NCBI RefSeq assembly: GCF_023516555.1
Contig: NZ_JAMGBD010000001.1
Coordinates: forward strand, 1,054,001 to 1,118,000
Source: Sphingomonas alba
GTDB lineage: Bacteria; Pseudomonadota; Alphaproteobacteria; Sphingomonadales; Sphingomonadaceae
Direction: 5' to 3'
Length of the DNA stretch: 64,000 nucleotides
This document shows, one piece after another, positions 1 to 64,000 of the stretch; position 1 is the stretch's first letter, and each line of letters starts with the position of its first letter. The notes under the pieces are model-generated. The model worked only from the letters and a program-made list of their open reading frames with translations. It did not search any database and was not told where the DNA came from. A program made the translations under genes and the position numbers.

Positions 1-60
1 GAGGTTGACCTCCTCGACCCGTTCGCCTCCGCGATATTTGTAAGCTGCTACCAGGGTCAT
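1..60 (-). CDS. N-terminal fragment of a probable CorA-family magnesium transporter (runs off the window)
   Basis: The reverse strand opens with ATG at 60 and stays open for 20 codons to the window edge, reading MTLVAAYKYRGGERVEEVNL. This resembles the first residues of alphaproteobacterial CorA-type Mg/Co transporters, which start with a short strand followed by a tyrosine/arginine-rich turn. The start lies 9 bases after the panB stop on the same strand, so the two are probably co-transcribed. Only 20 residues are visible and no diagnostic motif (GMN) is in reach, so the family call is tentative. The open frame and tight spacing to panB are seen directly. Confidence 0.45.
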   Translation of the reverse strand, partial: MTLVAAYKYRGGERVEEVNL

Positions 61-69
61 CGGCTGAAA

Positions 70-939
70 CTAACTCTTCGGCCGGTAGGTCTGGTCGGCG
101 GTGGGGAAGCCTCGATCGATCACTTCCTGGCGGTATTTGGCCGCCGCCGTGCCGATTTCGCTCGCGAGGTCGGCGTAGCGCTTCACGAAACGAGGCGTCC
201 GCTCGAACAGGCCGAGCATATCCTCGGTGACGAGCACCTGCCCATCGCATTGGGCCGAAGCGCCGATGCCGATCACTGGGGCTTTCACCTCAGCGGTCAC
301 CTTGTTTGCAATCTCTTCCATAACCCCTTCGACCACGATCAGGAACGCGCCGGCTTGATCGACCGCCTTGGCGTCGGCGAGGATTTTCTTCGCCTCATCC
401 GAGCTCTTGCCGCGCGCGCCGTAGCCGCCGAGCACGTTCACCGCCTGCGGCGTCAGGCCGACATGGCCGATAACCGGGATGCCGCGGTGGGTGAGGAAGT
501 CGATCGTCTCCGCCATCGCCTCGCCGCCTTCGAGCTTCACCGCCGCGCAGCCGGTCTCCTTCAAGATTCGCGAGGCGCTAGCGAAGGCCTGTTCGGGCGA
601 ACCCTCATAGCTGCCGAACGGCATGTCGACCGCGACGAGGCTGTGCCAACTGCCACGCACCACCGCCGCGCCGTGCGCGCACATCATTTCCAGAGTTACC
701 GGAACGGTGGAAGGCAGCCCGTAGATCACCTGCCCCAGGCTGTCTCCGACCAGCAAGACCTCGCAATGCGGATCGAGCAACTGGGCCATCCGCATCGTGT
801 AGGCGGTCAGCATGACCAGCGGCTGCTCGGTCTTCCCGTCTTTCTTGCGGGCCCGGATGGCGGGGACGGTCATGCGCTTGCCGGGGACCGGCGAGGGCGT
901 CGCCCGGCTCGTCGCCGTATCGATGGTGAAAGTCGACAT
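70..939 (-). CDS. panB: 3-methyl-2-oxobutanoate hydroxymethyltransferase
   Basis: PanB catalyses the first committed step of pantothenate synthesis, moving a hydroxymethyl group from methylene-tetrahydrofolate to 2-oxoisovalerate in the cytoplasm. The protein is a TIM-barrel of about 289 residues with the family signatures [13 protein letters not shown], the metal-binding region [13 protein letters not shown], and HVGLTPQ in the middle. The ATG at 939 is preferred over an in-frame start at 981 because an AGAAGG-like ribosome site precedes it and because family proteins begin close to the TVPAIRARK segment. The CorA-like gene follows directly downstream on the same strand. No panC is nearby, so pantothenate genes are dispersed here. 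Confidence 0.95.
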
Positions 940-1094
940 GAGCGGCCTTCTAATCGTTCGCTTCCCCGTCAGCCACCCCACCGGTCCAACAGGCCACCGA
1001 TGACGAGCCGGAACGACCGGAACCGCACCTTTATGAACGTGGGTTGGTCAACGCTCGGCGCATTTGCGTGCGCTTACAGGGAATGGAGATCATC

Positions 1095-1421
1095 ATGTTC
1101 AAGACACTCATGGCCGGGGCACTTTTGACGCTTGGCGCTGGGGTCGCGCTCGGCCAGACCGAGATTCCGCCCGATTCAACGGCCCCCGCAACCGCCGATG
1201 TCCAGGCCACCGCCAAGGAAGATCCGGCGCCGGCTGCGGGCGCCGCGGCCAGCACCGACGCGCAGGCCTCCGCGAAGGCGGATCCGGCTGCTAATGCCGA
1301 TGTGAGCGCCAGTGGGGAAACCGATGCAAAGGCCGACCTTGCCGACGCGCGCAAGGCCAAGAAGGCCAAGCAGAAAGCCGAATGCCTGAAGGTCAACGTC
1401 GGCAAGCCGCACGACTGTTAG
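1095..1421 (+). CDS. Small secreted Ala/Asp/Lys-rich protein of unknown function
   Basis: About 108 residues. The first 20 or so form a clear Sec signal peptide (MFKTLMAGALLTLGAGVALG, then Q). The mature part is low complexity, rich in alanine, aspartate and proline, and ends with a basic AKKAKQKAEC segment and a second cysteine two residues from the end (PHDC), which could form a disulfide in the periplasm. The start was chosen for the GGAGA ribosome site 6 bases upstream; a longer in-frame start at 1044 would bury the signal peptide. I do not recognise a family. It converges on the membrane-protein gene at 1438. Confidence 0.65.
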   Translation: MFKTLMAGALLTLGAGVALGQTEIPPDSTAPATADVQATAKEDPAPAAGAAASTDAQASAKADPAANADVSASGETDAKADLADARKAKKAKQKAECLKVNVGKPHDC

Positions 1422-1437
1422 GAAGGCGGAAGACTGG

Positions 1438-1869
1438 CTAGCGAAGCCAGCCTTCCTTCCTTGCCCGGCGGGCCAAGTGCCAGACGGCGTAGCAGATCAC
1501 GCCGACGATGAAGGGCATGAACAGATCGTCTGAATTTGTCAGGTTTCGCAGTGCCGGAACCAGGACCATCCCGCTGAACTGAACGACGACTGCGAGGAAA
1601 GAGAGCAGCAGCAGCGGCTCCGACTGACGCCGGCGCATCACGAGCAGCACCGCGCCGGCAATGCCCGTGACGACGGCAAAACCCCACGCCGCGTTCATCC
1701 AGGCCGGCGTCGCGGCCCAGGCAGCGCGTTGGTCGAGAGGCAGCGAGGCGGGGTCGGCCATCGCCTGCATGAGAAACATCGAACAACCGAGCGCTTCCCA
1801 AAGGACTGCTGCAATTGCCGCCGCTGTGAACCAGCGCGGCGCCGCAACCGCGCTTTGCTTCACGTCCAT
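1438..1869 (-). CDS. Small multi-pass inner-membrane protein, unknown function
   Basis: 143 residues with about four hydrophobic helices (near residues 13-35, 60-80, 85-105 and 112-133) and a basic C-terminal tail (RRARKEGWLR), suggesting a cytoplasmic C terminus. The ATG at 1869 is supported by a strong GGGGAGGTG ribosome site. Composition and topology resemble small DoxX-like or sensory membrane proteins, but no motif lets me assign a function. It is transcribed divergently from the kinase gene beginning at 2008. Confidence 0.6.
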   Translation of the reverse strand: MDVKQSAVAAPRWFTAAAIAAVLWEALGCSMFLMQAMADPASLPLDQRAAWAATPAWMNAAWGFAVVTGIAGAVLLVMRRRQSEPLLLLSFLAVVVQFSGMVLVPALRNLTNSDDLFMPFIVGVICYAVWHLARRARKEGWLR

Positions 1870-2007
1870 GCCCACCTCCCCTTTGCAGATCTCAAACTGC
1901 ATCCCAGGCTGGTCCGACTCAACCCGTCGGCCTGGTTTACATAGCTTATTGCGGCGGGTTGCGACTCGTGAGAAGTTTTCCACAGCCGGCAGGGCAAGCT
2001 GGCCAGA

Positions 2008-3024
2008 GTGGGGCGGCGTATCAGAAGGATTTTTCGTTCACGGCTTCCGGAGCGCTTTGCGGGCAGGCTGCCGCCGATCCTTGTTGAGGTGGCGGTAGGT
2101 GTCGGCCTGCCTCTCATCATCTTTGCCGCGCGCCTGCTACTCTATCCCCTGGTAGGCGAGACCGCGCCGCTGGCGCCGATTTTCGTCGGCATCGCGGCCG
2201 CGGCGGTGCTGGCTGGCTGGCGCGCAGGGCTGATGACGCTGATCCTGGGCCAGGCCCTGATCTGGATCTTCATCATGGCGCCCCGGGGCTCGCTCGGTCC
2301 CAAGGAGGCCGTCGCGACAAGCGCTTTCGTGACCGCCACCGCCTGCGAGTTGGCGATCCTAGCCATCATCGGATTGTACCAGCGCGAAATCGCGCTCGCA
2401 TGGTCGAAGCGTGAATCGCAGCTGGGGTTGCTGCAGCAGGCGCTGAAGGAAATCGATCACCGCACCAGCAACAATTATCAGACCGTGCTGGCACTCGTCC
2501 TGGCCCAGGCGAAGAGCGCCGACGACGCGACCGTCAAGAACGCGCTGCAGCAGGTCGCCGACCGCATCAAGGCCATCGCCGACGCGTCGAAAAAGCTCGC
2601 CGTCGCCAGCGAGAGCCTCGAGGAGGTGCGAATTGCCGACCACCTCCACGAGCTTTGCCGGCAGATCGAGAAAGGCTTGTCCCGACCCGGAGTCCGGCTG
2701 ACCTGCGCTTTTGACGACATGATCCTCGACGCCGATTCGACAGTCCGCATTTCCATCCTGGTCAACGAACTCGTCACGAACGCACTGAAGCACGCGTTTC
2801 CCGACGGACGTCACGGATCGATCGGCGTCAGCCTGAGGAAGGCTGGCAAGGAGATTGAGCTCGTTGTCGCTGACAATGGCGTCGGCATCGACGGATCCGG
2901 CAAGAGCCGCGGCACCGGCCTCGGCTCAAGACTGGTCCAGACTTTCGTCAAGCAGCTGAAGGCCAAGCACGAGGCAAAATCGGACGAAAACGGTACTCGG
3001 CACACCATCCGTTTCGCCGGCTAG
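2008..3024 (+). CDS. Membrane-bound HWE/HisKA_2-type sensor histidine kinase
   Basis: Residues about 25-125 hold a bundle of three to four membrane helices of the DUF4118/KdpD-like kind. A short linker leads to a phosphoacceptor box around His151 (KEIDHRTSNNYQ), the HisKA_2 form common in alphaproteobacteria, where HRxxNNxQ is the hallmark. A compact HATPase domain follows, with N box ELVTNALKHAFP and G box VVADNGVGID. It starts with GTG; the ribosome site is weak, so the exact start is uncertain. There is no response regulator next to it. Its stop overlaps that of the convergent hybrid kinase at the shared CTAG. Confidence 0.85.
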   Translation: MGRRIRRIFRSRLPERFAGRLPPILVEVAVGVGLPLIIFAARLLLYPLVGETAPLAPIFVGIAAAAVLAGWRAGLMTLILGQALIWIFIMAPRGSLGPKEAVATSAFVTATACELAILAIIGLYQREIALAWSKRESQLGLLQQALKEIDHRTSNNYQTVLALVLAQAKSADDATVKNALQQVADRIKAIADASKKLAVASESLEEVRIADHLHELCRQIEKGLSRPGVRLTCAFDDMILDADSTVRISILVNELVTNALKHAFPDGRHGSIGVSLRKAGKEIELVVADNGVGIDGSGKSRGTGLGSRLVQTFVKQLKAKHEAKSDENGTRHTIRFAG

Positions 3025-4925
3025 CCTGCTCGCTTATCTTGAATGGCCGCCGCGATCGCGGCGGCGAGGGTGGTGCCGTCATACGGCTTGGCTACGACCG
3101 CCCAATGATTTGAGTGCTTGCCCACGAGCTCGTCACTGTAACCTGTGGCCAGCAATATCGGCAGGTTGGGACGAGCCTTCTCTATGGCCTGCGCCAGCTG
3201 CAAGCCGCTGAGACCCGGCATGACGATATCGGAAAAGACCAAGTCGAAATCCTGGGCGAGCGCCTTTTCCAAGGCTTCGTCGCCGCTTTCGCAGGCATGG
3301 ACCTCGCAACGCAGGTCTTTCAGCAACTCCGCTGCAAACTCCCGAACCTGTAGATTGTCCTCGACGAGCAGGACCTTGAGGCCGTTGGGCAGGGCCGCGC
3401 AATTTTCACCAGGCGTGTCGTTTTCGACCGTCTTTTGCGTGCGGAGAAGAATGATCCTGACTTCGGTGCCGACACCCTCTTGCGACCTGATCTCGGCGGC
3501 GCCGCCGGCTTGAGCCGCGAAGCCATGAATCTGGGAGAGGCCGAGTCCGGTACCCTTGCCGATTGCCTTGGTGGTGTAGAATGGCTCGAAGACCCGCTTG
3601 AGAACGTCAGGAGGAATTCCCGGCCCGTTATCGCGGACGCTGATGCAAATGGCATCGCGGCCCTCCAGCTGGCAGTCCGACGTCGACAAAGTCAGTTCAC
3701 CGCCCTCCGGCATGGCGTCGCGGGCGTTGACGACAGCATTCAGCAACGCAGTCTCAAGATGCGCGGAATCGACCTCGACGACCGGCGACTTTGAATGAAT
3801 CTCAAGATTGACCTTGAACAGCGATCCCAGCATCCGCCCGGTCATTTCGGCCAGGGCATCGAGTCGCACGGCGAGATCGATTACGACAGGATTCAGCGAC
3901 TGCCGCCGCCCGAAAGCCAGCAAGTGGTCCGTCAGCGCCTTGGCGCGCCCCGTTGTCTCGACGATGGCCTCGAGATAACGAACTTTCTTTTCCTCGGGCA
4001 GGTCGCGATTCTTGAGCAAGAAGTCGCTCGCCCCGGCGATCACGGTCATCAGGTTGTTGAAATCGTGGGCGATGCCTCCGGTGAGTTCGCCCAACGCCTG
4101 CAGCTTTTGCGATTGCGCCAGGACTTCCCTGGTCTGCTCAAGCTCCTCCTGTGCGCGCTTTCTCTGGGTAATATCGCGAGTGATCTTGGCGAAGCCGATA
4201 TGCTCCCCTTGCTCGTTGAAGATCGGATCGATCAGGACATGCGCCCAGAATAACGTTCCGTCCTTGCGCACGCGCCAGGCTTCGCGCTCGTATTTTCCCT
4301 CCTTCAGCGCAATCTGGAGCGCCCGCTCGGGCTCGCCGTTTTCCCGATCTTCTTCGGTGTAGAAACGGGAAAAGTGCTCGCCGACAATCTCGTCCTCGCT
4401 ATAACCCTTGATCGTCTCCGCACCGGGATTCCAGTTGGTAACGCGCCCGCCATTGTCGAGCATGTAAATGGCATAATCGGTAACGCCCTGGACCAGCATC
4501 CGGAACGCCTGTTCGCTTTCGTAGAGCGCCCGGTCATGTTCGCGTTTGTCGGTGATATCGCGCGTAATCTTGGCAAAGCCGATCAGCTTCCCGTCATCAC
4601 CCCGGATCGGATCGAGTACTGCATTGGCCCAAAATCGGGTGCCGTCCTTGCGGATCCTCCAGCCTTCGGCTTCGTAACGTCCTTCCCGAGCGGCGATCCG
4701 CAAGGCCTTGCCAGGCAGGTCTGCCGAGGCGTCTTCGGGCGTGAAGAAGCGCGAGTAATGTTTGCCGATGATCTCGCCGGCCTTGTACCCCTTGAAACGC
4801 TCGGCGCCTGGGTTCCAGGTCGCGACGCGACCTTCCGTGTCGAGCATGTAGATGGCGTAGTCGGTGACAGAGTTAATCAGCAGCCTGAAACGCTGCTCTT
4901 CCGACAGAGCCAACAAGTCGGACAA
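3021..4925 (-). CDS. Hybrid sensor histidine kinase (PAS-PAS-HisKA-HATPase-REC)
   Basis: 634 residues, no membrane segment, so a cytoplasmic sensor. Two near-identical PAS domains (about 10-125 and 135-255) each contain VTDYAIYMLD and end with a PAC-type GFAKITRDIT. The HisKA box GGIAHDFNNLMTV places the phosphoacceptor at His287. The HATPase domain carries NARDAMPEGG and DNGPGIPP, and the C-terminal receiver (about 515-630) has FSDIVMPGLSGL with the phospho-Asp. The duplicated PAS domains suggest internal gene duplication. The ligand is unknown; similar PAS/PAC pairs often sense light, oxygen or redox state. No output regulator lies beside it. Confidence 0.9.
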   Translation of the reverse strand: MSDLLALSEEQRFRLLINSVTDYAIYMLDTEGRVATWNPGAERFKGYKAGEIIGKHYSRFFTPEDASADLPGKALRIAAREGRYEAEGWRIRKDGTRFWANAVLDPIRGDDGKLIGFAKITRDITDKREHDRALYESEQAFRMLVQGVTDYAIYMLDNGGRVTNWNPGAETIKGYSEDEIVGEHFSRFYTEEDRENGEPERALQIALKEGKYEREAWRVRKDGTLFWAHVLIDPIFNEQGEHIGFAKITRDITQRKRAQEELEQTREVLAQSQKLQALGELTGGIAHDFNNLMTVIAGASDFLLKNRDLPEEKKVRYLEAIVETTGRAKALTDHLLAFGRRQSLNPVVIDLAVRLDALAEMTGRMLGSLFKVNLEIHSKSPVVEVDSAHLETALLNAVVNARDAMPEGGELTLSTSDCQLEGRDAICISVRDNGPGIPPDVLKRVFEPFYTTKAIGKGTGLGLSQIHGFAAQAGGAAEIRSQEGVGTEVRIILLRTQKTVENDTPGENCAALPNGLKVLLVEDNLQVREFAAELLKDLRCEVHACESGDEALEKALAQDFDLVFSDIVMPGLSGLQLAQAIEKARPNLPILLATGYSDELVGKHSNHWAVVAKPYDGTTLAAAIAAAIQDKRAG

Positions 4926-5084
4926 AGGCGCTTCCTCTCAAACGCATGCGCTAAACGCCGCATGCCACACCCGCCCCGCCGCGACTTGTATGGCAAACGC
5001 CGACGCAATCAAGTGCGGACCGTCATCGTAACGAAGCTTATTCGGTGCTAGGGCGTTGATCCGCCCAAACTGATGGAGAAAGCG

Positions 5085-5333
5085 ATGAGCATCGACCAAA
5101 TCCGTGAAGGTATGGAAGTCATCGGCGCCGACGGGGTGCATGTCGGAACCGTCGACCGGATCGAAGGCCACCGCATCAAGCTGACCAAGGCCGATAGCGG
5201 CAGCGGCAGCCATGAGGGCCACCACCATTTTCTCTCCGCAGGCCTGATCGCCGGTGTCGAGGGCGACCAGGTGCGTCTGTCGGCGACCGCAGAAAATGCA
5301 GAGCTGTTCGAGGAAGAGCAGGACGAGGGCTAA
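5085..5333 (+). CDS. DUF2171-family small protein
   Basis: 82 residues. The N-terminal part (REGMEVIGADGVHVGTVD, then HRIKLTKADS) is the PRC-barrel-like fold found in DUF2171 proteins, followed by a histidine-rich HEGHHHFLS patch and an acidic tail. The ATG at 5085 has GGAGAA 6 bases upstream; an upstream ATG at 5073 lies too early for that site. DUF2171 proteins are widespread in soil and plant-associated Proteobacteria and have no settled function. It stands alone between two kinase genes on the opposite strand. Confidence 0.8.
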   Translation: MSIDQIREGMEVIGADGVHVGTVDRIEGHRIKLTKADSGSGSHEGHHHFLSAGLIAGVEGDQVRLSATAENAELFEEEQDEG

Positions 5334-5346
5334 GCCCGCGCCGTTC

Positions 5347-6693
5347 TTAGATCACCAGAATCAGGCTGGCGCCGCCCTCGGGTGCGTCGCCGGCGCTGAT
5401 CGATCCGCCGTGCGCCAGGGCCACTTGGCGGGCGAAGCTCAGGCCGACTCCGCTGCCGCCCTTGTGCGTGGTATAGAACGGCAGGAAGATGTCGTCCCGA
5501 CGATCCGGCGGGATGCCCGGGCCATTGTCCCGGATTTCGATCCTCACCTGCCCTCTCGGCTGCCGGACGATGGCGAAACGAAGCTGTGGCTTCGCGACGT
5601 CAGCAGTCGCCCGGATGGCGTTGCGCAACAGGTTGATGAGCGCCTGCGCCAGGAGTTCGGGGTCTCCACTGACCTTCAAGGTCGGCGGCGTCACGTCGAT
5701 ACGGGTATCGATCTCACGATCCGGCATGCTCGCGGTTGCCAGGCGCAAAATCTCCTCCGCCCAGGGCTTGGCCGGGAAGCTCTGGCGATGGACTTCCGGC
5801 GCCTGCGCGAATTCGCGATAGCTTTCGACGAAGCGGGAGATGCCTTCGGCGCGGCGGGCAACGGTTTCGGTTGCAATGCGCGCATCGCCGAGGTCGATAC
5901 CCTTGGCCTCCGCAGCCGCGACCATTTCCGCCGCGGACCGCGCAAGCGACGTAACCGGGGTCAGCGAGTTCATGATTTCGTGGGTGAGAACCCGGACGAG
6001 GTCCGCCTGGGCCGCGATTTCCAGAGCCCCCAACTCGCTCTGCACGGGCAGGATGGAAAGGACGGTGACTCCGCCTTCCAGGCGCGCGACATGGGCTGAC
6101 GCGAAAATTGCCCGGTGCGGCACGCCCTCGATCATCAGACGCGTGATCTTACGCGTGCCCGGCGGCAATTGGACCGCGGCGGCAAGCTCGGGTCCCAGCT
6201 CGCGCAAATCTTCCGCGCGGGCGATGTGTAGCTGGGCCATCAACTGGCGCGCCGATTTGTTCAGCATCTCGACCTTGCCGTCCTGGTCGATGGCGACCAG
6301 CGCGCTCGGACTGTCGTCGACAATGGCGGACAAATAGCGCGCTTCGGACGAAGCGCTGACGTGGCGCGCCTGAAGCTGCTTCAACGCCGCATCGAGCGTG
6401 TCGCCAAGGACGTCGAAGCCGCCGCCGCTGGGATCGGAGAAGCGCTGCGCATAATCCTCGAAGCGCACGGATTCGATGAACCGTGAGACCTGGAAATTGG
6501 TCCGGCGGATGAAAGCCCAGAGGCTGGCGAGCGCCGCGAAGGCGATGAGCAGCGCGACCATCCGGGCCGCGCGCAAGTCGGCCATCCGCATGGACTCGAT
6601 GAACAGCCAGATTGCCGCCAGCAGGACCGCCGTCCGCCAGGCGAGACCGAACTCGAAGCGGCGGCGGAAGGCCGGCTTCTGCTTAAAGGCCAT
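5347..6693 (-). CDS. NtrY-like sensor histidine kinase of the exporter module
   Basis: 448 residues. Two hydrophobic helices (about 20-33 and 44-62) anchor it, with almost no periplasmic loop, so it probably senses the membrane or a partner protein. A PAS-like region (about 118-215) precedes the phosphoacceptor box LTHEIMNSLTPV (His238), typical of the NtrY group. The HATPase domain has NLLRNAIRA, DNGPGIPPD and GGSGVGLSFA. It overlaps the upstream response-regulator gene by 11 bases, so both are translated together. In other bacteria such kinase/sigma54-regulator pairs sit beside MacA/MacB-like exporters, as here, and are inferred to control them. Confidence 0.9.
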   Translation of the reverse strand: MAFKQKPAFRRRFEFGLAWRTAVLLAAIWLFIESMRMADLRAARMVALLIAFAALASLWAFIRRTNFQVSRFIESVRFEDYAQRFSDPSGGGFDVLGDTLDAALKQLQARHVSASSEARYLSAIVDDSPSALVAIDQDGKVEMLNKSARQLMAQLHIARAEDLRELGPELAAAVQLPPGTRKITRLMIEGVPHRAIFASAHVARLEGGVTVLSILPVQSELGALEIAAQADLVRVLTHEIMNSLTPVTSLARSAAEMVAAAEAKGIDLGDARIATETVARRAEGISRFVESYREFAQAPEVHRQSFPAKPWAEEILRLATASMPDREIDTRIDVTPPTLKVSGDPELLAQALINLLRNAIRATADVAKPQLRFAIVRQPRGQVRIEIRDNGPGIPPDRRDDIFLPFYTTHKGGSGVGLSFARQVALAHGGSISAGDAPEGGASLILVI

Positions 6694-8056
6694 GCTTTTC
6701 CATGCGCCGGTACAGCGCGCCGCGGCTGAGCCCCAATTCCGACGCCGCGAGCGAGATGTTGAAATGGTGCATCCGCAATGCTCGCTCGATCATCTGCTTC
6801 TCGAGTTGGTCGAGATTGAGGTTGCCACCCAGCAATTGCAGCGACGGCGCATCCGGCCGGCTCGGCAGCGGAAAATCCTCGATCCGGTAGCTATCGCCGT
6901 CCGCAAGGATGACAGCGCGCTCGGCGGCGTGGCGCAGCGCCCGGACATTGCCCGGCCAGTCGTAATTGACGAGCAGGTCGAGGGCGTCGCCGCCAAGCTC
7001 CCGTACAGGCTTGTCGTACTTGCGCGCATATTGAGAGAGATAATGCTCCAGCAGCACGGGAATGTCTTCGCGCCGTGCCCGGAGCGCCGGCAAGTGGATC
7101 TCGATTGTATTCAGCCGGAACAGCAGGTCCTGGCGGAAGCGGTTTTCGTCCGACAGCTTCTCGGCGGACAGGTTGGTCGCGGCGACAACGCGGACGTCGA
7201 TCGGCACCGCCTTGTTGGCGCCGACCGGGACGACCTGCCTTTGCTCCAGCGCGGTCAGCAGCTTGGGCTGGAGATGCAGCGGCAGATTGCCGATCTCATC
7301 GAGGAACAGGGTACTGTGGTCGGCGGCCTTGAGGCGGCCGAGACGGTCGGAAGACGCACCGGTGAAGGCGCCTTTCATGTGACCGAAAAGCTCGGATTCG
7401 AACAGGCTCTCGCTGGTCGCGCCAAGGTCGATGGCAACCATGGGCTTGCCTGCACGGCGCGACAGGCGATGGATTTCGCGAGCGACGATTTCCTTGCCGG
7501 TGCCGTTCTCGCCGAGGATCAGGACATTCGCGTCGGTCGGCGCCGCCCGCTCGATCAGCTGGCGCACACGGCTCATCGCGTCGGACTTTCCGAGCAACGG
7601 CGTCTCGGCGCTCGACTGGCCGATTTCCGTCGACCGTTCTCGCTCCAGCCTTGCCTCGATCCGTGTCCGCCTTAGGGCGGCCGCGCTGCGTACCGTCGCC
7701 GCAAGCCGCTCATTGCCCCACGGCTTCGCGACAAAATCGCTGGCGCCCCGCTTGATCGCCTCGACCGCCACCGACACCGCTCCATGGGCAGTGATGATGA
7801 CCACCGCCGCATCCGGGTCGAGCTTCATGATCCGGCCCAATTGCTCCAGGCCTTCGCTCCCATCGGTTGCGCCGCGTTCAAAATTCAGGTCCAGGAGGAT
7901 GACGTCGGGCGAGTCCTTCTTGAGCACCGTCGCCAGTTCATCCGGCGCGGTCAGTGTCTCGACCCTAGCGAAAAGCTCGCGCAGCGCCAGCCGCGCGGCG
8001 AGCGCGATGTCGGGATCATCGTCAACCACCAGGGCAAAGTCGAAAGGCTGGCTCAT
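6683..8056 (-). CDS. Sigma54-dependent response regulator (NtrC family)
   Basis: 457 residues in the classic three-domain order. The receiver (1-120) has the acidic pocket VVDDDPD and phospho-Asp56 (LLDLN). The AAA+ domain (about 150-385) has Walker A GENGTGKE at 182-189, the sigma54-contacting GAFTGA at 229-234 and Walker B LFLDEIG. The C-terminal Fis-type helix-turn-helix is AASELGLSRGALYRRM. It overlaps the downstream kinase gene by 11 bases. A palindrome at 8079 lies 22 bases before its start codon and is repeated twice upstream of the divergent exporter operon, next to a sigma54 promoter. This makes it the likely activator of that operon and perhaps of itself. Confidence 0.95.
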   Translation of the reverse strand: MSQPFDFALVVDDDPDIALAARLALRELFARVETLTAPDELATVLKKDSPDVILLDLNFERGATDGSEGLEQLGRIMKLDPDAAVVIITAHGAVSVAVEAIKRGASDFVAKPWGNERLAATVRSAAALRRTRIEARLERERSTEIGQSSAETPLLGKSDAMSRVRQLIERAAPTDANVLILGENGTGKEIVAREIHRLSRRAGKPMVAIDLGATSESLFESELFGHMKGAFTGASSDRLGRLKAADHSTLFLDEIGNLPLHLQPKLLTALEQRQVVPVGANKAVPIDVRVVAATNLSAEKLSDENRFRQDLLFRLNTIEIHLPALRARREDIPVLLEHYLSQYARKYDKPVRELGGDALDLLVNYDWPGNVRALRHAAERAVILADGDSYRIEDFPLPSRPDAPSLQLLGGNLNLDQLEKQMIERALRMHHFNISLAASELGLSRGALYRRMEKHGL

Positions 8057-8078
8057 CTCGTTTCGACCCTAGCGCCAT

Positions 8079-8094
8079 TGTCCGGAAACGAACA
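8079..8094. promoter_or_regulatory. Palindromic operator 1 (probable response-regulator site)
   Basis: TGTCCG-GAAA-CGAACA, the first of three copies of a TGTCCG-N4-CGRACA palindrome in this intergenic region. It lies 22 bases before the start of the sigma54 regulator gene and about 25 bases upstream of the -24 element of the exporter promoter. It could serve autoregulation, activation, or both. Confidence 0.6.
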
Positions 8095-8118
8095 GCTACA
8101 TTTGTAGTCAAAGCCAAT

Positions 8119-8135
8119 TTGGCACGCCGCTTGCA
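8119..8135 (+). promoter_or_regulatory. Sigma54 (RpoN) -24/-12 promoter of the exporter operon
   Basis: TTGGCACG-CCGC-TTGCA matches the consensus YTGGCACG-N4-TTGCW at every defined position, with the GG and GC dinucleotides at the required spacing. It points toward the adaptor gene and predicts a transcript starting near 8146, giving a leader of about 100 bases. A sigma54 regulator with an intact GAFTGA loop is encoded divergently just upstream. Confidence 0.85.
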
Positions 8136-8207
8136 GCTATTTGGGCATGAGCGGATCGATTACAACCTGTTTCGTGAGCGTAGGGGCCGTTGCGGCGCCG
8201 TTATTTT

Positions 8208-8223
8208 TGTCCGTTTTCGGACA
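8208..8223. promoter_or_regulatory. Palindromic operator 2 in the exporter leader
   Basis: TGTCCG-TTTT-CGGACA, the perfect member of the palindrome set. It lies downstream of the sigma54 promoter and exactly 21 bases (two helical turns) before operator 3, so both would sit on the same face of the DNA. Confidence 0.65.
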
Positions 8224-8228
8224 CGAAC

Positions 8229-8244
8229 TGTCCGGAGCCGAACA
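8229..8244. promoter_or_regulatory. Palindromic operator 3, abutting the adaptor start codon
   Basis: TGTCCG-GAGC-CGAACA, ending on the base before the ATG at 8245 and containing the GGAG that would serve as ribosome site. Spaced 21 bases from operator 2. Confidence 0.6.
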
Positions 8245-9561
8245 ATGAGCGTGATGGAATTCCGCAAGAACGAGCACGAAGAACCCAGTGCGGTCAGCGG
8301 CGGCGCGATGGACAAAGTCGTCGTCCGCAAGCGGATCGACAAGCGCATCCTGATCGCCGGTGCCGGCGGCTTGGCTCTGATCTTGATCATCGCCTTCTGG
8401 CTGTTCGCCCCGCGCGCCGGTTCGCAATCCGTTGCCATGGACCGGCTGACGATTTCGACGGTCGACAAAGGCGTGTTCGAGGACTTCCTGCCGCTCCGTG
8501 CCCGCGTCACTCCACTGGTGACCGTCTACCTCGACGCCGTCGAGGGCGGCCGCGTCGAAAAGAGGGTCGTCGAGGACGGCGCCCAGGTCACCGAAGGCCA
8601 GTTACTGGCCGTCCTGTCCAACGCTGAATTGCAATTGTCGACTCTCGAGAAGCAGGCTGAGGTCGAGCAGCAGCTCAACAACATGCGCAGCCAGGAACTG
8701 GCACTGACCCAGACCCGCAATTCCAACCTACGCGACCTCAACCAGGCGGAGACGGACCTCGCTAAGGCCCGGCGGCTTTACGACCTCCAGAAAGATCTCG
8801 CCGACAAGGGTTTCGTCGCGAAGAAGACCTTCAACGACACCAAGGACGACCTGCAGTATCAGCAGCAGCGGTTGGCGATCCTGCAGCGCAGCATCGCCCA
8901 GACCGAGGCGCTGCAGTCGAGCCAGCTGGTCCAGCTCCGCGCGGCCGCCGGCTCGCTCAGCTCGAGCATGGGTATCGCTAGGAACAGCCTCGGCCAGCTC
9001 AATATCCGTGCGCCTGTAACCGGGCAGCTCAGCGGCTTCGACATCCAGCTCGGCCAGTCGCTCCAGCAAGGCCAGCGCATCGGCCAGATCGACAGCGCCG
9101 GCGCCGACAAGCTGGTCGCTGACGTTGATGAATTCTATCTCGGCCGCGTGCGCGCCGGCCAGACCGCGACGGTCGATGCCGACGGCAAGACCTATCGCAT
9201 GAAGGTGACGAAGGTCCTCCCCCAGGTCCGCAACGGCCAGTTCCAGGCGGAGCTCATTTTCCTTGGAGCCGAGCCGCAATCGATCCAGCGCGGCCAAACC
9301 TTGCAGGTCAAGCTGACGCTCGGCGATTCCAGCCGCGCGGTGCTGATCCCGAACGGGGCCTTCTTCAACGATACCGGTGGCCAGTGGGTGTTCGTCGTCG
9401 ACAGCGGCGGCAGCAGCGCCACCAAGCGTCAAATCCAGATCGGCCGAAAGAATGCCGACTTCATCGAGGTGCTCGGCGGGCTGAAGCCCGGGGAGAAAGT
9501 CGTCACCTCTTCCTACAGCGGGATGGTCGACAAGGACCGTCTGAATTTCGAGAGCGAATAA
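8245..9561 (+). CDS. Periplasmic adaptor (membrane-fusion protein) of a MacA/HlyD-type ABC exporter
   Basis: 438 residues. A short cytoplasmic N terminus is followed by one membrane helix (about 34-53). A split lipoyl domain flanks a long coiled coil (about 130-240, many Gln/Leu/Glu heptads), then come the beta-barrel and membrane-proximal domains; the second lipoyl half carries LNIRAPVTGQLSGFDIQLGQ. It would couple the inner-membrane permease to an outer-membrane channel, none of which is encoded here. The ATG at 8245 has GGAG 8 bases upstream. It is the first gene of a four-gene operon behind the sigma54 promoter. The substrate is unknown; relatives export peptides, lipids or drugs. Confidence 0.88.
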   Translation: MSVMEFRKNEHEEPSAVSGGAMDKVVVRKRIDKRILIAGAGGLALILIIAFWLFAPRAGSQSVAMDRLTISTVDKGVFEDFLPLRARVTPLVTVYLDAVEGGRVEKRVVEDGAQVTEGQLLAVLSNAELQLSTLEKQAEVEQQLNNMRSQELALTQTRNSNLRDLNQAETDLAKARRLYDLQKDLADKGFVAKKTFNDTKDDLQYQQQRLAILQRSIAQTEALQSSQLVQLRAAAGSLSSSMGIARNSLGQLNIRAPVTGQLSGFDIQLGQSLQQGQRIGQIDSAGADKLVADVDEFYLGRVRAGQTATVDADGKTYRMKVTKVLPQVRNGQFQAELIFLGAEPQSIQRGQTLQVKLTLGDSSRAVLIPNGAFFNDTGGQWVFVVDSGGSSATKRQIQIGRKNADFIEVLGGLKPGEKVVTSSYSGMVDKDRLNFESE

Positions 9562-9579
9562 GAGAAAGGGACCTGTTCC

Positions 9580-10260
9580 ATGCTGACCATGACCGGCCTG
9601 ACCAAGACCTACCGCACCGACACGGTCGAGACGACCGCGCTCGACGCCATCGACCTCGACATCGCCGACGGCGAATTCGTCGCGATCATGGGCCCGTCGG
9701 GCTGCGGCAAATCGACGCTCCTCAACGTCATGGGCATGCTGGATAGCCCGACGGCAGGCTCCTATGTCTTCAACGGCCATGAAGTCGCGGGGCTGAGCGA
9801 GACGCAACTCGCCGACACCCGCAAGGCCAACATCGGCTTCATCTTCCAGAGCTTCAATCTGGTCGACGAGCTGACGGTCCGCGAGAATGTCGAGCTCGCC
9901 CTCCTCTACCACAATATCCCGGCCGGCGAGCGCAAGGCGCGCGTCGATCGCGTGCTCGACAAGGTCGGCATCGCCCACCGCGCCAAGCACCGTCCGACCC
10001 AGCTGTCCGGCGGCCAGCAGCAGCGCGTCGCTGTCGCCCGCGCACTAGTGGGCGAGCCCAAGCTGATCCTCGCCGACGAGCCGACCGGCAACCTCGACAC
10101 CGCGCACGGCGAAGAGGTCATGCGGATGCTCCGCCAGCTGAACCAGGAAGGCTCGACCATCGTCATGGTCACGCACTCCCCGGCGCATGCCGACTTCGCC
10201 AGCCGCATCGTCAACATGCTCGACGGCCGCATCCTGCAGGAGCGGCGCCGCGCGGCCTGA
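9580..10260 (+). CDS. ABC exporter ATP-binding subunit (MacB/LolD type)
   Basis: 226 residues forming one complete nucleotide-binding domain: Walker [10 protein letters not shown] (about 38-46), Q loop FIFQSFNLV, signature [10 protein letters not shown], Walker [13 protein letters not shown] and switch histidine in VTHSP. The EPTGNLD form and the size are typical of the LolD/MacB/FtsE group, which powers mechanotransmission across the envelope rather than ordinary transport. It starts 18 bases after the adaptor and lies 44 bases before the permease, on the same strand. Confidence 0.95.
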
Positions 10261-10304
10261 GCCGCCGCGGTCTGAGGTGCACCATGGGATCAAGGAGCAT
10301 GGCC

Positions 10305-12797
10305 ATGTGGAGGAATTACTGGACGGTCGCCACGAGGGCGCTGGCCAAGAGCAAAACCTATTCGATCATCAACATCGTCGGCCTGGCCATCGGCATGGCC
10401 GCGTGCGTCATGATCCTGCTCTACATCCGGTACGAGCAAAGCTACGACAAATGGCTTCCGGACGTCGACAACACCTACCAACTGCAGGCCTGGTACCCGC
10501 ATCCTGAGGATGGCGAGCCATTCTTCCTGCAAATGTCGGCAGTCGTCACTGAAAGCCGCGTGAAGAAGGATTTCCCGCAGGTCGAAAAGGCGGTCTACGT
10601 CCAGGGCGCGGGCCCGGTCTTCTACCAGAACGGCCAGGCCAGCTCGACCAAGGACTATCTGTTCGCCGACGGCGATTTCCTCAGCGTCGTGAATCTGCCG
10701 ATGAAGTACGGCTCGTCATTGCCCGAGGCGCAGACCGCGGCGATGAGCGAGACCGAGGCGCGCAACCGCTTCGGCACCGACAATGTCGTCGGCCGCACCT
10801 TCACGGTCATCTCGCGCGGCAAGAAGCGCGACTTCAAGATCACCGGCGTCTTCAAGGATATTCCGAAGAATTCCTCGATGAAGATCGCGGCCGTCCTGCG
10901 GCTCGATTACGTCGCTTTCAACGCCGACAACCCGTCGTTCCTGACTTGCTGGGGCTGCCAGTCGGGCTGGGTTTACCTGAAGCTGCGTCCGGGTTCGGAC
11001 ATCAAGGCGATGGAAGCGCAGATGCCCTCTTGGGAAAAGCGCAACATCCCTGACGAGCCGAATGCGGGAATCCGCTACAATGCCGGCGACGACCAGGACT
11101 GGCACTTCGTCAACCTGAAGGACGTCCACCTCGGCAAGGCCCAGGGCGGCGTCATGACGCCGGGCAATGACGAGAAGTCGATCGCGACCTTCGCCATCAT
11201 CGCCCTTTTGATCCTTGGCATGGCGGTGGTGAACTTCACCAACCTTGCCACGGCCCGTGCAAGCCAGCGTGCCCGTGAGGTTGCTCTGCGCAAGGTGCTG
11301 GGCGCGAACCGGCGGCAGCTGATCGTCCAGTTCGTCGGCGAGTCCGTGTTGATCTCGGCTGCGTCGATGTTGCTGGCATTGACGCTCGTTGAGCTACTGG
11401 TGAAGCCGTTCGCGGCCTTCCTCGATGCCGACTTGTCGCTGCACTATTTCGGGCAAGGCGGGATCCTGTTGCCGGCCATCGCCCTGACGCTGCTGGTCGG
11501 TATCCTCGGCGGGCTCTACCCGGCCTTCTTCCTGTCCCGCTTCCAGCCGGCGCAGGTATTGAAGGCGAACCGTTCGGCCGCCGAAACGCCGGGTTCGGGA
11601 CGGCTGCGCACCGCGCTCGTCATCCTGCAATTCGCTGTTTCGATCGGCCTGATCATCTGCACCGCGGTCATCTACGGCCAGACGGTCTACGCCCGCTCGG
11701 TCGACCCGGGATACAAGCGCGACCACATCATCCAGGTCGATGAACTGTCGCGTGCCCAGCTTTGGCCCTTTGGCGAAACCATCGTCGATGCGTTCAAGCG
11801 AGTCCCCGGCGTCACCGCCGTCGGCCGCACCGAGATCGGCGTTGCAACCGACAATAACAACAACACCGGACTCATCCCGCCTGGCGCCAACAAGCAGGTC
11901 AACATCGGCCAGTACAGCGTCGATGAGGGCTTCTTCTACGCCATGGGACTGAAGCTGGTCGCCGGGCGCTGGTTCGACCCGAACCGGCCGATGGACGACA
12001 TGACCACGCCTTATCCGACCGACGAAAACGTCGAGCGCCAGTTGGCGGCGCGCGGCGTCAACGTCGTCCTGAACGAGTATGCGGTTCGGAAGCTCGGCTT
12101 CAAATCGCCGCAAGATGCGATCGGCAAGGTCGTGCGCAGCGAGCTGTTCTCGCCGGGCACGGGCGTCGTCAACATCACCATCATCGGTGTCGTGAAGGAC
12201 AGTCGCTTCCGGACCGTTCGCCAGCCGATCGATCCGATCATGTTCCGCAACATCAACCTGGGCATTTCCTGGGCCATTGTCCGCTACAACGGCGATCCAC
12301 AGGCGGTTCGAGCCGGGCTTGAGCGGGCGTGGAAGCAGATCACCAATGAAGTGCCCTTCACCGCCAAGTTCAGCGAGGACATCATGGCCGAGCTGTACAA
12401 GGCGGAGGACGCGCGGGCGAAGATCTTCGCCGCCTTCGCGATCCTGGCGGTGATCATCGGCTGCCTCGGCCTCTTCGGCCTTGCCGCCTTCACGGCCGAG
12501 CGTCGCACGAAGGAAATCGGCATCCGCAAGGTGCTGGGTGCCCGTACGCGGGACATCGTCCGGCTGCTTGTCTGGCAGTTCAGCCGGCCGGTGCTGGTCG
12601 CCAACATCATTGCCTGGCCAATCGCCTGGTGGATGATGCGCGACTGGCTGAACACCTTCGACCAGCGGATCACGCTTGGGCCAATCCCGTTCGTGATCGC
12701 CGCCGCGGTGGCGTTGACGATCGCCATCGTCACCGTCGTCGGTCATGCCATGAAGGTGGCCCGGGCAAACCCGATCCACGCGCTCCGTTACGAATAA
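10305..12797 (+). CDS. Double MacB_PCD-FtsX ABC permease in one polypeptide
   Basis: 830 residues with two tandem copies of the MacB periplasmic core plus FtsX core. The first half has a membrane helix near 18-40, a large periplasmic domain to about 290, then helices ending in the coupling motif EVALRKVLGANRRQL. The second half repeats this with helix about 430-455 and coupling motif KEIGIRKVLGARTRDI before the last helices. Classic MacB has one such unit fused to its ATPase and dimerises; here one chain supplies both halves and the ATPase is separate. The start at 10305 is preferred because AAGGAG lies 7 bases upstream; ATGs at 10284 and 10299 are badly spaced. Confidence 0.92.
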   Translation: MWRNYWTVATRALAKSKTYSIINIVGLAIGMAACVMILLYIRYEQSYDKWLPDVDNTYQLQAWYPHPEDGEPFFLQMSAVVTESRVKKDFPQVEKAVYVQGAGPVFYQNGQASSTKDYLFADGDFLSVVNLPMKYGSSLPEAQTAAMSETEARNRFGTDNVVGRTFTVISRGKKRDFKITGVFKDIPKNSSMKIAAVLRLDYVAFNADNPSFLTCWGCQSGWVYLKLRPGSDIKAMEAQMPSWEKRNIPDEPNAGIRYNAGDDQDWHFVNLKDVHLGKAQGGVMTPGNDEKSIATFAIIALLILGMAVVNFTNLATARASQRAREVALRKVLGANRRQLIVQFVGESVLISAASMLLALTLVELLVKPFAAFLDADLSLHYFGQGGILLPAIALTLLVGILGGLYPAFFLSRFQPAQVLKANRSAAETPGSGRLRTALVILQFAVSIGLIICTAVIYGQTVYARSVDPGYKRDHIIQVDELSRAQLWPFGETIVDAFKRVPGVTAVGRTEIGVATDNNNNTGLIPPGANKQVNIGQYSVDEGFFYAMGLKLVAGRWFDPNRPMDDMTTPYPTDENVERQLAARGVNVVLNEYAVRKLGFKSPQDAIGKVVRSELFSPGTGVVNITIIGVVKDSRFRTVRQPIDPIMFRNINLGISWAIVRYNGDPQAVRAGLERAWKQITNEVPFTAKFSEDIMAELYKAEDARAKIFAAFAILAVIIGCLGLFGLAAFTAERRTKEIGIRKVLGARTRDIVRLLVWQFSRPVLVANIIAWPIAWWMMRDWLNTFDQRITLGPIPFVIAAAVALTIAIVTVVGHAMKVARANPIHALRYE

Positions 12798-12808
12798 AGA
12801 GGGGGAAG

Positions 12809-13003
12809 ATGAGGTTCGGGCGAGCATTGTCCATTGCTGCTGCGGCAATGCTCGCCACGGCCTGTGGCGCCCTGGGATTTCCCGAGCCCCGGGCGCCACT
12901 ATCTTCTTATGCGCAAGCGGATTGTCCGGAGCACAAGGCGACGCACGGCGCCGCCGCAACCGCGCCATTGTCGGCGCAATTCAGCTCGGCCTTGATGCCG
13001 TGA
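12809..13003 (+). CDS. Small putative lipoprotein, last gene of the exporter operon
   Basis: 64 residues. The first 20 form a signal sequence ending LATAC, a lipobox-like motif though alanine at -3 is not ideal. The rest is short, proline/alanine-rich and holds one more cysteine (QADCPEH). GGGGGAAG gives a strong ribosome site, and the gene starts 11 bases after the permease stop, so it is translated from the same message. I recognise no family; a small accessory or cargo-related envelope protein is an inference from position only. Confidence 0.6.
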   Translation: MRFGRALSIAAAAMLATACGALGFPEPRAPLSSYAQADCPEHKATHGAAATAPLSAQFSSALMP

Positions 13004-13007
13004 GGGC

Positions 13008-13580
13008 TTAGCCCTCGATCACCACTTTCGTGCCGATCTTGGTCATGCCGTAAAGTTTCTCGGCAAACTTGAGCGGCAACCGGACGCAGCCGTGGCTGGC
13101 GGGGTAGCCGGGGTTCGGTCCGGCATGGAAAGCAATGCCCTTGGGATCGTACATCTGCATGAAGGGCATCGGCGCATTTTCATACTTGCGGCTGTGTCCC
13201 AGCTTCTGCTTCAGCATCACGTTCCAGAAGCCGAGCGGGGTCTCACGGCCTTTCTTGCCGCTGGAGATGGTGGCGACGCCGACCAATTGGTCGCCGCGAT
13301 AGACGTAGAAGAGCTGCGTCAGGAGGTCGACGACGACCTTGGTGTCGCCAGCTTCGGGAATGCTCGCCGCCCACTTATATTCGCCGGGCTTTAGCGCCAG
13401 CGGACCGAAAATGGCGACGGCGTCCTGGTGCGCCTGCGGGGCATTGCCCTGCGTCCAGCGATAGGGAAGCGGCGCGGGCGTCACGACGGCGACGGGCCGC
13501 GGCGGTGGCGGAGCGGTCGTGCAGGAAGCCAGCAAAGCCGTGCCCACGGCGGCCATCATCCAATTCCGGTATTTGCCCAC
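13008..13580 (-). CDS. L,D-transpeptidase (YkuD domain) lipoprotein
   Basis: 190 residues from a GTG start. The N terminus carries a lipoprotein signal with lipobox LASC, then a proline-rich linker (TTAPPPPRP). The YkuD domain (about 75-190) has the catalytic signature HAGPNPGYPASHGCVRLP, with the histidines and nucleophilic cysteine intact. Such enzymes form 3-3 peptidoglycan crosslinks or attach proteins to peptidoglycan in the periplasm. The GTG at 13580 has an AGGGTG ribosome site; ATG at 13559 is an alternative that would shorten the signal sequence. It converges on the exporter operon with a 4-base gap. Confidence 0.88.
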   Translation of the reverse strand: MGKYRNWMMAAVGTALLASCTTAPPPPRPVAVVTPAPLPYRWTQGNAPQAHQDAVAIFGPLALKPGEYKWAASIPEAGDTKVVVDLLTQLFYVYRGDQLVGVATISSGKKGRETPLGFWNVMLKQKLGHSRKYENAPMPFMQMYDPKGIAFHAGPNPGYPASHGCVRLPLKFAEKLYGMTKIGTKVVIEG

Positions 13581-13750
13581 TGTCACCCTCGCTGCTTGAG
13601 ACGTGCACTGCACAGCCAATCCGCGGCATCGAGTCAACCGCAAGGTAAACAATAAGTTACTGTTAACGGAACGATTTTCCCCTGTTTCAATCTGGCGCAG
13701 CGGCGGAGACGCCGGGATATCGCCCTTCAATTCGAGTTATATCACCGGCC

Positions 13751-14020
13751 ATGCTTACCAGGGCATCAGTGCAGTCTCCCGAGCGCCGGCATGGATCTCG
13801 CCGGCCTGTCGAGTTGCGCGCCTTCGCGGTTCAAAGTTGCGGGCAAGCCGCGGAGGCGCGCATCGAAAACCTCTCTCACGATGGTTACGGCCTTTCCTGT
13901 GACGACGGCACACCCGGATGCGGCAATCAGCTTGAGCTTCGCATCATTCGTCTCTGAGCCATCGACGCCGAGGTCTGCTGGTCGGAAGACTGCCGCGCCG
14001 GCTGCCACTTTATCGGCTAG
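13751..14020 (+). pseudogene. PilZ-domain gene interrupted by an in-frame TGA
   Basis: From ATG 13751 the frame encodes a PilZ domain: the arginine motif RRHGSRR (about residues 12-18) and the NLSHDGYG loop are both present, as expected for cyclic-di-GMP binding. A TGA at 13955-13957 stops the frame after IIRL. The same frame then continues for 20 codons with AIDAEVCWSEDCRAGCHF, the usual last strands of a PilZ barrel, and ends at a TAG that shares CTAG with the convergent gene. So the original gene almost certainly ran to 14020. The present product would lack the final strand. Pseudogene, readthrough or a sequencing error are all possible. Confidence 0.7.
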
Positions 14021-14520
14021 ATCGCCTTTAACGGTGCCTTGGGGGTCGCCCGCTTGCGCGCGGGTGCCTTTTTAACAGCAGCCTTCTTCGTCACCGTCGC
14101 CGGCTTGGATGCAGCCGTCTTGCGCGCGGCAGCAGGCTTGCGTTTCGTCGTTGTTTTCCGAGCAGCGGGCTTACGCGCTGGCGCAGCACGTTTCGGCGCT
14201 TCGGGCGGCACGAGATCTAGCGTTTCAAGGCTTTTGCGGCCGACGTCGAGTGCCAGCGTCCACAGCGCCGAGCCCTTCTCGGCGGCGTCCTTGCCCAGCT
14301 TTTCAAGATTGTCGCCGGCGGCGGTCGCAAGCTTGCGCGCCTTGGCGGGATTCCTGAGGGCCGCGGCAGCGCCAACCAGCGCGGCGGCGACGATTTCAGC
14401 GACGGCCGGATTGCCGGCCAATGCGGCGCCCATTTTCCCGAGCTTAGCGGAGGTGCCCAGCCTTTCCGCCTTCTTTGCGGCCTTCTTTTCCTTCTTCGAT
14501 TTCTTGTCCTTCTTCGCCAC
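14017..14520 (-). CDS. Lys/Ala-rich protein with histone H1-like C-terminal tail
   Basis: 167 residues. A very basic N terminus (MAKKDKKSKKEKKAAKKAER), an alanine-rich amphipathic middle (about 25-105) likely to form helices, and a C-terminal tail of about 55 residues made of repeated AARKT, KPAA and KKAP units like eukaryotic H1 or bacterial HU-tail and AlgR3 proteins. This composition suggests binding to DNA, RNA or polyphosphate. It is divergent from ppk1, the polyphosphate kinase gene, 131 bases away, which makes a polyphosphate link worth considering, but that is inference. No defined family recognised. Confidence 0.75.
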   Translation of the reverse strand: MAKKDKKSKKEKKAAKKAERLGTSAKLGKMGAALAGNPAVAEIVAAALVGAAAALRNPAKARKLATAAGDNLEKLGKDAAEKGSALWTLALDVGRKSLETLDLVPPEAPKRAAPARKPAARKTTTKRKPAAARKTAASKPATVTKKAAVKKAPARKRATPKAPLKAI

Positions 14521-14651
14521 GCCTACTCTCCAAGCCTGTTGAGCGACAGAAAACAGGGACGTAGGTGACTTGTGCCACCCTCACAATCATAGGTTATCCG
14601 GAGTTGCCCCGCTTGCCCAAGTTCCGCCCTTCGGCCTAGCAAGCCCGCGCC

Positions 14652-16802
14652 ATGAAGTATCAGGCTTCCAAAGAGATCGCGCCGCCTCCAAGCGATGATG
14701 TGCCGCGCTATTTCAACCGTGAGCTATCGTGGCTGGCGTTCAATCGCCGCGTCCTCGAAGAGGCGAGCAACGCCGCGCACCCGCTACTCGAACGGCTGCG
14801 CTTCCTCTCCATTTCCGCCACCAACCTCGACGAATTCTTCATGGTCCGGGTTGCTGGCCTCAAGGCGCACCAGGCGCTGGGTATCGAGAAAGTTTCGAAT
14901 GAGGGCCTGACCTCCAACCAACAGCTGGCGGCGGTCGGCGAGGCGGTCGACCTGCTGGTGATGGACCAGCAGCTTGTCTGGCTTCACCTTCAGGAAGACC
15001 TGATCGCGGTTGGGGTCGACGTCATCGAAATGGAGCCGCTCGATGCCGCAACGGAGTCCTGGCTCGACAAATATTTCCGCGAGCAGATCTTCCCGCTGTT
15101 GACGCCGCAGGCCATCGACCCGGCGCATCCTTTCCCCTTCATTCCCAATCGAGGATTTTCGCTCATCTTCGAAATCCGGAAGGGCAAGACCGCGGTTCAC
15201 CAGCTCATCATGCTGCCGGTCGGCTTGCCGCGCTTCATCCGCATCCCCGGCAAGGACACGCGGTTCATTGCACTCGAAACACTGATCCGCCGTAAGACCA
15301 GCTACATCTTCCCCAAATATGACGTGATCGGCGGCGGCGCCTTCCGCATCCTGCGCGACAGCGACATCGAGGTTGAGGAAGAGGCCGAAGACCTGGTCCG
15401 CTACTTCCGCACCGCCATCAAACGCCGCCGGCGCGGCCGGGTCGTCCGCCTCGAGCTTGAACCGGACATACCGCCCGGCCTGATGGAAGTCCTCGCCGAG
15501 GGTCTCGATTCCGACAACGCGATCACCTCAGAAATTCGCGGCTTCCTGGGGATGGGCGATTTGTCGCTGCTGGTGGAAGAGGACCGGCCTGAACTAAAAT
15601 TCCCTCCTTTCGACCCGCGCTTTCCGGAGCGTATTCGCGAACATGGCGGCGACTGTTTCGCGGCGATCCGCGCCAAGGATATCCTCGTCCACCACCCCTA
15701 TGAAAGCTTCGACGTCGTCGTCGAATTCGTGCGCCAGGCCGCCGCCGATCCCGCCGTCGTCGCCATCAAGCACACGCTCTATCGCGCCGGCCGAACCTCG
15801 CCCATCGTCCGCGCCCTCATCGACGCCGCCGAAGCCGGCAAGTCCGTCACCGCCGTTGTCGAATTGAAAGCCCGCTTCGATGAGGAACAGAATCTCCTGT
15901 GGGCGAGCGAGCTGGAGCGCGCCGGCGTCCAGGTCGTCTACGGCTTCGTCGAGTGGAAGACCCACGCCAAGGTGTCGATTGTCGTGCGACGCGAAGAGAA
16001 AGGCTTTCGCACCTACTGCCACTTCGGAACGGGCAATTACCATCCGGTGACCGCGCGCATCTACACCGACCTCAGCTACTTCACCGCCGACGCGCAGACC
16101 GGCCGCGACGTCACCAAGATGTTCAACTTCATCACCGGCTATCTCGAGCCCCGAAACCTCAAGACGCTCGTCCTATCGCCCAACCAGATGCGCACCGAGC
16201 TCATTCGCCTGATCGAGGTCGAGATGGGCCACGCCCGCAAGGGCAAGCCGGCCGAAATCTGGGCGAAGATGAACTCGCTCGTCGACCCCGCCGTCATCGA
16301 CAAACTCTACGAAGCGAGTGCCGCCGGCGTGAAAATCGATCTCGTCGTTCGCGGCGTCTGCTGCCTTCGCCCGGGCGTCACGGGCCTTAGCGACAACATC
16401 AACGTCAAGTCGATCGTCGGCCGGTTTCTCGAACATGCGCGCATGTGGTGCTTCGCGGACGGCAAGGCGCTGCCGAACGCAGACGCCAAGGTATATATCA
16501 GCTCGGCCGACTGGATGCCCCGCAACTTCGACCGGCGCATCGAATATATGCTGCCGATCGACAACCCCACGGTTCATGCGCAGCTCCTCGACCAGGTCAT
16601 GGTCGCGAACCTTCTGGATAACCAACAGAGCTGGCGGCTTCTGCCTGACGGAACCTACGTGAGGCTGCAGGCTAAAGCGACCGAGGCTTTCAACCTCCAT
16701 CATTATTTCATGACCAACGTATCGCTCTCCGGCCGCGGGCAGTCGCTCAAGAAGGGGCGCCGCGTTCCCAAGCTCAAGTTCGATCGTCCGCAGAAGGCAT
16801 GA
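14652..16802 (+). CDS. ppk1: Polyphosphate kinase 1
   Basis: 716 residues, the usual length. Ppk1 reversibly polymerises the terminal phosphate of ATP into inorganic polyphosphate. The N-terminal domain (YFNRELSWLAFNRRVLEEA), head domain, and two phospholipase D-like C-terminal domains are all present. The autophosphorylated histidine lies in KTHAKVSIV and HFGTGNYHP follows. The stop overlaps the ppx start by 4 bases (ATGA), so the polyphosphate-making and polyphosphate-degrading enzymes are translationally coupled. Confidence 0.97.
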   Translation: MKYQASKEIAPPPSDDVPRYFNRELSWLAFNRRVLEEASNAAHPLLERLRFLSISATNLDEFFMVRVAGLKAHQALGIEKVSNEGLTSNQQLAAVGEAVDLLVMDQQLVWLHLQEDLIAVGVDVIEMEPLDAATESWLDKYFREQIFPLLTPQAIDPAHPFPFIPNRGFSLIFEIRKGKTAVHQLIMLPVGLPRFIRIPGKDTRFIALETLIRRKTSYIFPKYDVIGGGAFRILRDSDIEVEEEAEDLVRYFRTAIKRRRRGRVVRLELEPDIPPGLMEVLAEGLDSDNAITSEIRGFLGMGDLSLLVEEDRPELKFPPFDPRFPERIREHGGDCFAAIRAKDILVHHPYESFDVVVEFVRQAAADPAVVAIKHTLYRAGRTSPIVRALIDAAEAGKSVTAVVELKARFDEEQNLLWASELERAGVQVVYGFVEWKTHAKVSIVVRREEKGFRTYCHFGTGNYHPVTARIYTDLSYFTADAQTGRDVTKMFNFITGYLEPRNLKTLVLSPNQMRTELIRLIEVEMGHARKGKPAEIWAKMNSLVDPAVIDKLYEASAAGVKIDLVVRGVCCLRPGVTGLSDNINVKSIVGRFLEHARMWCFADGKALPNADAKVYISSADWMPRNFDRRIEYMLPIDNPTVHAQLLDQVMVANLLDNQQSWRLLPDGTYVRLQAKATEAFNLHHYFMTNVSLSGRGQSLKKGRRVPKLKFDRPQKA

Positions 16803-18247
16803 GTGACCGCAAGCGCGCCGCCGTCATCGACATCGGGTCTAACTCGGTCCGCCTCGTCGTCTACGCCGGCGCCCAGCGCTCGCCTGAGCCCATCTTCAAC
16901 GAGAAAGTCATGGCCGGCCTCGGCGCGGGCCTACAGCGCAACGGCGACCTTTCCGGCGCCAGCATGGAAAGCGCGCTCGCCGAGCTGACCCGCTTCCGCC
17001 TGCTGCTCAACCAGTTCGGGATCGACGATGTGCATGTCGTCGCCACCGCCGCCGTCCGCGATGCCGGCAACGGCCCGGATTTCGTCAAGGCGATCCGCAA
17101 GCTCGGGCTGCCGTGCCGGGTGCTGGAAGGCGAGGAAGAAGCTCGGCTCGCGGGCGCCGGGGTCATTTCCTCGACGCCGAGTGCCGACGGTCTCGTTGCC
17201 GACCTTGGCGGCGGCAGCGTGGAGCTGGTCGACGTCGCCAACGGGGTTACCGGCGAAGCCTTTTCCTTGCCCCTCGGCACGCTGCGAGCGGCCGCTGACG
17301 ATGACGGTGAAGAGGCGGCGCGCAAGCTGCTCAAGAAGTCGATCAAGGAGCATGGCCTGCGTGGCGCAGCACGCGGTCGCACATTCTACCTTGTCGGTGG
17401 CTCCTGGCGCTGCCTCGCCAAGGCGCACATGGCGCTGGTCGACTATCCGCTGCGCGTGACGCACGAATATCCCCTGCCGACCAACGGCCTCGGCAAGCTC
17501 CGCAAGTTCGTCGCATCCGACGACCCGCGCATGCCGAAGGACATCTCGCCAATGCGGCTCGCCGGCTTGCCGGTCGGCGCCATGCTGGTGAAGCTACTCG
17601 CGGAAGAGTTGGAGCCTGACGCAATCTTGGTCTCGGCCTTCGGCATCCGCGAGGGCCTACTCTATTCACTGCTCCCGAAGCGCATCCGCGCGACCGACCC
17701 GTTGCTGGCTGCGCTGGATGACAGCGGCCATCACGACTTCGATACCTATACCGACGGCTTCGTACTCGACGAATGGATCGGTAGCCTGTTCGACGACGAT
17801 CCGCACATGGCCCGCATCCGCTGCGCTGCAAGCCTGCTTGCTGCCTCTGCGGGCAAGGCAACGGGTCCATTCCGCGCCGAGCGGGCGATCGAAGCGGCGC
17901 TGCACGGCAATTGGCCGGCCATCAATGCCCCCGAACGTGTGCTCTTGGCGCAAGCTCTGCGCTCCTCATTCGGGCGAATGCGGCCAATTGCTCAGCCGCT
18001 CGCCGACCTCTGCCACGAAGAGGACCTCATCCGCGCCCACGAATGGGGACTGGCCCTGCGCTTGGCCCTGCGCTTCTCCGGGGGCGCCTCGCCGATCCTG
18101 AAGTCGAGCGGGCTGGAAGCGGAAGACGGATCGCTGAGATTGGTCGTGCAGAAGGGAAATGCCGCGCTCGTTACCGAGGTCGTCCAGCGCCGCCTGCTGG
18201 AACTGGCCGACGCGCTGGGTCTCGGAGCGGTGATTGCGGCCGGCTAG
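16799..18247 (+). CDS. ppx: Ppx/GppA exopolyphosphatase
   Basis: 482 residues of the actin/Hsp70-like ASKHA fold: phosphate-1 motif IDIGSNSVRLVVY at the N terminus, phosphate-2 motif ADLGGGSVELV near residue 135, then a C-terminal HD-like helical extension. It removes phosphate from polyphosphate or from pppGpp; the coupling to ppk1 favours polyphosphate. Start ATG overlaps the ppk1 stop. Its own stop shares CTAG with the convergent gene at 18244. Confidence 0.93.
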   Translation: MSDRKRAAVIDIGSNSVRLVVYAGAQRSPEPIFNEKVMAGLGAGLQRNGDLSGASMESALAELTRFRLLLNQFGIDDVHVVATAAVRDAGNGPDFVKAIRKLGLPCRVLEGEEEARLAGAGVISSTPSADGLVADLGGGSVELVDVANGVTGEAFSLPLGTLRAAADDDGEEAARKLLKKSIKEHGLRGAARGRTFYLVGGSWRCLAKAHMALVDYPLRVTHEYPLPTNGLGKLRKFVASDDPRMPKDISPMRLAGLPVGAMLVKLLAEELEPDAILVSAFGIREGLLYSLLPKRIRATDPLLAALDDSGHHDFDTYTDGFVLDEWIGSLFDDDPHMARIRCAASLLAASAGKATGPFRAERAIEAALHGNWPAINAPERVLLAQALRSSFGRMRPIAQPLADLCHEEDLIRAHEWGLALRLALRFSGGASPILKSSGLEAEDGSLRLVVQKGNAALVTEVVQRRLLELADALGLGAVIAAG

Positions 18248-18720
18248 CCTGGCAATTTTTCAAGCGCATCCGTCAAGACTCCGCGTACACCCTCGATGGT
18301 GTACGGATCGTCGGAATGCGCAGGCGACCCGTCGCGTTCGAAGTGCGGTCGCTCATCCATTCGACGGCCCCATTCGACATCGGCTTCACGGACGATTTCG
18401 TGAAGCAGCGGCTCGGTATCAAGGATGCGCCGCAGGTACTCTGCCAATACCCGAAGCGGTTCATCGAGGCCGTTGAGCAGCGCCGCACTTCCCTTGAGGT
18501 GGCGCTGAAGCTGAATCTCAAGGGCGCCGCTGGTATCGTCGAGATTGTCCCTCAGCCAATTGCCCACTTGCGTTTCGGCCTGCTGGATCGGCGAAACGGG
18601 CGAGGCGCCTTTCATCGCGCCAGGCCCGGCCATTCGGGCAAGGGCTTCCTCGGGCGTGAACTTCCGTCCTTGCCGAAGCTCCTGTTCGATCTCTTCCGGC
18701 GGCTTGTCGTCTTCGCCCAT
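18244..18720 (-). CDS. Conserved-looking hypothetical protein downstream of guaA
   Basis: 158 residues, acidic, predicted helical, no signal or membrane segment. The N-terminal part (PPEEIEQELRQGRKFTPEEALARMAG) resembles a short regulatory helix pair; the middle has several amphipathic helices. The start at 18720 is supported by AAAGGCGGGG upstream. It lies 25 bases after the guaA stop on the same strand and is probably co-transcribed. I do not recognise a family. Confidence 0.7.
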   Translation of the reverse strand: MGEDDKPPEEIEQELRQGRKFTPEEALARMAGPGAMKGASPVSPIQQAETQVGNWLRDNLDDTSGALEIQLQRHLKGSAALLNGLDEPLRVLAEYLRRILDTEPLLHEIVREADVEWGRRMDERPHFERDGSPAHSDDPYTIEGVRGVLTDALEKLPG

Positions 18721-18745
18721 CGCCCCGCCTTTCGCAGCTTCTAAT

Positions 18746-20299
18746 TCATTCCCATTCGATCGTGCCTGGCGGCTTCGACGTAAAGTCGTAGACCACGCGG
18801 TTGATGCCCTGGACTTCATTGACGATGCGGGTGGCAACGCGGCTCAGGAACGCGGGGTCGAACGGATAGACGTCGGCGGTCATGCCATCGACGCTGGTCA
18901 CGGCGCGCAGTCCGCAGACGCTGTCGTAAGTCCGCGCATCGCCCATGACCCCGACCGTCCGCACCGGCAACAGCACCGCAAAGGCCTGCCAGATGGCGTC
19001 GTAGAGTCCGGCGTTGCGGATTTCTTCAAGGTAGATGGAGTCCGCCTTGCGCAGGATGTCGCAGCGCTCCTTGGTGACCTCACCCGGAATGCGGATCGCG
19101 AGGCCGGGCCCCGGGAACGGGTGCCGTGAAACAAAGGCTTCAGGCAGGCCGAGCTCGCGGCCAAGTTCGCGGACCTCGTCCTTGAACAGCTCGCGCAGCG
19201 GCTCGACCAAAGCCATGTTCATGCGCTCTGGCAGGCCGCCGACATTGTGATGGCTCTTGATGGTGACGCTCGGCCCGCCGGTGAAGCTGACGCTCTCGAT
19301 CACATCCGGATAAAGCGTGCCCTGCGCGAGGAAGTCGGCACCGCCGATCTTTTGCGCTTCGGCTTCGAAAACGTTGATGAACTCGGCACCAATGAACTTG
19401 CGCTTCTTCTCGGGGTCGGTGACGCCCTCCAGCCCGCCAAGGAAGTCGGCGCTGGCGTCCACATGAACCAGCGGGATGTTGTACGAATTGCGGAACAGCG
19501 ACACAACCTGCTCGGCCTCGTTGGCGCGCATCAGTCCGTGATCGACGAAGACGCAGGTCAGTTGCTCGCCGATCGCCTCGTGGATCAGCACGGCGGCGAC
19601 AGCGCTATCGACGCCGCCCGACAGGCCGCAGATCACCCGGCCCTTGCCGATCTGGTCGCGGATCTCGGCGATCTTGGTGTCGCGGAAGGCGGCCATGGTC
19701 CAGTCACCCGAGCAGCCGCAGATGTGCCGCGCGAAATTGGCGAGCAGTTTGCCGCCATCCGGCGTGTGGACGACTTCCGGGTGGAACATCAGGCTGTAGC
19801 GTTTCGCCGCTTCGTTGGTTGCTATGGCGAAGGGTGCGCCCTCCGACTTCGCCACCACCTCGAACCCGGGCGCCAGACTGTCGACGCGGTCGCCATGGCT
19901 CATCCACACCTGGTGCGTTTCGCCAACCTGCCACAGGCCGTCGAACAACGCGCTGGGGCTGACAATCTCGATAAAGGCTCGCCCGAATTCCTTTTGGTCC
20001 GACGTCACCACCTGGCCGCCCAGTTGCTGATGCATGGTCTGCTGGCCGTAGCAGATGGCGAGGAGCGGCAGGCCGCTGTCGAACAAGGCCTGCGGCGCGC
20101 GCGGGCTTTCATGCTCGGTCACCGACGCCGGCCCCCCCGAAAAGATGATTCCCTTGGGCTGCATCCGGCGAAATGCCTCTTCGGCGGCGCTGAAGGGCAC
20201 AATCTCGGAATAGACGCCCGCCTCGCGCACCCGCCGGGCGATCAGCTGCGTCACCTGGCTACCGAAATCGACGATGAGGATGGTGTCTGAGGGCGTCAT
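18746..20299 (-). CDS. guaA: GMP synthase (glutamine-hydrolysing)
   Basis: 517 residues. GuaA makes GMP from XMP, ATP and glutamine. The class I amidotransferase domain (1-195) has nucleophile Cys83 in LAICYGQQ and the [10 protein letters not shown] catalytic triad segment; the ATP pyrophosphatase domain has the P loop [10 protein letters not shown]; the C-terminal dimerisation domain ends with the family signature PPGTIEWE. The ATG at 20299 gives the usual N terminus ([17 protein letters not shown]); an in-frame ATG at 20362 would add 21 atypical residues. It is divergent from the secreted protein gene at 20427. Confidence 0.97.
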
Positions 20300-20426
20300 G
20301 GCGAGCCGATAGATAGTGGGTGGCGCACTGTCAAAGGCGGGCGCGAGCTCCGGGGCTTGCATCTATCGATTACATCTGTCATCGATGCGCTTGCAGCAGC
20401 AGTCTTTCTCGCAGGAGCGACATTCC

Positions 20427-21197
20427 ATGCTTCCAACCCCACGTCATGCCGCCATAGCGTTGGCAGCGTCCCTGCTGGCTGCGGCCGCCTCTGCGCAAAG
20501 CCAGAACAACGGCACCAACTCCATGGCCGTCAGCGAGACCATCGACCGCACCGTCGAACTATCGCCTGGCGCCGACGTCTCGCTCGAGTCCATCGCGGGC
20601 CCGGTGACGATCGAGACTGGCAATGGCCCGACCGCGCAGGTTCATATCGTCCGCGGCGCGGCCACTGCGCGCGAACTCGCCTGTTACCAGACCAAAGTCG
20701 ACGCCAGCGCCAGCCGCCTCAAAATTTATCACGTCCAGGACAAGAGCCGCGAGTGCAACAACATCCGCTCGCGACAGGAAGTGCGCCTCGTCCTCCCGCG
20801 CTCGGCGAATATTTCGATGTCGTCCGTCGCCGGTAACGTTGAGATCGCGCCGACCGACGGCAAGCTGGAGCTCAGCAGCATCGCCGGCCAGGTGCGTGCC
20901 CATGGCGTACGCGCCGCGGACCTCTCCAGCATTGCCGGCGGCCTCGCAATGACGCTCGGCCAACTCGATCAGCGCGGCGTGCAGGTGTCCAGCGTCGTCG
21001 GGGCGACGGACCTTCGCTTCGCCTCGGGCACCAATGCAGACGTTCATGTGGACAGCGTCGTCGGCAGTGTCACGAGCGCCACGCCGGCGATCGCCATCAG
21101 CTACAAGTCGGGCAGCGCCGTTGCCCGCGTCGGCTCTGGCGGGACGCCGGTCAACATCTCCTCGGTGGTCGGCAACGTCACTCTCCAAGGCAATTAA
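20427..21197 (+). CDS. Secreted DUF4097-like beta-repeat protein
   Basis: 256 residues with a Sec signal peptide (cleavage after AAAASA, before QSQNN). The mature protein is a string of short beta units built on the pattern SSxxGxV: VSLESIAGPV, ISMSSVAGNV, LELSSIAGQV, ADLSSIAGGL, VQVSSVVGAT, VHVDSVVGSV and VNISSVVGNV. This is the repeat style of DUF4097/DUF4098 putative adhesins that fold as right-handed beta solenoids. AGGAG lies 11 bases before the start. It ends exactly where the first ArsR-type operator begins. Confidence 0.75.
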   Translation: MLPTPRHAAIALAASLLAAAASAQSQNNGTNSMAVSETIDRTVELSPGADVSLESIAGPVTIETGNGPTAQVHIVRGAATARELACYQTKVDASASRLKIYHVQDKSRECNNIRSRQEVRLVLPRSANISMSSVAGNVEIAPTDGKLELSSIAGQVRAHGVRAADLSSIAGGLAMTLGQLDQRGVQVSSVVGATDLRFASGTNADVHVDSVVGSVTSATPAIAISYKSGSAVARVGSGGTPVNISSVVGNVTLQGN

Positions 21198-21217
21198 ACT
21201 TAAGCGATTGCTTAAGT
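21198..21217. promoter_or_regulatory. Operator 1 of the ArsR/SRPBCC operon
   Basis: ACTTAAGC-GATT-GCTTAAGT, a perfect 8+8 palindrome that begins on the base after the stop codon of the upstream gene and lies just before the -35 element. It shares its TTAAGC-N4-GCTTAA core with a second palindrome over the arsR start codon. Confidence 0.8.
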
Positions 21218-21220
21218 GAC

Positions 21221-21250
21221 TTGACAAGGCCACGTCGCTCTCGATAGTTA
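21221..21250 (+). promoter_or_regulatory. Probable sigma70 promoter of the ArsR/SRPBCC operon
   Basis: A perfect -35 TTGACA at 21221-21226, then an 18-base spacer and TAGTTA at 21245-21250 as a weak -10. Transcription would start within a few bases of the arsR ATG at 21256, so the message may be leaderless; no ribosome site is visible before that ATG. Confidence 0.6.
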
Positions 21251-21264
21251 AGCACATGCTTAAC
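21247..21264. promoter_or_regulatory. Operator 2 of the ArsR/SRPBCC operon, spanning the arsR start codon
   Basis: GTTAAGC-ACAT-GCTTAAC, a perfect 7+7 palindrome overlapping the -10 and the ATG at 21256. Spaced 49 bases from operator 1, so the two bracket the promoter. Confidence 0.8.
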
Positions 21265-21591
21265 GAATCGCGGCTCGACGTGGCCTTTCAGGCATTGGCG
21301 GATCCGGCGCGGCGCGCCATGCTCGCGCGTCTCGCGCTCGGACCGGCCTCTGTCAGCGAGCTTGCTCGTCCCCTGCCGATGAGCCTGCCGGCCGTCATGC
21401 AGCACCTAAAAGCGCTGGAAGATAGCGGCCTGGTCTCGACGGCCAAGAAGGGACGCGTCCGAACCGCCCAACTCGAAGGCGATACGCTCGGCGCGGCCGA
21501 GGCCTGGCTCAAGGATCGTCGCACGGAATGGGAGGCGCAGGCCGACCGCCTTGAGGCCTTTCTCGAATCATATCAGGACAAGGGAGAATGA
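21256..21591 (+). CDS. ArsR-family winged-helix repressor
   Basis: 111 residues. The winged helix-turn-helix (about 8-80) has the ArsR layout: FQALADPARRAMLARLA, then the recognition region SLPAVMQHLKALEDSGLV. No cysteine metal site of the ELCVCDL type is present, so it is a metal-independent member, like those paired with SRPBCC proteins. The stop overlaps the start of that partner (ATGA). It very probably represses its own operon through the two matching palindromes around the promoter. Confidence 0.92.
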   Translation: MLNESRLDVAFQALADPARRAMLARLALGPASVSELARPLPMSLPAVMQHLKALEDSGLVSTAKKGRVRTAQLEGDTLGAAEAWLKDRRTEWEAQADRLEAFLESYQDKGE

Positions 21592-21593
21592 TG

Positions 21594-22091
21594 ATGGCCG
21601 GTGAACTCGACCTGGTGCTGGAACGCACGCTCAACGCCCCGCGCGACCTTGTGTGGCGCGCGTGGACCGACCCCGAATTGCTCAAGCAATGGTTCGCCCC
21701 GAAACCCTATCTGATCTCCGAGCTGGAGATGGACCTGCAACCGGGCGGCATCTTCCGGATCCGCATGACCGGCCCCGATGGTTTCGACACCGGTCACGGC
21801 AATGCCGGCTGCGTGCTAGAGGTCATCGACGGCGAGAAGCTCATCTGGACTAGCGCGCTCGGCCCGCAATACCGGCCTGCCGAAATGGGCGAGGGATGCG
21901 AGAGCTTCCCGATGACGGCGATCGTCACCCTTGCCGATGCACCGGGCGGCAAGACGCTTTACCGCGCGGTGGCGCTGCACAAGGACAAGGCCGACCGGGA
22001 CCAGCATGAGGCCATGGGCTTCCAGGACGGCTGGGGAACCTGCGCCGCTCAGCTCGAAGAGCTGGCCGCGGGACTGAAGGCCGAGGCCTGA
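21594..22091 (+). CDS. SRPBCC/AHSA1-domain protein
   Basis: About 165 residues covering one START-like helix-grip domain: VLERTLNAPRDLVWRAWTDP at the N terminus, LKQWFAPKP, the EMDLQPGG turn, and HEAMGFQDGWGTCAAQLEEL in the last long helix. These proteins bind hydrophobic ligands; the paired ArsR may respond to the same ligand. Three ATGs run in a row at 21588, 21591 and 21594; the third has the best spacing (7) to GGAG, while the first overlaps the arsR stop. Confidence 0.9.
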   Translation: MAGELDLVLERTLNAPRDLVWRAWTDPELLKQWFAPKPYLISELEMDLQPGGIFRIRMTGPDGFDTGHGNAGCVLEVIDGEKLIWTSALGPQYRPAEMGEGCESFPMTAIVTLADAPGGKTLYRAVALHKDKADRDQHEAMGFQDGWGTCAAQLEELAAGLKAEA

Positions 22092-22095
22092 CTGC

Positions 22096-22506
22096 CTAGC
22101 GGCGGTTCAAGTCGACGCTGATCACGCGGCCGCCGTAATCGACGTTGCAGCGGAAGCTGATGTCGGCGGTCTGGGTCGCGGCCCCGGCAAGCGCGCCGTA
22201 GGTGGCGGTTCCATAATGGTGGCGCATCAGGCGATCGCTGTTGGCGAGCCCGGTGACACGAATGTAGTTCCGGCGCTGGTCCACGCGGGTCACGCCGACG
22301 ACCTGGCCGCCGATCGATTGCCCGCCGAAACCGCGGACACCGATTTTCTGGCTCAGCCGATATTGCACGGCCGTCGAGCAGCGGTCGGCTGCAAAACCAT
22401 TCTCCGCGCCAAAATTGTGGGGATTGATCTGGGCTGGTGCCGGGGCTGCGATTGCCAGGGTTGCGGCACAGGCACCCGCACCAAGAATTTTCAACTTACG
22501 CATCAT
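22096..22506 (-). CDS. Secreted protein related to the Gly/Tyr-rich protein at 23531
   Basis: 136 residues with a Sec signal peptide (ending APAPAQ). The mature part has two cysteines (DRCSTAVQYRL and FRCNVDYGG) and a last segment DYGGRVISVDLNRR. The protein at 23531 has the same plan: signal peptide, EQCVRAVEYRI, then FNCSIDRGGRITDID at the end. The two are therefore paralogues that differ by a Gly/Tyr repeat insert. AAAGGAGG precedes the start at 22506. Function unknown; a periplasmic or surface role is inferred. Confidence 0.75.
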   Translation of the reverse strand: MMRKLKILGAGACAATLAIAAPAPAQINPHNFGAENGFAADRCSTAVQYRLSQKIGVRGFGGQSIGGQVVGVTRVDQRRNYIRVTGLANSDRLMRHHYGTATYGALAGAATQTADISFRCNVDYGGRVISVDLNRR

Positions 22507-22590
22507 GGCCGGCCTCCTTTCAGGAACATTGGGCCAATTCTGCGGGATTAACGCATGATAGGCCCTGCCGCTCCGATCGTTCCGCCCACG

Positions 22591-22626
22591 AAAAAAGCGC
22601 CGGAGTCCCGCGAAGGACCCCGACGC
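22591..22626 (-). terminator. Intrinsic terminator of the lipoprotein gene at 22655
   Basis: On the reverse strand GCGTCGGGGTCC pairs with GGACTCCGGCGC (12 base pairs, two of them G-U) around a 6-base loop and is followed by six T. Confidence 0.88.
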
Positions 22627-22654
22627 TCCATTTCCCTCCCCGGAAGGGGTTTGA

Positions 22655-23392
22655 TTACTCGCGCGGTCTGCCGTGCGAGCGGCGCTCACCGCCACGCCCG
22701 CTGCTGCTGTCGCCGAACGAATCCTGCCGCTGTTGCTGTCGTTCGACGCGCGCGGCACGAGCCTCGCCCTGCGCCTGTTGACGCTGGGCAATGGACTGCT
22801 GGCGCTCGGCGATTGCCTGGCGGCGCGCCTGCTGGATGCGGTCCAGCGAGCCACGGTCTGCGGTCGCGCTGCCGCCCGCGTTCGCGCGTGCATTGACCTC
22901 GGCATTGGCCTGTCGGGCGGCCTGCATCTCGACCTGGTTGGCGCGGATGCGCTCGCGGATCGTGGCCAGGCTGCGCTGCTGATCGGCATTGGTTGCCGTC
23001 GCCGCTTTGGCGCTGAAGCCCGACCAGTTTTCCTTGGTCTCCGCGGTGCCGGTCACGCCGGACCGGCGCTTGGCGTCGCGCAGGATATCGCCCCAGTGGC
23101 TTTCCTGCTTGCGGTCCCAGTGGTGCGCGCAGCCGTAGCGGTCGTAAACGTAAAAGCCGGCGCCCGGATAATAGAAGCCGTCGTACCAGCCGAAATAGGG
23201 GTAGCCGCCGTAATAGCCGTAGCCGAACGGGTCGCCGTAACCATAGCCGTACGGTCCGTAACCATAATCATAGCCTAACGAGCCGTGGCCGGCGCCGACG
23301 GAAACTCCGCCGTACGGACCATAGGCGCAGCCGGCGAGGCCGGCGGATGTCGCCAGCACAACGGCTGCGGCCTTGAAACGAGAACTAAACAC
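22655..23392 (-). CDS. Gly/Tyr-rich lipoprotein with a Gln/Arg/Ala-rich C-terminal half
   Basis: 245 residues from a GTG start with GGGAGA upstream. A lipoprotein signal ends at lipobox LAGC (about residue 22). Residues about 25-90 are a YGYG/YYGGYPYFGWYDGFYYPG-type aromatic-glycine tract, then YDRYGCAHHWDRKQ. The C-terminal half (about 130-235) is strongly charged and helical, with repeated RQQAI, RQQSIAQRQQA and ARVERQQQR units, likely a coiled coil. The plan fits an outer-membrane-anchored protein reaching into the periplasm. No known family. Confidence 0.75.
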   Translation of the reverse strand: MFSSRFKAAAVVLATSAGLAGCAYGPYGGVSVGAGHGSLGYDYGYGPYGYGYGDPFGYGYYGGYPYFGWYDGFYYPGAGFYVYDRYGCAHHWDRKQESHWGDILRDAKRRSGVTGTAETKENWSGFSAKAATATNADQQRSLATIRERIRANQVEMQAARQANAEVNARANAGGSATADRGSLDRIQQARRQAIAERQQSIAQRQQAQGEARAARVERQQQRQDSFGDSSSGRGGERRSHGRPRE

Positions 23393-23477
23393 AGGCGATT
23401 CTCCCGAACTCGCAGAAATACGCAGTCTCGCGAATCCATTACTGCCCTTGAACGGCGCCTGAACCCACAAGCCCATG

Positions 23478-23510
23478 AAAAAGGGCCGAGGCTCGCAAGA
23501 ACCCCGGCCC
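23478..23510 (-). terminator. Intrinsic terminator of the Gly/Tyr-rich gene at 23531
   Basis: On the reverse strand GGGCCGGGGTTC pairs with GAGCCTCGGCCC (12 base pairs, two G-U) around a TTGC loop, followed by five T. It lies 20 bases after the stop codon. Confidence 0.88.
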
Positions 23511-23530
23511 GATTGTCTTGGCCTTGCGGC

Positions 23531-24139
23531 CTAGTAGCGGCGGTAAGGGTAGTTCCCAGCATAGTTGCGCTTGGCATCGATGTCGGTGATCCGGCCACCG
23601 CGGTCGATCGAGCAGTTGAACTGCGCGTCGGCGGCGCCATTGTAGCCGTAATTGCCGTAGCCATTACGGTCATAGCCGTAGCCGTTATAGCCATTATAGC
23701 CGTTGTTGTAGCCGCCATAGCCGCGGCCCATGCCGGTCGAGGCAAGGCCGTAGACCTTGAGGCCGCCGTTGCTGCGCGGCGACACCTGCGTCACGCTGAC
23801 GACACGGGCGCCCATATAGCCGTTGTTATAGCCATTGTTGTAACCATAGCCGTAGCCATAGTTGCGGTAACGGCCGCCTTCATTGTCGAGACCGCGGGTA
23901 TTGATGCGATATTCAACGGCGCGGACGCACTGCTCGACCGCATAGCGCTCGTTCTGCTGATAGCTGCGGCCGCCCAGGATCGAATCCAGGATATTGCCGA
24001 CCGGGTTGTTGCCGTAACCATAGCCGTACCCCGGATAGGCTCCGCCCGGATAACCGCCGTATTGCGCGGCCGCGGGGGCCGATGCGACGATCGCTGCGAG
24101 ACCGGCCGCGCCAGCCATAATCTTCGTGATTGCCTTCAT
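23531..24139 (-). CDS. Secreted Gly/Tyr/Asn-rich repeat protein
   Basis: 202 residues. Signal peptide ends SAPAAAQ. The mature protein has a YPGYGYGYG tract, a conserved core (ERYAVEQCVRAVEYRINTRG), a second tract of NYGYGYGYNNGY type, a segment ARVVSVTQVSPRSN, a third tract made of YNGYNGYGYDRNGYG units, and the ending FNCSIDRGGRITDIDAKRN. The core and the ending match the shorter protein at 22096. The DNA coding for the tracts is tandemly repeated and could vary in copy number. GAGGGAG precedes the start at 24139. Confidence 0.75.
   Translation of the reverse strand: MKAITKIMAGAAGLAAIVASAPAAAQYGGYPGGAYPGYGYGYGNNPVGNILDSILGGRSYQQNERYAVEQCVRAVEYRINTRGLDNEGGRYRNYGYGYGYNNGYNNGYMGARVVSVTQVSPRSNGGLKVYGLASTGMGRGYGGYNNGYNGYNGYGYDRNGYGNYGYNGAADAQFNCSIDRGGRITDIDAKRNYAGNYPYRRY
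23641..23720. repeat. Tandem triplet-based repeat coding for the YNGYNG tract
   Basis: Imperfect tandem units on the pattern GCCGTWATA/GCCRTTGTA repeat through this stretch and encode alternating Tyr-Asn/Gly-Tyr. Slippage here would change tract length in frame. Confidence 0.6.
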
Positions 24140-24278
24140 GGCCACACACTCCCTCATCAAAACGACTCGCAGACACAACGCGCGAGCCTAGGGGAAAGTC
24201 CCTAGTCCCAATGCGCTGCATTGCGCCTGAACATGACGGTGGGGAAATATTCAGGTTTCGGTTGGCGAGCCCGAAACG

Positions 24279-24310
24279 AAAAAGCCCGGACTGCTGGGGG
24301 CAGACCGGGC
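24279..24310 (-). terminator. Intrinsic terminator after the small acidic-protein gene
   Basis: On the reverse strand GCCCGGTCTGC pairs with GCAGTCCGGGC around CCCCA with one internal mismatch, followed by five T. It lies about 105 bases after the stop at 24415. Confidence 0.75.
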
Positions 24311-24414
24311 CAGGCAGAAGGCTGGCGGGCAAGCTAGCCATTTGCCTGGCCGGCTAAAAAGCGATGTTCGCCGCCCGCGTCAATCTCACTAAAGTTAAGT
24401 CAGCCGCTTGCCGT

Positions 24415-24567
24415 TCACTGACCCGCCAAAGGCAATTCATTCTCGTCCTCGGGCGGCTTGCGATGATCCTGCGGTTGCGCCTTAGGCCGCTCGCCTTCCG
24501 GCTCGGCATCGAGCACCATCTCGGTCAATCCCGGCGATTCTTCTTCGTGTCGGTCTCTCTGGACCAT
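24415..24567 (-). CDS. Small acidic hypothetical protein (50 residues)
   Basis: MVQRDRHEEESPGLTEMVLD followed by a Glu/Pro/Lys-rich tail ending ENELPLAGQ. The case for a real gene is a strong AAGGAG ribosome site 7 bases before the ATG at 24567 and a terminator of its own downstream, while the preceding ribosomal operon has a separate terminator at 24604. The sequence is disordered-looking with no family I can name. The opposite-strand open frame over the same bases has no ribosome site and is less likely. Confidence 0.5.
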   Translation of the reverse strand: MVQRDRHEEESPGLTEMVLDAEPEGERPKAQPQDHRKPPEDENELPLAGQ

Positions 24568-24603
24568 TGCCCATCTCCTTCGCGGCCTGAACGCGCGGAA
24601 ATG

Positions 24604-24635
24604 AAAAAAGGGCCGCCGGATCGCTCCGACGGCCC
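24604..24635 (-). terminator. Intrinsic terminator of the rpsM-rpsK-rpoA-rplQ operon
   Basis: On the reverse strand GGGCCGTCGGA pairs with TCCGGCGGCCC around a GCGA tetraloop (one G-U pair), followed by six T, 23 bases after the rplQ stop. Confidence 0.92.
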
Positions 24636-24658
24636 CTTCTTGATCGATGCGCTGAAGC

Positions 24659-25075
24659 TCAGGCCTCGGCGAATTCCTCGTCCATGACCGGACCCGAATC
24701 CTGGCCCTTGGCCGAGACGTCGCGGTCGACGAATTCGATGATCGCAATCGGCGCGGCGTCGCTCGAGCGGATGCCGGCCTTGATGACGCGGGTGTAGCCG
24801 CCGTTACGGTCGGCGTAGCGCGCGGCGATGACATCGAACAGCTTCACCAGCTGCGCGTCGTCGAGGATGCGCGCATGGGCCAGGCGGCGGTTCGAAAGGC
24901 CGCCCTTCTTGGCCAAAGTCACCAGCTTCTCGACATAGGGGCGAAGCTCCTTCGCCTTGGCGAGGGTCGTGGTGATCTGCTCATGCTTGATGAGCGCCGC
25001 CGCCATGTTGCGGAACATGGCCGCGCGGTGGCTGGAGGTGCGCTGCAGCTTACGATGGCCGACGCGATGACGCAT
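24659..25075 (-). CDS. rplQ: 50S ribosomal protein L17
   Basis: 138 residues. The N-terminal block [20 protein letters not shown] and the middle [25 protein letters not shown] are the L17 signatures; the C-terminal extension ([15 protein letters not shown]) is typical of alphaproteobacteria. Last gene of the operon, followed by a strong terminator. Confidence 0.98.
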
Positions 25076-25168
25076 TGTTCTTTTCCTTCGTTCGTAGGGG
25101 GCCCGTACGAGGTAGCCCGATCCAGGCGGTGATCACGGGCACCGCCCAAACCCGTGTTGAGGATCGGC

Positions 25169-26239
25169 TTAGCCGAGCAGTTCCTGCTCCAGCTTCTTGG
25201 CCATTTCCTCGATGTTCTCCGGCGGCCAGCCGGGGATGTCCATGCCGAGGCGCAGGCCCATCGAGGCAAGGACTTCCTTGATCTCGTTCAGGCTCTTGCG
25301 GCCGAAGTTCGGCGTGCGGAGCATCTCGGCCTCGGTCTTCTGGACCAGGTCGCCGATGTAGATGATGTTGTCGTTCTTCAGGCAGTTCGCGCTGCGGACC
25401 GACAGCTCCAGCTCGTCGACCTTCTTGAGGAGGTAGCGGTTGAGCTGGTTGGTATCGGCCTGGGCCTCGACCGGCGAAGCGGCCGACGGGGTGCCGATCA
25501 TGGCCGGAGCCGAGCGGATCTGGCTGTCGTCGAAGTGAACGAACAGCTGCAGCTGGTCCTGCAGGATACGCGCTGCATAAGCGAGCGCGTCTTCCGGCGT
25601 GACCGTGCCGTCGGTTTCGATCGTCAGGTTGAGCTTGTCGTAGTCGAGCTCCTGGCCGACGCGGGTGTTCTCCACCTTGTAGGCGACCTGGCGAACCGGG
25701 CTGTACAGCGCATCGACCGGGATGAGGCCGATCGGCGCATCGGCCGGACGGTTGGCGGCAGCCGGGACATAGCCCTTACCGATGTCGGCGGTCAGCTCCA
25801 TGTTGAGCGTCGCGCCCTGGTCGAGGTGACAAATGACGAGGTCGGGATTGGTGACCTCGATGTCGCCCGACGTGGCGATCTGGCCGGCGGTGACCTCGCC
25901 CGGGCCCGTGGCCGAGAGCTGCAGCCGCTTCGGGCCTTCGCCTTCCATCTTTAGCGCGATCTGCTTCACGTTGAGGACGATGTCGGTGACGTCCTCGCGG
26001 ACACCCGCGAGGCTCGAGAACTCATGGAGCACGCCTTCGATCTTGATCGAGGTAACGGCGGCGCCCTGCAGCGAGCTCAGGAGCACGCGGCGCAGCGAAT
26101 TGCCGAGCGTCATGCCGAAGCCACGCTCCAGCGGCTCGGCGACGAAGACGGCCTTGCGGCGGTTGTCGCCGGTGCCGGCCTTGCGCTCCAGCGCGTTCGG
26201 CTTCTTGAGTTCCTGCCAGTTCTTTGCGTTGACGGCCAT
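25169..26239 (-). CDS. rpoA: DNA-directed RNA polymerase subunit alpha
   Basis: 356 residues: the N-terminal assembly domain ([20 protein letters not shown] is the dimerisation signature) and the C-terminal domain that contacts promoter DNA and activators ([20 protein letters not shown], then [12 protein letters not shown]). The ATG at 26239 is 6 bases from AAGGA; the in-frame ATG at 26245 abuts that site and is unlikely to be used. It lies 94 bases before rplQ in the operon. Confidence 0.98.
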
Positions 26240-26326
26240 TTTCATTCCTTGGCAGCTAAGGGGCTAACCCCTTGTTGAATCTTCATTTTCACCTTCAAAT
26301 CGTGCCCGTCGGCACGAGTTCAAGGC

Positions 26327-26716
26327 TTAGACGCGGCGGCGCTTGGACGGGCGGACGCCATTGTGCGGAATCGGCGTGACGTCGCGGATCGAGGTGATCT
26401 GGAAGCCGACCGCCTGCAGCGCACGGAGCGCGCTCTCGCGGCCCGAACCCGGACCCTTGACCTCGACCTCGAGGGTGCGAACGCCATGCTCGGCGGCCTT
26501 GCGGCCCGCATCCTCGGCGGCGACCTGGGCGGCGTAAGGGGTCGACTTGCGGCTGCCCTTGAAGCCCATCATGCCGGCCGACGACCAGGCAATCGCATTG
26601 CCCTGCGCGTCGGTAATGGTGATCATCGTGTTGTTGAACGAAGCATTCACGTGGGCGACGCCCGCCGTGATGTTCTTGCGCTCGCGGCGCCGAAGGCGCT
26701 GGGGTGCTTGAGCCAT
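26327..26716 (-). CDS. rpsK: 30S ribosomal protein S11
   Basis: 129 residues with the S11 signatures [20 protein letters not shown] and [18 protein letters not shown] at the C terminus, which contact the platform of the small subunit. Lies between rpsM and rpoA. Confidence 0.98.
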
Positions 26717-26773
26717 TTAAAAATTCCTACAAATTCGAAGCTGCGTGATGCGGCAGTGAAGCAAGCGTGGCGC

Positions 26774-27142
26774 TTACTTCTTTTTACCAGCGATCGGCTT
26801 GGCCTTGCCCTTGCGGGTGCGCGCATTGGTGTGCGTGCGCTGGCCACGGACCGGCAGGCCCTTGCGATGGCGCAGGCCGCGGTAGCAGGCCAGGTCCATC
26901 AGCCGCTTGATGTTCATCGCGGTCTCGCGGCGGAGGTCACCCTCGACCGTGTGATCGGCGTCGATCGTCTCACGGATCTGCAGCACTTCCTGGTCGGTCA
27001 GGTCCTGGACCCGGCGCTCAGGCGCAATGTGCAGCTTCTCGGTAATCGCCTTGGCCTTGGTGCGACCAATGCCATGGATGTAGGTCAGCGCGATCTCGAC
27101 GCGCTTGTTGGTGGGGATGTTCACCCCGGCAATACGTGCCAT
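26774..27142 (-). CDS. rpsM: 30S ribosomal protein S13
   Basis: 122 residues with the S13 signatures [30 protein letters not shown] and [20 protein letters not shown]. It is the first gene of this ribosomal cluster; secY and adk, which usually precede it in alphaproteobacteria, are absent and ribF diverges instead. Confidence 0.98.
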
Positions 27143-27168
27143 TAACTACGTGCTCCTAAAGCTCCACA

Positions 27169-27188
27169 GGGCCTGGAAGTCGGCCCTA
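27169..27188. promoter_or_regulatory. Hairpin in the rpsM leader
   Basis: AGGGCC and GGCCCT form a perfect 6-base-pair inverted repeat around 8 bases, 27 bases before the rpsM start. No T tract follows on either strand, so it is not a standard terminator. It could be a leader structure for autogenous control of the ribosomal operon; this is a guess from position. Confidence 0.35.
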
Positions 27189-27351
27189 TCTCTCAGCCAG
27201 TACCCCGCCTCCACCAAAGCCAAAACCGACGCGCGCACGAATGCGCCGCCGGTGAGCCGGTGGAACGGGATGCAAGCCATGTAGGTTTCGCGGGCGCGTG
27301 AGTCAAGAAGGCGGCATTTGCAAGCGCCCGAGCCTTCGCTAAGCGCAGGCC

Positions 27352-28275
27352 ATGCAGCGCCTGTCTCTCGACCAGCCGATCCCGGAAGCCTTGCGCGGTG
27401 CAGTCGTCGCGCTCGGCAATTTCGACGGCTTTCACCTGGGCCACCAGGCGGTGGTCGGGCGAGCGGTGCAGCGCGGCGCGCATGAGCGCCGGCCGGTCAT
27501 CGTCGCCACCTTCGACCCGCATCCTGTGCGCCATTTCAAGCCGGACGTCCCGCCCTTTCGGCTGACGACCCTCGACCAGCGCCAACGGCTGTTCGAGCAT
27601 GCCGGCGCCGATGCCATGCTGGTGTTCCAGTTTGACGGCACGCTGGCTTCGACCACGGCCGAGGATTTCGTCGCGAAAATTCTCGGCGAAAAGATCGGCG
27701 CCGCAGCGGTCGTCACCGGCGAGGACTTCACCTTCGGCAAGGGCCGTGGCGGCAATGCCGAAGTCCTGCGCGAACTGGGCAAGGGAAGCGGCATCGTCGC
27801 CGAGGCCGTCGCGCCCATCAACCTTGACGGGGAGCTGGTCTCCTCCAGCCGCATCCGCGAGGCGCTGCAGGCCGCCGATCCGCATACGGCGACCCACTTG
27901 CTCACCCGCCCCTTCGCCATCGAGGGCGAGGTCATTCACGGCAACAAGCGCGGCCGCGAGCTTGGCTGGCCGACCGCCAACATGAAGCTCGGCAACTACC
28001 TCCGCCCCGCCTACGGCATCTACGCCGTGCGCGCGCGGCTCGCCGATGGGCACGACCTGGACGGTGTCGCCAATGTGGGCCAGCGCCCGATGTTCGAGCC
28101 GGAGGAGCTACTGGAAGTCCATCTCTTCGACTTCGACGGCGACCTCTACGGCCAGCAGGTCGAAGTCGACCTCCACCATTACATCCGTCCCGAAGCCAAG
28201 TTCGGCAGCCTCGAAGAACTGGCCGCCCAGATCGGCCGAGACGCCGAGCAGGCGCGGGAGCTTCTCAAGCGCTAG
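27352..28275 (+). CDS. ribF: Bifunctional riboflavin kinase/FAD synthetase
   Basis: 307 residues. The N-terminal FAD synthetase domain (1-180) has the nucleotidyl-transferase signature ALGNFDGFHLGHQ and VSSSRIREAL; the C-terminal riboflavin kinase domain has HGNKRGRELGWPTANMKL and the catalytic region with LYGQQVEVDLHHYIRPEAKF. Makes FMN and FAD from riboflavin. It leads a run with ileS, lspA and bamF, a common bacterial arrangement for ribF-ileS-lspA. Confidence 0.97.
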   Translation: MQRLSLDQPIPEALRGAVVALGNFDGFHLGHQAVVGRAVQRGAHERRPVIVATFDPHPVRHFKPDVPPFRLTTLDQRQRLFEHAGADAMLVFQFDGTLASTTAEDFVAKILGEKIGAAAVVTGEDFTFGKGRGGNAEVLRELGKGSGIVAEAVAPINLDGELVSSSRIREALQAADPHTATHLLTRPFAIEGEVIHGNKRGRELGWPTANMKLGNYLRPAYGIYAVRARLADGHDLDGVANVGQRPMFEPEELLEVHLFDFDGDLYGQQVEVDLHHYIRPEAKFGSLEELAAQIGRDAEQARELLKR

Positions 28276-28313
28276 GTTTGCATTCGCGGACTCCGCCGCT
28301 AATGCCGCCCGCA

Positions 28314-31124
28314 ATGTCCGACGCGCCCGATAAACCTGATTACCGCAGCACCGTTTTCTTGCCCAAGACCGACTTTCCGATGAAAGCCGGCCTGCCGCAG
28401 CAGGAGCCGGGCATCGCCGCGCGCTGGGAATCCGAGGGGCTATACCAGCAGGTCCGCGTCGCCCGCGCCGGCCGCGAGAAGTTCATCCTCCACGACGGCC
28501 CGCCCTACGCCAATGGCGACATGCACATCGGCCATGCGCTCAACCATATCCTCAAGGACATGGTCGTCCGCACCCAGACCTTGCTGGGCAAGGACGCGCC
28601 CTATGTGCCCGGCTGGGACTGCCACGGCCTGCCGATCGAGTGGAAGGTCGAGGAGCAGTATCGCAAGAAGAAGCTCAACAAGGACGAGGTGCCGGTCAAG
28701 GAATTCCGCGCCGAGTGCCGCGCCTATGCCCAGCATTGGGTCGACCGCCAGCGCGAGCAGCTGAAGCGGCTCGGCATCGGCGGCAATTGGGACAAGCCGT
28801 ATCTGACCATGAACTATGAGGCGGAGGCGACCATCGTCTCCGAGCTCTACAAGTTCGCCGCCTCGGGCCAGCTCTACCGCGGCGCCAAGCCCGTCATGTG
28901 GTCACCGGTCGAGAAGACCGCGCTGGCCGAAGCCGAGATCGAATATGAGGACATCGTCTCCACCCAGATCGATGTCGCGTTCGAGATTGTCGAAAGCCCG
29001 ATCCCCGAGCTGGTCGGCGCTCACGCGGTGGTGTGGACGACCACGCCTTGGACGATCCCGGTCAACCAGGGCATCGCGTTCGGACCTGAAGTCGAATACG
29101 GCCTTTATCAGGTCGAAGGACGGCGCCTGCTCATAGCCAAGAGCCTGTTCCCCGCGACCTACACACGAACACGGCTAGGCAAAGGTAGTTCGATCGAATT
29201 TGTGGAGGTTACTCCGGACAAGTTCGTGGGCGAATTTCAAGCCGGAGATTTGAACCACCTCGCGGACTTCAAGGGCTCCGATCTCGCCGGCACCATTGCC
29301 CGCCACCCGATGCACAAGCTCGGCGGCTTCTTCGCCAAGCCCCGCCCCTTCCTGCCCGGCGACTTCGTCACGACCGACAGTGGCACCGGCCTCGTCCACA
29401 TGGCGCCCGACCATGGCGAGGACGATTTCGAGCTGTGCAAGGCGCACGGCATCGACCCCGTCTTCGCGGTCGAGGGCGACGGCAAGTATCGCGAGGACTG
29501 GCTCTGGCTCGGCGGCCAGGGCAGCGTCATCAATTCCAAGTTCAATGCGCCCGACGGCCCGATCAACTCGGACCTGCGCGAGGCCGGCGCCTTGCTCGCC
29601 GCTTCCGCTGACTACCAGCACAGCTACCCGCACAGCTGGCGGTCGAAGGCAAAGGTCATCTATCGCTGCACCCCGCAATGGTTCGTCGCCATGGACAAGG
29701 ACCTTGGCGACGGGACGACACTGCGCAGCCGCGCGCTGAAAGCCATTACCGACACGCGCTGGGTGCCCGAAAAGGGCGAGAACCGCATCCGCTCGATGGT
29801 CGAAGGCCGACCCGACTGGGTGCTGTCGCGCCAGCGCGCCTGGGGCGTGCCGATCGCTTTGTTCGTCGAGCGTAAGACCGGCAAGCTGCTGGTGGACGAG
29901 GAGGTCAACGCCCGCATCACTGGCAAGATCGCCGAGCAGGGCGTCGATGCCTGGGACCCGGAGAATGCGGCCTACTTCCTCGGCAACCGCTCTCCGCAAG
30001 ATTACGAAATGGTCGGCGACATTCTCGACGTCTGGTTCGACAGCGGCTGCACCCACGTCTTCACGCTGGAAAGCGGCCACTGGCCCGAGCTCCGCTGGCC
30101 CGCTGACCTCTACCTCGAAGGTAGTGACCAGCACCGCGGCTGGTTCCAGTCGTCGCTGCTCGAAAGCTGCGGCACGCGCGGCCGCGCGCCCTACAATGCG
30201 GTCCTGACCCATGGCTTCACCATGGACGCCAAGGGTCTGAAGATGTCGAAGTCGATCGGCAATACGGTCGACCCGCTGAAGGTCATGGAGACCAACGGCG
30301 CCGACATCATCCGCCTCTGGGCCCTGTCGGTCGATTATACCGAGGATCACCGCATCGGCGACGAGATCCTCAAAGGCGTCGCCGACCAGTATCGCAAACT
30401 ACGCAACACTTTCCGCTATTTGCTCGGCGCGCTCGACGGGTTCAGCGACGAGGAGCGGCTGGCCGACGTCGCGGCCTATCCGGAGCTGGAGCGCTACATG
30501 CTCCATCTCGCCTCGGAGCTCGACAAGCAGCTGAAGCAGGCCGTCAACGACTTCGACTTCAACAGCTACACTCGGCTGCTGACCGATTTCTGCAACGACG
30601 ACCTCAGCGCCTTCTTCTTCGATATCCGCAAGGACGTCCTCTATTGCGACGCGCCGTCGAGCGAGACGCGCCGCGCCTATCGCACCACGCTCGACACGCT
30701 GTTCCAGGCGCTGGTTCGCTGGCTGGCGCCGGTGCTCGTGTTCACGACCGAGGAGGTCTGGGGCACGCGCTACCCGGATGCCGGATCGGTGCATTTGCTA
30801 GAATGGCCGGAAATCCCGGCTGTCGATGCCGACGATGCTAAATGGGCCGAGCTCCGCGACCTTCGCACCCAGGTAACCGAGGCGATCGAGCCGCTGCGCC
30901 GCGACAAGATGCTGGGTTCCAGCCTCGAGGCCGAGGTCACCGTCCCCTCGACCGCCGACGCCGCCTTCCTCGCCGAGTTGTTCATCTCTTCGACAGTCCA
31001 TCACGGCGATAGCCTCGCCGTGGCGAAAACGAACCATCACAAGTGCGGCCGCTGCTGGCGCCTCCTGCCCGAGGTCGAGGAAGATGGCCTGCTCTGCGCG
31101 CGCTGCTCGGAGGTCGTGTCGTGA
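28314..31124 (+). CDS. ileS: Isoleucyl-tRNA synthetase
   Basis: 936 residues, class I synthetase. The ATP-binding HIGH motif is in ANGDMHIGHALNH (about residue 70) and the KMSKS motif in GLKMSKSIGN (about residue 640). The editing domain sits between them (VWTTTPWTIPVNQGIAFG). The C-terminal zinc finger CGRCWRLLPEV...CARC is intact. Start is uncertain: ATG at 28302 adds four residues and no ribosome site stands out for either. The stop overlaps lspA by 4 bases. Confidence 0.97.
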   Translation: MSDAPDKPDYRSTVFLPKTDFPMKAGLPQQEPGIAARWESEGLYQQVRVARAGREKFILHDGPPYANGDMHIGHALNHILKDMVVRTQTLLGKDAPYVPGWDCHGLPIEWKVEEQYRKKKLNKDEVPVKEFRAECRAYAQHWVDRQREQLKRLGIGGNWDKPYLTMNYEAEATIVSELYKFAASGQLYRGAKPVMWSPVEKTALAEAEIEYEDIVSTQIDVAFEIVESPIPELVGAHAVVWTTTPWTIPVNQGIAFGPEVEYGLYQVEGRRLLIAKSLFPATYTRTRLGKGSSIEFVEVTPDKFVGEFQAGDLNHLADFKGSDLAGTIARHPMHKLGGFFAKPRPFLPGDFVTTDSGTGLVHMAPDHGEDDFELCKAHGIDPVFAVEGDGKYREDWLWLGGQGSVINSKFNAPDGPINSDLREAGALLAASADYQHSYPHSWRSKAKVIYRCTPQWFVAMDKDLGDGTTLRSRALKAITDTRWVPEKGENRIRSMVEGRPDWVLSRQRAWGVPIALFVERKTGKLLVDEEVNARITGKIAEQGVDAWDPENAAYFLGNRSPQDYEMVGDILDVWFDSGCTHVFTLESGHWPELRWPADLYLEGSDQHRGWFQSSLLESCGTRGRAPYNAVLTHGFTMDAKGLKMSKSIGNTVDPLKVMETNGADIIRLWALSVDYTEDHRIGDEILKGVADQYRKLRNTFRYLLGALDGFSDEERLADVAAYPELERYMLHLASELDKQLKQAVNDFDFNSYTRLLTDFCNDDLSAFFFDIRKDVLYCDAPSSETRRAYRTTLDTLFQALVRWLAPVLVFTTEEVWGTRYPDAGSVHLLEWPEIPAVDADDAKWAELRDLRTQVTEAIEPLRRDKMLGSSLEAEVTVPSTADAAFLAELFISSTVHHGDSLAVAKTNHHKCGRCWRLLPEVEEDGLLCARCSEVVS

Positions 31125-31624
31125 GGTCACGTTCGACCGCGATCGCGGCCGCAGTCCTCATCTTTTTCGCCGACCAGCTGACCAAATGGCTGGTGACGGG
31201 CCCGCTCGGCGTCAACGAACTCGGCGACCAGATGGTGCTGCTGCCGATCTTCAATTTCACCTTCACGAAGAACACCGGCATTTCGCTCGGGCTGCTGACC
31301 GCCAATGGCGAGCTCGGCCGTTGGCTGCTGGTCGCCATGACCGCGATCATCGCGGGCGGAATCGCCTGGTGGATCACGCATGAGCACAAGCGTGGCGACC
31401 AGCTGGCGCTCGGCATGGTGCTGGGCGGAGCGCTCGGCAACATCCTCGACCGGGTGCGCCTCGGCTATGTCACCGACTTCTGCGACCTGCATTTCGGCGA
31501 GTGGCGACCCTTTTTAGTCTTTAATGTCGCCGACGCAGCGATTAGCATCGGCGTAATCATTTTGCTGCTTCGCGCCTTTCTGGCGAAACCAAAGGCGCCC
31601 AAGGAGACTATCGATCATGCGTAA
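31121..31624 (+). CDS. lspA: Lipoprotein signal peptidase (signal peptidase II)
   Basis: 167 residues with four membrane helices. The aspartyl protease residues lie in GNILDRVRLGYVTDF and FNVADAAISIG, both conserved. It cleaves prolipoproteins before the lipid-modified cysteine; several lipoproteins in this window would be substrates, including the next gene. The start is a GTG that overlaps the ileS stop (GTGA), with GGAGGTCGT a few bases upstream. Confidence 0.96.
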   Translation: MRSRSTAIAAAVLIFFADQLTKWLVTGPLGVNELGDQMVLLPIFNFTFTKNTGISLGLLTANGELGRWLLVAMTAIIAGGIAWWITHEHKRGDQLALGMVLGGALGNILDRVRLGYVTDFCDLHFGEWRPFLVFNVADAAISIGVIILLLRAFLAKPKAPKETIDHA

Positions 31625-32018
31625 GGCCATTGCCCTCACCCTCCTCCTGCCGGCGCTCGCGCTCGGCGGATGCAGCATCTTCAAGCCGAAGACGGCATCG
31701 CTCGACGAATTTGCCGTGGCCCGCAATGCGCCGCTGGTGATCCCGCCCGATTATTCGCTGACCCCGCCGGTTGCAGGCACGATTAGCTCGACCGCCGAAA
31801 GCGCCCAGGCCCAGGCGATCGAAGCCCTGTTCGGCGGCCCGGCCCCGCGCAGCGCGACCGAGACCAGCATGCTCGACGCTGCCGGCCGCGACCGCGTCTC
31901 GCTCGGCATTCGTTCGACCGCGGGCGACCCCGACAGCCGTGTTGTCGACAAGGGCCAGACGACGGTGACGATTCTCCAGGCGCCGGAAGGCGACACCCAG
32001 ACTGCGTCAGCCCAGTAA
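31617..32018 (+). CDS. bamF: BamF-like (DUF3035) outer-membrane lipoprotein
   Basis: 133 residues. Lipoprotein signal with lipobox LGGC near residue 19, then the DUF3035 signature DEFAVARNAPLVIPPDY. In Caulobacter this family is the BamF subunit of the beta-barrel assembly machine, specific to alphaproteobacteria. The start overlaps lspA by 8 bases. The C terminus is Gln/Ala-rich and variable. Confidence 0.85.
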   Translation: MRKAIALTLLLPALALGGCSIFKPKTASLDEFAVARNAPLVIPPDYSLTPPVAGTISSTAESAQAQAIEALFGGPAPRSATETSMLDAAGRDRVSLGIRSTAGDPDSRVVDKGQTTVTILQAPEGDTQTASAQ

Positions 32019-32054
32019 CTCAAGCCCCGAACGCCTGAGGAACCTAAAGACCCG

Positions 32055-32606
32055 ATGACCGCAGAAAACCTTTCCGCCCGGCTCGCTGAGCTGGAATCGA
32101 TCCTCGACCGTGCCCGCAAGCGGTTCGAAGAGGGCATGAAGATCGTCGAGGACGCGCATCGCACCTTCGGCGACATTCAGCAGGCGCTGCTCGGCGCTCC
32201 CGCAAGCGGCATGTCGGCCGAGGATAGCGAGGAAGCCGCCTCGCGCCTGCTTGCTTCGCTCAAGTCGGCAGGCGGCACCATGCCCGACACCCTTTGCGGC
32301 GGGCGTCTTGCCGTCGACCAGACCCAGCGCCTGATCCGCATCGACGGTCACCCGATCGGCATTACCGAGATGGAATATCGCGTGCTGGAGCTGCTTGCCT
32401 TTGCCCGCAACAATGTCGTTACCCGGACGATGCTGCTGAAGCATCTCTACCGCCGGTCCGATGACCAGCCGCAGCCGAAGATCATCGACGTCTTCATCTC
32501 CAAGCTGCGCAAGAAGCTGCGCTCGGCCTCGGGCGGTGCGGAGTTCATCGAGACGATTCCGCAGCGCGGCTGGATCCTCCGCGACATCGAGCGCGACGCC
32601 GCATAA
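32055..32606 (+). CDS. CtrA/OmpR-type winged-helix protein lacking a receiver domain
   Basis: 183 residues. Residues 1-75 are a helical, probably coiled-coil segment (LAELESILDRARKRFEEG) instead of a phosphoreceiver. Residues 85-180 are a Trans_reg_C winged helix with MEYRVLELLAFARNNVVTR and the recognition region QPKIIDVFISKLRKKL, followed by FIETIPQRGWILRD. This domain is closest in wording to the DNA-binding half of the cell-cycle regulator CtrA (KIIDVFICKLRKKL, RGYVLRD). With no Asp to phosphorylate, it must be controlled by abundance, dimerisation through the coiled coil, or a partner. It follows bamF by 36 bases. Confidence 0.85.
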   Translation: MTAENLSARLAELESILDRARKRFEEGMKIVEDAHRTFGDIQQALLGAPASGMSAEDSEEAASRLLASLKSAGGTMPDTLCGGRLAVDQTQRLIRIDGHPIGITEMEYRVLELLAFARNNVVTRTMLLKHLYRRSDDQPQPKIIDVFISKLRKKLRSASGGAEFIETIPQRGWILRDIERDAA

Positions 32607-32664
32607 CCGAAACGGCTAAAGCCGGATTCACTTTTCTTTAGGCCGTCCGTGAGAAACGGCGCGG

Positions 32665-33018
32665 ATGATTCACTTCGTCCCCGATTCGGCCAACGAGCCG
32701 GTACAGGCCCCCTATTCCGAGGCGATTGCCCGGTTGGCCGGCCTGCGCCAGGCTTTGAGCCTGGTTGAGGATATGGCTGGCATGGCGCCGTCGGCGTGGC
32801 CGCACCACGACGGGGCGAACGCGACCATCAACGGCGAAGCACGGCGCGCCTGGTTCGACGAGAGCTCCGCTCGTGCCGTTGCCGGCTCGGCCGCTGGCCT
32901 CGAAGCCATTGCTGAACTGAATGCCGAAGGCGGCCAGGTCCATCCCGCCGCCGCCGAGCGACTGGCGCTCGATATCCGCACCCGCCTCGAAGAGCTGGGC
33001 GCGGTCCTCAGCCTCTAG
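32665..33018 (+). CDS. Hypothetical protein, 117 residues
   Basis: Predicted mostly helical and acidic, no signal or membrane segment. Segments such as SEAIARLAGLRQALSLVEDM and ERLALDIRTRLEELGAVLSL suggest two long helices. No family recognised. It lies 58 bases after the winged-helix regulator gene on the same strand; its stop shares CTAG with the convergent sseA. Confidence 0.65.
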   Translation: MIHFVPDSANEPVQAPYSEAIARLAGLRQALSLVEDMAGMAPSAWPHHDGANATINGEARRAWFDESSARAVAGSAAGLEAIAELNAEGGQVHPAAAERLALDIRTRLEELGAVLSL

Positions 33019-33845
33019 GCTGGCCCAAGGGCCTTCGGAGTGGCCGGATCGGCGCCCCATTCGCTCCAGCTTCCATCGTACAAGCGTGCCTCGTCGTTGC
33101 CGAGCAGATGCGCGGCGAAGATCAGGCTGTTGGCCGTGACACCGGAGCCGCAAGTGGCGACGAACGGCTTGGCGGGATCGATCCCTTCCCATTCGAACAG
33201 CTGTTCCAGCGTGTCCCGGTCCTTGAACGTACCATCCTCATTATAGAGCGCTTCGAACGGCAGGTTCCTGGCGCCGGGGATATGGCCGGGCGCGACACCG
33301 GGGCGGGGGTCCGGTGCATCGCCCTCGAAGCGCGGACGCCCCCGCGCATCGAGTAAGGGCGTATCCAGCCCATCGATGATCTGCTGTTTCGTGATGATCG
33401 GCGCCCGCGCCTCGGCTGCGAAGGCGGCGCTGGCAGTATTTGCCTCACCGCGTTCGGTCGGCCGGCCTTCGGCCGTCCATTTCTGGAAGCCGCCATCGAG
33501 GATCGCGACATTTTGCGCACCGAACTGGCGAAGCATGAACCAGCCGCGAGCCGCCGTTCGGACCGGACTATTGTCATAGACGACGATCCGATCGTCGCGG
33601 CCGATACCTAGCCTGCTCATCGCCGCACCGAAGTCCGATGCCGAAGGCAGCATGTGCGGTGCCGGGTTCGATTTGTCCGACAGTTCGTCGATGTCGAAGA
33701 AGACTGCGCCCGGAATGTGAGCGCCGCGAAACTCATCGGCGCCCTTGCGGCCGCTGGCCGGCATGAACCAGCTGGCATCGACGATGCGAAGATCCGGTTC
33801 GCCGAGATGCTCCGCCAGCCAATCGGTGGAAACGAGCGAGTCCAT
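33015..33845 (-). CDS. sseA: 3-mercaptopyruvate/thiosulfate sulfurtransferase (two rhodanese domains)
   Basis: 276 residues with two tandem rhodanese domains. The N-terminal inactive one has IVDASWFMPASGR and GAHIPGAVFFDID; the C-terminal active one has LLDARGRPRFEG and the catalytic loop CGSGVTA, whose GSG form favours mercaptopyruvate over thiosulfate (rhodanese loops differ). The ATG at 33845 places LVSTDWLAEHLG at the N terminus as in relatives. Divergent from ung, 46 bases apart. Confidence 0.94.
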   Translation of the reverse strand: MDSLVSTDWLAEHLGEPDLRIVDASWFMPASGRKGADEFRGAHIPGAVFFDIDELSDKSNPAPHMLPSASDFGAAMSRLGIGRDDRIVVYDNSPVRTAARGWFMLRQFGAQNVAILDGGFQKWTAEGRPTERGEANTASAAFAAEARAPIITKQQIIDGLDTPLLDARGRPRFEGDAPDPRPGVAPGHIPGARNLPFEALYNEDGTFKDRDTLEQLFEWEGIDPAKPFVATCGSGVTANSLIFAAHLLGNDEARLYDGSWSEWGADPATPKALGPA

Positions 33846-33891
33846 GCGCCCGGGATTGCCACTTGGGCCCGCTGTCCGCAATGACGGGCTT

Positions 33892-34590
33892 ATGGAGGGG
33901 ACGATCAAGCTGCACCCGAGCTGGCTCGAGCCGCTGAGCGGCGAGTTCGCCTCGTCCTACATGTCCGACCTGAAGCAATTCCTCCTCGCCGAGCGCGAAT
34001 CCGGCAAGCGTATCTTTCCCAAGGGCAGTAACTGGTTTCGGGCGCTCGACCTGACGCCGCTGGACGAAGTACGCGTCGTCATCCTCGGCCAGGACCCCTA
34101 TCACGGCGAAGGCCAGGCGCACGGCCTCTGCTTCTCCGTGCCGGATGGCATCCGCCCGCCGCCGAGCCTCGTCAACATCTACAAGGAGATGAAGACCGAC
34201 CTTGGCATCACGCCGCCCGCGCACGGTCTCCTCGAACATTGGGCGCGACAAGGCGTGTTGCTCTTGAACAGCGTCCTGACCGTCCAGATGGGCCTCGCCG
34301 CCTCCCACCGCGATCGCGGCTGGGAACGCTTCACCGACGCGGTCGTCCGGTTGGTGAATGCCAAGTCCGACCCGGTCGTCTTCATGCTCTGGGGCAGCTA
34401 CGCGCAGAAGAAGGCGGCGTTCGTCGACACCTCGCGCCACCTGGTGCTGAAGGCGCCGCACCCCTCACCGCTCTCCGCGCACAGCGGCTTCTTCGGCTGC
34501 AAGCATTTCTCCAAGGCCAACGCGTTCCTTGAAGCGCATGGCCGGCGCGCAATCGACTGGGCGTTGCCGGAATGCGTGAGTAGCGACTAG
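33892..34590 (+). CDS. ung: Uracil-DNA glycosylase
   Basis: 232 residues, family 1 UDG. Removes uracil from DNA. The catalytic water-activating loop GQDPYHG contains Asp68 and His71, and the DNA-intercalation loop [11 protein letters not shown] is intact. Start ATG 33892 gives the usual N terminus ([11 protein letters not shown]). Followed 11 bases later by queF. Confidence 0.97.
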
Positions 34591-34601
34591 AAGCCCGCGC
34601 C

Positions 34602-35048
34602 ATGGAAACCCGCCACCTCGGCCAGACCAGCGCGCTGCCCGCTTCTCCTGAAGAAGCCGCGCTGGATTATGTCCCGAACCCCCGCAAAGGCTCCCTATAC
34701 CTGGTTCGCTTCGCAGCACCGGAATTCACCTCGCTCTGCCCGGTCACCGGCCAGCCGGATTTCGCGCATCTCGTCATCGACTATGCGCCGAACGAGACCA
34801 TCGTCGAATCCAAGAGCCTCAAGCTGTTCCTGGGCTCCTTCCGCAACCACTGCGGCTTCCACGAAGACGTCACAGTTGGCATCGGCCAGCGCCTGTTCGA
34901 CGAAATGAAGCCGCAGTGGCTGCGTATCGGCGGTTACTGGTATCCGCGCGGCGGCATTCCGATCGATGTCTTCTGGCAGTCGGGCGAGCCGCCGGCTGGC
35001 CTCTGGCTACCGGACCAAGGCGTCGCTTCTTACCGTGGCCGCGGCTAG
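34602..35048 (+). CDS. queF: NADPH-dependent 7-cyano-7-deazaguanine reductase
   Basis: 148 residues, the short unimodular YkvM-type QueF. It reduces preQ0 to preQ1 in queuosine tRNA-modification synthesis. The active-site cysteine is Cys46 in [13 protein letters not shown] with the partner Asp53, and the NADPH-binding [20 protein letters not shown] segment is complete. It overlaps the start of the next gene. Confidence 0.96.
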
Positions 35049-36042
35049 AGTCGCTGTCCACGGCGCCGGCTCGGTCGGCTGCTTCATCGGGGGCTGCTGG
35101 CAAGCCGCCGGCATCGACGTCACCTTTATCGGCCGCCCCAATTTCGTTGAGGACATCGCCAATCATGGCCTGACGCTCAGCGATTCCAATGGCTGGGAGG
35201 CTCATCTCGACAAAGTCGATTATCGCACCGAACCGACTGGGCTCGCCGACGCGGACATCATCGCGCTGACCGTGAAGAGCGCAGCCACCGCCGATGCCGC
35301 GCGCGAGATAGCGAAGCACGGGCGCAAGGGCGCGCTGGTCATCAGCTTCCAGAACGGCATCAGCAACGTCGATGTCCTGAAGCGCGAGCTCGGCGACCGC
35401 TTTCAGGTCGCGCGCGGCATGGTCCAGTACAATGTCGCCTTTTTGGGCGAAGGCCGTTTCCACAAGGGCGTCGCCGGCCATCTCTACACCGAGAACCTTC
35501 CCGAGACTCAGGCTTTGGCCCAACGGATCGGCGACGGCCCGGCAGCGCTGAAACTGTCGGACGACATGCTAGGCATCGCCTGGGGCAAGTTGCTCATCAA
35601 CCTCAACAATGCGGTCGCTGCGCTGTCTGGCCGCACCCTACTCGACGAGCTGAGCCAGCGGGACTACCGCCGCGTCGTCGCCGCCTCACAGCGCGAAGGT
35701 CTTCGCCTCCTCAAGCGCGCGGGCATCGAGCCGGCGAAGATCGGCGGCGTCGCGCCGAGCCTCCTGCCTTTCATCATCGGCTCGCCCGACTGGCTGTTCC
35801 GGAACGTCTTCTTGGCCAAGTGGAAGATCGATGCCAAGGCGCGGTCGTCGATGAACGACGACCTCATCGCTCGCCGCCGCACGGAGGTCGATTATCTCAA
35901 CGGCGAGCTGGTCGCTCTGGCTAACCGCATGGGCACGGATGCCCCGATCAACCGCCGCATTGTCGAACTGGTTCGCCTTGCGGAGAAAGGCGTCGATCCC
36001 TGGGGACCGGCCACCCTCCGCCGCGAAGTGCTGGGCCGCTAG
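35035..36042 (+). CDS. PanE-like 2-dehydropantoate 2-reductase
   Basis: 335 residues from a GTG that lies inside the end of queF. N-terminal Rossmann fold [20 protein letters not shown]-loop region [12 protein letters not shown], then the ApbA C-terminal domain with [19 protein letters not shown] and [11 protein letters not shown]. It would reduce ketopantoate to pantoate, which fits with panB elsewhere in the window, though the family includes other ketoacid reductases. No clear ribosome site supports the start; an ATG at 34966 would add 23 atypical residues. The stop shares CTAG with the convergent transporter. Confidence 0.85.
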
Positions 36043-38087
36043 CGGAAGCTAGCCTCGGCTTCCGGAACCGCAGCATCATCGTCGGGCGCCGGCGCGTCCG
36101 AAGCCCGCGACTTGGTCCACATGTACAGCCCGATGATCGCGACTGTGAAGACGACCAGGCTGACGACCATCACCGACGAATAGGCCGGTATCAGCGCAAA
36201 CACACTGGCGCTGTCGGCGGACCCGGCCTTCTCCGCGCCCGCGACGGCGGCCGCGTAGACGACGCCCATCAGGCTCTCGCCAACGATCATGCCAGTCGCC
36301 ATGAGCACACCCATGCGCTCCGCGAATGCCGGGCTGCGTGAAGCGAGAGCCCAGCGATTGTAGAAATAGCCGAGGACGGCGCCGAACGGGATCAGCAAAT
36401 TGGCCTCCATCGGCAAATAGATGCCCATGCCGATGGCGAGCGGCGGCAGATGCAGGCGGCCATTGGAGGTGCGCTTCAGCCCTTCGTCGATGATCACGGC
36501 AACGACGCCGATGATTGCGCCTTCCTTGATCAGGCCCCAGTCGAGATTGCCGCCCAGAACGCCCTGCGCGATCGTCGAAATAATCGCGGCTTGCGGCGCT
36601 GGTAGCGCGGTCGCCCTTGCACCCGGCGCGCCCTGGAACGTGAAGGCCGTGTTCATGAGGTCGAGGATCGGCGGAATGACGAGCGCGCCGAAGACGACGC
36701 CGAGAACCAGCGCCACCTGCTGCCGCCATGGCGTCGCGTCGACCAGCTGGCCGGTCTTTAGATCCTGCAAATTGTTGTTGGCGATGGTGGCAATGCCGAA
36801 AATGACCGCTGTTACAAACAGCGCATAGGCGACAAGCGCCTTGGTTTCCTCGCCCGTCGCGCCGCCATACATCGCCGCCAGGATCAATGCGATGCCGAGG
36901 ACCGACAGGATACCGACACCCGAGATCGGGCTGTTCGAAGCGCCAATGAGGCCAGCCATGTAGCCGCAGACGGCCGCGATCACGACGCCAGCAATGAGGA
37001 TGTAGACAAGGCTGATGCCGACCGTCAGGCCGGCATTACCCGAGATCGGGGCGGTGTTGCCGAACGCAAAGAGCAGCAGGCCGATCGGGATCATCGACAA
37101 GAGGATGGTGCCGCCGACGATACCGATTGGCATATCGCGCTCGGTCAGCGGCAGTTGTTCGGCGCGGCCCGCCTTGCGCTCGGCGCTGGCGATGAGCGCC
37201 GAGCGGATGCCCGCGATAATCGGGCCAATGATCTTCAGCAGCGTCCAAATAGCGGCGACGCCGATGGCGCCGGCGCCGACCATGCGCGCCTTTTGCCGGA
37301 ACGCCGTGCTGACCAGAGTCTCGATGTTCCCCGCCGCCTGCGCGATCAGACCAGCATCCTGTGTCCAGTGCGGGACGATGAATGCCCAGCTGATGAGGAT
37401 GCCGATCAGCATGGCGACACCAACGGCAATGCCGACGAGGTGACCGACGCCGATCAGCGCCATCGAGAAGCTCGTGGAAATGCCGGTCGCACCCGCGCCG
37501 ACCTTGAAGGTCCGGCCGGCGGTGTCCGTCAGCAGCCTGGTTTTGGCGAGCAGGAAATAGACTGCGGCGACGATGGTGGATCCGCTGATCAGCGCGAGGC
37601 CACGCTTGTTCTCTTCAGCCCCGCCAACGCCCGATCCGACCTTCAACACTTCGGCCGCCGCGACGCCTTCCGGGTAGGGCAAGTCGGATCCCGTCACGAG
37701 TGCGCGCCTGAGCGGTACCGAATACATGACGCCAAGAATACCGCCGAGGCCGATGACCGCGACCGACAGCCAGTATGGGAAGCCCGTCCACCAACCGACC
37801 ATGATCAGACCGGGCAGCACGAAGATGATCGCCGACAGAGTTCCGGCCGCCGAAGCGATGGTCTGGACGATATTGTTTTCCTGGATGGTCGCGTCCTTGA
37901 ACGCCTTCAGTACCGCCATCGAAATGACGGCCGCCGGGATCGACGTCGCGAAGGTGATGCCGATCTTGAGGCCCAAATAGACGTTGGCCGCGGTGAACAC
38001 GACGGTGATGATCGCGCCGAGGATGATGCCCCGGATCGTCAGTTCCTTGATGCTGCTCAGCTGGCTGGTACGCGCGTCGGTCGCCAT
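36039..38087 (-). CDS. OPT-family oligopeptide transporter
   Basis: 682 residues with about 14-16 membrane helices. The N-terminal signature LTIRGIILGAIITVVFTAANVYLGLK-type opening (about 12-38) and the segment YSVPLRRALVTGSDLPYPEG are diagnostic of the bacterial OPT branch (OPT/YSL family). Proton-coupled import of small peptides is the known role. It is the last gene of a five-gene run starting at 41645, directly after an M20 amidohydrolase (19-base gap), which fits uptake followed by hydrolysis. Confidence 0.92.
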   Translation of the reverse strand: MATDARTSQLSSIKELTIRGIILGAIITVVFTAANVYLGLKIGITFATSIPAAVISMAVLKAFKDATIQENNIVQTIASAAGTLSAIIFVLPGLIMVGWWTGFPYWLSVAVIGLGGILGVMYSVPLRRALVTGSDLPYPEGVAAAEVLKVGSGVGGAEENKRGLALISGSTIVAAVYFLLAKTRLLTDTAGRTFKVGAGATGISTSFSMALIGVGHLVGIAVGVAMLIGILISWAFIVPHWTQDAGLIAQAAGNIETLVSTAFRQKARMVGAGAIGVAAIWTLLKIIGPIIAGIRSALIASAERKAGRAEQLPLTERDMPIGIVGGTILLSMIPIGLLLFAFGNTAPISGNAGLTVGISLVYILIAGVVIAAVCGYMAGLIGASNSPISGVGILSVLGIALILAAMYGGATGEETKALVAYALFVTAVIFGIATIANNNLQDLKTGQLVDATPWRQQVALVLGVVFGALVIPPILDLMNTAFTFQGAPGARATALPAPQAAIISTIAQGVLGGNLDWGLIKEGAIIGVVAVIIDEGLKRTSNGRLHLPPLAIGMGIYLPMEANLLIPFGAVLGYFYNRWALASRSPAFAERMGVLMATGMIVGESLMGVVYAAAVAGAEKAGSADSASVFALIPAYSSVMVVSLVVFTVAIIGLYMWTKSRASDAPAPDDDAAVPEAEASFR

Positions 38088-38106
38088 GTCTTATCCTTCT
38101 TGAAAC

Positions 38107-39306
38107 TCAGTCCCAGCCGCGCTCGAGGAAACGCGTGGCAAAGGCACAGTGCATGGCGACGCCGCGCGGTAAAACGCTTTCGTCGACCATCATGCTCGGG
38201 TTGTGCAGCGGTGCGCGCGTGGCGGCATCGCCGTCATGCGGCGCGACGCCCAGGAACGCCATCGCTCCCGGCACCTTCTGCAACACATAGGAAAAGTCTT
38301 CGGCGCCCATGCTCGGGCCCGGCGGCTCCAGGAAGGCATTGCCTCCGAACTGGCCCACCGCGAGCTCGCGGATCATCTTCACAGCGCGCGGGTCATTGAT
38401 CGTCGGCGGATAGCCTTCCTCGATCCACGCGCCGGCGCTGGCGCCATGGGCCTCCGCCACCTTGGTGATGATCCGCTCAAAGGCCTCGCCGACTGCCTTG
38501 CGCGTCTTCACGGACAGGGTCCGCATCGTGCCGACGAGCTCAACATCGTCAGGGATGACGTTGTGCGTGCTGCCCGCCGAAATCTGCGTCACCGACAGTA
38601 CCGCCGGATCGGTGAAAGTGGTCCGCCGCGCGATATGGGCCTGCAGCGCCATCACTGCTTCGCAGGCGATTGGCACGGGGTCGACGGCGTCGTGCGGCAT
38701 GGCAGCGTGCCCGCCCTTGCCCGTGATCATCGCGCCCACTTTGTCCGCTGAGGCCAGCATGGCACCCGAGCGGCAGGCGATCACCCCGCCCGCGACATTC
38801 GGGAAGATGTGAAGGGCGAACGCGGCCTCGGGCGTCGGGTCGTCCAGCAGCCCCTCGTCGATCATGTAGCGCGCGCCGTGCATTCCCTCTTCGCCCGGCT
38901 GGAACATGAAGAGGATGGTGCCGGCTAGTTCCTCGCGCCTGGCGCACAGGATTTTCGCCGCGCTGACGAGCATGGCCGAATGCGTGTCATGGCCGCAGGC
39001 GTGCATGTGCCCGTGAGTATGGGACGCGAAGTCGAGGCCGGTCTCCTCGTGGATCGGCAACGCATCCATATCGCCACGAAGCAGAACGGTGCGCCCGGGA
39101 CGGCCACAGTCCAGCCGGGCGATGAAGCCGCTGGTCGACTGGCTGTCGCGAATATCGAGAGGCAAACCGGAAAGCGCCGCCTTCAGCTTGGCGGTCGTCT
39201 TGTGGCAATTGAGGCCCAGCTCCGGATCGGCATGGATCGCGCGACGCAGCGCGACGGTGGATTCCTGTTCGGCTTCCGCGGCCTCGCTCCAGACTTCCAG
39301 TGTCAT
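38107..39306 (-). CDS. M20D-family amidohydrolase (hippurate/N-acyl amino acid hydrolase type)
   Basis: 399 residues. The di-metal site motifs are RGDMDALPIHEE, HACGHDTHSAML and QPGEEGMHGA, with SMGAEDFSY near the C terminus; the lid/dimerisation domain lies between about 185 and 300. It hydrolyses N-acylated amino acids or dipeptide-like amides in the cytoplasm. The start at 39306 overlaps the stop of the upstream gene by 4 bases (ATGA). Its neighbour downstream is a peptide transporter. Confidence 0.93.
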   Translation of the reverse strand: MTLEVWSEAAEAEQESTVALRRAIHADPELGLNCHKTTAKLKAALSGLPLDIRDSQSTSGFIARLDCGRPGRTVLLRGDMDALPIHEETGLDFASHTHGHMHACGHDTHSAMLVSAAKILCARREELAGTILFMFQPGEEGMHGARYMIDEGLLDDPTPEAAFALHIFPNVAGGVIACRSGAMLASADKVGAMITGKGGHAAMPHDAVDPVPIACEAVMALQAHIARRTTFTDPAVLSVTQISAGSTHNVIPDDVELVGTMRTLSVKTRKAVGEAFERIITKVAEAHGASAGAWIEEGYPPTINDPRAVKMIRELAVGQFGGNAFLEPPGPSMGAEDFSYVLQKVPGAMAFLGVAPHDGDAATRAPLHNPSMMVDESVLPRGVAMHCAFATRFLERGWD

Positions 39307-39650
39307 TCGTCGTCTCGTGAGAAAGTGAAGATCGTGTCCCAACGCTGGAGCAGCAGGTCGCCCTTGTCGATAGGCAAGCGCTGATTCTGGAACTTGGCGT
39401 CGCTACGCTCAATTTCCCGCATCAGGTCGGCGGACAAAGGATCGCTTTGCAGGCGAACCGCACCGTCCTTCACCGACCAATGGCCCTGCGCCGCCTCCGA
39501 CACCGCGCCATAATCCAGCGAGTAGAGAAAGGTGCCGTCGTCCTTCAACAGGAGCTCCGCGCCGACTTCCATCTGGTGCGTGCGGTAGTCGCCAGCAACA
39601 GTCGCCGGCGCGCCAGCCGCAAGCAGGAGCGCGGCTATGAACGCCGTCAT
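39303..39650 (-). CDS. Secreted hypothetical protein, 115 residues
   Basis: Signal peptide MTAFIAALLLAAGAPATVAG, then a small beta-rich domain with GDYRTHQMEVGAELLLKDDG and FLYSLDYGAVSEAAQGHW, the style of lipocalin-like or copper-resistance NlpE-type barrels. No cysteine. It overlaps both neighbours by 4 bases, so it is translationally coupled between the NTF2-like protein and the amidohydrolase. Family not recognised. Confidence 0.65.
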   Translation of the reverse strand: MTAFIAALLLAAGAPATVAGDYRTHQMEVGAELLLKDDGTFLYSLDYGAVSEAAQGHWSVKDGAVRLQSDPLSADLMREIERSDAKFQNQRLPIDKGDLLLQRWDTIFTFSRDDE

Positions 39651-40039
39651 TCGATGCTGACGCCCGCCGGCACCGGGCTCGAGTGGCGGCGTACGACCCG
39701 CCAGCCCTCATCGGTGTTCACCCAGACATCGGTAAGCAGGACCCGCTCGTCGATCGCATGGCCCATGAAGCGGAGCTTCCACTGCGCATCGACCGTGGCG
39801 ACGATCGTCTGGTCCAGCCGAAGCGAGTCCATGACCCGGACCTCCAGGCTGATCAGGTCCATCTTCTGGAGTGCAATCAGCCAGTCTTCCAGGCTGACGC
39901 CGACAGTCCCGGTCGAGCGAATGCCGACCAGCTTGAATTGCGGATGGATGAGTTCCCGCAGCCGGCCGACGTCCTTGGCGAACAAAGCGTCGCGCCACTG
40001 CCGCTCGAGGTCGCGGATGTCGGTCTGGTCAGCGACCAC
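39647..40039 (-). CDS. NTF2-like (DUF4440/SnoaL-type) protein
   Basis: 130 residues. The opening ADQTDIRDLERQWRDALFAK, the segment LRELIHPQFKLVGI and the closing VLLTDVWVNTDEGWRVVRRH are the hallmarks of DUF4440, a cone-shaped alpha+beta fold used for ligand binding or small-molecule catalysis. No specific substrate can be named. It overlaps the upstream ATPase gene by 11 bases and the downstream secreted-protein gene by 4. Confidence 0.82.
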   Translation of the reverse strand: MVADQTDIRDLERQWRDALFAKDVGRLRELIHPQFKLVGIRSTGTVGVSLEDWLIALQKMDLISLEVRVMDSLRLDQTIVATVDAQWKLRFMGHAIDERVLLTDVWVNTDEGWRVVRRHSSPVPAGVSIE

Positions 40040-41645
40040 GCATCAGGCCTCCGAAAATTCCCCGCAGGATCGAGTTGCCAAGCTGGCGGCCGACCGAACT
40101 GGCGGCCGCGCGCGTCGCGGACTGGATGATTTTGTCCGACATGGTCGGCCTCGCCGCTTCCCGCGCCTGTCGCGCCGCCTCTCGGTCTGCCTCGCGCTGG
40201 CGCTGTGTCTCCAGCCGTTCCTGCGCAGCCTGGGCGCGGGCCGCTTCCTTGGCGGCAATGGCATCGAGCCGCGCTTTCTCGGCGGCGGCCTTGTCGGCCT
40301 CGGTCTGAGCCTTGGCGGCGGCGGCCGCAGCGGTCGCTTCGTCGGCCTTGGCCTTCAGGATTTCCTCGGCGCTGTCGCGGTCGAGCACCGTGTCATATTT
40401 CGTGCCGATCGCATCGGTTGTCCGGATCACGGAACGCTCGTCCGCGGTCAACGGACCGACGCGCGAGGAAGGCGGCTTTATCAGCGTCCGCTCGACCGGC
40501 GACGGCGCGCCATCCGGCTGCAGCAGCGAAACCAAAGCCTCACCGACCTTCAATTCGGTGATGGCGGTCGCGACATTGATTTCGGGGTTCGGCCGGAAGG
40601 TATCCGCCGCCGACTTCACGGCTGCCTCGTCCCGTGGCGTGAAGGCTCGCAGCGCGTGCTGGACACGGTTTCCGAGCTGGCCCGCAACCTTGTCAGGAAT
40701 GTCAATCGGGTTCTGCGTGATGAAATAGACGCCGACGCCCTTCGAACGGATAAGGCGGACCACCTGCTCGACCTTCTCCAGCAAGGCGGGCGGCGCATCG
40801 TCGAAAAGCAAATGGGCTTCATCGAAGAAGAAGCAGAGCTTCGGCTTGTCGGGATCACCGACCTCCGGGAGCTGCTCGAACAGTTCGGACAGCAACCACA
40901 GAAGGAAGGTCGAGTAGAGCCTCGGGCTCGCCATCAACTTATCAGCCGCAAGGATGTTGACGATGCCCTTGCCGGACTCGTCCAGCTTCATGAAATCTTC
41001 GAGCTCCAGTGCCGGCTCGCCGAAGAAATGATCCCCGCCTTGGGCGCGAAGCTGGAGCAGCGACCGCTGGATCGTGCCGACCGACGCCTTGGAGACATTG
41101 CCATATTCCAGGGTCAGCTGATCGGCCTCTTCGCCGCAATGTACGAGCATGGCCTGAAGGTCGTCGAGGTCGAGGAGGATGAGGCCTTCCTTGTCCGCGA
41201 CATGGAAGGCGATGGTCAGAACGCCTTCCTGCACGTCGTTCAGGTTCATCATCCGTGAGAGGAGAAGCGGCCCCATTTCACTGACGGTGGTCCGGACGGC
41301 GTGGCCCTGTTCGCCGAACAGGTCCCAAAATTGCACCGGAAAGGCTTCATAGTTCCAGCCCGTGTAGCCGATTTCGTGGGCCCTGGCGGCAAAGGCCTCA
41401 TGCGGTTTGGCGGTCGCAGCCCCCGGCATGGCGATGCCGGCAAGGTCGCCTTTGACGTCGGCAAGGAACGTCGGGACGCCGTCCGCGGACAGGCTCTCGA
41501 CGATGCCCTGCAACGTAACCGTCTTGCCGGTGCCGGTTGCGCCGGCGATCAGGCCATGGCGATTGGCGCGGTTAAGCTGGAGTTCCTGAGGATGAACCCC
41601 GCCGGGCCCGGCGCCAATGAAAATGCCCGTCGCCTGATCAGCCAT
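40029..41645 (-). CDS. HerA/YjgR-like ATPase (DUF853)
   Basis: 538 residues. Walker A GATGTGKTVT near residue 36, Walker B CFFFDEAHLLFDD near 266, and FITQNPIDIPDKV as sensor region place it in the HerA/FtsK superfamily, YjgR branch. The C-terminal 120 residues are a charged Ala/Glu/Arg-rich coiled coil (AEKARLDAIAAKEAARAQAA), then a final glycine-rich tail. Cellular role of YjgR proteins is unsettled; DNA translocation or remodelling is presumed. First gene of a tightly overlapped five-gene run. Confidence 0.88.
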   Translation of the reverse strand: MADQATGIFIGAGPGGVHPQELQLNRANRHGLIAGATGTGKTVTLQGIVESLSADGVPTFLADVKGDLAGIAMPGAATAKPHEAFAARAHEIGYTGWNYEAFPVQFWDLFGEQGHAVRTTVSEMGPLLLSRMMNLNDVQEGVLTIAFHVADKEGLILLDLDDLQAMLVHCGEEADQLTLEYGNVSKASVGTIQRSLLQLRAQGGDHFFGEPALELEDFMKLDESGKGIVNILAADKLMASPRLYSTFLLWLLSELFEQLPEVGDPDKPKLCFFFDEAHLLFDDAPPALLEKVEQVVRLIRSKGVGVYFITQNPIDIPDKVAGQLGNRVQHALRAFTPRDEAAVKSAADTFRPNPEINVATAITELKVGEALVSLLQPDGAPSPVERTLIKPPSSRVGPLTADERSVIRTTDAIGTKYDTVLDRDSAEEILKAKADEATAAAAAAKAQTEADKAAAEKARLDAIAAKEAARAQAAQERLETQRQREADREAARQAREAARPTMSDKIIQSATRAAASSVGRQLGNSILRGIFGGLMRGR

Positions 41646-41712
41646 GTGCGCCTTTCTCCTCGGCCCGAAGGGCGAGACCCTAGGCCGAAGAGGTAAGTGC
41701 GGGCAAGGCTCG

Positions 41713-43269
41713 TTACTGCGGGGTGATGTCGACCCCGACGAACGCCTCGGGTGCGTTCCCCGCCTTGACCAGCAACAGGACGCTCGTCCGGCCCGCCTTC
41801 TTCGCAGTTTCGATGATCGCCGACACCTGGGCCGGCGTCGTCACTGCCTGGCGGTTCACCGATACGATCACGTAACCGGCGCGCAGGCCCTCGTCGGCTG
41901 CCTTGCTGGACGGATCGACAGCAGTGATCAGCACGCCGCGCACCGTCGCCGGCACGTTGGAGCGCTGGGCGAGTTCAGGAGTCAACGGAACCAGCGTCAG
42001 CCCAAGCGCCTGCGCGGAGCCAGGCGTCGCCGCCGTGCCCGTAGTGCCATCGCCCTGGTCGGTATCGCCACCCGCCTGCTGGGCGAGCTGCTCTTCGGTC
42101 GGGCGCTGTCCGACGGCGACTGTGACGGTCTGGTGGCGACCGTCGCGGACGATTTCAACCGGCACGCGCGCGCCGACCTGGGTGTTGGCGATCAGGTACG
42201 AAACCGTCTCGTCCGGATTCACCTCGCGGCCGCCGACTTTCACGATGACGTCGCCCTGCTGGATGCCGGCTTTCGCCGCGGCTTCGCCGGGAACGACCGA
42301 GCGAACGATTTCGCCATTGTCCTTGGGCAGTCCCAGCGAGGCGGCGATATTCTCGTCCAGCGGCTGGAGGCCGACACCGAGATATCCCCGCGACGGACGC
42401 TCGCCGCGGCGCAGCGAATCGATGACCGGCTTGGCGAGCTCCGCCGGAATGGCGAGGCCGATGCCGACATTGGCGCCGGTCGGCGAAATCAGCGCCGAAT
42501 TGATGCCGATGACATTGCCGTTGAGATCGAACATCGGGCCGCCGGAATTGCCCATGTTGATGCTAGCGTCGGTCTGGAGGTAGCGGTCGTAGGCGCCGAC
42601 GCCGGTGATGCCGCGGTGCAGCGCCGAGATGATGCCGGCCGTCACTGTGCCGCCAAGGCCATAGGGGTTGCCGATGGCAAGCACCCAGTCGCCGACCCGG
42701 ACGCGAGTGGAGTCGCCCCAGTTGACGTAAGGCAGGTTCTTCGCGTCGATCTTCAGCAGCGCCAGGTCGGACGCCGTGTCGCGGCCGACGATCCGCGCCG
42801 TATATTCGCGGCGATTGGTCAGGATCACCGTCACCGTGTCGACGGTGCCCGTGCCGGTCAGGCCCTGCACAAGGTGGTTGTTGGTGACGACATAGCCGTC
42901 CGGCGAGATGATGAAGCCGGAACCGAGCGAACCGGCCTCGCGAGTCTTCGGCTGCCCCTGCTGCGGCGTTTGCCCTTGCTGGCTCGGGTCCTGGCCGCCG
43001 AAGCGCCGGAAGAATTCCTCGAACGGATCGGTCTGGGTCTTCACCGGCACGCGTTGGCGGGTGGAAATGTTGACCACCGCCGGCTGGAGCTTGGCGGCGA
43101 GGTCCGCGAACGACATGGGTGCGCCGTGCGGCGGCATCGCGGCCGGCGCATTTTGCGCGACCTGTGCCCCTACCGGCCCGGTCGCAACCGAAAATGCCGT
43201 TCCGCCGATCAACAGTGCCGTCGCGACTCCATAGGCGTAGCGCACCAGTCCGGACTCCTTCGAAACCAT
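41713..43269 (-). CDS. degP: DegP/HtrA-family periplasmic serine protease (Do family)
   Basis: 518 residues. Signal region to about 36, trypsin-like domain with His132 (VVTNNHLVQG), Asp168 (TASDLALLKI) and Ser242 (NMGNSGGPMFD), then two PDZ domains (about 290-375 and 420-515). Degrades or refolds damaged envelope proteins. A Gln/Gly/Pro-rich LA loop (GGQDPSQQGQTPQQGQP) precedes the catalytic core, and another low-complexity linker with GGDTDQGDGTTG separates the PDZ domains. It follows hflK-hflC on the same strand, the usual alphaproteobacterial order. Confidence 0.95.
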   Translation of the reverse strand: MVSKESGLVRYAYGVATALLIGGTAFSVATGPVGAQVAQNAPAAMPPHGAPMSFADLAAKLQPAVVNISTRQRVPVKTQTDPFEEFFRRFGGQDPSQQGQTPQQGQPKTREAGSLGSGFIISPDGYVVTNNHLVQGLTGTGTVDTVTVILTNRREYTARIVGRDTASDLALLKIDAKNLPYVNWGDSTRVRVGDWVLAIGNPYGLGGTVTAGIISALHRGITGVGAYDRYLQTDASINMGNSGGPMFDLNGNVIGINSALISPTGANVGIGLAIPAELAKPVIDSLRRGERPSRGYLGVGLQPLDENIAASLGLPKDNGEIVRSVVPGEAAAKAGIQQGDVIVKVGGREVNPDETVSYLIANTQVGARVPVEIVRDGRHQTVTVAVGQRPTEEQLAQQAGGDTDQGDGTTGTAATPGSAQALGLTLVPLTPELAQRSNVPATVRGVLITAVDPSSKAADEGLRAGYVIVSVNRQAVTTPAQVSAIIETAKKAGRTSVLLLVKAGNAPEAFVGVDITPQ

Positions 43270-43353
43270 TACTTACCTCTCAGCTCGAGCCGACGTTTAT
43301 GGGACGCGACGCTAGGTCGAGCTCATGAACGCAAATTGAACATTGCTGGATGC

Positions 43354-44211
43354 CTATCGTCCAGAAAATTCCTTCAAATAGGCATTGTCAGGCGACAAAA
43401 TGACGGTTGTGGGGCCGATTTTCTCGGTTCCGTCACCCAGGAACGTCGTCCGGTAGCTCTGCATGGCCCGATAGAAGTCGTAGAATTCCGGGTCCTTGCC
43501 GAAACTCGCCGCATAGATGCGCGCGGCTTCCGCATCGGCATCTGCCTGGATGATCAGGGCCTGTTTCTGGCCTTGGGCACGGATTGAACGGGCCTCCTGC
43601 TGGCGGGCGCTGATCATGCGGTTGTAGGCCGATTGCAGTGGCGTGCCGTCGGGCAGGTCCGCCTTCTTGATGCGGACATCGACAATCTCGACGCCATATT
43701 GCCGGGCAACCCGATTGAGGCCGGTGCGGATGTTCTCCATGACACCTTCGCGCTCGGGGCTGAGCAGCGATGCGAACGGCCGCTTGCCGAGCTCGTTCCT
43801 GAGTTGGGAGCCGAGAATCGGCCGAAGCGCGTTCTCGACACGGTCCTCGGTCCTCGCCGCAATATACATGCGCAGCGGATCCACCACGCGATAACGGGCG
43901 AAAGCATCGACCTCGAGCCTCAGCTGGTCGGTCGACAGCACCTGCTGGCGCTCCATGTCGATGTCACGGACGCGCTTGTCGATCCAGACGATATCCTCGG
44001 CGAACGGGATGCGCGCATTGATGCCGGCGCCAACCGTGCCGAAGGGCCGCTTCGGATCGTAACGGTTGATGATCCGGACCGGCTTGCCGAACTGGACGAC
44101 GACGCCCTGTCTGGTTTCAGGCACGATCGAGATGCTGCTCATGACCAGGGCAAGCACGAACAGGGCAAGCAGGCCTGCCCACAAAGGATGGCGGCGAACG
44201 AAGTCGATCAT
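43354..44211 (-). CDS. hflC: HflC, SPFH-domain partner of HflK
   Basis: 285 residues. One N-terminal membrane helix (about 10-28), then the SPFH/prohibitin domain (VPETRQGVVVQFGKPVRIIN) and a coiled-coil end (SARQQEARSIRAQGQKQA). HflK and HflC form a large cage around FtsH in the inner membrane and modulate its protease activity. The start overlaps the hflK stop by 4 bases. Confidence 0.96.
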   Translation of the reverse strand: MIDFVRRHPLWAGLLALFVLALVMSSISIVPETRQGVVVQFGKPVRIINRYDPKRPFGTVGAGINARIPFAEDIVWIDKRVRDIDMERQQVLSTDQLRLEVDAFARYRVVDPLRMYIAARTEDRVENALRPILGSQLRNELGKRPFASLLSPEREGVMENIRTGLNRVARQYGVEIVDVRIKKADLPDGTPLQSAYNRMISARQQEARSIRAQGQKQALIIQADADAEAARIYAASFGKDPEFYDFYRAMQSYRTTFLGDGTEKIGPTTVILSPDNAYLKEFSGR

Positions 44212-45299
44212 TGGGCTGGCTCCTTCGGCGGAGTTCGCCTCAACTCATTCAGGGGCAGGTACGAATTGACGCCCGGCGCCTCGACGATCGTCTTGTCGAC
44301 ACTCTTCAGGACGCGCTCCATCGTTTCATAATACATGCGCCGCTTGGTCACGCCCGGGGCAAGCTTGTACTGCTCATAGACCTTGTCGAATGCAGTGGAC
44401 TCACCCAGTGCCTGCTGCCGCAATTGCAGCGCGTAGGTGTTCGCGCGGTTGACGGTTGCCTGGGCATCCTGCTGTGCCGCCGTAACTTCCTTGAAAGCGT
44501 CGTTGACCGCGGCGGGCGGATCCGCCTGGCGGATGGCAACGCCCTGCACCGAGACGCCGGATTTGTAGAAGTTCAGCGTTTGCTGCATTTCTTCCGCGAC
44601 CCGCGATTCAATTTCGCCGCGCTGGTTGCCCATTGCACCTTGCAAGGAAACGTTGGCGATCACCTGCCGCATTGCGCTCTCGGCAACCTGGCGGATCGTA
44701 TCCTCCGGCTCGGCAAGCTCGAACATGAAGAGTTCGGGATCGCTGACCTTCCAGCGGACCTGGTACGCGATATCGATCATGTTCTGGTCGCCGGTCAGCA
44801 TCAGCGTCTCTTCGCTGGCCGAACCAAGGTTGATCTCGCGGATGTTCTCGACGTCCAGTTTCTGCACCCGGTCGATCGGCGCCGGCAGGGTCCAGCCGAT
44901 GCCCGGTGTCAGCGTATGGCTGTAGCGGCCGAACCGCGTGACGACGCCGCGCTGCTCCGGCGCGATGCTGTGCATGCTCGTACCGACCAGCCAGATCGCG
45001 ACCAACGCAATGACGACCCATTTGATAAGGCCTGACGGCGCTTGGCCGGAGAAACCGCCACCACCGCCGCCGCCAAACCGCTCGCGGCTGCGCGTCAGCC
45101 ATTCGTCGAGGCTGGAGACGTTGCCCGAGCTCGGCGGCTCGCCCTTGCGGCGGCGCTTGGGCCCGTCGCCCCAGGGCCCGCTATTGTCGGGCGGCGGCTT
45201 GTCACCGCCATCGCCTCCGCCGGGCGCCTGGCCCCATGGTCCCTTATTGTCGCTGAACAGGCCGCGACCCAGCGAGCCCAGCCCCGAGAAGATGCTCAT
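44208..45299 (-). CDS. hflK: HflK, SPFH-domain partner of HflC
   Basis: 363 residues. A long Gly/Pro-rich cytoplasmic N terminus (SDNKGPWGQAPGGGDGGDKP and a related PDNSGPWGDGP repeat), one membrane helix near 85-103, then the SPFH domain (SIAPEQRGVVTRFGRYSHTL) and a C-terminal coiled coil. The ATG at 45299 begins this typical N terminus; an upstream in-frame ATG gives 42 Arg-rich atypical residues. Divergent from mrp. Confidence 0.95.
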   Translation of the reverse strand: MSIFSGLGSLGRGLFSDNKGPWGQAPGGGDGGDKPPPDNSGPWGDGPKRRRKGEPPSSGNVSSLDEWLTRSRERFGGGGGGGFSGQAPSGLIKWVVIALVAIWLVGTSMHSIAPEQRGVVTRFGRYSHTLTPGIGWTLPAPIDRVQKLDVENIREINLGSASEETLMLTGDQNMIDIAYQVRWKVSDPELFMFELAEPEDTIRQVAESAMRQVIANVSLQGAMGNQRGEIESRVAEEMQQTLNFYKSGVSVQGVAIRQADPPAAVNDAFKEVTAAQQDAQATVNRANTYALQLRQQALGESTAFDKVYEQYKLAPGVTKRRMYYETMERVLKSVDKTIVEAPGVNSYLPLNELRRTPPKEPAQ

Positions 45300-45361
45300 A
45301 CGCCCCACTATAGGAAGCCGTCGGGCCGAAAAACAGTGGCAAGCGAAACGAGAGTGCCTAA

Positions 45362-46324
45362 GTGGCCCAAATGCCCGATCTCGACGCCCTTGATCATCAT
45401 CCCGATGTCGCCCGCATTCGCTCACGACGCCTGACCGGCAAGGTGGCGACCCTCGTCGTCGACGCGACCGGCTTGGATGACGGAGAAAAGGAAAAGCTTG
45501 AACTGAGCCTCAAGGAGGCCGCGCTCGCCGTTCCCGGCATCGAGGAAGCCCGCATTGCACTCACCGCCACCAAGCGCGGGCGGACCGTCGTCGCCGTCGG
45601 CAGCGGCAAGGGCGGCGTCGGCAAATCGACGCTCGCCGCGAACCTCGCCGTCGCCTTGGCGCGCCTCGGCCAGAAGGTTGGGCTGATCGACGCCGACATA
45701 TACGGCCCCTCCCAGCCAAGACTGTTCGGTGCGACGCAGCGCGCCGAAGCCAAGGACAAGCAACTGATCCCCGTCGAGGCGTACGGTGTGAAGTTGCTTT
45801 CCGTCGGCCAGCTGGTCGCCGAAGGCACCGCCCTCGCCTGGCGTGGCCCCATGGCGTCCGGCGCCTTGAACCAGCTGATCGATGCCGACTGGGGCGATGC
45901 CGAGCTGATTGTCGTCGACCTGCCGCCCGGCACCGGCGATGTGCAACTGTCGCTGATCCAGAAAGCGCGGCCTGCCGCCGCCGTCATCGTTTCGACGCCG
46001 CAGGACCTGTCGCTGATCGATGCCGCCCGTGCCATCGACCTGTTCGAAAAGACCCATGTTCCGATCGCCGGCGTCATCGAGAACATGGCCGGCTACGACT
46101 GCCCCCATTGCGGCCAGCCGTCCGACCCGTTCGGTCATGGCGGGGCCGAAGCGGAAGCCAAGCGGTTGGGCGTCGCCTTCCTCGGTCGCCTGCCTTTGTC
46201 CGCCAGCCTGCGCGAAGCGTCCGACGCCGGCAATCCGCCCGCCGCCGGCGAGGGCCCTGCCGCCGCAGCCTTCGCAGACCTCGCCCGCAAGCTGCTGGTC
46301 CAGCTGGAGACAATCCGCGGTTGA
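45362..46324 (+). CDS. mrp: Mrp/NBP35-family iron-sulfur cluster carrier ATPase
   Basis: 320 residues. A short N-terminal DUF59-like region (about 10-70) precedes the deviant Walker A GSGKGGVGKST (about 81-91) and Walker B VVDLPPGTGDV. The C-terminal CPHC pair in YDCPHCGQ binds the transferred Fe-S cluster. Start is a GTG at 45362; an ATG at 45371 (MPDLDALDHH) is an equally plausible start, and neither has a strong ribosome site. Confidence 0.93.
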   Translation: MAQMPDLDALDHHPDVARIRSRRLTGKVATLVVDATGLDDGEKEKLELSLKEAALAVPGIEEARIALTATKRGRTVVAVGSGKGGVGKSTLAANLAVALARLGQKVGLIDADIYGPSQPRLFGATQRAEAKDKQLIPVEAYGVKLLSVGQLVAEGTALAWRGPMASGALNQLIDADWGDAELIVVDLPPGTGDVQLSLIQKARPAAAVIVSTPQDLSLIDAARAIDLFEKTHVPIAGVIENMAGYDCPHCGQPSDPFGHGGAEAEAKRLGVAFLGRLPLSASLREASDAGNPPAAGEGPAAAAFADLARKLLVQLETIRG

Positions 46325-46349
46325 ATGTGCCGCCTGTGGCGCAGAACGC

Positions 46350-47696
46350 CTAGGCCGACGCCACCGTCATTTCCGGGACCAGCACCGTCGGCGCATCCAC
46401 ACCACGGCGAAACCGGAGGTCGCTCCCCGGCTCCAGCGTCAGGAACATGTCCTTCAGGTTCGACGCGATCGTAATCTCCGCAACCGGGCCGGCGATCTCG
46501 CCATTTTCGATCAGGAAACCCGCCGCGCCCCGGCTGTAATCGCCGGTCACCGGATTGACACCCTGCCCGATCAGCTCGGTCACCAGGATGCAGCGCGGGA
46601 AGGCCGCAACCAATTCCTCGCGGCTCCGCTCACCGGCAGCCAAATAGAAGTTCGAAGGTCCCGCACCCGGCGCACCGCTCACCCCGCGCACCGCGTGGCC
46701 GGTCGGCTGGATACCCAGCTGCCGCGCATCGGCGCTGGTCGCGAGCCAGGTCGTCAGCACCCCGTCGGCGACGATGTTCATTGCCCGGACCGGCAGGCCC
46801 TCGCCGTCGAACGCCCGGCTCCTGATGCCCCGCTTGCGAAACGGATCGTCGTGGATGGTGACGCCCTTCGCGAACACCTGCTCGCCCAGCCTGTCTTGCA
46901 GGAAGCTCGTCTTGCGGGCGATCGAGCTGCCCGTGATCGCCCCGGAGAAGTGGCCGAGCAGCGTCCCGGCGACCCGCGGCTCGAACAGCACTGGATATTT
47001 GCCTGGCACGATCTTGGTATTGCCCAGCCGCGCGACCGCACGTTCCGCCGCCCGCCGCCCAATGGCGTCGGCGTCTTCCAAATCCTCGGCGTGGCGCGCG
47101 CTGTGCCAGCCATAGTCGCGCTGCATGCCCGAACCTTCGCCGGCAACGACGCTGACCGAACAGCTGTGCCCCGAAGCCCGCGTCCCGCCGGAAAAGCCGC
47201 CGCTCGTCGCCAGCGCGAAGGTCGATGCGGAGGCCGAAGCGCTGCCGCCATTGCTGTTGGTCACGCCCGCCACCGCCAGCGCGGCGCTCTCCGCTTCCAG
47301 CGCCCGCGCCTTCAGTGCTGCCGGATCAGGCTCGATCGCGTCCCAATTGTCGAGATCAGCGAGCTCGCCGCACAGCAGCAATTCTGCGGGTGCGAGCCCG
47401 GCATAAGGATCCTCCGGCGCCTCACCCGCCATGGCGATCACCCGCCCGACCAGCGCCGACAGCGCCTCGTCACTCAAATCCGACGAAGCAACGCTCGCCG
47501 ACTTCGACCCAACAAAGACGCGCAGGCCCATTTCCTCGCCCTCAGAGCGATGCACATCCTCCAGCGCGCCTTTTCGGACCTGCACGCCGCTCGACCGCTC
47601 GCCGACATAGACGGCGTCGGCGGCATCGGCCCCGGCGGCGCGCGCCTGTTCGACCAGTTTTTCGGCTTTTTCGCGGGCGGAAGCGACGCTCAACAT
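46350..47696 (-). CDS. pmbA: PmbA/TldE-family metalloprotease subunit
   Basis: 448 residues covering the TldD/PmbA fold: N-terminal domain with AADAVYVGERSSGVQVRKG, C-terminal domain with NSNGGSASASASTFALATSG and LIGQGVNPVTGDYSRGAAGF. PmbA (TldE) partners with TldD, which carries the zinc motif, to process peptides such as microcins or CcdA. TldD is not in this window. Downstream of ubiA with a 17-base gap. Confidence 0.93.
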   Translation of the reverse strand: MLSVASAREKAEKLVEQARAAGADAADAVYVGERSSGVQVRKGALEDVHRSEGEEMGLRVFVGSKSASVASSDLSDEALSALVGRVIAMAGEAPEDPYAGLAPAELLLCGELADLDNWDAIEPDPAALKARALEAESAALAVAGVTNSNGGSASASASTFALATSGGFSGGTRASGHSCSVSVVAGEGSGMQRDYGWHSARHAEDLEDADAIGRRAAERAVARLGNTKIVPGKYPVLFEPRVAGTLLGHFSGAITGSSIARKTSFLQDRLGEQVFAKGVTIHDDPFRKRGIRSRAFDGEGLPVRAMNIVADGVLTTWLATSADARQLGIQPTGHAVRGVSGAPGAGPSNFYLAAGERSREELVAAFPRCILVTELIGQGVNPVTGDYSRGAAGFLIENGEIAGPVAEITIASNLKDMFLTLEPGSDLRFRRGVDAPTVLVPEMTVASA

Positions 47697-47713
47697 GGGC
47701 GCGGGTTAGGCGC

Positions 47714-48631
47714 TCAACGGACCGCGCTCAACCCCACCACGAGCATCGCGAAAAACACGAGCGCGCCGCACCACCGGTTGGACCGGAACAGATTGAGCGC
47801 TGCCTCCCCGTCCTTCGGGTCGGCCCGCAACGCCTGGTTGGCGAGGTGGATGGCCGCCGGAACAAGAGCAGCCAGTGCCAGCCAGGTCGGCTTCACCTGC
47901 CATAGTGCCGCGCCCCATCCGGCCAGAGCCAGCGCGTAGAACATCCCGACGCCCAGCGCCGCCTTGCCGCCTAGCCGCCGCGCGCTCGACCGGACCCCGA
48001 CCAGCGCATCGTCTTCCATGTCCTGGATGGCATAGAGCGTGTCGTAACCGATCACCCAGGCGACGCTGCCAAGCCACAGCAGCACCGGCGCCAGGTCCAT
48101 CGATCCCGTCACCGCCGGCCAGCCGACCAAAGCACCCCAACTGAACACCAGCCCCAGCCAGGCCTGCGGCCACCAGGTGATGCGCTTCATGAAGGGATAG
48201 GCGGCAACCAGCGCCAGGCTGCCGAGCGCCACATATTGCGCCGTCCGCTCCAGCTGCAGCAGAACCACCAGCCCGACCAGGCACAGGCCGATGGTCAGCA
48301 CCCAAGCTGCTTTCAGGCTCACCCGTTCGCTCGCCAGTGGCCGCAGCCTCGTCCGCTCCACCTGCCGGTCGAGGTCGCGGTCGACGATGTCGTTATAGAC
48401 GCACCCCGCGCTCCGCATCGCGAACGCACCGAGCGCCAGCCACAGAAACAGGTCCCAGCGCCCCTGCACCCCCGCCAGCGCCACGCTCCATGCACAGGGC
48501 CAATAGAGCAGCCATGTCCCGATCGGCCGGTCCACCCGCATCAGCGACGCGTACGGCCGCAGCCGAGGCGGCAAGGCCCCGATCAGCCCGCGGCGTTCAC
48601 TGTCAGGGACGGTTTCAGTACTAGCAGTCAC
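47714..48631 (-). CDS. ubiA: 4-hydroxybenzoate polyprenyltransferase
   Basis: 305 residues with eight or nine membrane helices. The two aspartate-rich Mg-diphosphate motifs are present: NDIVDRDLDRQVERTRLRPL (Asn80-Asp81-Asp84-Asp88) and YDTLYAIQDMEDD. It attaches the polyprenyl tail to 4-hydroxybenzoate in ubiquinone synthesis. Followed by pmbA on the same strand. Confidence 0.96.
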   Translation of the reverse strand: MTASTETVPDSERRGLIGALPPRLRPYASLMRVDRPIGTWLLYWPCAWSVALAGVQGRWDLFLWLALGAFAMRSAGCVYNDIVDRDLDRQVERTRLRPLASERVSLKAAWVLTIGLCLVGLVVLLQLERTAQYVALGSLALVAAYPFMKRITWWPQAWLGLVFSWGALVGWPAVTGSMDLAPVLLWLGSVAWVIGYDTLYAIQDMEDDALVGVRSSARRLGGKAALGVGMFYALALAGWGAALWQVKPTWLALAALVPAAIHLANQALRADPKDGEAALNLFRSNRWCGALVFFAMLVVGLSAVR

Positions 48632-48666
48632 GCGGCTCGATTAGCGGACGGGATTCATCTTGTCGC

Positions 48667-48698
48667 TAATGTCCGCTTTCGACCCATTGCGGACACTA
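48667..48698. repeat. Inverted-repeat element, copy 1, beside the EF-Tu-like gene
   Basis: TAATGTCCGC and GCGGACACTA pair around 12 bases (one G-U/mismatch). The left half plus loop (TGTCCGCTTTCGACCCA) recurs at 49050 on the other side of the EF-Tu domain III-like gene. Confidence 0.6.
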
Positions 48699-48709
48699 AG
48701 CGCGCGCGA

Positions 48710-49030
48710 TCAGAGAACCTCTAGAACCTTGCCAACAGCGACAAGGCGCGAACCCTCTTGGATGCGCCATTCTCTACCCGGATAGATTTGCCCTTCGAGC
48801 GCTGGCCACCACCATAGCGTGATTGATGCTTCAACTGAGTGTCCCGGATGGACCTCAACACCATCGGGCAGTTCGATAAACCCCACTGTCATTTGGCGGT
48901 CGTCGGGTCCAAAGAAGTTATGATTGGGGCGATAACTACCGAATATGGGGCCTTTGCGTCCCCCTTCGGCGGTTGAAAGAAAACGCACCACGGCACGCAC
49001 CGTTACCATGTCTGGCTCGTTCTTAGTCAT
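48710..49030 (-). CDS. Free-standing EF-Tu domain III-like protein
   Basis: 106 residues. The whole chain follows the C-terminal beta-barrel of elongation factor Tu: FLSTAEGGRKGPIFGSYRPN matches the GRKxPIxxGYRPQ strand pair, FIELPDGVEVHPGHSVEASI matches the SIELPxxVMPGDNVEMTV stretch, and REWRIQEGSRLVAVGKVLEVL matches the FAIREGGRTVGAGVV ending. There is no GTPase domain or domain II. Its upstream DNA is less GC-rich than its neighbours, and related short repeats flank it. Real EF-Tu domain III binds tRNA and EF-Ts; what the isolated barrel does here is unknown. Confidence 0.75.
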   Translation of the reverse strand: MTKNEPDMVTVRAVVRFLSTAEGGRKGPIFGSYRPNHNFFGPDDRQMTVGFIELPDGVEVHPGHSVEASITLWWWPALEGQIYPGREWRIQEGSRLVAVGKVLEVL

Positions 49031-49049
49031 TAGTCTTTTGTGGCAAAGC

Positions 49050-49084
49050 TAGTGTCCGCTTTCCACCCAAACCTGCCACTAGAA
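49050..49084. repeat. Repeat element, copy 2, degenerate right arm
   Basis: CTAGTGTCCGCTTTCCACCC here matches CTAATGTCCGCTTTCGACCC at copy 1 with two differences; the right arm has decayed. A third fragment (TAGTGTCCGC) lies at 50341 just before rsmE. Confidence 0.55.
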
Positions 49085-49088
49085 TTCG

Positions 49089-49150
49089 CTGTCCTACAGC
49101 CACAGGGCTATGTCACGACGCCCTCGGCTCTTTCGCAGCGTCGATTCTCC
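49089..49150. repeat. Degenerate ~62-base direct repeat, copy A
   Basis: Begins CTGTCCTACAGCCACAGGG and aligns, with scattered changes, to 49687-49749; the shared later part is GGCTC-TTCGCA-CGT. The pair brackets the tautomerase gene. No coding sense is evident in either copy. Confidence 0.45.
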
Positions 49151-49334
49151 AATCCCGTTTTGGAGCAAAGGTAACGGGGGTAACGACCCCCCGTTTTGGT
49201 AGGGAAAGTCGTTACCCTAACGCTTCCGGCTCAACTCCCGCATCGCGTCGTCGAGCTCTTCCAGAGCCAGGGAATCCATGCGGTCGTGCATCGTCCCAAA
49301 CGCATGCGGCTGACCGTTCACCCGGTGAAGCGGG

Positions 49335-49559
49335 TCATGCCGCTTTTGGCGTTGCAGCCATCTGCGCGTGAACAATCTCCGGGCTCAACAGCCGGCCGCC
49401 AACAGCCCAATGGTCAATCTCGTTGAGCTTCACCCAGGTGACTTGCCGCATGGCTTCGCCTTCGACCGAAATCATGGCTTCCGTCACCCTCTCGATCATG
49501 TCCTTCTTCTGGTCGGCGGTGAAAATGCCTTTGACCACGTCGATTGTAACCAGCGCCAT
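49335..49559 (-). CDS. 4-oxalocrotonate tautomerase-family protein with Ala in place of the catalytic Pro1
   Basis: 74 residues on the 4-OT plan: a beta strand ([11 protein letters not shown]), a long helix with [20 protein letters not shown], then [19 protein letters not shown] and the end helix. Members of this superfamily use the amino-terminal proline, exposed after Met removal, as catalytic base. Here codon 2 is GCG (Ala), so the mature N terminus would be alanine. The start is secure: AAGGA stands 8 bases upstream and no proline follows another Met nearby. The protein may be a non-tautomerase member or inactive. Confidence 0.8.
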
Positions 49560-49686
49560 ATCAGCCGTTCCTTCTTATCCCCGGGTCGCGATACGGCTCT
49601 GCACAATTGCGGCCCAACAAATCCTCCGATGACGCCTATAAGCGCCGCTTATCGAATCGTCCGCTTCGCGCTCCTGGAGGATTTTC

Positions 49687-49749
49687 CTGTCCTACGGCTA
49701 CGCGGCTGTGCAACCGAGCCAATGGCTCATTCGCATCGTTATGATCTGC
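49687..49749. repeat. Degenerate ~62-base direct repeat, copy B
   Basis: Begins CTGTCCTACGGCTACGCGG; aligned with 49089-49150 on the same strand. Five of the first 24 positions differ. Confidence 0.45.
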
Positions 49750-49922
49750 ACATTCTCGCATGCGCGCCCGCGAGCACGCACGCGCTGTGAGGGCGACTTT
49801 AGCGAACTTTGACCTTCCGTCAGCGCGAACATTGTGAACATTCGGCTCGCGGCCTCCCCCTTTTTGTCATCCCGCGAAATGTCCGGACGGCACCCGCTTT
49901 CAACCTATTCTGGCATTAACTT

Positions 49923-49949
49923 CCTGTTTATTGATGCAAATTAAACAGG
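49923..49949. promoter_or_regulatory. Inverted repeat (candidate operator) upstream of the PilZ gene
   Basis: CCTGTTTA and TAAACAGG form a perfect 8+8 palindrome around 11 bases, ending 27 bases before the PilZ start. A TTAA-N7-TTTA pair at 49916-49930, one base off the CtrA box TTAA-N7-TTAA, overlaps its left arm. Confidence 0.55.
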
Positions 49950-49976
49950 AGATATTGGACCGTGTTGGGGGGACCA

Positions 49977-50312
49977 ATGAGTAGCGTAATCGCGTTGGAT
50001 AGTCTGATTAAGCGTGCCGACCGGCATGAGGTGAATGTCGCGGCGCTTGCGTTCCGATTAGACGGAACCAGTCTGGGGGTCACCATTCGCAACATCTCGT
50101 ACAATGGATGCCTGATCCTGGCGGATGCCGCGTTCGCCATTGGTGAGAAACTGAGGCTCGCGATCCCGCGAATGGGAGAGATTAGGGCACAGGTTAGATG
50201 GTCCTCGAATGAGGGTAAGGCGGGCGCATGCTTCATTCTTGAAGAAATTCGTCCGGACGAACCTCATCTTCCCGCGAAAGCGGGAACCTGGTTTTCTACC
50301 TCTTCCGGGTAA
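49977..50312 (+). CDS. PilZ-domain protein
   Basis: 111 residues. The PilZ barrel spans about 10-95, with the arginine region RADRHEVN and the NISYNGCLI loop that bind cyclic di-GMP, then RAQVRWSSNEGKAGACFI as the last strands. A GGGGGG ribosome site stands 4 bases before the ATG at 49977; a GTG at 49962 is possible but overlaps that site. The last 15 residues (LPAKAGTWFSTSSG) are encoded by a REP-like palindrome, so the natural C terminus has probably been replaced. Confidence 0.85.
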   Translation: MSSVIALDSLIKRADRHEVNVAALAFRLDGTSLGVTIRNISYNGCLILADAAFAIGEKLRLAIPRMGEIRAQVRWSSNEGKAGACFILEEIRPDEPHLPAKAGTWFSTSSG

Positions 50313-50334
50313 CCGCTTTCGCGGCGGTGACGAA
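50264..50334. repeat. REP-like palindromic element at the end of the PilZ gene
   Basis: CCCGCGAAAGCGGG at 50271-50284 and CCGCTTTCGCGG at 50313-50324 are two inverted copies of one unit, CGTCAYC-CCGCGAAAGCGG-WACC, facing each other. A partial third copy is near 49866. This is the form of the dispersed intergenic palindromes found in many Proteobacteria. Confidence 0.7.
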
Positions 50335-50352
50335 TGTTGTTAGTGTCCGCCG

Positions 50353-51093
50353 ATGCCCGCAACCCCCGCCTGGCCGCCGAAAAGCCTGCCGCGCCTGTTC
50401 GTCGGCGGGCCGCTTGGCCCCGGCATTTCGGTCGAGCTGGATTCCGGACAGGCCAATTATCTCGGCAATGTCATGCGCCTGAAGACCGGGGATGAAGCCT
50501 TGCTGTTCGATGGCGCTTCTGGGGAATGGCTGGCCCGCGTCACTGACGCCGGCAAGAAGCGCATGACGCTCAGCATCGAGCGCCGCAGCGGCGAGCAGGA
50601 GGCCGTTCCCGATTGCTGGCTCGCCTTCGCGCCGGTGAAACGCAGCCAAACCGACTGGATGGTTGAAAAGGCGACCGAGCTCGGCATCGCGCGGCTTCTG
50701 CCGGTGACGACGAAGCGCACCATCGTCGAGCGTGTGAAGCTGGAGCGGCTGGAAGCCATCGCCATCGAGGCCGCCGAGCAGTGCAACCGCACCACCGTCC
50801 CCGACATCGCCGAGCCCATCACGCTCGACACTCTCCTCAAGGGTCGCGACCCCGAACGCACCCTCTACTTTGCCGATGAAAGCGGCGGCGAACCTGCCCT
50901 CCACGCCATCAAGCCCGGCCCCGCCGTGTTGCTGACCGGCCCCGAAGGCGGTTTCACCGACAAGGAGCGCGACGCCATCCGCGCGGCGCCCAATGCCGTC
51001 GCCATCAGCCTTGGTCCCCGTATCCTCCGCGCTGAAACCGCGGCACTGGCCGTCGTCACAACCTATATGGCGCTCGCCGGAGACTGGCGCTAA
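50353..51093 (+). CDS. rsmE: 16S rRNA m3U1498 methyltransferase
   Basis: 246 residues. An N-terminal PUA-like domain is followed by a SPOUT methyltransferase with the trefoil-knot motifs KRSQTDWMVEKATELG, LLTGPEGGFTDKE and ISLGPRILRAETAALAV. Methylates U1498 in the decoding centre. Leads a four-gene run (gaps 12, 5 and 4 bases) with gshA, an ATP-grasp gene and pip. Confidence 0.96.
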   Translation: MPATPAWPPKSLPRLFVGGPLGPGISVELDSGQANYLGNVMRLKTGDEALLFDGASGEWLARVTDAGKKRMTLSIERRSGEQEAVPDCWLAFAPVKRSQTDWMVEKATELGIARLLPVTTKRTIVERVKLERLEAIAIEAAEQCNRTTVPDIAEPITLDTLLKGRDPERTLYFADESGGEPALHAIKPGPAVLLTGPEGGFTDKERDAIRAAPNAVAISLGPRILRAETAALAVVTTYMALAGDWR

Positions 51094-51105
51094 GCGCGCC
51101 CACGA

Positions 51106-52482
51106 ATGACAACCCGAACCGATGACACGCCGGCGAGCCATCGCCTGATCGAGGGCCGCGAGGACCTTTTGTCCGTCTTTTCCGGCGGTGAGAAGCCGCG
51201 CGAGAATTGGCGGATCGGCACGGAGCACGAAAAATTCGTCTATCGCTGCGCCGACCATCGCGCGCCGAGCTGGGACGAGACCGGCGGCATCCGCGACCTG
51301 CTGATGGGCCTCACCGAGTTCGGCTGGCGCCCGATCGAGGAGAACCGCAAGGTCATCGCGCTGTCGGGCCCCGACGGCACCATCAGCCTGGAGCCCGCCG
51401 GCCAGTTCGAACTATCGGGCGCGCCGCTCAGGGACCTGCACGAAACCTGCGCCGAAGCTGGCCGCCACCTCGAACAATGCAAGACGATCGGCGACCGCCT
51501 CGGTCTTGGATTCCTCGGCCTCGGCATGTGGCCGGACAAGGCCCGCGCCGATTTGCCGATCATGCCCAAGGGCCGCTACGACATCATGCTGCGCCACATG
51601 CCGCGTGTCGGCACGCTCGGCCTCGACATGATGCTGCGCACCTGCACCATACAGGTGAACCTCGACTATTCGTCCGAGGCGGACATGGTGAAGAAATTCC
51701 GGGTCGGCCTGGCACTGCAGCCAGTCGCGACAGCGCTCTTTGCCAACTCGCCGCTGACCGAGGGCAAACCCAACGGCTACAAGAGCTTCCGGAGCCACAT
51801 CTGGGAGGACACGGACCCGGCGCGCACCGGCATGCTGCCCTTCGTCTTCGAAGACGGTTTCGGCTACGAGCGCTACTGCGACTACGCGCTCGATGTGCCG
51901 ATGTACTTCGTCTATCGCGACGGCAAATATATCGACGTCGCCGGCGAAAGCTTCCGCGATTTCCTCGAAGGCAAATTGCCGCAACTGCCCGGCGAGAAGC
52001 CGCGCCTTAGCGACTTCATCGATCATCTTTCGACCGCCTTCCCGGAAGTTCGCTTGAAGAGCTTTCTCGAAATGCGCGGCGCCGACGGCGGGCGCTGGGG
52101 CAAAATCTGCGCCCTTCCCGCTTTATGGGTCGGCCTGCTCTACGATCCGGCAACGCTCGACGCGGCCTGGGACCGCGTCAAGCATTGGACGATCGAGGAG
52201 CGCGAAGCTCTTCGTCACGCAGTTCCCCGGCAGGCGCTCGAAGCGCCGATCCCCGGCGGCGGCACCATGCATGACCTCGCCCGCGAGGTGCTCGACATGG
52301 CCTCGGCCGGTCTCACCGCCCGCGCCGAACTGAACGCCAGCGGCGACAATGAAGGCGGCTTCCTCGATCCGCTGCGCGAAGTCGTCATGACCGGAGTCAC
52401 GCCCGCCGACCGGCTGCTCGACAAGTATCGCAACGAATGGGGCGGCGATGTCCGCCACATCTACGACGAGCTCAGCTTCTAG
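51106..52482 (+). CDS. gshA: Glutamate-cysteine ligase (GCS2/plant type)
   Basis: 458 residues, the alphaproteobacterial/plant class of GshA, first step of glutathione synthesis. Signatures are RIGTEHEKFVYR, SLEPAGQFELSGAPL (ATP-binding region), TCTIQVNLDYSSEADM and FEDGFGYERYCDYALDVPMYFVYR. Followed 5 bases later by an ATP-grasp protein. Confidence 0.95.
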   Translation: MTTRTDDTPASHRLIEGREDLLSVFSGGEKPRENWRIGTEHEKFVYRCADHRAPSWDETGGIRDLLMGLTEFGWRPIEENRKVIALSGPDGTISLEPAGQFELSGAPLRDLHETCAEAGRHLEQCKTIGDRLGLGFLGLGMWPDKARADLPIMPKGRYDIMLRHMPRVGTLGLDMMLRTCTIQVNLDYSSEADMVKKFRVGLALQPVATALFANSPLTEGKPNGYKSFRSHIWEDTDPARTGMLPFVFEDGFGYERYCDYALDVPMYFVYRDGKYIDVAGESFRDFLEGKLPQLPGEKPRLSDFIDHLSTAFPEVRLKSFLEMRGADGGRWGKICALPALWVGLLYDPATLDAAWDRVKHWTIEEREALRHAVPRQALEAPIPGGGTMHDLAREVLDMASAGLTARAELNASGDNEGGFLDPLREVVMTGVTPADRLLDKYRNEWGGDVRHIYDELSF

Positions 52483-52487
52483 GGCTG

Positions 52488-53492
52488 ATGGGCAATCCCT
52501 GGGCCTACGACTTCACTGCTGTCGGCGCCCGGACCTCGCCTCTGCTGATCGTCCACGGCAGCGATGTCGAGGCCAGGGAGAAGGGTGAAGGATATCGCGT
52601 CAGCGGCAATTCCGACATCTATCGACTTCTGCCGGAGGGCATGGCCGTCGATCAGGTCAACCTCAGCAAGCAGTTCGTCAAAGGCCCGCCGCCCGATCCG
52701 GCGCGCTACGACTGCGTCCTCAACCTGGTCACCGATCCTGACCAGCACCCGAAAACACTCGAGAAAGTTCGCAAACTCCTCAAGGGCTACAAGGGACGTG
52801 TCGTCAATCGTCCCGAGGCAGTGCTCCGGTCGAGCCGCGACCAGGTTGCGAAGCGTCTCGGCGGCATCGACAACCTGCGGGTGCCGAAGGTTCTGCGGCT
52901 TCGCAATCCGAAGCCTGGAGGAGCGGTCGCCGCCGCCGGGCGCCAGGGTCTCGACTTCCCGATCATCGTCCGCCTTGCCGGTTCGCACATGGGCAAGATC
53001 GTCGGCCTCGTCGAAACACCGCAGCAGCTGGACGAGGCCTGCAGTGGCAAGGGCGAATTCCTGCTAATCGAATTCGTGGATTTCAGGAGTGCCGACGGCC
53101 TCTATCGCAAGAGCCGCCTCTGGTCCCTCGGCGGCCGGACGATCCTCCGGCATTCGGTGGCCCAGGATGACTGGAACGTCCACGTGCGCGCCAGGCATTA
53201 TATGCTGTCGCACCCCGAGTTGATCGAACAGGAATTGCACCTCTTGCGGCGGCTGGAGGGCGATTTTCCGGAGCCGGTCCATAAGGTTTTCAATGCGGTC
53301 AAGGAGCGCATGGGTCTCGACTTCTTTGGCATGGACTTTGGCATTGCGCAGGACGGCCGCGTCGTCCTGTTCGAAGCCAATGCAACGATGAGCTTCTTCC
53401 CGCTCGTCCCCCACCCGCGTTTCGCCTATTTCGAAAGCTTGCTGCAGCCGGCCCGTGCCGCGGTTGCCGCCATGATCGGACGTCGGGAGTGA
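52488..53492 (+). CDS. ATP-grasp protein of the glutathione synthetase/RimK kind
   Basis: 334 residues. The N-terminal part is a Rossmann-like preATP-grasp domain (LLIVHGSDVEAREKGEGYRV). The ATP-grasp core has RLAGSHMGKIVGLV (nucleotide lid), LLIEFVDF (adenine clamp) and FFGMDFGIAQDGRVVLFEANATMS (Mg-ligating Asp/Glu/Asn). Such enzymes join a carboxylate to an amine with ATP. It directly follows gshA with 5 bases between, so a thiol or gamma-glutamyl product is suggested, but the sequence is not that of canonical GshB. Start at 52488. Confidence 0.75.
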   Translation: MGNPWAYDFTAVGARTSPLLIVHGSDVEAREKGEGYRVSGNSDIYRLLPEGMAVDQVNLSKQFVKGPPPDPARYDCVLNLVTDPDQHPKTLEKVRKLLKGYKGRVVNRPEAVLRSSRDQVAKRLGGIDNLRVPKVLRLRNPKPGGAVAAAGRQGLDFPIIVRLAGSHMGKIVGLVETPQQLDEACSGKGEFLLIEFVDFRSADGLYRKSRLWSLGGRTILRHSVAQDDWNVHVRARHYMLSHPELIEQELHLLRRLEGDFPEPVHKVFNAVKERMGLDFFGMDFGIAQDGRVVLFEANATMSFFPLVPHPRFAYFESLLQPARAAVAAMIGRRE

Positions 53493-53496
53493 ATGC

Positions 53497-54462
53497 ATGA
53501 CCAATGACCGCCGCACCCTCTACCCAGAGTTCGAGCCTTATGAGAGCGGCATGCTGGACGTCGGCGACGGTCACAGCCTCTATTGGGAGCTATCGGGCAA
53601 TCCCGACGGCAAACCCGTCGTTTTCCTGCACGGCGGTCCGGGCGGCGCCTCCAGCCCGAGCCACCGCCGCCAGTTCAATCCCGAGAAATACAAGATCCTG
53701 GTGTTCGACCAGCGCGGCTGCGGCAAGTCGACACCCTTTGCCAGCCTCGACAACAACACGACCTGGGACCTGGTCGCGGATATCGAGAATCTGCGCACGC
53801 AAGTCGCGGAGGTAGAGAAATGGCAGGTGTTCGGCGGAAGCTGGGGGTCGACGCTGAGCCTTTGCTACGCTGTCACCTATCCCGATCGCGTCACCGAGCT
53901 GGTGCTGCGCGGCATCTTCCTCTTCGACCAATATGAACTCGACTGGCTCTACAAGGAGGGCGGCGCCTCCTCGCTTTACCCGGACAAGTGGGACGACTTC
54001 GCCGGCTTTATTCCCGAGGCCGAGCGCGGCGATCTCCTCACCGCCTATCGCAAGCGGCTCACCAGCGAGGACCAGGATATCCAGCTCGCCGCCGCCAAGG
54101 CCTTCGCGGTCTGGGAAGGCAATGTCGTCACCTTGCTTCCCGACCCGGCCGTGATCGATGACTTCGCCGAGCCTCACAAGGCGGTCGCCATCGCCCGGAT
54201 CGAGAACCATTACATGATCCACAAGGGCTGGCTGGACGACGGCCAGTTGCTGCGTGCGGCGGCGGAAAAGCTGCGCGGCATTCCGGGAATCATCGTCCAA
54301 GGGCGTCACGATTGCTGCACTCCGCCCCGCGCCGCCTGGGCGCTCAAGAAGGCATGGCCCGAAGTCGACCTGCAAATCGTCCCCGACGGCGGTCATCTGT
54401 ACAGCGAACCCGGTGTGCTCGACGGACTGGTGCGGGCGACAGACAGGTTCGCGGAACTTTGA
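53497..54462 (+). CDS. pip: Proline iminopeptidase
   Basis: 321 residues, alpha/beta hydrolase of the S33 family. Oxyanion motif HGGPGGASS, nucleophile elbow GGSWGS (Ser115), catalytic Asp in QGRHDCCTPP and His in DGGHLYSE. Releases N-terminal proline from peptides. GGGAGTG is an adequate ribosome site; the gene lies 4 bases after the ATP-grasp gene. Association with glutathione genes may be incidental. Confidence 0.95.
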   Translation: MTNDRRTLYPEFEPYESGMLDVGDGHSLYWELSGNPDGKPVVFLHGGPGGASSPSHRRQFNPEKYKILVFDQRGCGKSTPFASLDNNTTWDLVADIENLRTQVAEVEKWQVFGGSWGSTLSLCYAVTYPDRVTELVLRGIFLFDQYELDWLYKEGGASSLYPDKWDDFAGFIPEAERGDLLTAYRKRLTSEDQDIQLAAAKAFAVWEGNVVTLLPDPAVIDDFAEPHKAVAIARIENHYMIHKGWLDDGQLLRAAAEKLRGIPGIIVQGRHDCCTPPRAAWALKKAWPEVDLQIVPDGGHLYSEPGVLDGLVRATDRFAEL

Positions 54463-54523
54463 GGCAAGCGGGCACGCGACCCTTCGCTAAAGCCCAAAGG
54501 AGCGGGCCGAAAAAGGCCGTTAG

Positions 54524-55513
54524 TCAGGCGGCAGCCGCATCTTTCATGCGCTCCGGCATCGGACGCACGATGCGGTTGTGCAGCCGGAAGTCACGGCTGA
54601 AGAGGACATGGAATAGGAGCCTGGTCCACGACCGGTGGTGATAGAGGTGATCGTAGAACTCCGGTGCAGCCGCGCGGACGGCCGGAAGCCGCGACCACGA
54701 CACGTGGGGAAAGTCATGGTGCTCATTATGGTAGCCCATGTTGAACGATAGTTTGTTGAGCGGGCCATAATAAGAATAGGTCTCCTGCCCATCCTTGAAC
54801 ATGTAATGCTCCTGGATCCATCGCGCGCCCACGGGGTGCACGCCGAGGGCGAAGACAGTCGAGGCAAACAGATAGGCGACCGGCCACCACCCAAAGAACC
54901 AGATGACAGGCGCCATGGCCCCGACCATCGCGACGGCGTTGATCACTACCCAGCGGTCGACGCGGCGGATCGCCCTTACGGTGGTTGGACGCAATAGGCC
55001 CTGCACTGCCCAAAACATGCCGAGCCACACAGTCTTGCGCCACGGACTGTTGCCGACCCAACTCGCTTCTTTGGGTGTCGGCACGTCGGCGTCGAGCCCC
55101 GGTGTGCCGAGATAGGAATGGTGAAGGAGATGGTAGTTTCGAAAGCCGATCGCGGCCGGGAAGACAATGGCGACATTGGCGAAGATTGCGCCAAGACGGT
55201 TGGAGTTCGCGGTCCTGAATACCAAGTTGTGCGAGTAATCGTGGATCAGCACGAACAGTGCATGATTGGCGAAAGCGCCGACCGCATAGGCCGCGACGAT
55301 GATGATCCACCAGTGCGCCCCGAGGACCGTAAGGCCAACGCCGATGGCCAATTGCAAGGCGACGAGCAATATTGTCCACAGAGCCGACCGTCGGTCGCGC
55401 TTGAAGAGCGCCCGAACCTCGGGATGGTTTGCGAGGATCTGCTTTGCCCGCTCCCGGTGCGGGATCGGCAGGTTGCTCAGCGCGAACGCCGTAGGTGCTG
55501 GTTCGGCGACCAC
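54524..55513 (-). CDS. Membrane fatty-acid desaturase closest to sphingolipid desaturases (DES family)
   Basis: 329 residues with four to five membrane helices and three histidine boxes binding the di-iron centre: HDYSH (91-95), HLLHH (128-132) and HNEHH (262-266). The C-terminal stretch EHYMFKDGQETYSYYGPLN, GYHNEHHDFP and EFYDHL follows the animal dihydroceramide delta-4 desaturase almost word for word, where EHYMFxKGxETYSYYGPLN and GYHNEHHDFP are found. The N-terminal LANHPEVRALF also fits. Substrate is inferred to be a sphingoid or ceramide chain, apt for a sphingolipid-making group. The stop is 51 bases after ligD on the same strand. Confidence 0.85.
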   Translation of the reverse strand: MVAEPAPTAFALSNLPIPHRERAKQILANHPEVRALFKRDRRSALWTILLVALQLAIGVGLTVLGAHWWIIIVAAYAVGAFANHALFVLIHDYSHNLVFRTANSNRLGAIFANVAIVFPAAIGFRNYHLLHHSYLGTPGLDADVPTPKEASWVGNSPWRKTVWLGMFWAVQGLLRPTTVRAIRRVDRWVVINAVAMVGAMAPVIWFFGWWPVAYLFASTVFALGVHPVGARWIQEHYMFKDGQETYSYYGPLNKLSFNMGYHNEHHDFPHVSWSRLPAVRAAAPEFYDHLYHHRSWTRLLFHVLFSRDFRLHNRIVRPMPERMKDAAAA

Positions 55514-55564
55514 ATGCTCACATTACGACAGTCAAGATTGTCTGCAATGGGTCGAAAGCAAACC

Positions 55565-58048
55565 CTAGGCGTTCGGCAGCTTTTGCTTCGCTTCGCCCCA
55601 GCCGGCGAGCAGCTTCGACGACGCACGCTCGATCAGCTTGTCGGCGTCGAGGATGGAAAAGATGTTGCCGCTTTTGATGTCGTCCAGCTCTTCCCAGGCG
55701 ATGGGAGCGGCGACGGGGGCGCCGTCGCGGGCCCTTGCCGAATAAGGCATGACCGCCGTCGCGCCGCGCTGGTTGCGGAGCCAATCGAGGAAGATGCGGC
55801 CCTGCCGCGCCACTTTGCGGATGTTGGCGGTGAAGGTCTGCGGCTCGGCCTCGGCAATGGCGCGGGCGAAGCGTTCCGCGAAGTCGCTGACTTTGGGCCA
55901 TGCCACACTTGCGTCCAACGGCACGATGACGTGAATGCCCTTGCCGCCGGTCACCATCGGGAAACTGACGAGACCAAGGTCGCCAAGAAGCGCCTTTAGC
56001 CGCACCGCCGCGGCGCGGACGTCGGCGAAGTCGAGGCCGACATCCGGATCGAGGTCGAAAACCAGGCGGTCCGGTTTCTCCAGCGGCTTCACCCGGCTGC
56101 CCCAGCCATGCACTTCGATCGTCCCCATCTGCACCAGGGTCAGCAGGCCCTTGGGGTCGGCGATGTAGAGATAATCCTCCGTTGCGCCGTTCTTTTCCTT
56201 GACCGGGACATGCTTCACGTCCGGGCCGAAACTGCCGCTGTCATGCTTCTGGAAGAAGCATTTCTTTCCTCGACCCTGTGGACAACGCACCAGGCTGATT
56301 GGCCGGTTGGCGCTGTCGACCATCATCAGGTCGGCGACGGCGGCATAATAATCGGCGAGCTGGCCCTTGGTCAGCTTGTCGGCGTCGAAGATGATGCGGT
56401 CGCGGTTGGTGACCCGGATACCCAGCGCCTCGGCGGTCGGCCGGTCTCCCTTGGCTTCGGATTTGGCGAGATGCTTGGGCACTTCGCGGACCACCTCTTT
56501 CGCGCTCTTGTCATCGCGCAGGGCGATGAAACTCGGATGCCGTAAAGTACCAGCAGTCGTGAATTCGGTGAACGCCACCTCGCCGACCAACTTGGGCTGC
56601 AGCCAGTGCGAGCCGCGACGGGCGGAGCGTGGGACCTCGAGCGGCGGTGCATCGACCTCCAGCGGCTTCATCGTCGCGATGAGGTCGCTAATCATCTTGG
56701 TGTCGAAGCCGGTGCCGACCTTGCCGGCGTACGTAAGCTTGCGGCCCTCCTTCACTGCCAGGTGCAGCGAGCGGAAGCCGCGGCGTTTGTCGCTTTCCTG
56801 CCAGCCGACGATGATGAATTCCTGCCGCTGGATGCATTTGATCTTCAGCCAATTACGGGAGCGCGTGCCGGAATAAGGTGCGTTGGCCTTTTTCGAGATA
56901 ATTCCCTCGCCACCCTCCTTGCAAATGGCGTCGAACAGGGCCTCGCCCTTGCCGATAACATGGTCGCCGTAGAGGATCGGATGGCTCGCCGACTTGAGCA
57001 ACGCCGCCAGGCGCTCCTTGCGCTCGACGTTGGGCAGCTTGGTGATGTCTTCGCCGCGATCGACGAGCAGGTCGAAAGCGTAGAAAGCCAGGTCGGCCTT
57101 CCCGCCTTTGAAGCTCGCCTGGAGGAGCTGAAAGTCAGGCTTGCCGTTGGTATTTAGGGCCACGGCCTCGCCGTCGATCAGGCATCCGGCTGGTAATGCC
57201 GAGGCAGCTTTAACGAGTGATCGGAACTTATCGCTCCAGTCATTGCCCTTACGGGTGAAAGCGGTCGCAGCCCCGCCAGCCGTCGCGATAAGGAGCCGAT
57301 AACCGTCATATTTATATTCATGCAGCCAGCCGCTGCCGGTCGGCACTTCGTCGACCAATGTCGCCAGCTGCGGCGCCTGGAATTTCGGCGGTCCGGCGCC
57401 GGCCTTTTTCTTGGCGCGGCCGCCCTTCTGCCGGCCGCGATCGGAGCGCCACACGTCGGCCCCGGCGGCGATCTCGGCCATGGTCCGCCCGGTGGTGACG
57501 CTGGTCACGCATTCCTCAACCAGCGCATCGCCCTCTTCGGGCTTGGCAAAGTCATCGGTGATCTTCTTCAGCATCCACGGCTCGGCCTTCTCTCCTGGCT
57601 TCGGTTTCAGGCGGAACATCACCCACTCTCCTTTCATCCGCTCGCCATCGAGAGCGAAGTGGAGATGGCCTTCCTGGATCGTCTTGCTGGGGTCCTTGCC
57701 GGGTTCGGGAATCCAGCGGCCCTGGTCCCAGAGCATGACCGTCCCGCCGCCATATTCACCCTTGGGAATAGTGCCCTCGAACCCGCCATAGTCGAGCGGA
57801 TGGTCTTCGGTCCGCATGGCGAGCCGGTTTTGGCCCGGGTCGAGGCTGGGTCCTTTGGGTACCGCCCAGCTTTTCAGCACGCCGTCGAGCTCCAGCCGGA
57901 AATCCCAGTGCAAGCGCGAGGCATCGTGCTTTTGGACGACGAAGCTGTCGCCCCTGCCTTTCAGCTTGCGGCCTCTTGGCTCCTTCGTCTTCGAGAAGTC
58001 GCGTTTCTTGTTGTAGGTCTCGATATCGAGGGGAACCTTGCGGGCCAT
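55565..58048 (-). CDS. ligD: ATP-dependent DNA ligase D (non-homologous end joining)
   Basis: 827 residues in the order phosphoesterase-ligase-polymerase. PE domain about 30-190 (HDASRLHWDFRLELDG, FEGTIPKGEYGGG). Ligase domain about 225-510 with catalytic Lys246 in EYKYDGYR. Polymerase/primase domain about 540-820 with LVFDLDPD. It repairs double-strand breaks together with Ku, whose gene lies upstream with a 3-base gap. Confidence 0.97.
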   Translation of the reverse strand: MARKVPLDIETYNKKRDFSKTKEPRGRKLKGRGDSFVVQKHDASRLHWDFRLELDGVLKSWAVPKGPSLDPGQNRLAMRTEDHPLDYGGFEGTIPKGEYGGGTVMLWDQGRWIPEPGKDPSKTIQEGHLHFALDGERMKGEWVMFRLKPKPGEKAEPWMLKKITDDFAKPEEGDALVEECVTSVTTGRTMAEIAAGADVWRSDRGRQKGGRAKKKAGAGPPKFQAPQLATLVDEVPTGSGWLHEYKYDGYRLLIATAGGAATAFTRKGNDWSDKFRSLVKAASALPAGCLIDGEAVALNTNGKPDFQLLQASFKGGKADLAFYAFDLLVDRGEDITKLPNVERKERLAALLKSASHPILYGDHVIGKGEALFDAICKEGGEGIISKKANAPYSGTRSRNWLKIKCIQRQEFIIVGWQESDKRRGFRSLHLAVKEGRKLTYAGKVGTGFDTKMISDLIATMKPLEVDAPPLEVPRSARRGSHWLQPKLVGEVAFTEFTTAGTLRHPSFIALRDDKSAKEVVREVPKHLAKSEAKGDRPTAEALGIRVTNRDRIIFDADKLTKGQLADYYAAVADLMMVDSANRPISLVRCPQGRGKKCFFQKHDSGSFGPDVKHVPVKEKNGATEDYLYIADPKGLLTLVQMGTIEVHGWGSRVKPLEKPDRLVFDLDPDVGLDFADVRAAAVRLKALLGDLGLVSFPMVTGGKGIHVIVPLDASVAWPKVSDFAERFARAIAEAEPQTFTANIRKVARQGRIFLDWLRNQRGATAVMPYSARARDGAPVAAPIAWEELDDIKSGNIFSILDADKLIERASSKLLAGWGEAKQKLPNA

Positions 58049-58051
58049 GAC

Positions 58052-58954
58052 CTAGCGCCGCCCTCCCGCTGCGCGCTTCTTTGGGGCGGCTTTCTTCGCC
58101 GTGCTCCGCCGCGGCGCCGGTTTGGCCGAGGCAGGCTTCACTGCCGGCTTCTTCTTTGGCTCTTCCTCATCACCGCCGAGGCTCTTTTTCAGCGCGGCCA
58201 TCAGGTCGATGACGTTGGAGCCCTTGGGCGGTCCCTTGTCCGGATCCTGGATGACCAGTTCGCCCTTCTTCTTGCGCTTTTCCGCGATAAGGCCCTTCAG
58301 CGCGTCGACATAACGGTTGTGGAACTCGCTGGCGTCGAACTTGCCCGCCTTCTTGTCGATCAGGCTTGTCGCCATATCGAGCAGGTCTTCGTCTGGCTTC
58401 GTGTCGCCGATGTCGCGGAAGTAGCCCTGGGCCTTGTTGACCTCGTCAGCATAGCGAAGTGTCTCCAGCAGCATGCCGCGGCCACAGGGCTTCAGCGCTA
58501 CAACATATTCCTGGCCGCGCATCGCCAACTGGCCGATGCCGTATTTCTTCGCTTGCCGAAGCGCCTCGCGGATAACGACGAATGCCTCTTCCGCGAGGTC
58601 GTCCGCCGGCACCACGTAATAAGGCTTGTCGAAATACATGGGATCGATGTCGCTTGAATCGACGAACTGGACGAGGTCGAGAGTCTTGCGGCTCTCCAGC
58701 TTGACGTTCTCGATCTCTTCGGGCTCGAGCAGGACATATTCGCCCTTCGAGACCTCATAGCCTTTGATGATTTCGTCGCGGTCGACCGGCCCGATGCCGG
58801 GCACGACCTTCTCATATTTGATCCTCTTGCCGGTCGGCTCGTGGATTTGATGGAAGGCGATCGTCGCGCCGCTCCGGGTCGCCGAATAGAGCTCGACCGG
58901 GATCGAGACCAACGCCAACCTGATCTGTCCACGCCATATCGGCCGCGCCGCCAT
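58052..58954 (-). CDS. ku: Ku homodimer, NHEJ end-binding protein
   Basis: 300 residues. The Ku core (about 1-255) opens MAARPIWRGQIRLALVSIPV and has TGKRIKYEKVVPG, RDEIIKGYEVSKGEYVLLEP and MRGQEYVVALKP. The C-terminal tail (about 260-300) is Lys/Ala/Pro-rich (PKKKPAVKPASAKPAPRRST) and probably aids DNA binding. Ribosome site GGAGGCG before the start. Operon partner ligD follows. Confidence 0.96.
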   Translation of the reverse strand: MAARPIWRGQIRLALVSIPVELYSATRSGATIAFHQIHEPTGKRIKYEKVVPGIGPVDRDEIIKGYEVSKGEYVLLEPEEIENVKLESRKTLDLVQFVDSSDIDPMYFDKPYYVVPADDLAEEAFVVIREALRQAKKYGIGQLAMRGQEYVVALKPCGRGMLLETLRYADEVNKAQGYFRDIGDTKPDEDLLDMATSLIDKKAGKFDASEFHNRYVDALKGLIAEKRKKKGELVIQDPDKGPPKGSNVIDLMAALKKSLGGDEEEPKKKPAVKPASAKPAPRRSTAKKAAPKKRAAGGRR

Positions 58955-59054
58955 TCTCGCCTCCGTTGCTGCCGGGGGGATTCAATCGCTAGCCATGCGG
59001 ACTCGTTCCGCATCTGCCCATCGGCTAGAATGCCGAGACGGGAGACTTTTGCTT

Positions 59055-59378
59055 ATGGTGCCCATGACGACGATCAATGCTGCGTCCGCCCAGAAGCAGG
59101 CCGCGAGGCAGAAGATCATCAAGCAGTTGCAGGGGGCGGGCGCCACCAGCATGCAAATGCCGGGCTCGGTCGAAGTCGAGGCCGACGAGGCCCAAGAAGC
59201 GCTTGCCGACTTGCTGGCTAAGGGCGAGGTGCGGGAAGCCCGCTCCGGGCTCTATTACCTGGATGAGACCAATGTGAAAGAAGCGCAACCGGGAAACGGG
59301 TTTGTCGCCCTTCTGATCATTCTTATCGTCATCAGCGTCACGGCCTCGGTCGTCGCACTGACCACCAGCGGCGGATAA
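59055..59378 (+). CDS. Small single-pass membrane protein with a cytoplasmic domain
   Basis: 107 residues. Residues 10-70 form a helix-rich soluble part (KQAARQKIIKQLQGAGATSM, VEADEAQEALADLLAKGEVREA) with the shape of a small winged-helix or EspG-like domain, followed by one C-terminal membrane helix (FVALLIILIVISVTASVVAL). GGGAGA is 9 bases before the ATG at 59055; an ATG at 59064 is an alternative. No family recognised. Precedes another small membrane protein and the ECF sigma gene. Confidence 0.65.
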   Translation: MVPMTTINAASAQKQAARQKIIKQLQGAGATSMQMPGSVEVEADEAQEALADLLAKGEVREARSGLYYLDETNVKEAQPGNGFVALLIILIVISVTASVVALTTSGG

Positions 59379-59449
59379 TTATTTCCGCGGGGCTCATCCA
59401 AAGCCCAGATCCGCAGCGTCTATTGCTCAGAAGAGCGAAAGGACCAGTC

Positions 59450-59809
59450 ATGGAAGCGGATATTGCAGGTTTCATCACCATTGGCGCAGTCGTCGCGTTC
59501 GTTGCAGCGCAATTGCTGCGGACCCTCAGGACGCACATTACCCAGAAGACGCTACGGGAGGCGGTGAAGAAGGGGACGGCGATCGATCCGGAACTGCTGA
59601 TGGACGCGGACCGTCCGGCGCCGGCCGGCACCAACGACTTGCGCATCGGGATGGTGCTCATCGCGCTGTCGCTGGCGATCGCGGCTTTCGGCCTTTTGGA
59701 AGGCGGCAGCTCGATAAGGGAGTCTATGGAAATAGCGCTATTCCCACTGTTTGTGGGGTTGGCACTCCTGCTTCGCCTCCGGCTGGTCCGTGATCGGGTT
59801 GAAGGCTGA
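59450..59809 (+). CDS. Small membrane protein, three helices, unknown function
   Basis: 119 residues. Helix near 6-22, a soluble basic stretch with TLRTHITQKTLREAVKKG and the segment IDPELLMDADRPAPAGTND, then two further helices near 70-88 and 98-112. The linker wording is typical of DUF6249-type membrane proteins that often sit in ECF sigma operons. AAAGGA precedes the ATG at 59450. The ECF sigma gene starts 23 bases after the stop. Confidence 0.65.
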   Translation: MEADIAGFITIGAVVAFVAAQLLRTLRTHITQKTLREAVKKGTAIDPELLMDADRPAPAGTNDLRIGMVLIALSLAIAAFGLLEGGSSIRESMEIALFPLFVGLALLLRLRLVRDRVEG

Positions 59810-59832
59810 TCCTGGATTCCACATCCGAGCGC

Positions 59833-60321
59833 ATGCTCGCTCGCCGCACCGCGGCGGGCGAGCTTGGCGCGTTCGGCGAATTGGTCCGCGCGCATGAGCC
59901 CGCGCTTCGATCCATGTTGCGGCGATTGGCCGGGGATGCCGCCGACGACCTCGCCCAGGACACGTTCATCGCTGCGTGGCGGGCCGCCGCTGGCTGGCGG
60001 CAGGACGGCAGTTACCGATCGTGGCTTTACCGGATCGCCTGGCGGCAGTTCCTGTCCTACCGGCGCCAGCAACGCCCGACGGAACCGCTTGAGGTCGTCC
60101 AGGACGTCGGCATGGACAATGGCGCCGGTCCCAAGGCGGAGATCGCCCAGGCCATGGCCCGCCTCGGCGAACGCGAACGAATGGCAGCACTGCTTTGCTT
60201 TGCGGAAGGATACAGCCACGGGGAGGCGGCGGACATCATGTGTGTGCCTTTGGGAACGCTGAAAAGTCTGGTGGCACGGGCAAGGCGGGGGCTGGTTGAA
60301 TGCCTGGAGGACGAGCAATGA
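59833..60321 (+). CDS. ECF-type RNA polymerase sigma factor
   Basis: 162 residues: sigma2 region about 10-75 (DDLAQDTFIAAWRAAAGWRQ and YRSWLYRIAWRQFLSYRR) and sigma4 region about 100-155 (REMAALLCFAEGYSHGEAAD-type, then GTLKSLVARARRGL). The anti-sigma-like gene overlaps the stop by 4 bases. No GGAAC-type stress promoter was evident upstream. The start lacks a clear ribosome site, so a slightly different N terminus is possible. Confidence 0.92.
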   Translation: MLARRTAAGELGAFGELVRAHEPALRSMLRRLAGDAADDLAQDTFIAAWRAAAGWRQDGSYRSWLYRIAWRQFLSYRRQQRPTEPLEVVQDVGMDNGAGPKAEIAQAMARLGERERMAALLCFAEGYSHGEAADIMCVPLGTLKSLVARARRGLVECLEDEQ

Positions 60322-60650
60322 ACGAAGCTGATCTCGACAAGCGACTGTCGGCCCTGTTGCAGGAGCCGGACGCCGCGCCGGATCCGGCCTTCGTCGATCG
60401 AGTCGTCCTGGCCGCGCGGGTAGATCGCCAGATCCGGGTCGCGCGGCGACGAGCCTTCAGGCGGACCTTGATCGAATGCGGCGCAGCAATCGCGGTCGCG
60501 GGCGCATTCTACCTTATGTCGCAGGAACAGGCGCCGCTTCCGGACGGGAGATTCTCCTTGTTCGGGCCGGCCATGGCAGGGCTGGTCATGCTGGGGCTCT
60601 GGGCTCTTGTGACGCTCCCGACGCCTGGATACGCTTCGACCGCTTCTTGA
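60318..60650 (+). CDS. Putative membrane anti-sigma factor partner
   Basis: 110 residues. N-terminal cytoplasmic part with EADLDKRLSALLQEPDAAPD and FVDRVVLAARVDRQIR, then two membrane helices (about 50-68 and 80-98). Overlap with the ECF sigma gene (ATGA) and the layout of a sigma-binding N-terminus plus membrane anchor argue for an anti-sigma role; the family is too short and divergent to be certain. Confidence 0.75.
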   Translation: MNEADLDKRLSALLQEPDAAPDPAFVDRVVLAARVDRQIRVARRRAFRRTLIECGAAIAVAGAFYLMSQEQAPLPDGRFSLFGPAMAGLVMLGLWALVTLPTPGYASTAS

Positions 60651-60686
60651 CCGAAGCGCTCGCGCAGGGCATCGGCAGGCAAGCGA

Positions 60687-60760
60687 GCGGGTGTAGCTCA
60701 ATGGTAGAGCAGAAGCCTTCCAAGCTTACGACGAGGGTTCGATTCCCTTCACCCGCTCCA
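60687..60760 (+). tRNA. tRNA-Gly (anticodon TCC)
   Basis: 74 bases including the encoded CCA. Acceptor GCGGGTG pairs with CACCCGC; D arm GCTC-GAGC; anticodon loop CTTCCAA gives TCC; T arm GAGGG-TTCGATT-CCCTT. Reads glycine codons GGA and GGG. Confidence 0.97.
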
Positions 60761-60877
60761 GTCTAGCCAGTCCGAGGGACGGGCGTTGGCTGGAGCGCCG
60801 GAAGGGACGACAATTTCCTAGTCGCATCGGTTGACAGCGGCATCTGACGCCGCCAATTGGCGCGCCTGCCAACACCT

Positions 60878-60964
60878 GGAGAGGTGGCCGAGTGGTTAAA
60901 GGCAGCAGACTGTAAATCTGCCGGGCTTCGCCCTACGCTGGTTCGAATCCAGCCCTCTCCACCA
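60878..60964 (+). tRNA. tRNA-Tyr (anticodon GTA)
   Basis: 87 bases including encoded CCA, with the long variable arm of class II tRNAs (CGGGCTTCGCCCTACG). Acceptor GGAGAGG pairs with CCTCTCC; anticodon stem GCAGA-TCTGC with loop CTGTAAA. Reads tyrosine codons. Confidence 0.97.
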
Positions 60965-61164
60965 TCCCGACATCGCCGGCGCCCAAAATGAGCCCAAGCA
61001 ACGCTCATGACTATAAACGTTCATAAACTAAACTTTGTTAAGCAAACGAGCCTTTTGACCGGCGCAGCAACAGGGTTTTGCCTTCGCTCGTCTTTGTCGG
61101 TAAACCGCCATTCGTGCCGATGCCCGGGGAATTCACAGACGGCCATTCCAATGGCGGTGGCGCG

Positions 61165-61710
61165 ATGCCGCTTGAAACGGATTCGCGCGCCGCGAATCTC
61201 GTCGCCAGGCTGAGCAAGGGACAGCTCGATGCCCTGCTCCTCGTCGACCAGCATCTTTCCTCCAAGGAGATCGCGGTCGAGCTCGGCATTTCGCCCCACA
61301 CTGTCGACCAGCGTATTCGCGGCGCCCTTCAGGTTCTCGAAGTGGAGCGCCGTGCCCACGCCGCCCGCATGGTCGGGCAGGTCCACGGGCCATATCAGCG
61401 ATTGATACATCAAACGCCGCACATTGAGAGCGGCGATTCCAAGGGCCAACCCGATGAGGCGGTCGGTTTACAGATTCGGCACGCTGACCGTGCAGGAAGG
61501 GCTGGCGACCTCGGTGTCATTACCGAGCAGAGACCGGGGGCAAGCTGGTCTTTCCTGCCTTTGCCGTTCGCAACGAGGAGTCGCCCCAGGAATGAGATGA
61601 GCGTTGGCCTTCGGCTGGTCTGGATCCTCCTGATCGCCATGGGCGCAACCCTCTCGGCCGGGATGTATCTCGCCGGCCTTGAGAGCCTGGCCCGAATGTT
61701 GGGCCACTAA
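61165..61710 (+). CDS. LuxR-type HTH protein with a C-terminal membrane anchor
   Basis: 181 residues. A LuxR/GerE helix-turn-helix lies at the N-terminal end (LSKGQLDALLLVDQHLSSKEIA, then LGISPHTVDQRIRGALQVL), a long polar linker follows, and one membrane helix closes the chain (LRLVWILLIAMGATLSAGMY). No sensor or receiver domain is visible. Start is uncertain: ATG 61165 (with a GGTGG-like site), ATG 61120 and TTG 61078 are in frame. Tethering the DNA-binding domain to the membrane is the main oddity. Confidence 0.8.
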   Translation: MPLETDSRAANLVARLSKGQLDALLLVDQHLSSKEIAVELGISPHTVDQRIRGALQVLEVERRAHAARMVGQVHGPYQRLIHQTPHIESGDSKGQPDEAVGLQIRHADRAGRAGDLGVITEQRPGASWSFLPLPFATRSRPRNEMSVGLRLVWILLIAMGATLSAGMYLAGLESLARMLGH

Positions 61711-61788
61711 GGCCGCCGACGCTTCGCTTCAGTCCTGTTCGGTTTGACCGGGAATGCGGGGACCCGCGCTTCCGGAAAGGAGAAGGTC

Positions 61789-62133
61789 ATGCGCAAGCAA
61801 CAAATTCAAAATGCCGCTTTCGAAGTCGCTACCCAGGTTCGGGCTGTCGAAGGCACAATCGACACGGCGTTGGCCGAAATGGCGGAGCTGCAGGCACGAA
61901 TCATGCGCGCCAATGCGGTTGCCGGCGCCGGCGTCGTCACTGCGCACGAAGCGATTGAGCAGCTCTCGGCCGCCCTGGGCGGACTGGTCAGAGCGCGCGG
62001 CGCCATGGGAAGCTGCCATTCGGCCCTCGTCGAGGCGAAAGACCGGGTTCCGGGCCTGCGCACGACGTCGTTCGGCGACGGCACCGAATGCCCGCCGCAG
62101 ACAGGCTTCAGCGACCTCCGCATCGTCGCCTGA
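61789..62133 (+). CDS. Small hypothetical protein of helical type
   Basis: 114 residues, alanine/glutamate-rich, apparently two long helices (FEVATQVRAVEGTIDTALAE and AIEQLSAALGGLVRARG). The C-terminal part has FGDGTECPPQTGFSDLRIVA with one cysteine; another Cys is in GSCHSALVEAK. AAAGGAGAAGG is a strong ribosome site. No family recognised. Alone on the forward strand between the HTH protein and a membrane protein. Confidence 0.7.
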   Translation: MRKQQIQNAAFEVATQVRAVEGTIDTALAEMAELQARIMRANAVAGAGVVTAHEAIEQLSAALGGLVRARGAMGSCHSALVEAKDRVPGLRTTSFGDGTECPPQTGFSDLRIVA

Positions 62134-62183
62134 TAAAGGCTTGACCGGGCCGTGTCGAAAGGCATGGTCCGGTCGACTTCCCC

Positions 62184-62615
62184 ATGACCCCTCACCTCTA
62201 CTGGACCATCCTGACTCTGACCTGCTTGTACGCAGGGATCGCCGGCGGCAGCGACGAACGCAGTGTGGCAATCGTCTGCCTGGTGGCGAGCGTTGTCACC
62301 GCCTTCGTGCTTTCCCCCTGGGGACACCGCTATTCCCAACTCGAAGCCGGCGAAATGGTGGTGGATCTTGCGGTCTTTGCGTCCTTCGTCCTGGTCGCGT
62401 TGCGATCCGACCGCTTCTGGCCATTGTGGATCGCGGGTCTGCAGCTGACCTCCAGCCTCGCCCACCTCATGAAGGGGATGAATCTGGACCTCGTGCCGCA
62501 GGCATATGCGGCGGCGACCAAGTTCTGGAGCTATCCGATCCTGCTGATCGTCATAATCGGCACCTGGCGCCGGCAGCAGCGCGTACGCCGCGAACACCGC
62601 ACTCACACAGCCTAG
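62184..62615 (+). CDS. Small integral membrane protein, four helices
   Basis: 143 residues. Hydrophobic helices near 5-22, 28-45, 60-76, 80-95 and 112-127, arginine-rich tail (RRQQRVRREHRTHTA) on the cytoplasmic side. No signature motif. It lies 34 bases before the PhoR-like kinase on the same strand and may be co-transcribed. Confidence 0.65.
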   Translation: MTPHLYWTILTLTCLYAGIAGGSDERSVAIVCLVASVVTAFVLSPWGHRYSQLEAGEMVVDLAVFASFVLVALRSDRFWPLWIAGLQLTSSLAHLMKGMNLDLVPQAYAAATKFWSYPILLIVIIGTWRRQQRVRREHRTHTA

Positions 62616-62649
62616 CCCCAAGACATCAGGCTGGGCTAGAGGACGGCCC

Positions 62650-63666
62650 ATGCTGCTGTCGATCGACTTGGCCCGTTCACTCATCGGAGTGCTCGACGAG
62701 CCTGCACTGATTATAGAGGGCGCGCGAACCGCAGCGGCCAACGACGCAGCGAAGTCCCTTTTGGGACAAAGGATCGAGGACTCGGACCTGCGCTTTGCGA
62801 TCAGGCATCCGGAAGCATTACGGACCATCCTTGCAGGCAAGGTAGCAGACGTTGAAGTCGTTGGGATCGGCTCCGCTGATCGTCCCTGGTTGCTGTCGGT
62901 GCGACCAATCGAGCGCGGGCTTACACTTGCCCGGCTCATTGATCAGTCGGCGGGCCGCGCCGCCGAGAGGATGCGAGTCGACTTCGTGGCCAATGCCAGC
63001 CACGAATTGCGGACTCCCCTCGCCACCATTGCGGGCTATGCCGAGACGCTTGCTGACGAAGGCGAAGTCGATGAACAGACGCGCCGACGTTTCGGTTCGG
63101 TCATTCAATGCGAAGCTCGGCGCATGCTCCGCATTGTCGAAGATCTGATGAGCCTGTCCCGGATTGAAGCCGAGCGTTTCCTGGCGCCCCGCGAAGCAGT
63201 CGATCTTGGCGAAGTCGCCCGCCTTGCGGCCGACCATGCTGGCCCATTGATCGAGAAGCGCAGCTGCACCGTCGAGCTCAAGATCGAAAGCGGCATGCCG
63301 CCTGTCGCCGGCGACTTTGCCCAGTTGCTGCAGACGGCGGACAATCTTGTCGGCAACGCCATCCGTTATGGCTGCACTCAGGAGAATGCAGCCGTCATCA
63401 TCGAAGTGCGACGCGACGGTGATCGCGCCCTGTTCTCCGTCCATGACTCAGGGGATGGAATAGCCGCCGAACACCTTCCGCGCCTCACCGAGCGGTTTTA
63501 CCGTGTCGATGCCGCTCGCAGTCGCGACAGCGGCGGTACGGGTCTAGGTCTTGCGATCGTAAAACACATCGTCGAGCGGCACCGCGGCCGCCTGACAATT
63601 GAAAGCCAATTGGGTCAAGGCACGACCGTACAGGTTGCGCTGCCATTCGAAGCCGCCGCGCTCTAA
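62650..63666 (+). CDS. PhoR-like sensor histidine kinase without membrane anchor
   Basis: 338 residues. An N-terminal PAS-like domain (about 8-90), HisKA box NASHELRTPLATIAGYAETL with His118, and a HATPase domain with DNLVGNAIRYG, DSGDGIAAEH and GGTGLGLAIVKHIVERHRG. The wording is that of the PhoR/PhoB family, but PhoR normally carries one or two N-terminal helices and none is visible here. No phoB or pst genes lie beside it. A Pho-box-like direct repeat stands just after its stop. Confidence 0.85.
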   Translation: MLLSIDLARSLIGVLDEPALIIEGARTAAANDAAKSLLGQRIEDSDLRFAIRHPEALRTILAGKVADVEVVGIGSADRPWLLSVRPIERGLTLARLIDQSAGRAAERMRVDFVANASHELRTPLATIAGYAETLADEGEVDEQTRRRFGSVIQCEARRMLRIVEDLMSLSRIEAERFLAPREAVDLGEVARLAADHAGPLIEKRSCTVELKIESGMPPVAGDFAQLLQTADNLVGNAIRYGCTQENAAVIIEVRRDGDRALFSVHDSGDGIAAEHLPRLTERFYRVDAARSRDSGGTGLGLAIVKHIVERHRGRLTIESQLGQGTTVQVALPFEAAAL

Positions 63667-63677
63667 GGCTGGATCGG

Positions 63678-63695
63678 TGTCACATATTTGTAATG
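63678..63695 (+). promoter_or_regulatory. Possible Pho box upstream of the DUF2490 gene
   Basis: TGTCACA at 63678 and TGTAATG at 63689 are direct repeats exactly 11 bases apart with an AT-rich TATT between them, the layout of PhoB boxes. One repeat is imperfect, so support is weak. Confidence 0.35.
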
Positions 63696-63739
63696 ACAAC
63701 GTCACTTCGAAGTCGCGATTGCGTCGTAGACGCGTCGGC

Positions 63740-64000
63740 ATGATCTCATCGACTGCACGGGGCGCGGCAGGCGCCCTTTTTCTCATCCTGCTGGCAAGTC
63801 GCGCGGAAGCTCGTGACGACAACCAGCTGTGGACTGGCGCCACCGCCACCGTCAAAGTCAGCGACAAGTTCCGAATATCGCAGGAGGTCGTTGCCCGCTT
63901 CAGCGACAATCGCAACGGCCTTTACGAAGTCGAGGCGGTGACGATGCTCGGCTACAAGCCGACCAAGAACGTCACGATCGCCGCCGGCTACGTCCACAAC
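63740..64000 (+). CDS. DUF2490-family outer-membrane protein, N-terminal part
   Basis: 87 codons to the window edge. Signal peptide about 1-26 (ends SRAEA), then WTGATATVKVSDKFRISQEV, RFSDNRNGLYEVEAV and LGYKPTKNVTIAAGYVHN, alternating beta strands of the DUF2490 barrel. It starts 74 bases after the kinase gene. A terminator-like hairpin overlaps its signal-peptide codons. Confidence 0.75.
   Translation, partial: MISSTARGAAGALFLILLASRAEARDDNQLWTGATATVKVSDKFRISQEVVARFSDNRNGLYEVEAVTMLGYKPTKNVTIAAGYVHN
63760..63781 (+). terminator. Terminator-like hairpin inside the start of the DUF2490 gene
   Basis: GGGCGC-GGCAG-GCGCCC is a perfect 6-base-pair stem followed by TTTTT, 20 bases after the predicted ATG. 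It could end the kinase transcript or attenuate the barrel gene; its placement inside coding sequence is why confidence is low. Confidence 0.35.

Follow-up and report, generated by a model that had tools for sequence, protein, structure and literature searches.

The locus described here raises the question of how an exporter operon is controlled when copies of one palindrome stand on both sides of its putative sigma54-dependent promoter and the last of them runs up to the start codon of the first exporter gene. It lies in the window, by which we mean the whole stretch of 64,000 nucleotides of Sphingomonas alba DNA that was analysed. The features that matter for the question are the following.

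An exporter locus with three exact palindromes

5347..6693, minus strand: sensor histidine kinase gene (HATPase_c 1.3e-22), overlapping the end of the regulator gene
6683..8056, minus strand: NtrC-type response regulator gene (Pfam Response_reg, Sigma54_activat and HTH_8)
8079..8094, plus strand: palindrome copy 0, exact match to TGTCCG-N4-CGRACA, lying about 19-22 bp from the start of the regulator gene across 13 distinct genus loci
8119..8135, plus strand: sigma54 -24/-12 promoter, exact consensus, kept in 13/13 distinct genus loci
8147..8248, plus strand: predicted leaderless 33-codon ORF (from translation), its TGA at 8246-8248 overlapping the adaptor ATG at 8245
8208..8223, plus strand: palindrome copy 1, exact match, first of the leader pair (probable enhancer)
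8229..8244, plus strand: palindrome copy 2, exact match, second of the leader pair, which contains the ribosome-binding site of the adaptor gene (GGAG at 8234-8237)
8245..9561, plus strand: HlyD/DarC-like periplasmic adaptor (HlyD_3 2.5e-12; DarC model 206 bits)
9580..10260, plus strand: ABC transporter ATPase (ABC_tran 7.5e-37; DarD model 277 bits)
10284..12797, plus strand: duplicated MacB/FtsX (ADOP-like) permease (MacB_PCD and FtsX, two stretches each; ADOP model 325 bits)

The exporter operon is ordered HlyD-type adaptor, ABC ATPase and duplicated MacB/FtsX permease, and the genes for the regulator and the histidine kinase are divergent from it. That an NtrC-type activator is encoded divergently, as the original prediction had it, was confirmed by the Pfam matches: the protein has the receiver, sigma54-activating AAA+ and Fis-type helix-turn-helix domains of this architecture. 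The genome contains rpoN (one Sigma54_DBD match, 210 bits). The equivalog cut-offs of the darobactin exporter DarBCD were missed by all three models (DarC 206 of 450 bits, DarD 277 of 375, DarB 82.5 of 700), and the permease scored 324.9 bits against the cut-off of 622.3 for the ADOP family (TIGR03434), to which it is similar in layout only. An Rfam scan of the window returned two tRNAs only, which rules out a known RNA family for the leader, and a plasmid search using the leader as query gave zero matches.

The promoter, TTGGCACG-CCGC-TTGCA, begins at 8119 and has GG at -24, GC at -12 and the correct spacing between them; from its position alone, transcription is predicted to start near 8146. 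Copies 1 and 2 are spaced 21 bp apart and the adaptor ATG at 8245 follows directly after copy 2. The original prediction had placed the promoter at 8119 and the palindromes at 8079, 8208 and 8229, and these coordinates are correct to the base; its description of two palindromes 21 bp apart, 3' of the promoter, of which the last abuts the adaptor ATG and holds its ribosome site, was likewise borne out.

In the whole genome (2,507,338 bases), exact matches to TGTCCG-N4-CGRACA occur at 8079, 8208 and 8229 only. When up to one mismatch was allowed, matches counted by strand numbered 37 in the genome (19 on the forward and 18 on the reverse strand), compared with 25 (12 and 13) for the reversed-letter control, so the one-mismatch copies elsewhere look like background. 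Within the window, at up to two mismatches, there were 22 palindromes against a shuffle mean of 14.6, and 22 was reached in 10 of 100 shuffles; because this number is not clearly above the shuffles, the signal in the window lies in the exact matches and their clustering. The promoter pattern has one exact match in the window, and 53 of 100 shuffles gave at least one match at up to one mismatch, so that the promoter call rests on conservation and not on its own rarity. One self-complementary copy with a single mismatch, CGTCCGGGTTCGGACA, lies within the permease gene at 10986-11001 of the window and is probably there by chance.

Conservation of the palindrome and the promoter

Homologous loci were found by searching for the adaptor. 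In the family, 27 of 149 sampled genomes matched at first and 77 of 397 afterwards; there were also matches in 16 of 71 genomes of the genus and in 7 of 289 genomes of a class sample (the window's own genome is counted in each); five Sphingomonas records were found with the adaptor at 72-76% identity in the best segment. Ninety-four loci were mapped, of which 89 differed from one another in the 150 bases before the adaptor, and partial family matches in three genomes (G218, G372 and G430) were left out. Using a criterion of at most one mismatch per half, we found the palindrome in 87 of the 89 distinct loci, the exceptions being L077 and L083; the original prediction had pointed to related regulator/exporter loci as the place to look for it. 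Between regulator and adaptor there were 241 copies against 4 for the reversed letters of the same stretches, and the density there was 7.60 per kb compared with 0.16 in the adaptor coding sequence. Where successive copies lie less than 40 bp apart, 89 of 99 distances fall at 19-23 bp. Outside the family, six of six distant loci have at least one copy within 600 bp upstream; a divergent regulator match was present in the fetched stretch in four of them and in neither L095 nor L096. Because the palindrome is kept beside the regulator in all but two distinct loci, is enriched there and is usually paired, it is probably the site of the neighboring NtrC-type regulator.

The distances between upstream copies and the promoter are phased, with a period of about 11-11.5 bp (R 0.73, n=79), and 0 of 2000 random sets were as strong. 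Outside the layout of the window, the nearest upstream copy lies at 56-59, 68-71 or 79-83 bp in 61 of 75 promoters, these being the promoters that have a copy within 160 bp upstream; the favoured distances in the relatives are near 57, 69 and 81 bp. Paired inverted repeats at a phased distance from the promoter, as expected of enhancers, are a property of the relatives; the window's own pair is downstream. The search pattern found no promoter in 17 of the 89 loci, in most of which the regulator is only 33-39% identical. Conservation and pairing of the site and the position of the promoter are read directly from the alignments; that this regulator binds the site and that this promoter is the one driven, we infer.

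The relatives differ in layout. With P1 defined as the upstream promoter and P2 as a second promoter directly before the adaptor, 13 loci are arranged like the window, 20 have P1 and P2, six have P2 only and 33 have P1 only. The distance from the start of P2 to the adaptor ATG is 27-28 bases in 12 of 26 cases (e.g. L006, L008, L049), 38-45 in 13 and 32 in one, and at 27-28 bases a leaderless adaptor mRNA is therefore predicted. A promoter-ATG pattern occurs in at least 224 of 397 family genomes and, among the matches listed, 37 of the 98 distinct strings checked have an ATG at +27 or +28 from the promoter start; neither number was counted as evidence.

The leader pair and the reading frame through it

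The layout of the window was present in 13 of 16 genus matches (L001, L033-L044), and five further loci are identical to five of these 13 across the aligned stretch; the genus matches with another layout are L045-L047 (57-62% identity). Counts across the 13 loci are not independent, because the loci share ancestry. In all 13 the promoter lies at -125 to -127 from the adaptor start, and the first base of the leader pair is 87-90 bp beyond that of the promoter hexamer, while the pair extends right up to the adaptor start. A palindrome pair downstream of a sigma54 promoter and within the leader, which had been proposed from the window, is thus seen in this layout across the genus. Both copies of the pair pass the criterion in 10 of the 13 loci, only the first does in L034 and L035, and neither does in L042. 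In L034-L036 the part of the second copy that surrounds an AAGG ribosome site has decayed, as if two constraints might be competing there.

The claim that all three copies act on the promoter was not supported. Copy 0 keeps its distance to the regulator start and not to the promoter, from which it is separated by 37 to 49 bp across the genus loci and by 330 bp in L038 (= L032). An array of three copies around the promoter is ruled out by this tracking of the regulator. Copy 0 at 8079 is probably the regulator gene's own autoregulatory site, and, because copy 0 tracks the regulator gene and not the promoter, the leader pair at 8208-8244 is probably the enhancer of the exporter promoter. The DNA that separates copy 0 from the promoter in L038 (= L032) contains a short ORF. 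That enhancers in a leader are unusual, as the original prediction stated, is only partly right: downstream enhancers of sigma54 promoters have precedents in FleQ and FlbD, although, among the papers listed in searches of open-licence PubMed Central, nothing was directly on point for downstream enhancers.

A pair in this position lies in the path of RNA polymerase, and one of its copies covers the ribosome-binding site, which would also suit a roadblock or repressor site at which the bound regulator limits elongation or translation and does not activate. We regard this as quite improbable: the same pairs in relatives stand upstream of sigma54 promoters at phased distances, like enhancers, and in L038 (= L032), where copy 0 is so far away, the leader pair is the sole copy near the promoter.

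The second regularity of the genus leader is a frame of 33 codons. In 13 of 13 distinct genus loci its ATG lies 1-3 nt after the transcript start predicted from promoter position only, and the frame crosses the two palindromes and terminates at the start of the adaptor gene (RTGA), where its TGA overlaps the adaptor ATG or GTG. Elsewhere from -120 to -39 there are five ATGs in all 13 loci together; L039 has two more in-frame ATGs close by. Averaged over pairs of loci, identity is 0.31 in the ORF body, 0.74 over the palindrome pair and 0.76 for the adaptor proteins.

It could be argued that the fixed spacing reflects DNA geometry only and that the ATG and the open frame are incidental, since promoter and pair are always 87-90 bp apart in the 13 loci, relatives show that helical phasing is important, and open frames through the palindromes arise easily because these hold few stops. 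We consider this unlikely. The ATG is kept in all 13 loci within otherwise unconserved DNA, and no stop interrupts the 247 codons of the frame, compared with 14 stops among the 494 codons of the two alternative frames (Fisher p 0.003, uncorrected for relatedness). Furthermore, the distance from the ATG to the adaptor start is exactly 98 nt in 13 of 13 loci, whereas that from promoter to ATG varies by 2 nt, and in L041 a one-base loss and a one-base gain jointly preserve the frame. The start codon, frame and length are thus conserved as such in the aligned loci; from them we infer that the ORF is leaderless, indifferent to its own sequence and used to deliver ribosomes to the adaptor gene.

Outside the genus the frame is rare. 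L003, from another genus and alone among six genomes of that genus in having the system, has a leaderless 27-codon ORF that runs through its palindrome pair to ATGA, and in L066 a leaderless ORF of 89 codons ends at the adaptor start. Against the reading of these frames as functional, L003 and L066 are the only two of the 33 P1-only loci in which a leaderless ATG is open to the adaptor start. ORFs that end on the adaptor start from other start codons (L007, L053, L070) may be due to chance, and RTGA is common where no such ORF exists because adaptors begin with Met-Ser.

Folding of the leader gave a mean unpaired value of 0.23 for the region of the adaptor ribosome site. Shuffling palindrome 1 together with the bases that directly follow it raised the value to 0.39 (8 shuffles), which suggests, in this model, that the palindromes help bury the ribosome site; translation through them would open it. 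Shuffling the ORF body left the pairing unchanged at 0.23 (8 shuffles), which counts against the explanation preferred below. An RNA hairpin was rejected as the conserved element, and the DNA palindrome was taken as the conserved unit, because, as RNA, the stems of the copies at 8079 and 8229 contain a C.A mismatch, and in several loci copy 2 gives only a weak fold.

The explanation that we prefer, with a probability of roughly 0.6, is that the regulator on the leader pair activates the promoter and that the leaderless ORF delivers ribosomes to the adaptor. The NtrC-type regulator encoded divergently would recognise the palindrome as its DNA site; when phosphorylated, it would bind the leader pair, loop back and activate the sigma54 promoter about 90 bp upstream, while the single copy at 8079 would serve the regulator gene itself. 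The transcript would begin almost on the AUG, and a ribosome starting there would translate 33 codons, whatever their sequence, across both palindromes, whose RNA could fold over the adaptor ribosome-binding site. It would then stop on the adaptor start codon (RTGA) and re-initiate, so that the ORF would act as a ribosome-delivery device through which the operon can tolerate enhancer DNA in the leader. The link to translation that had originally been suggested has support of another kind than was noted, namely the leaderless ORF through the pair. More tentatively, the enhancer may have moved into the leader, where a leaderless ORF surrounds it of which only the start, length and stop are maintained; behind the polymerase, the ribosome would open the hairpins, pass directly to the exporter gene and perhaps help clear bound activator, and activation and translation would share the same 100 bases.

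Relation to known systems and to UrcA-family genes

The locus shares with known NtrC-type/sigma54 systems a -24/-12 promoter, paired inverted repeats about two helical turns apart, an adjoining cognate response regulator and kinase, and rpoN in the genome. What sets it apart is that, in this genus, the pair is found 3' of the promoter, forms part of a conserved ORF and reaches the start codon. In the excerpted text of Haft et al. 2006 (PMC1569441), a sigma54/PrsR arrangement of PEP-CTERM systems is described in which the PrsR motif ends in TTTACA. The protein architecture of PrsK/PrsR and a sigma54 motif about 63 nt after the activator motif resemble what is seen here, but the motif and targets differ and our regulator scores 377 bits against a cut-off of 503 (377.3 and 502.6 for TIGR02915). 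Membership of the PrsR family is ruled out by this score and by the non-TTTACA motif.

Two kinds of short ORF are close to the one proposed here. Beck et al. 2016 (PMC4965119) describe, in the excerpts considered, 5'-terminal AUGs of E. coli that can set expression of the next gene; when the 5'-terminal uAUG was changed, expression of the gene behind it was affected in some cases, with the strongest effect for ptrB. The AUG at the 5' end of the mRNA, before a gene led by a Shine-Dalgarno sequence, would be the same, being predicted here from the promoter position; compared with the uORFs in those excerpts, length, frame and overlap are here conserved across species and the ORF holds enhancer DNA. 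A review of translational coupling from 2025 (PMC12548453), in its excerpted part, treats short ORFs whose role is to deliver ribosomes, citing for them a paper on leaderless transcripts of mycobacteria (PMC4633059). The sole role of bringing a ribosome to the next gene would be common to both, whereas in our case the sigma54 enhancer lies in the same DNA, and in an alphaproteobacterium. No description of an enhancer within a leaderless ORF was found in searches of open-licence PubMed Central.

The results give a probable site and operator layout for a sigma54-controlled exporter family in sphingomonads, and they provide a clean natural example of an ORF in which selection acts on frame and length and not on sequence. 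If the preferred reading is true, it shows how an operon can accommodate enhancer DNA between promoter and gene, and it is a warning that short ORFs of unconserved sequence can still function.

Many of the loci contain a small ORF between P1 and the adaptor. Eleven first ORFs from relatives were scanned, of which eight pass the cut-off of the UrcA model (TIGR04433), one falls below it and two have no match. The gene for a secreted small protein of the UrcA family is first in the exporter operon in L004, L010, L020, L022, L025, L082, L088 and L091, and its product is a possible partner or cargo of the exporter. According to excerpts of PMC8963506, urcA of Caulobacter is uranium-responsive and is controlled by UzcRS with another motif. 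The same protein family takes the first operon place in several of our relatives, whereas the window is without the gene and the Caulobacter gene has the UzcRS motif. For the palindrome motif, or for UrcA together with exporters, nothing directly on point was among the papers listed in searches of open-licence PubMed Central.

These first ORFs, together with shorter ones resembling signal peptides that follow the promoter in other lineages, could be taken to mean that the 33-codon ORF is what remains of a decayed urcA-like gene, or that it encodes a functional peptide. We give this very little credence. The window ORF matched no NCBIfam model, TIGR04433 included, at E 0.01, the 13 peptides have no sequence in common except where the palindromes encode them, and a remnant would not hold exactly 33 codons.

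Among the relatives, L063, L068, L069 and L071 have related hydrophobic ORFs of 27-28 residues upstream of the adaptor, which end in PLA or PFA and resemble a signal peptide followed by a stop. The ORFs of L005, L048, L050 and L062 have 46 residues and end in PVLA.
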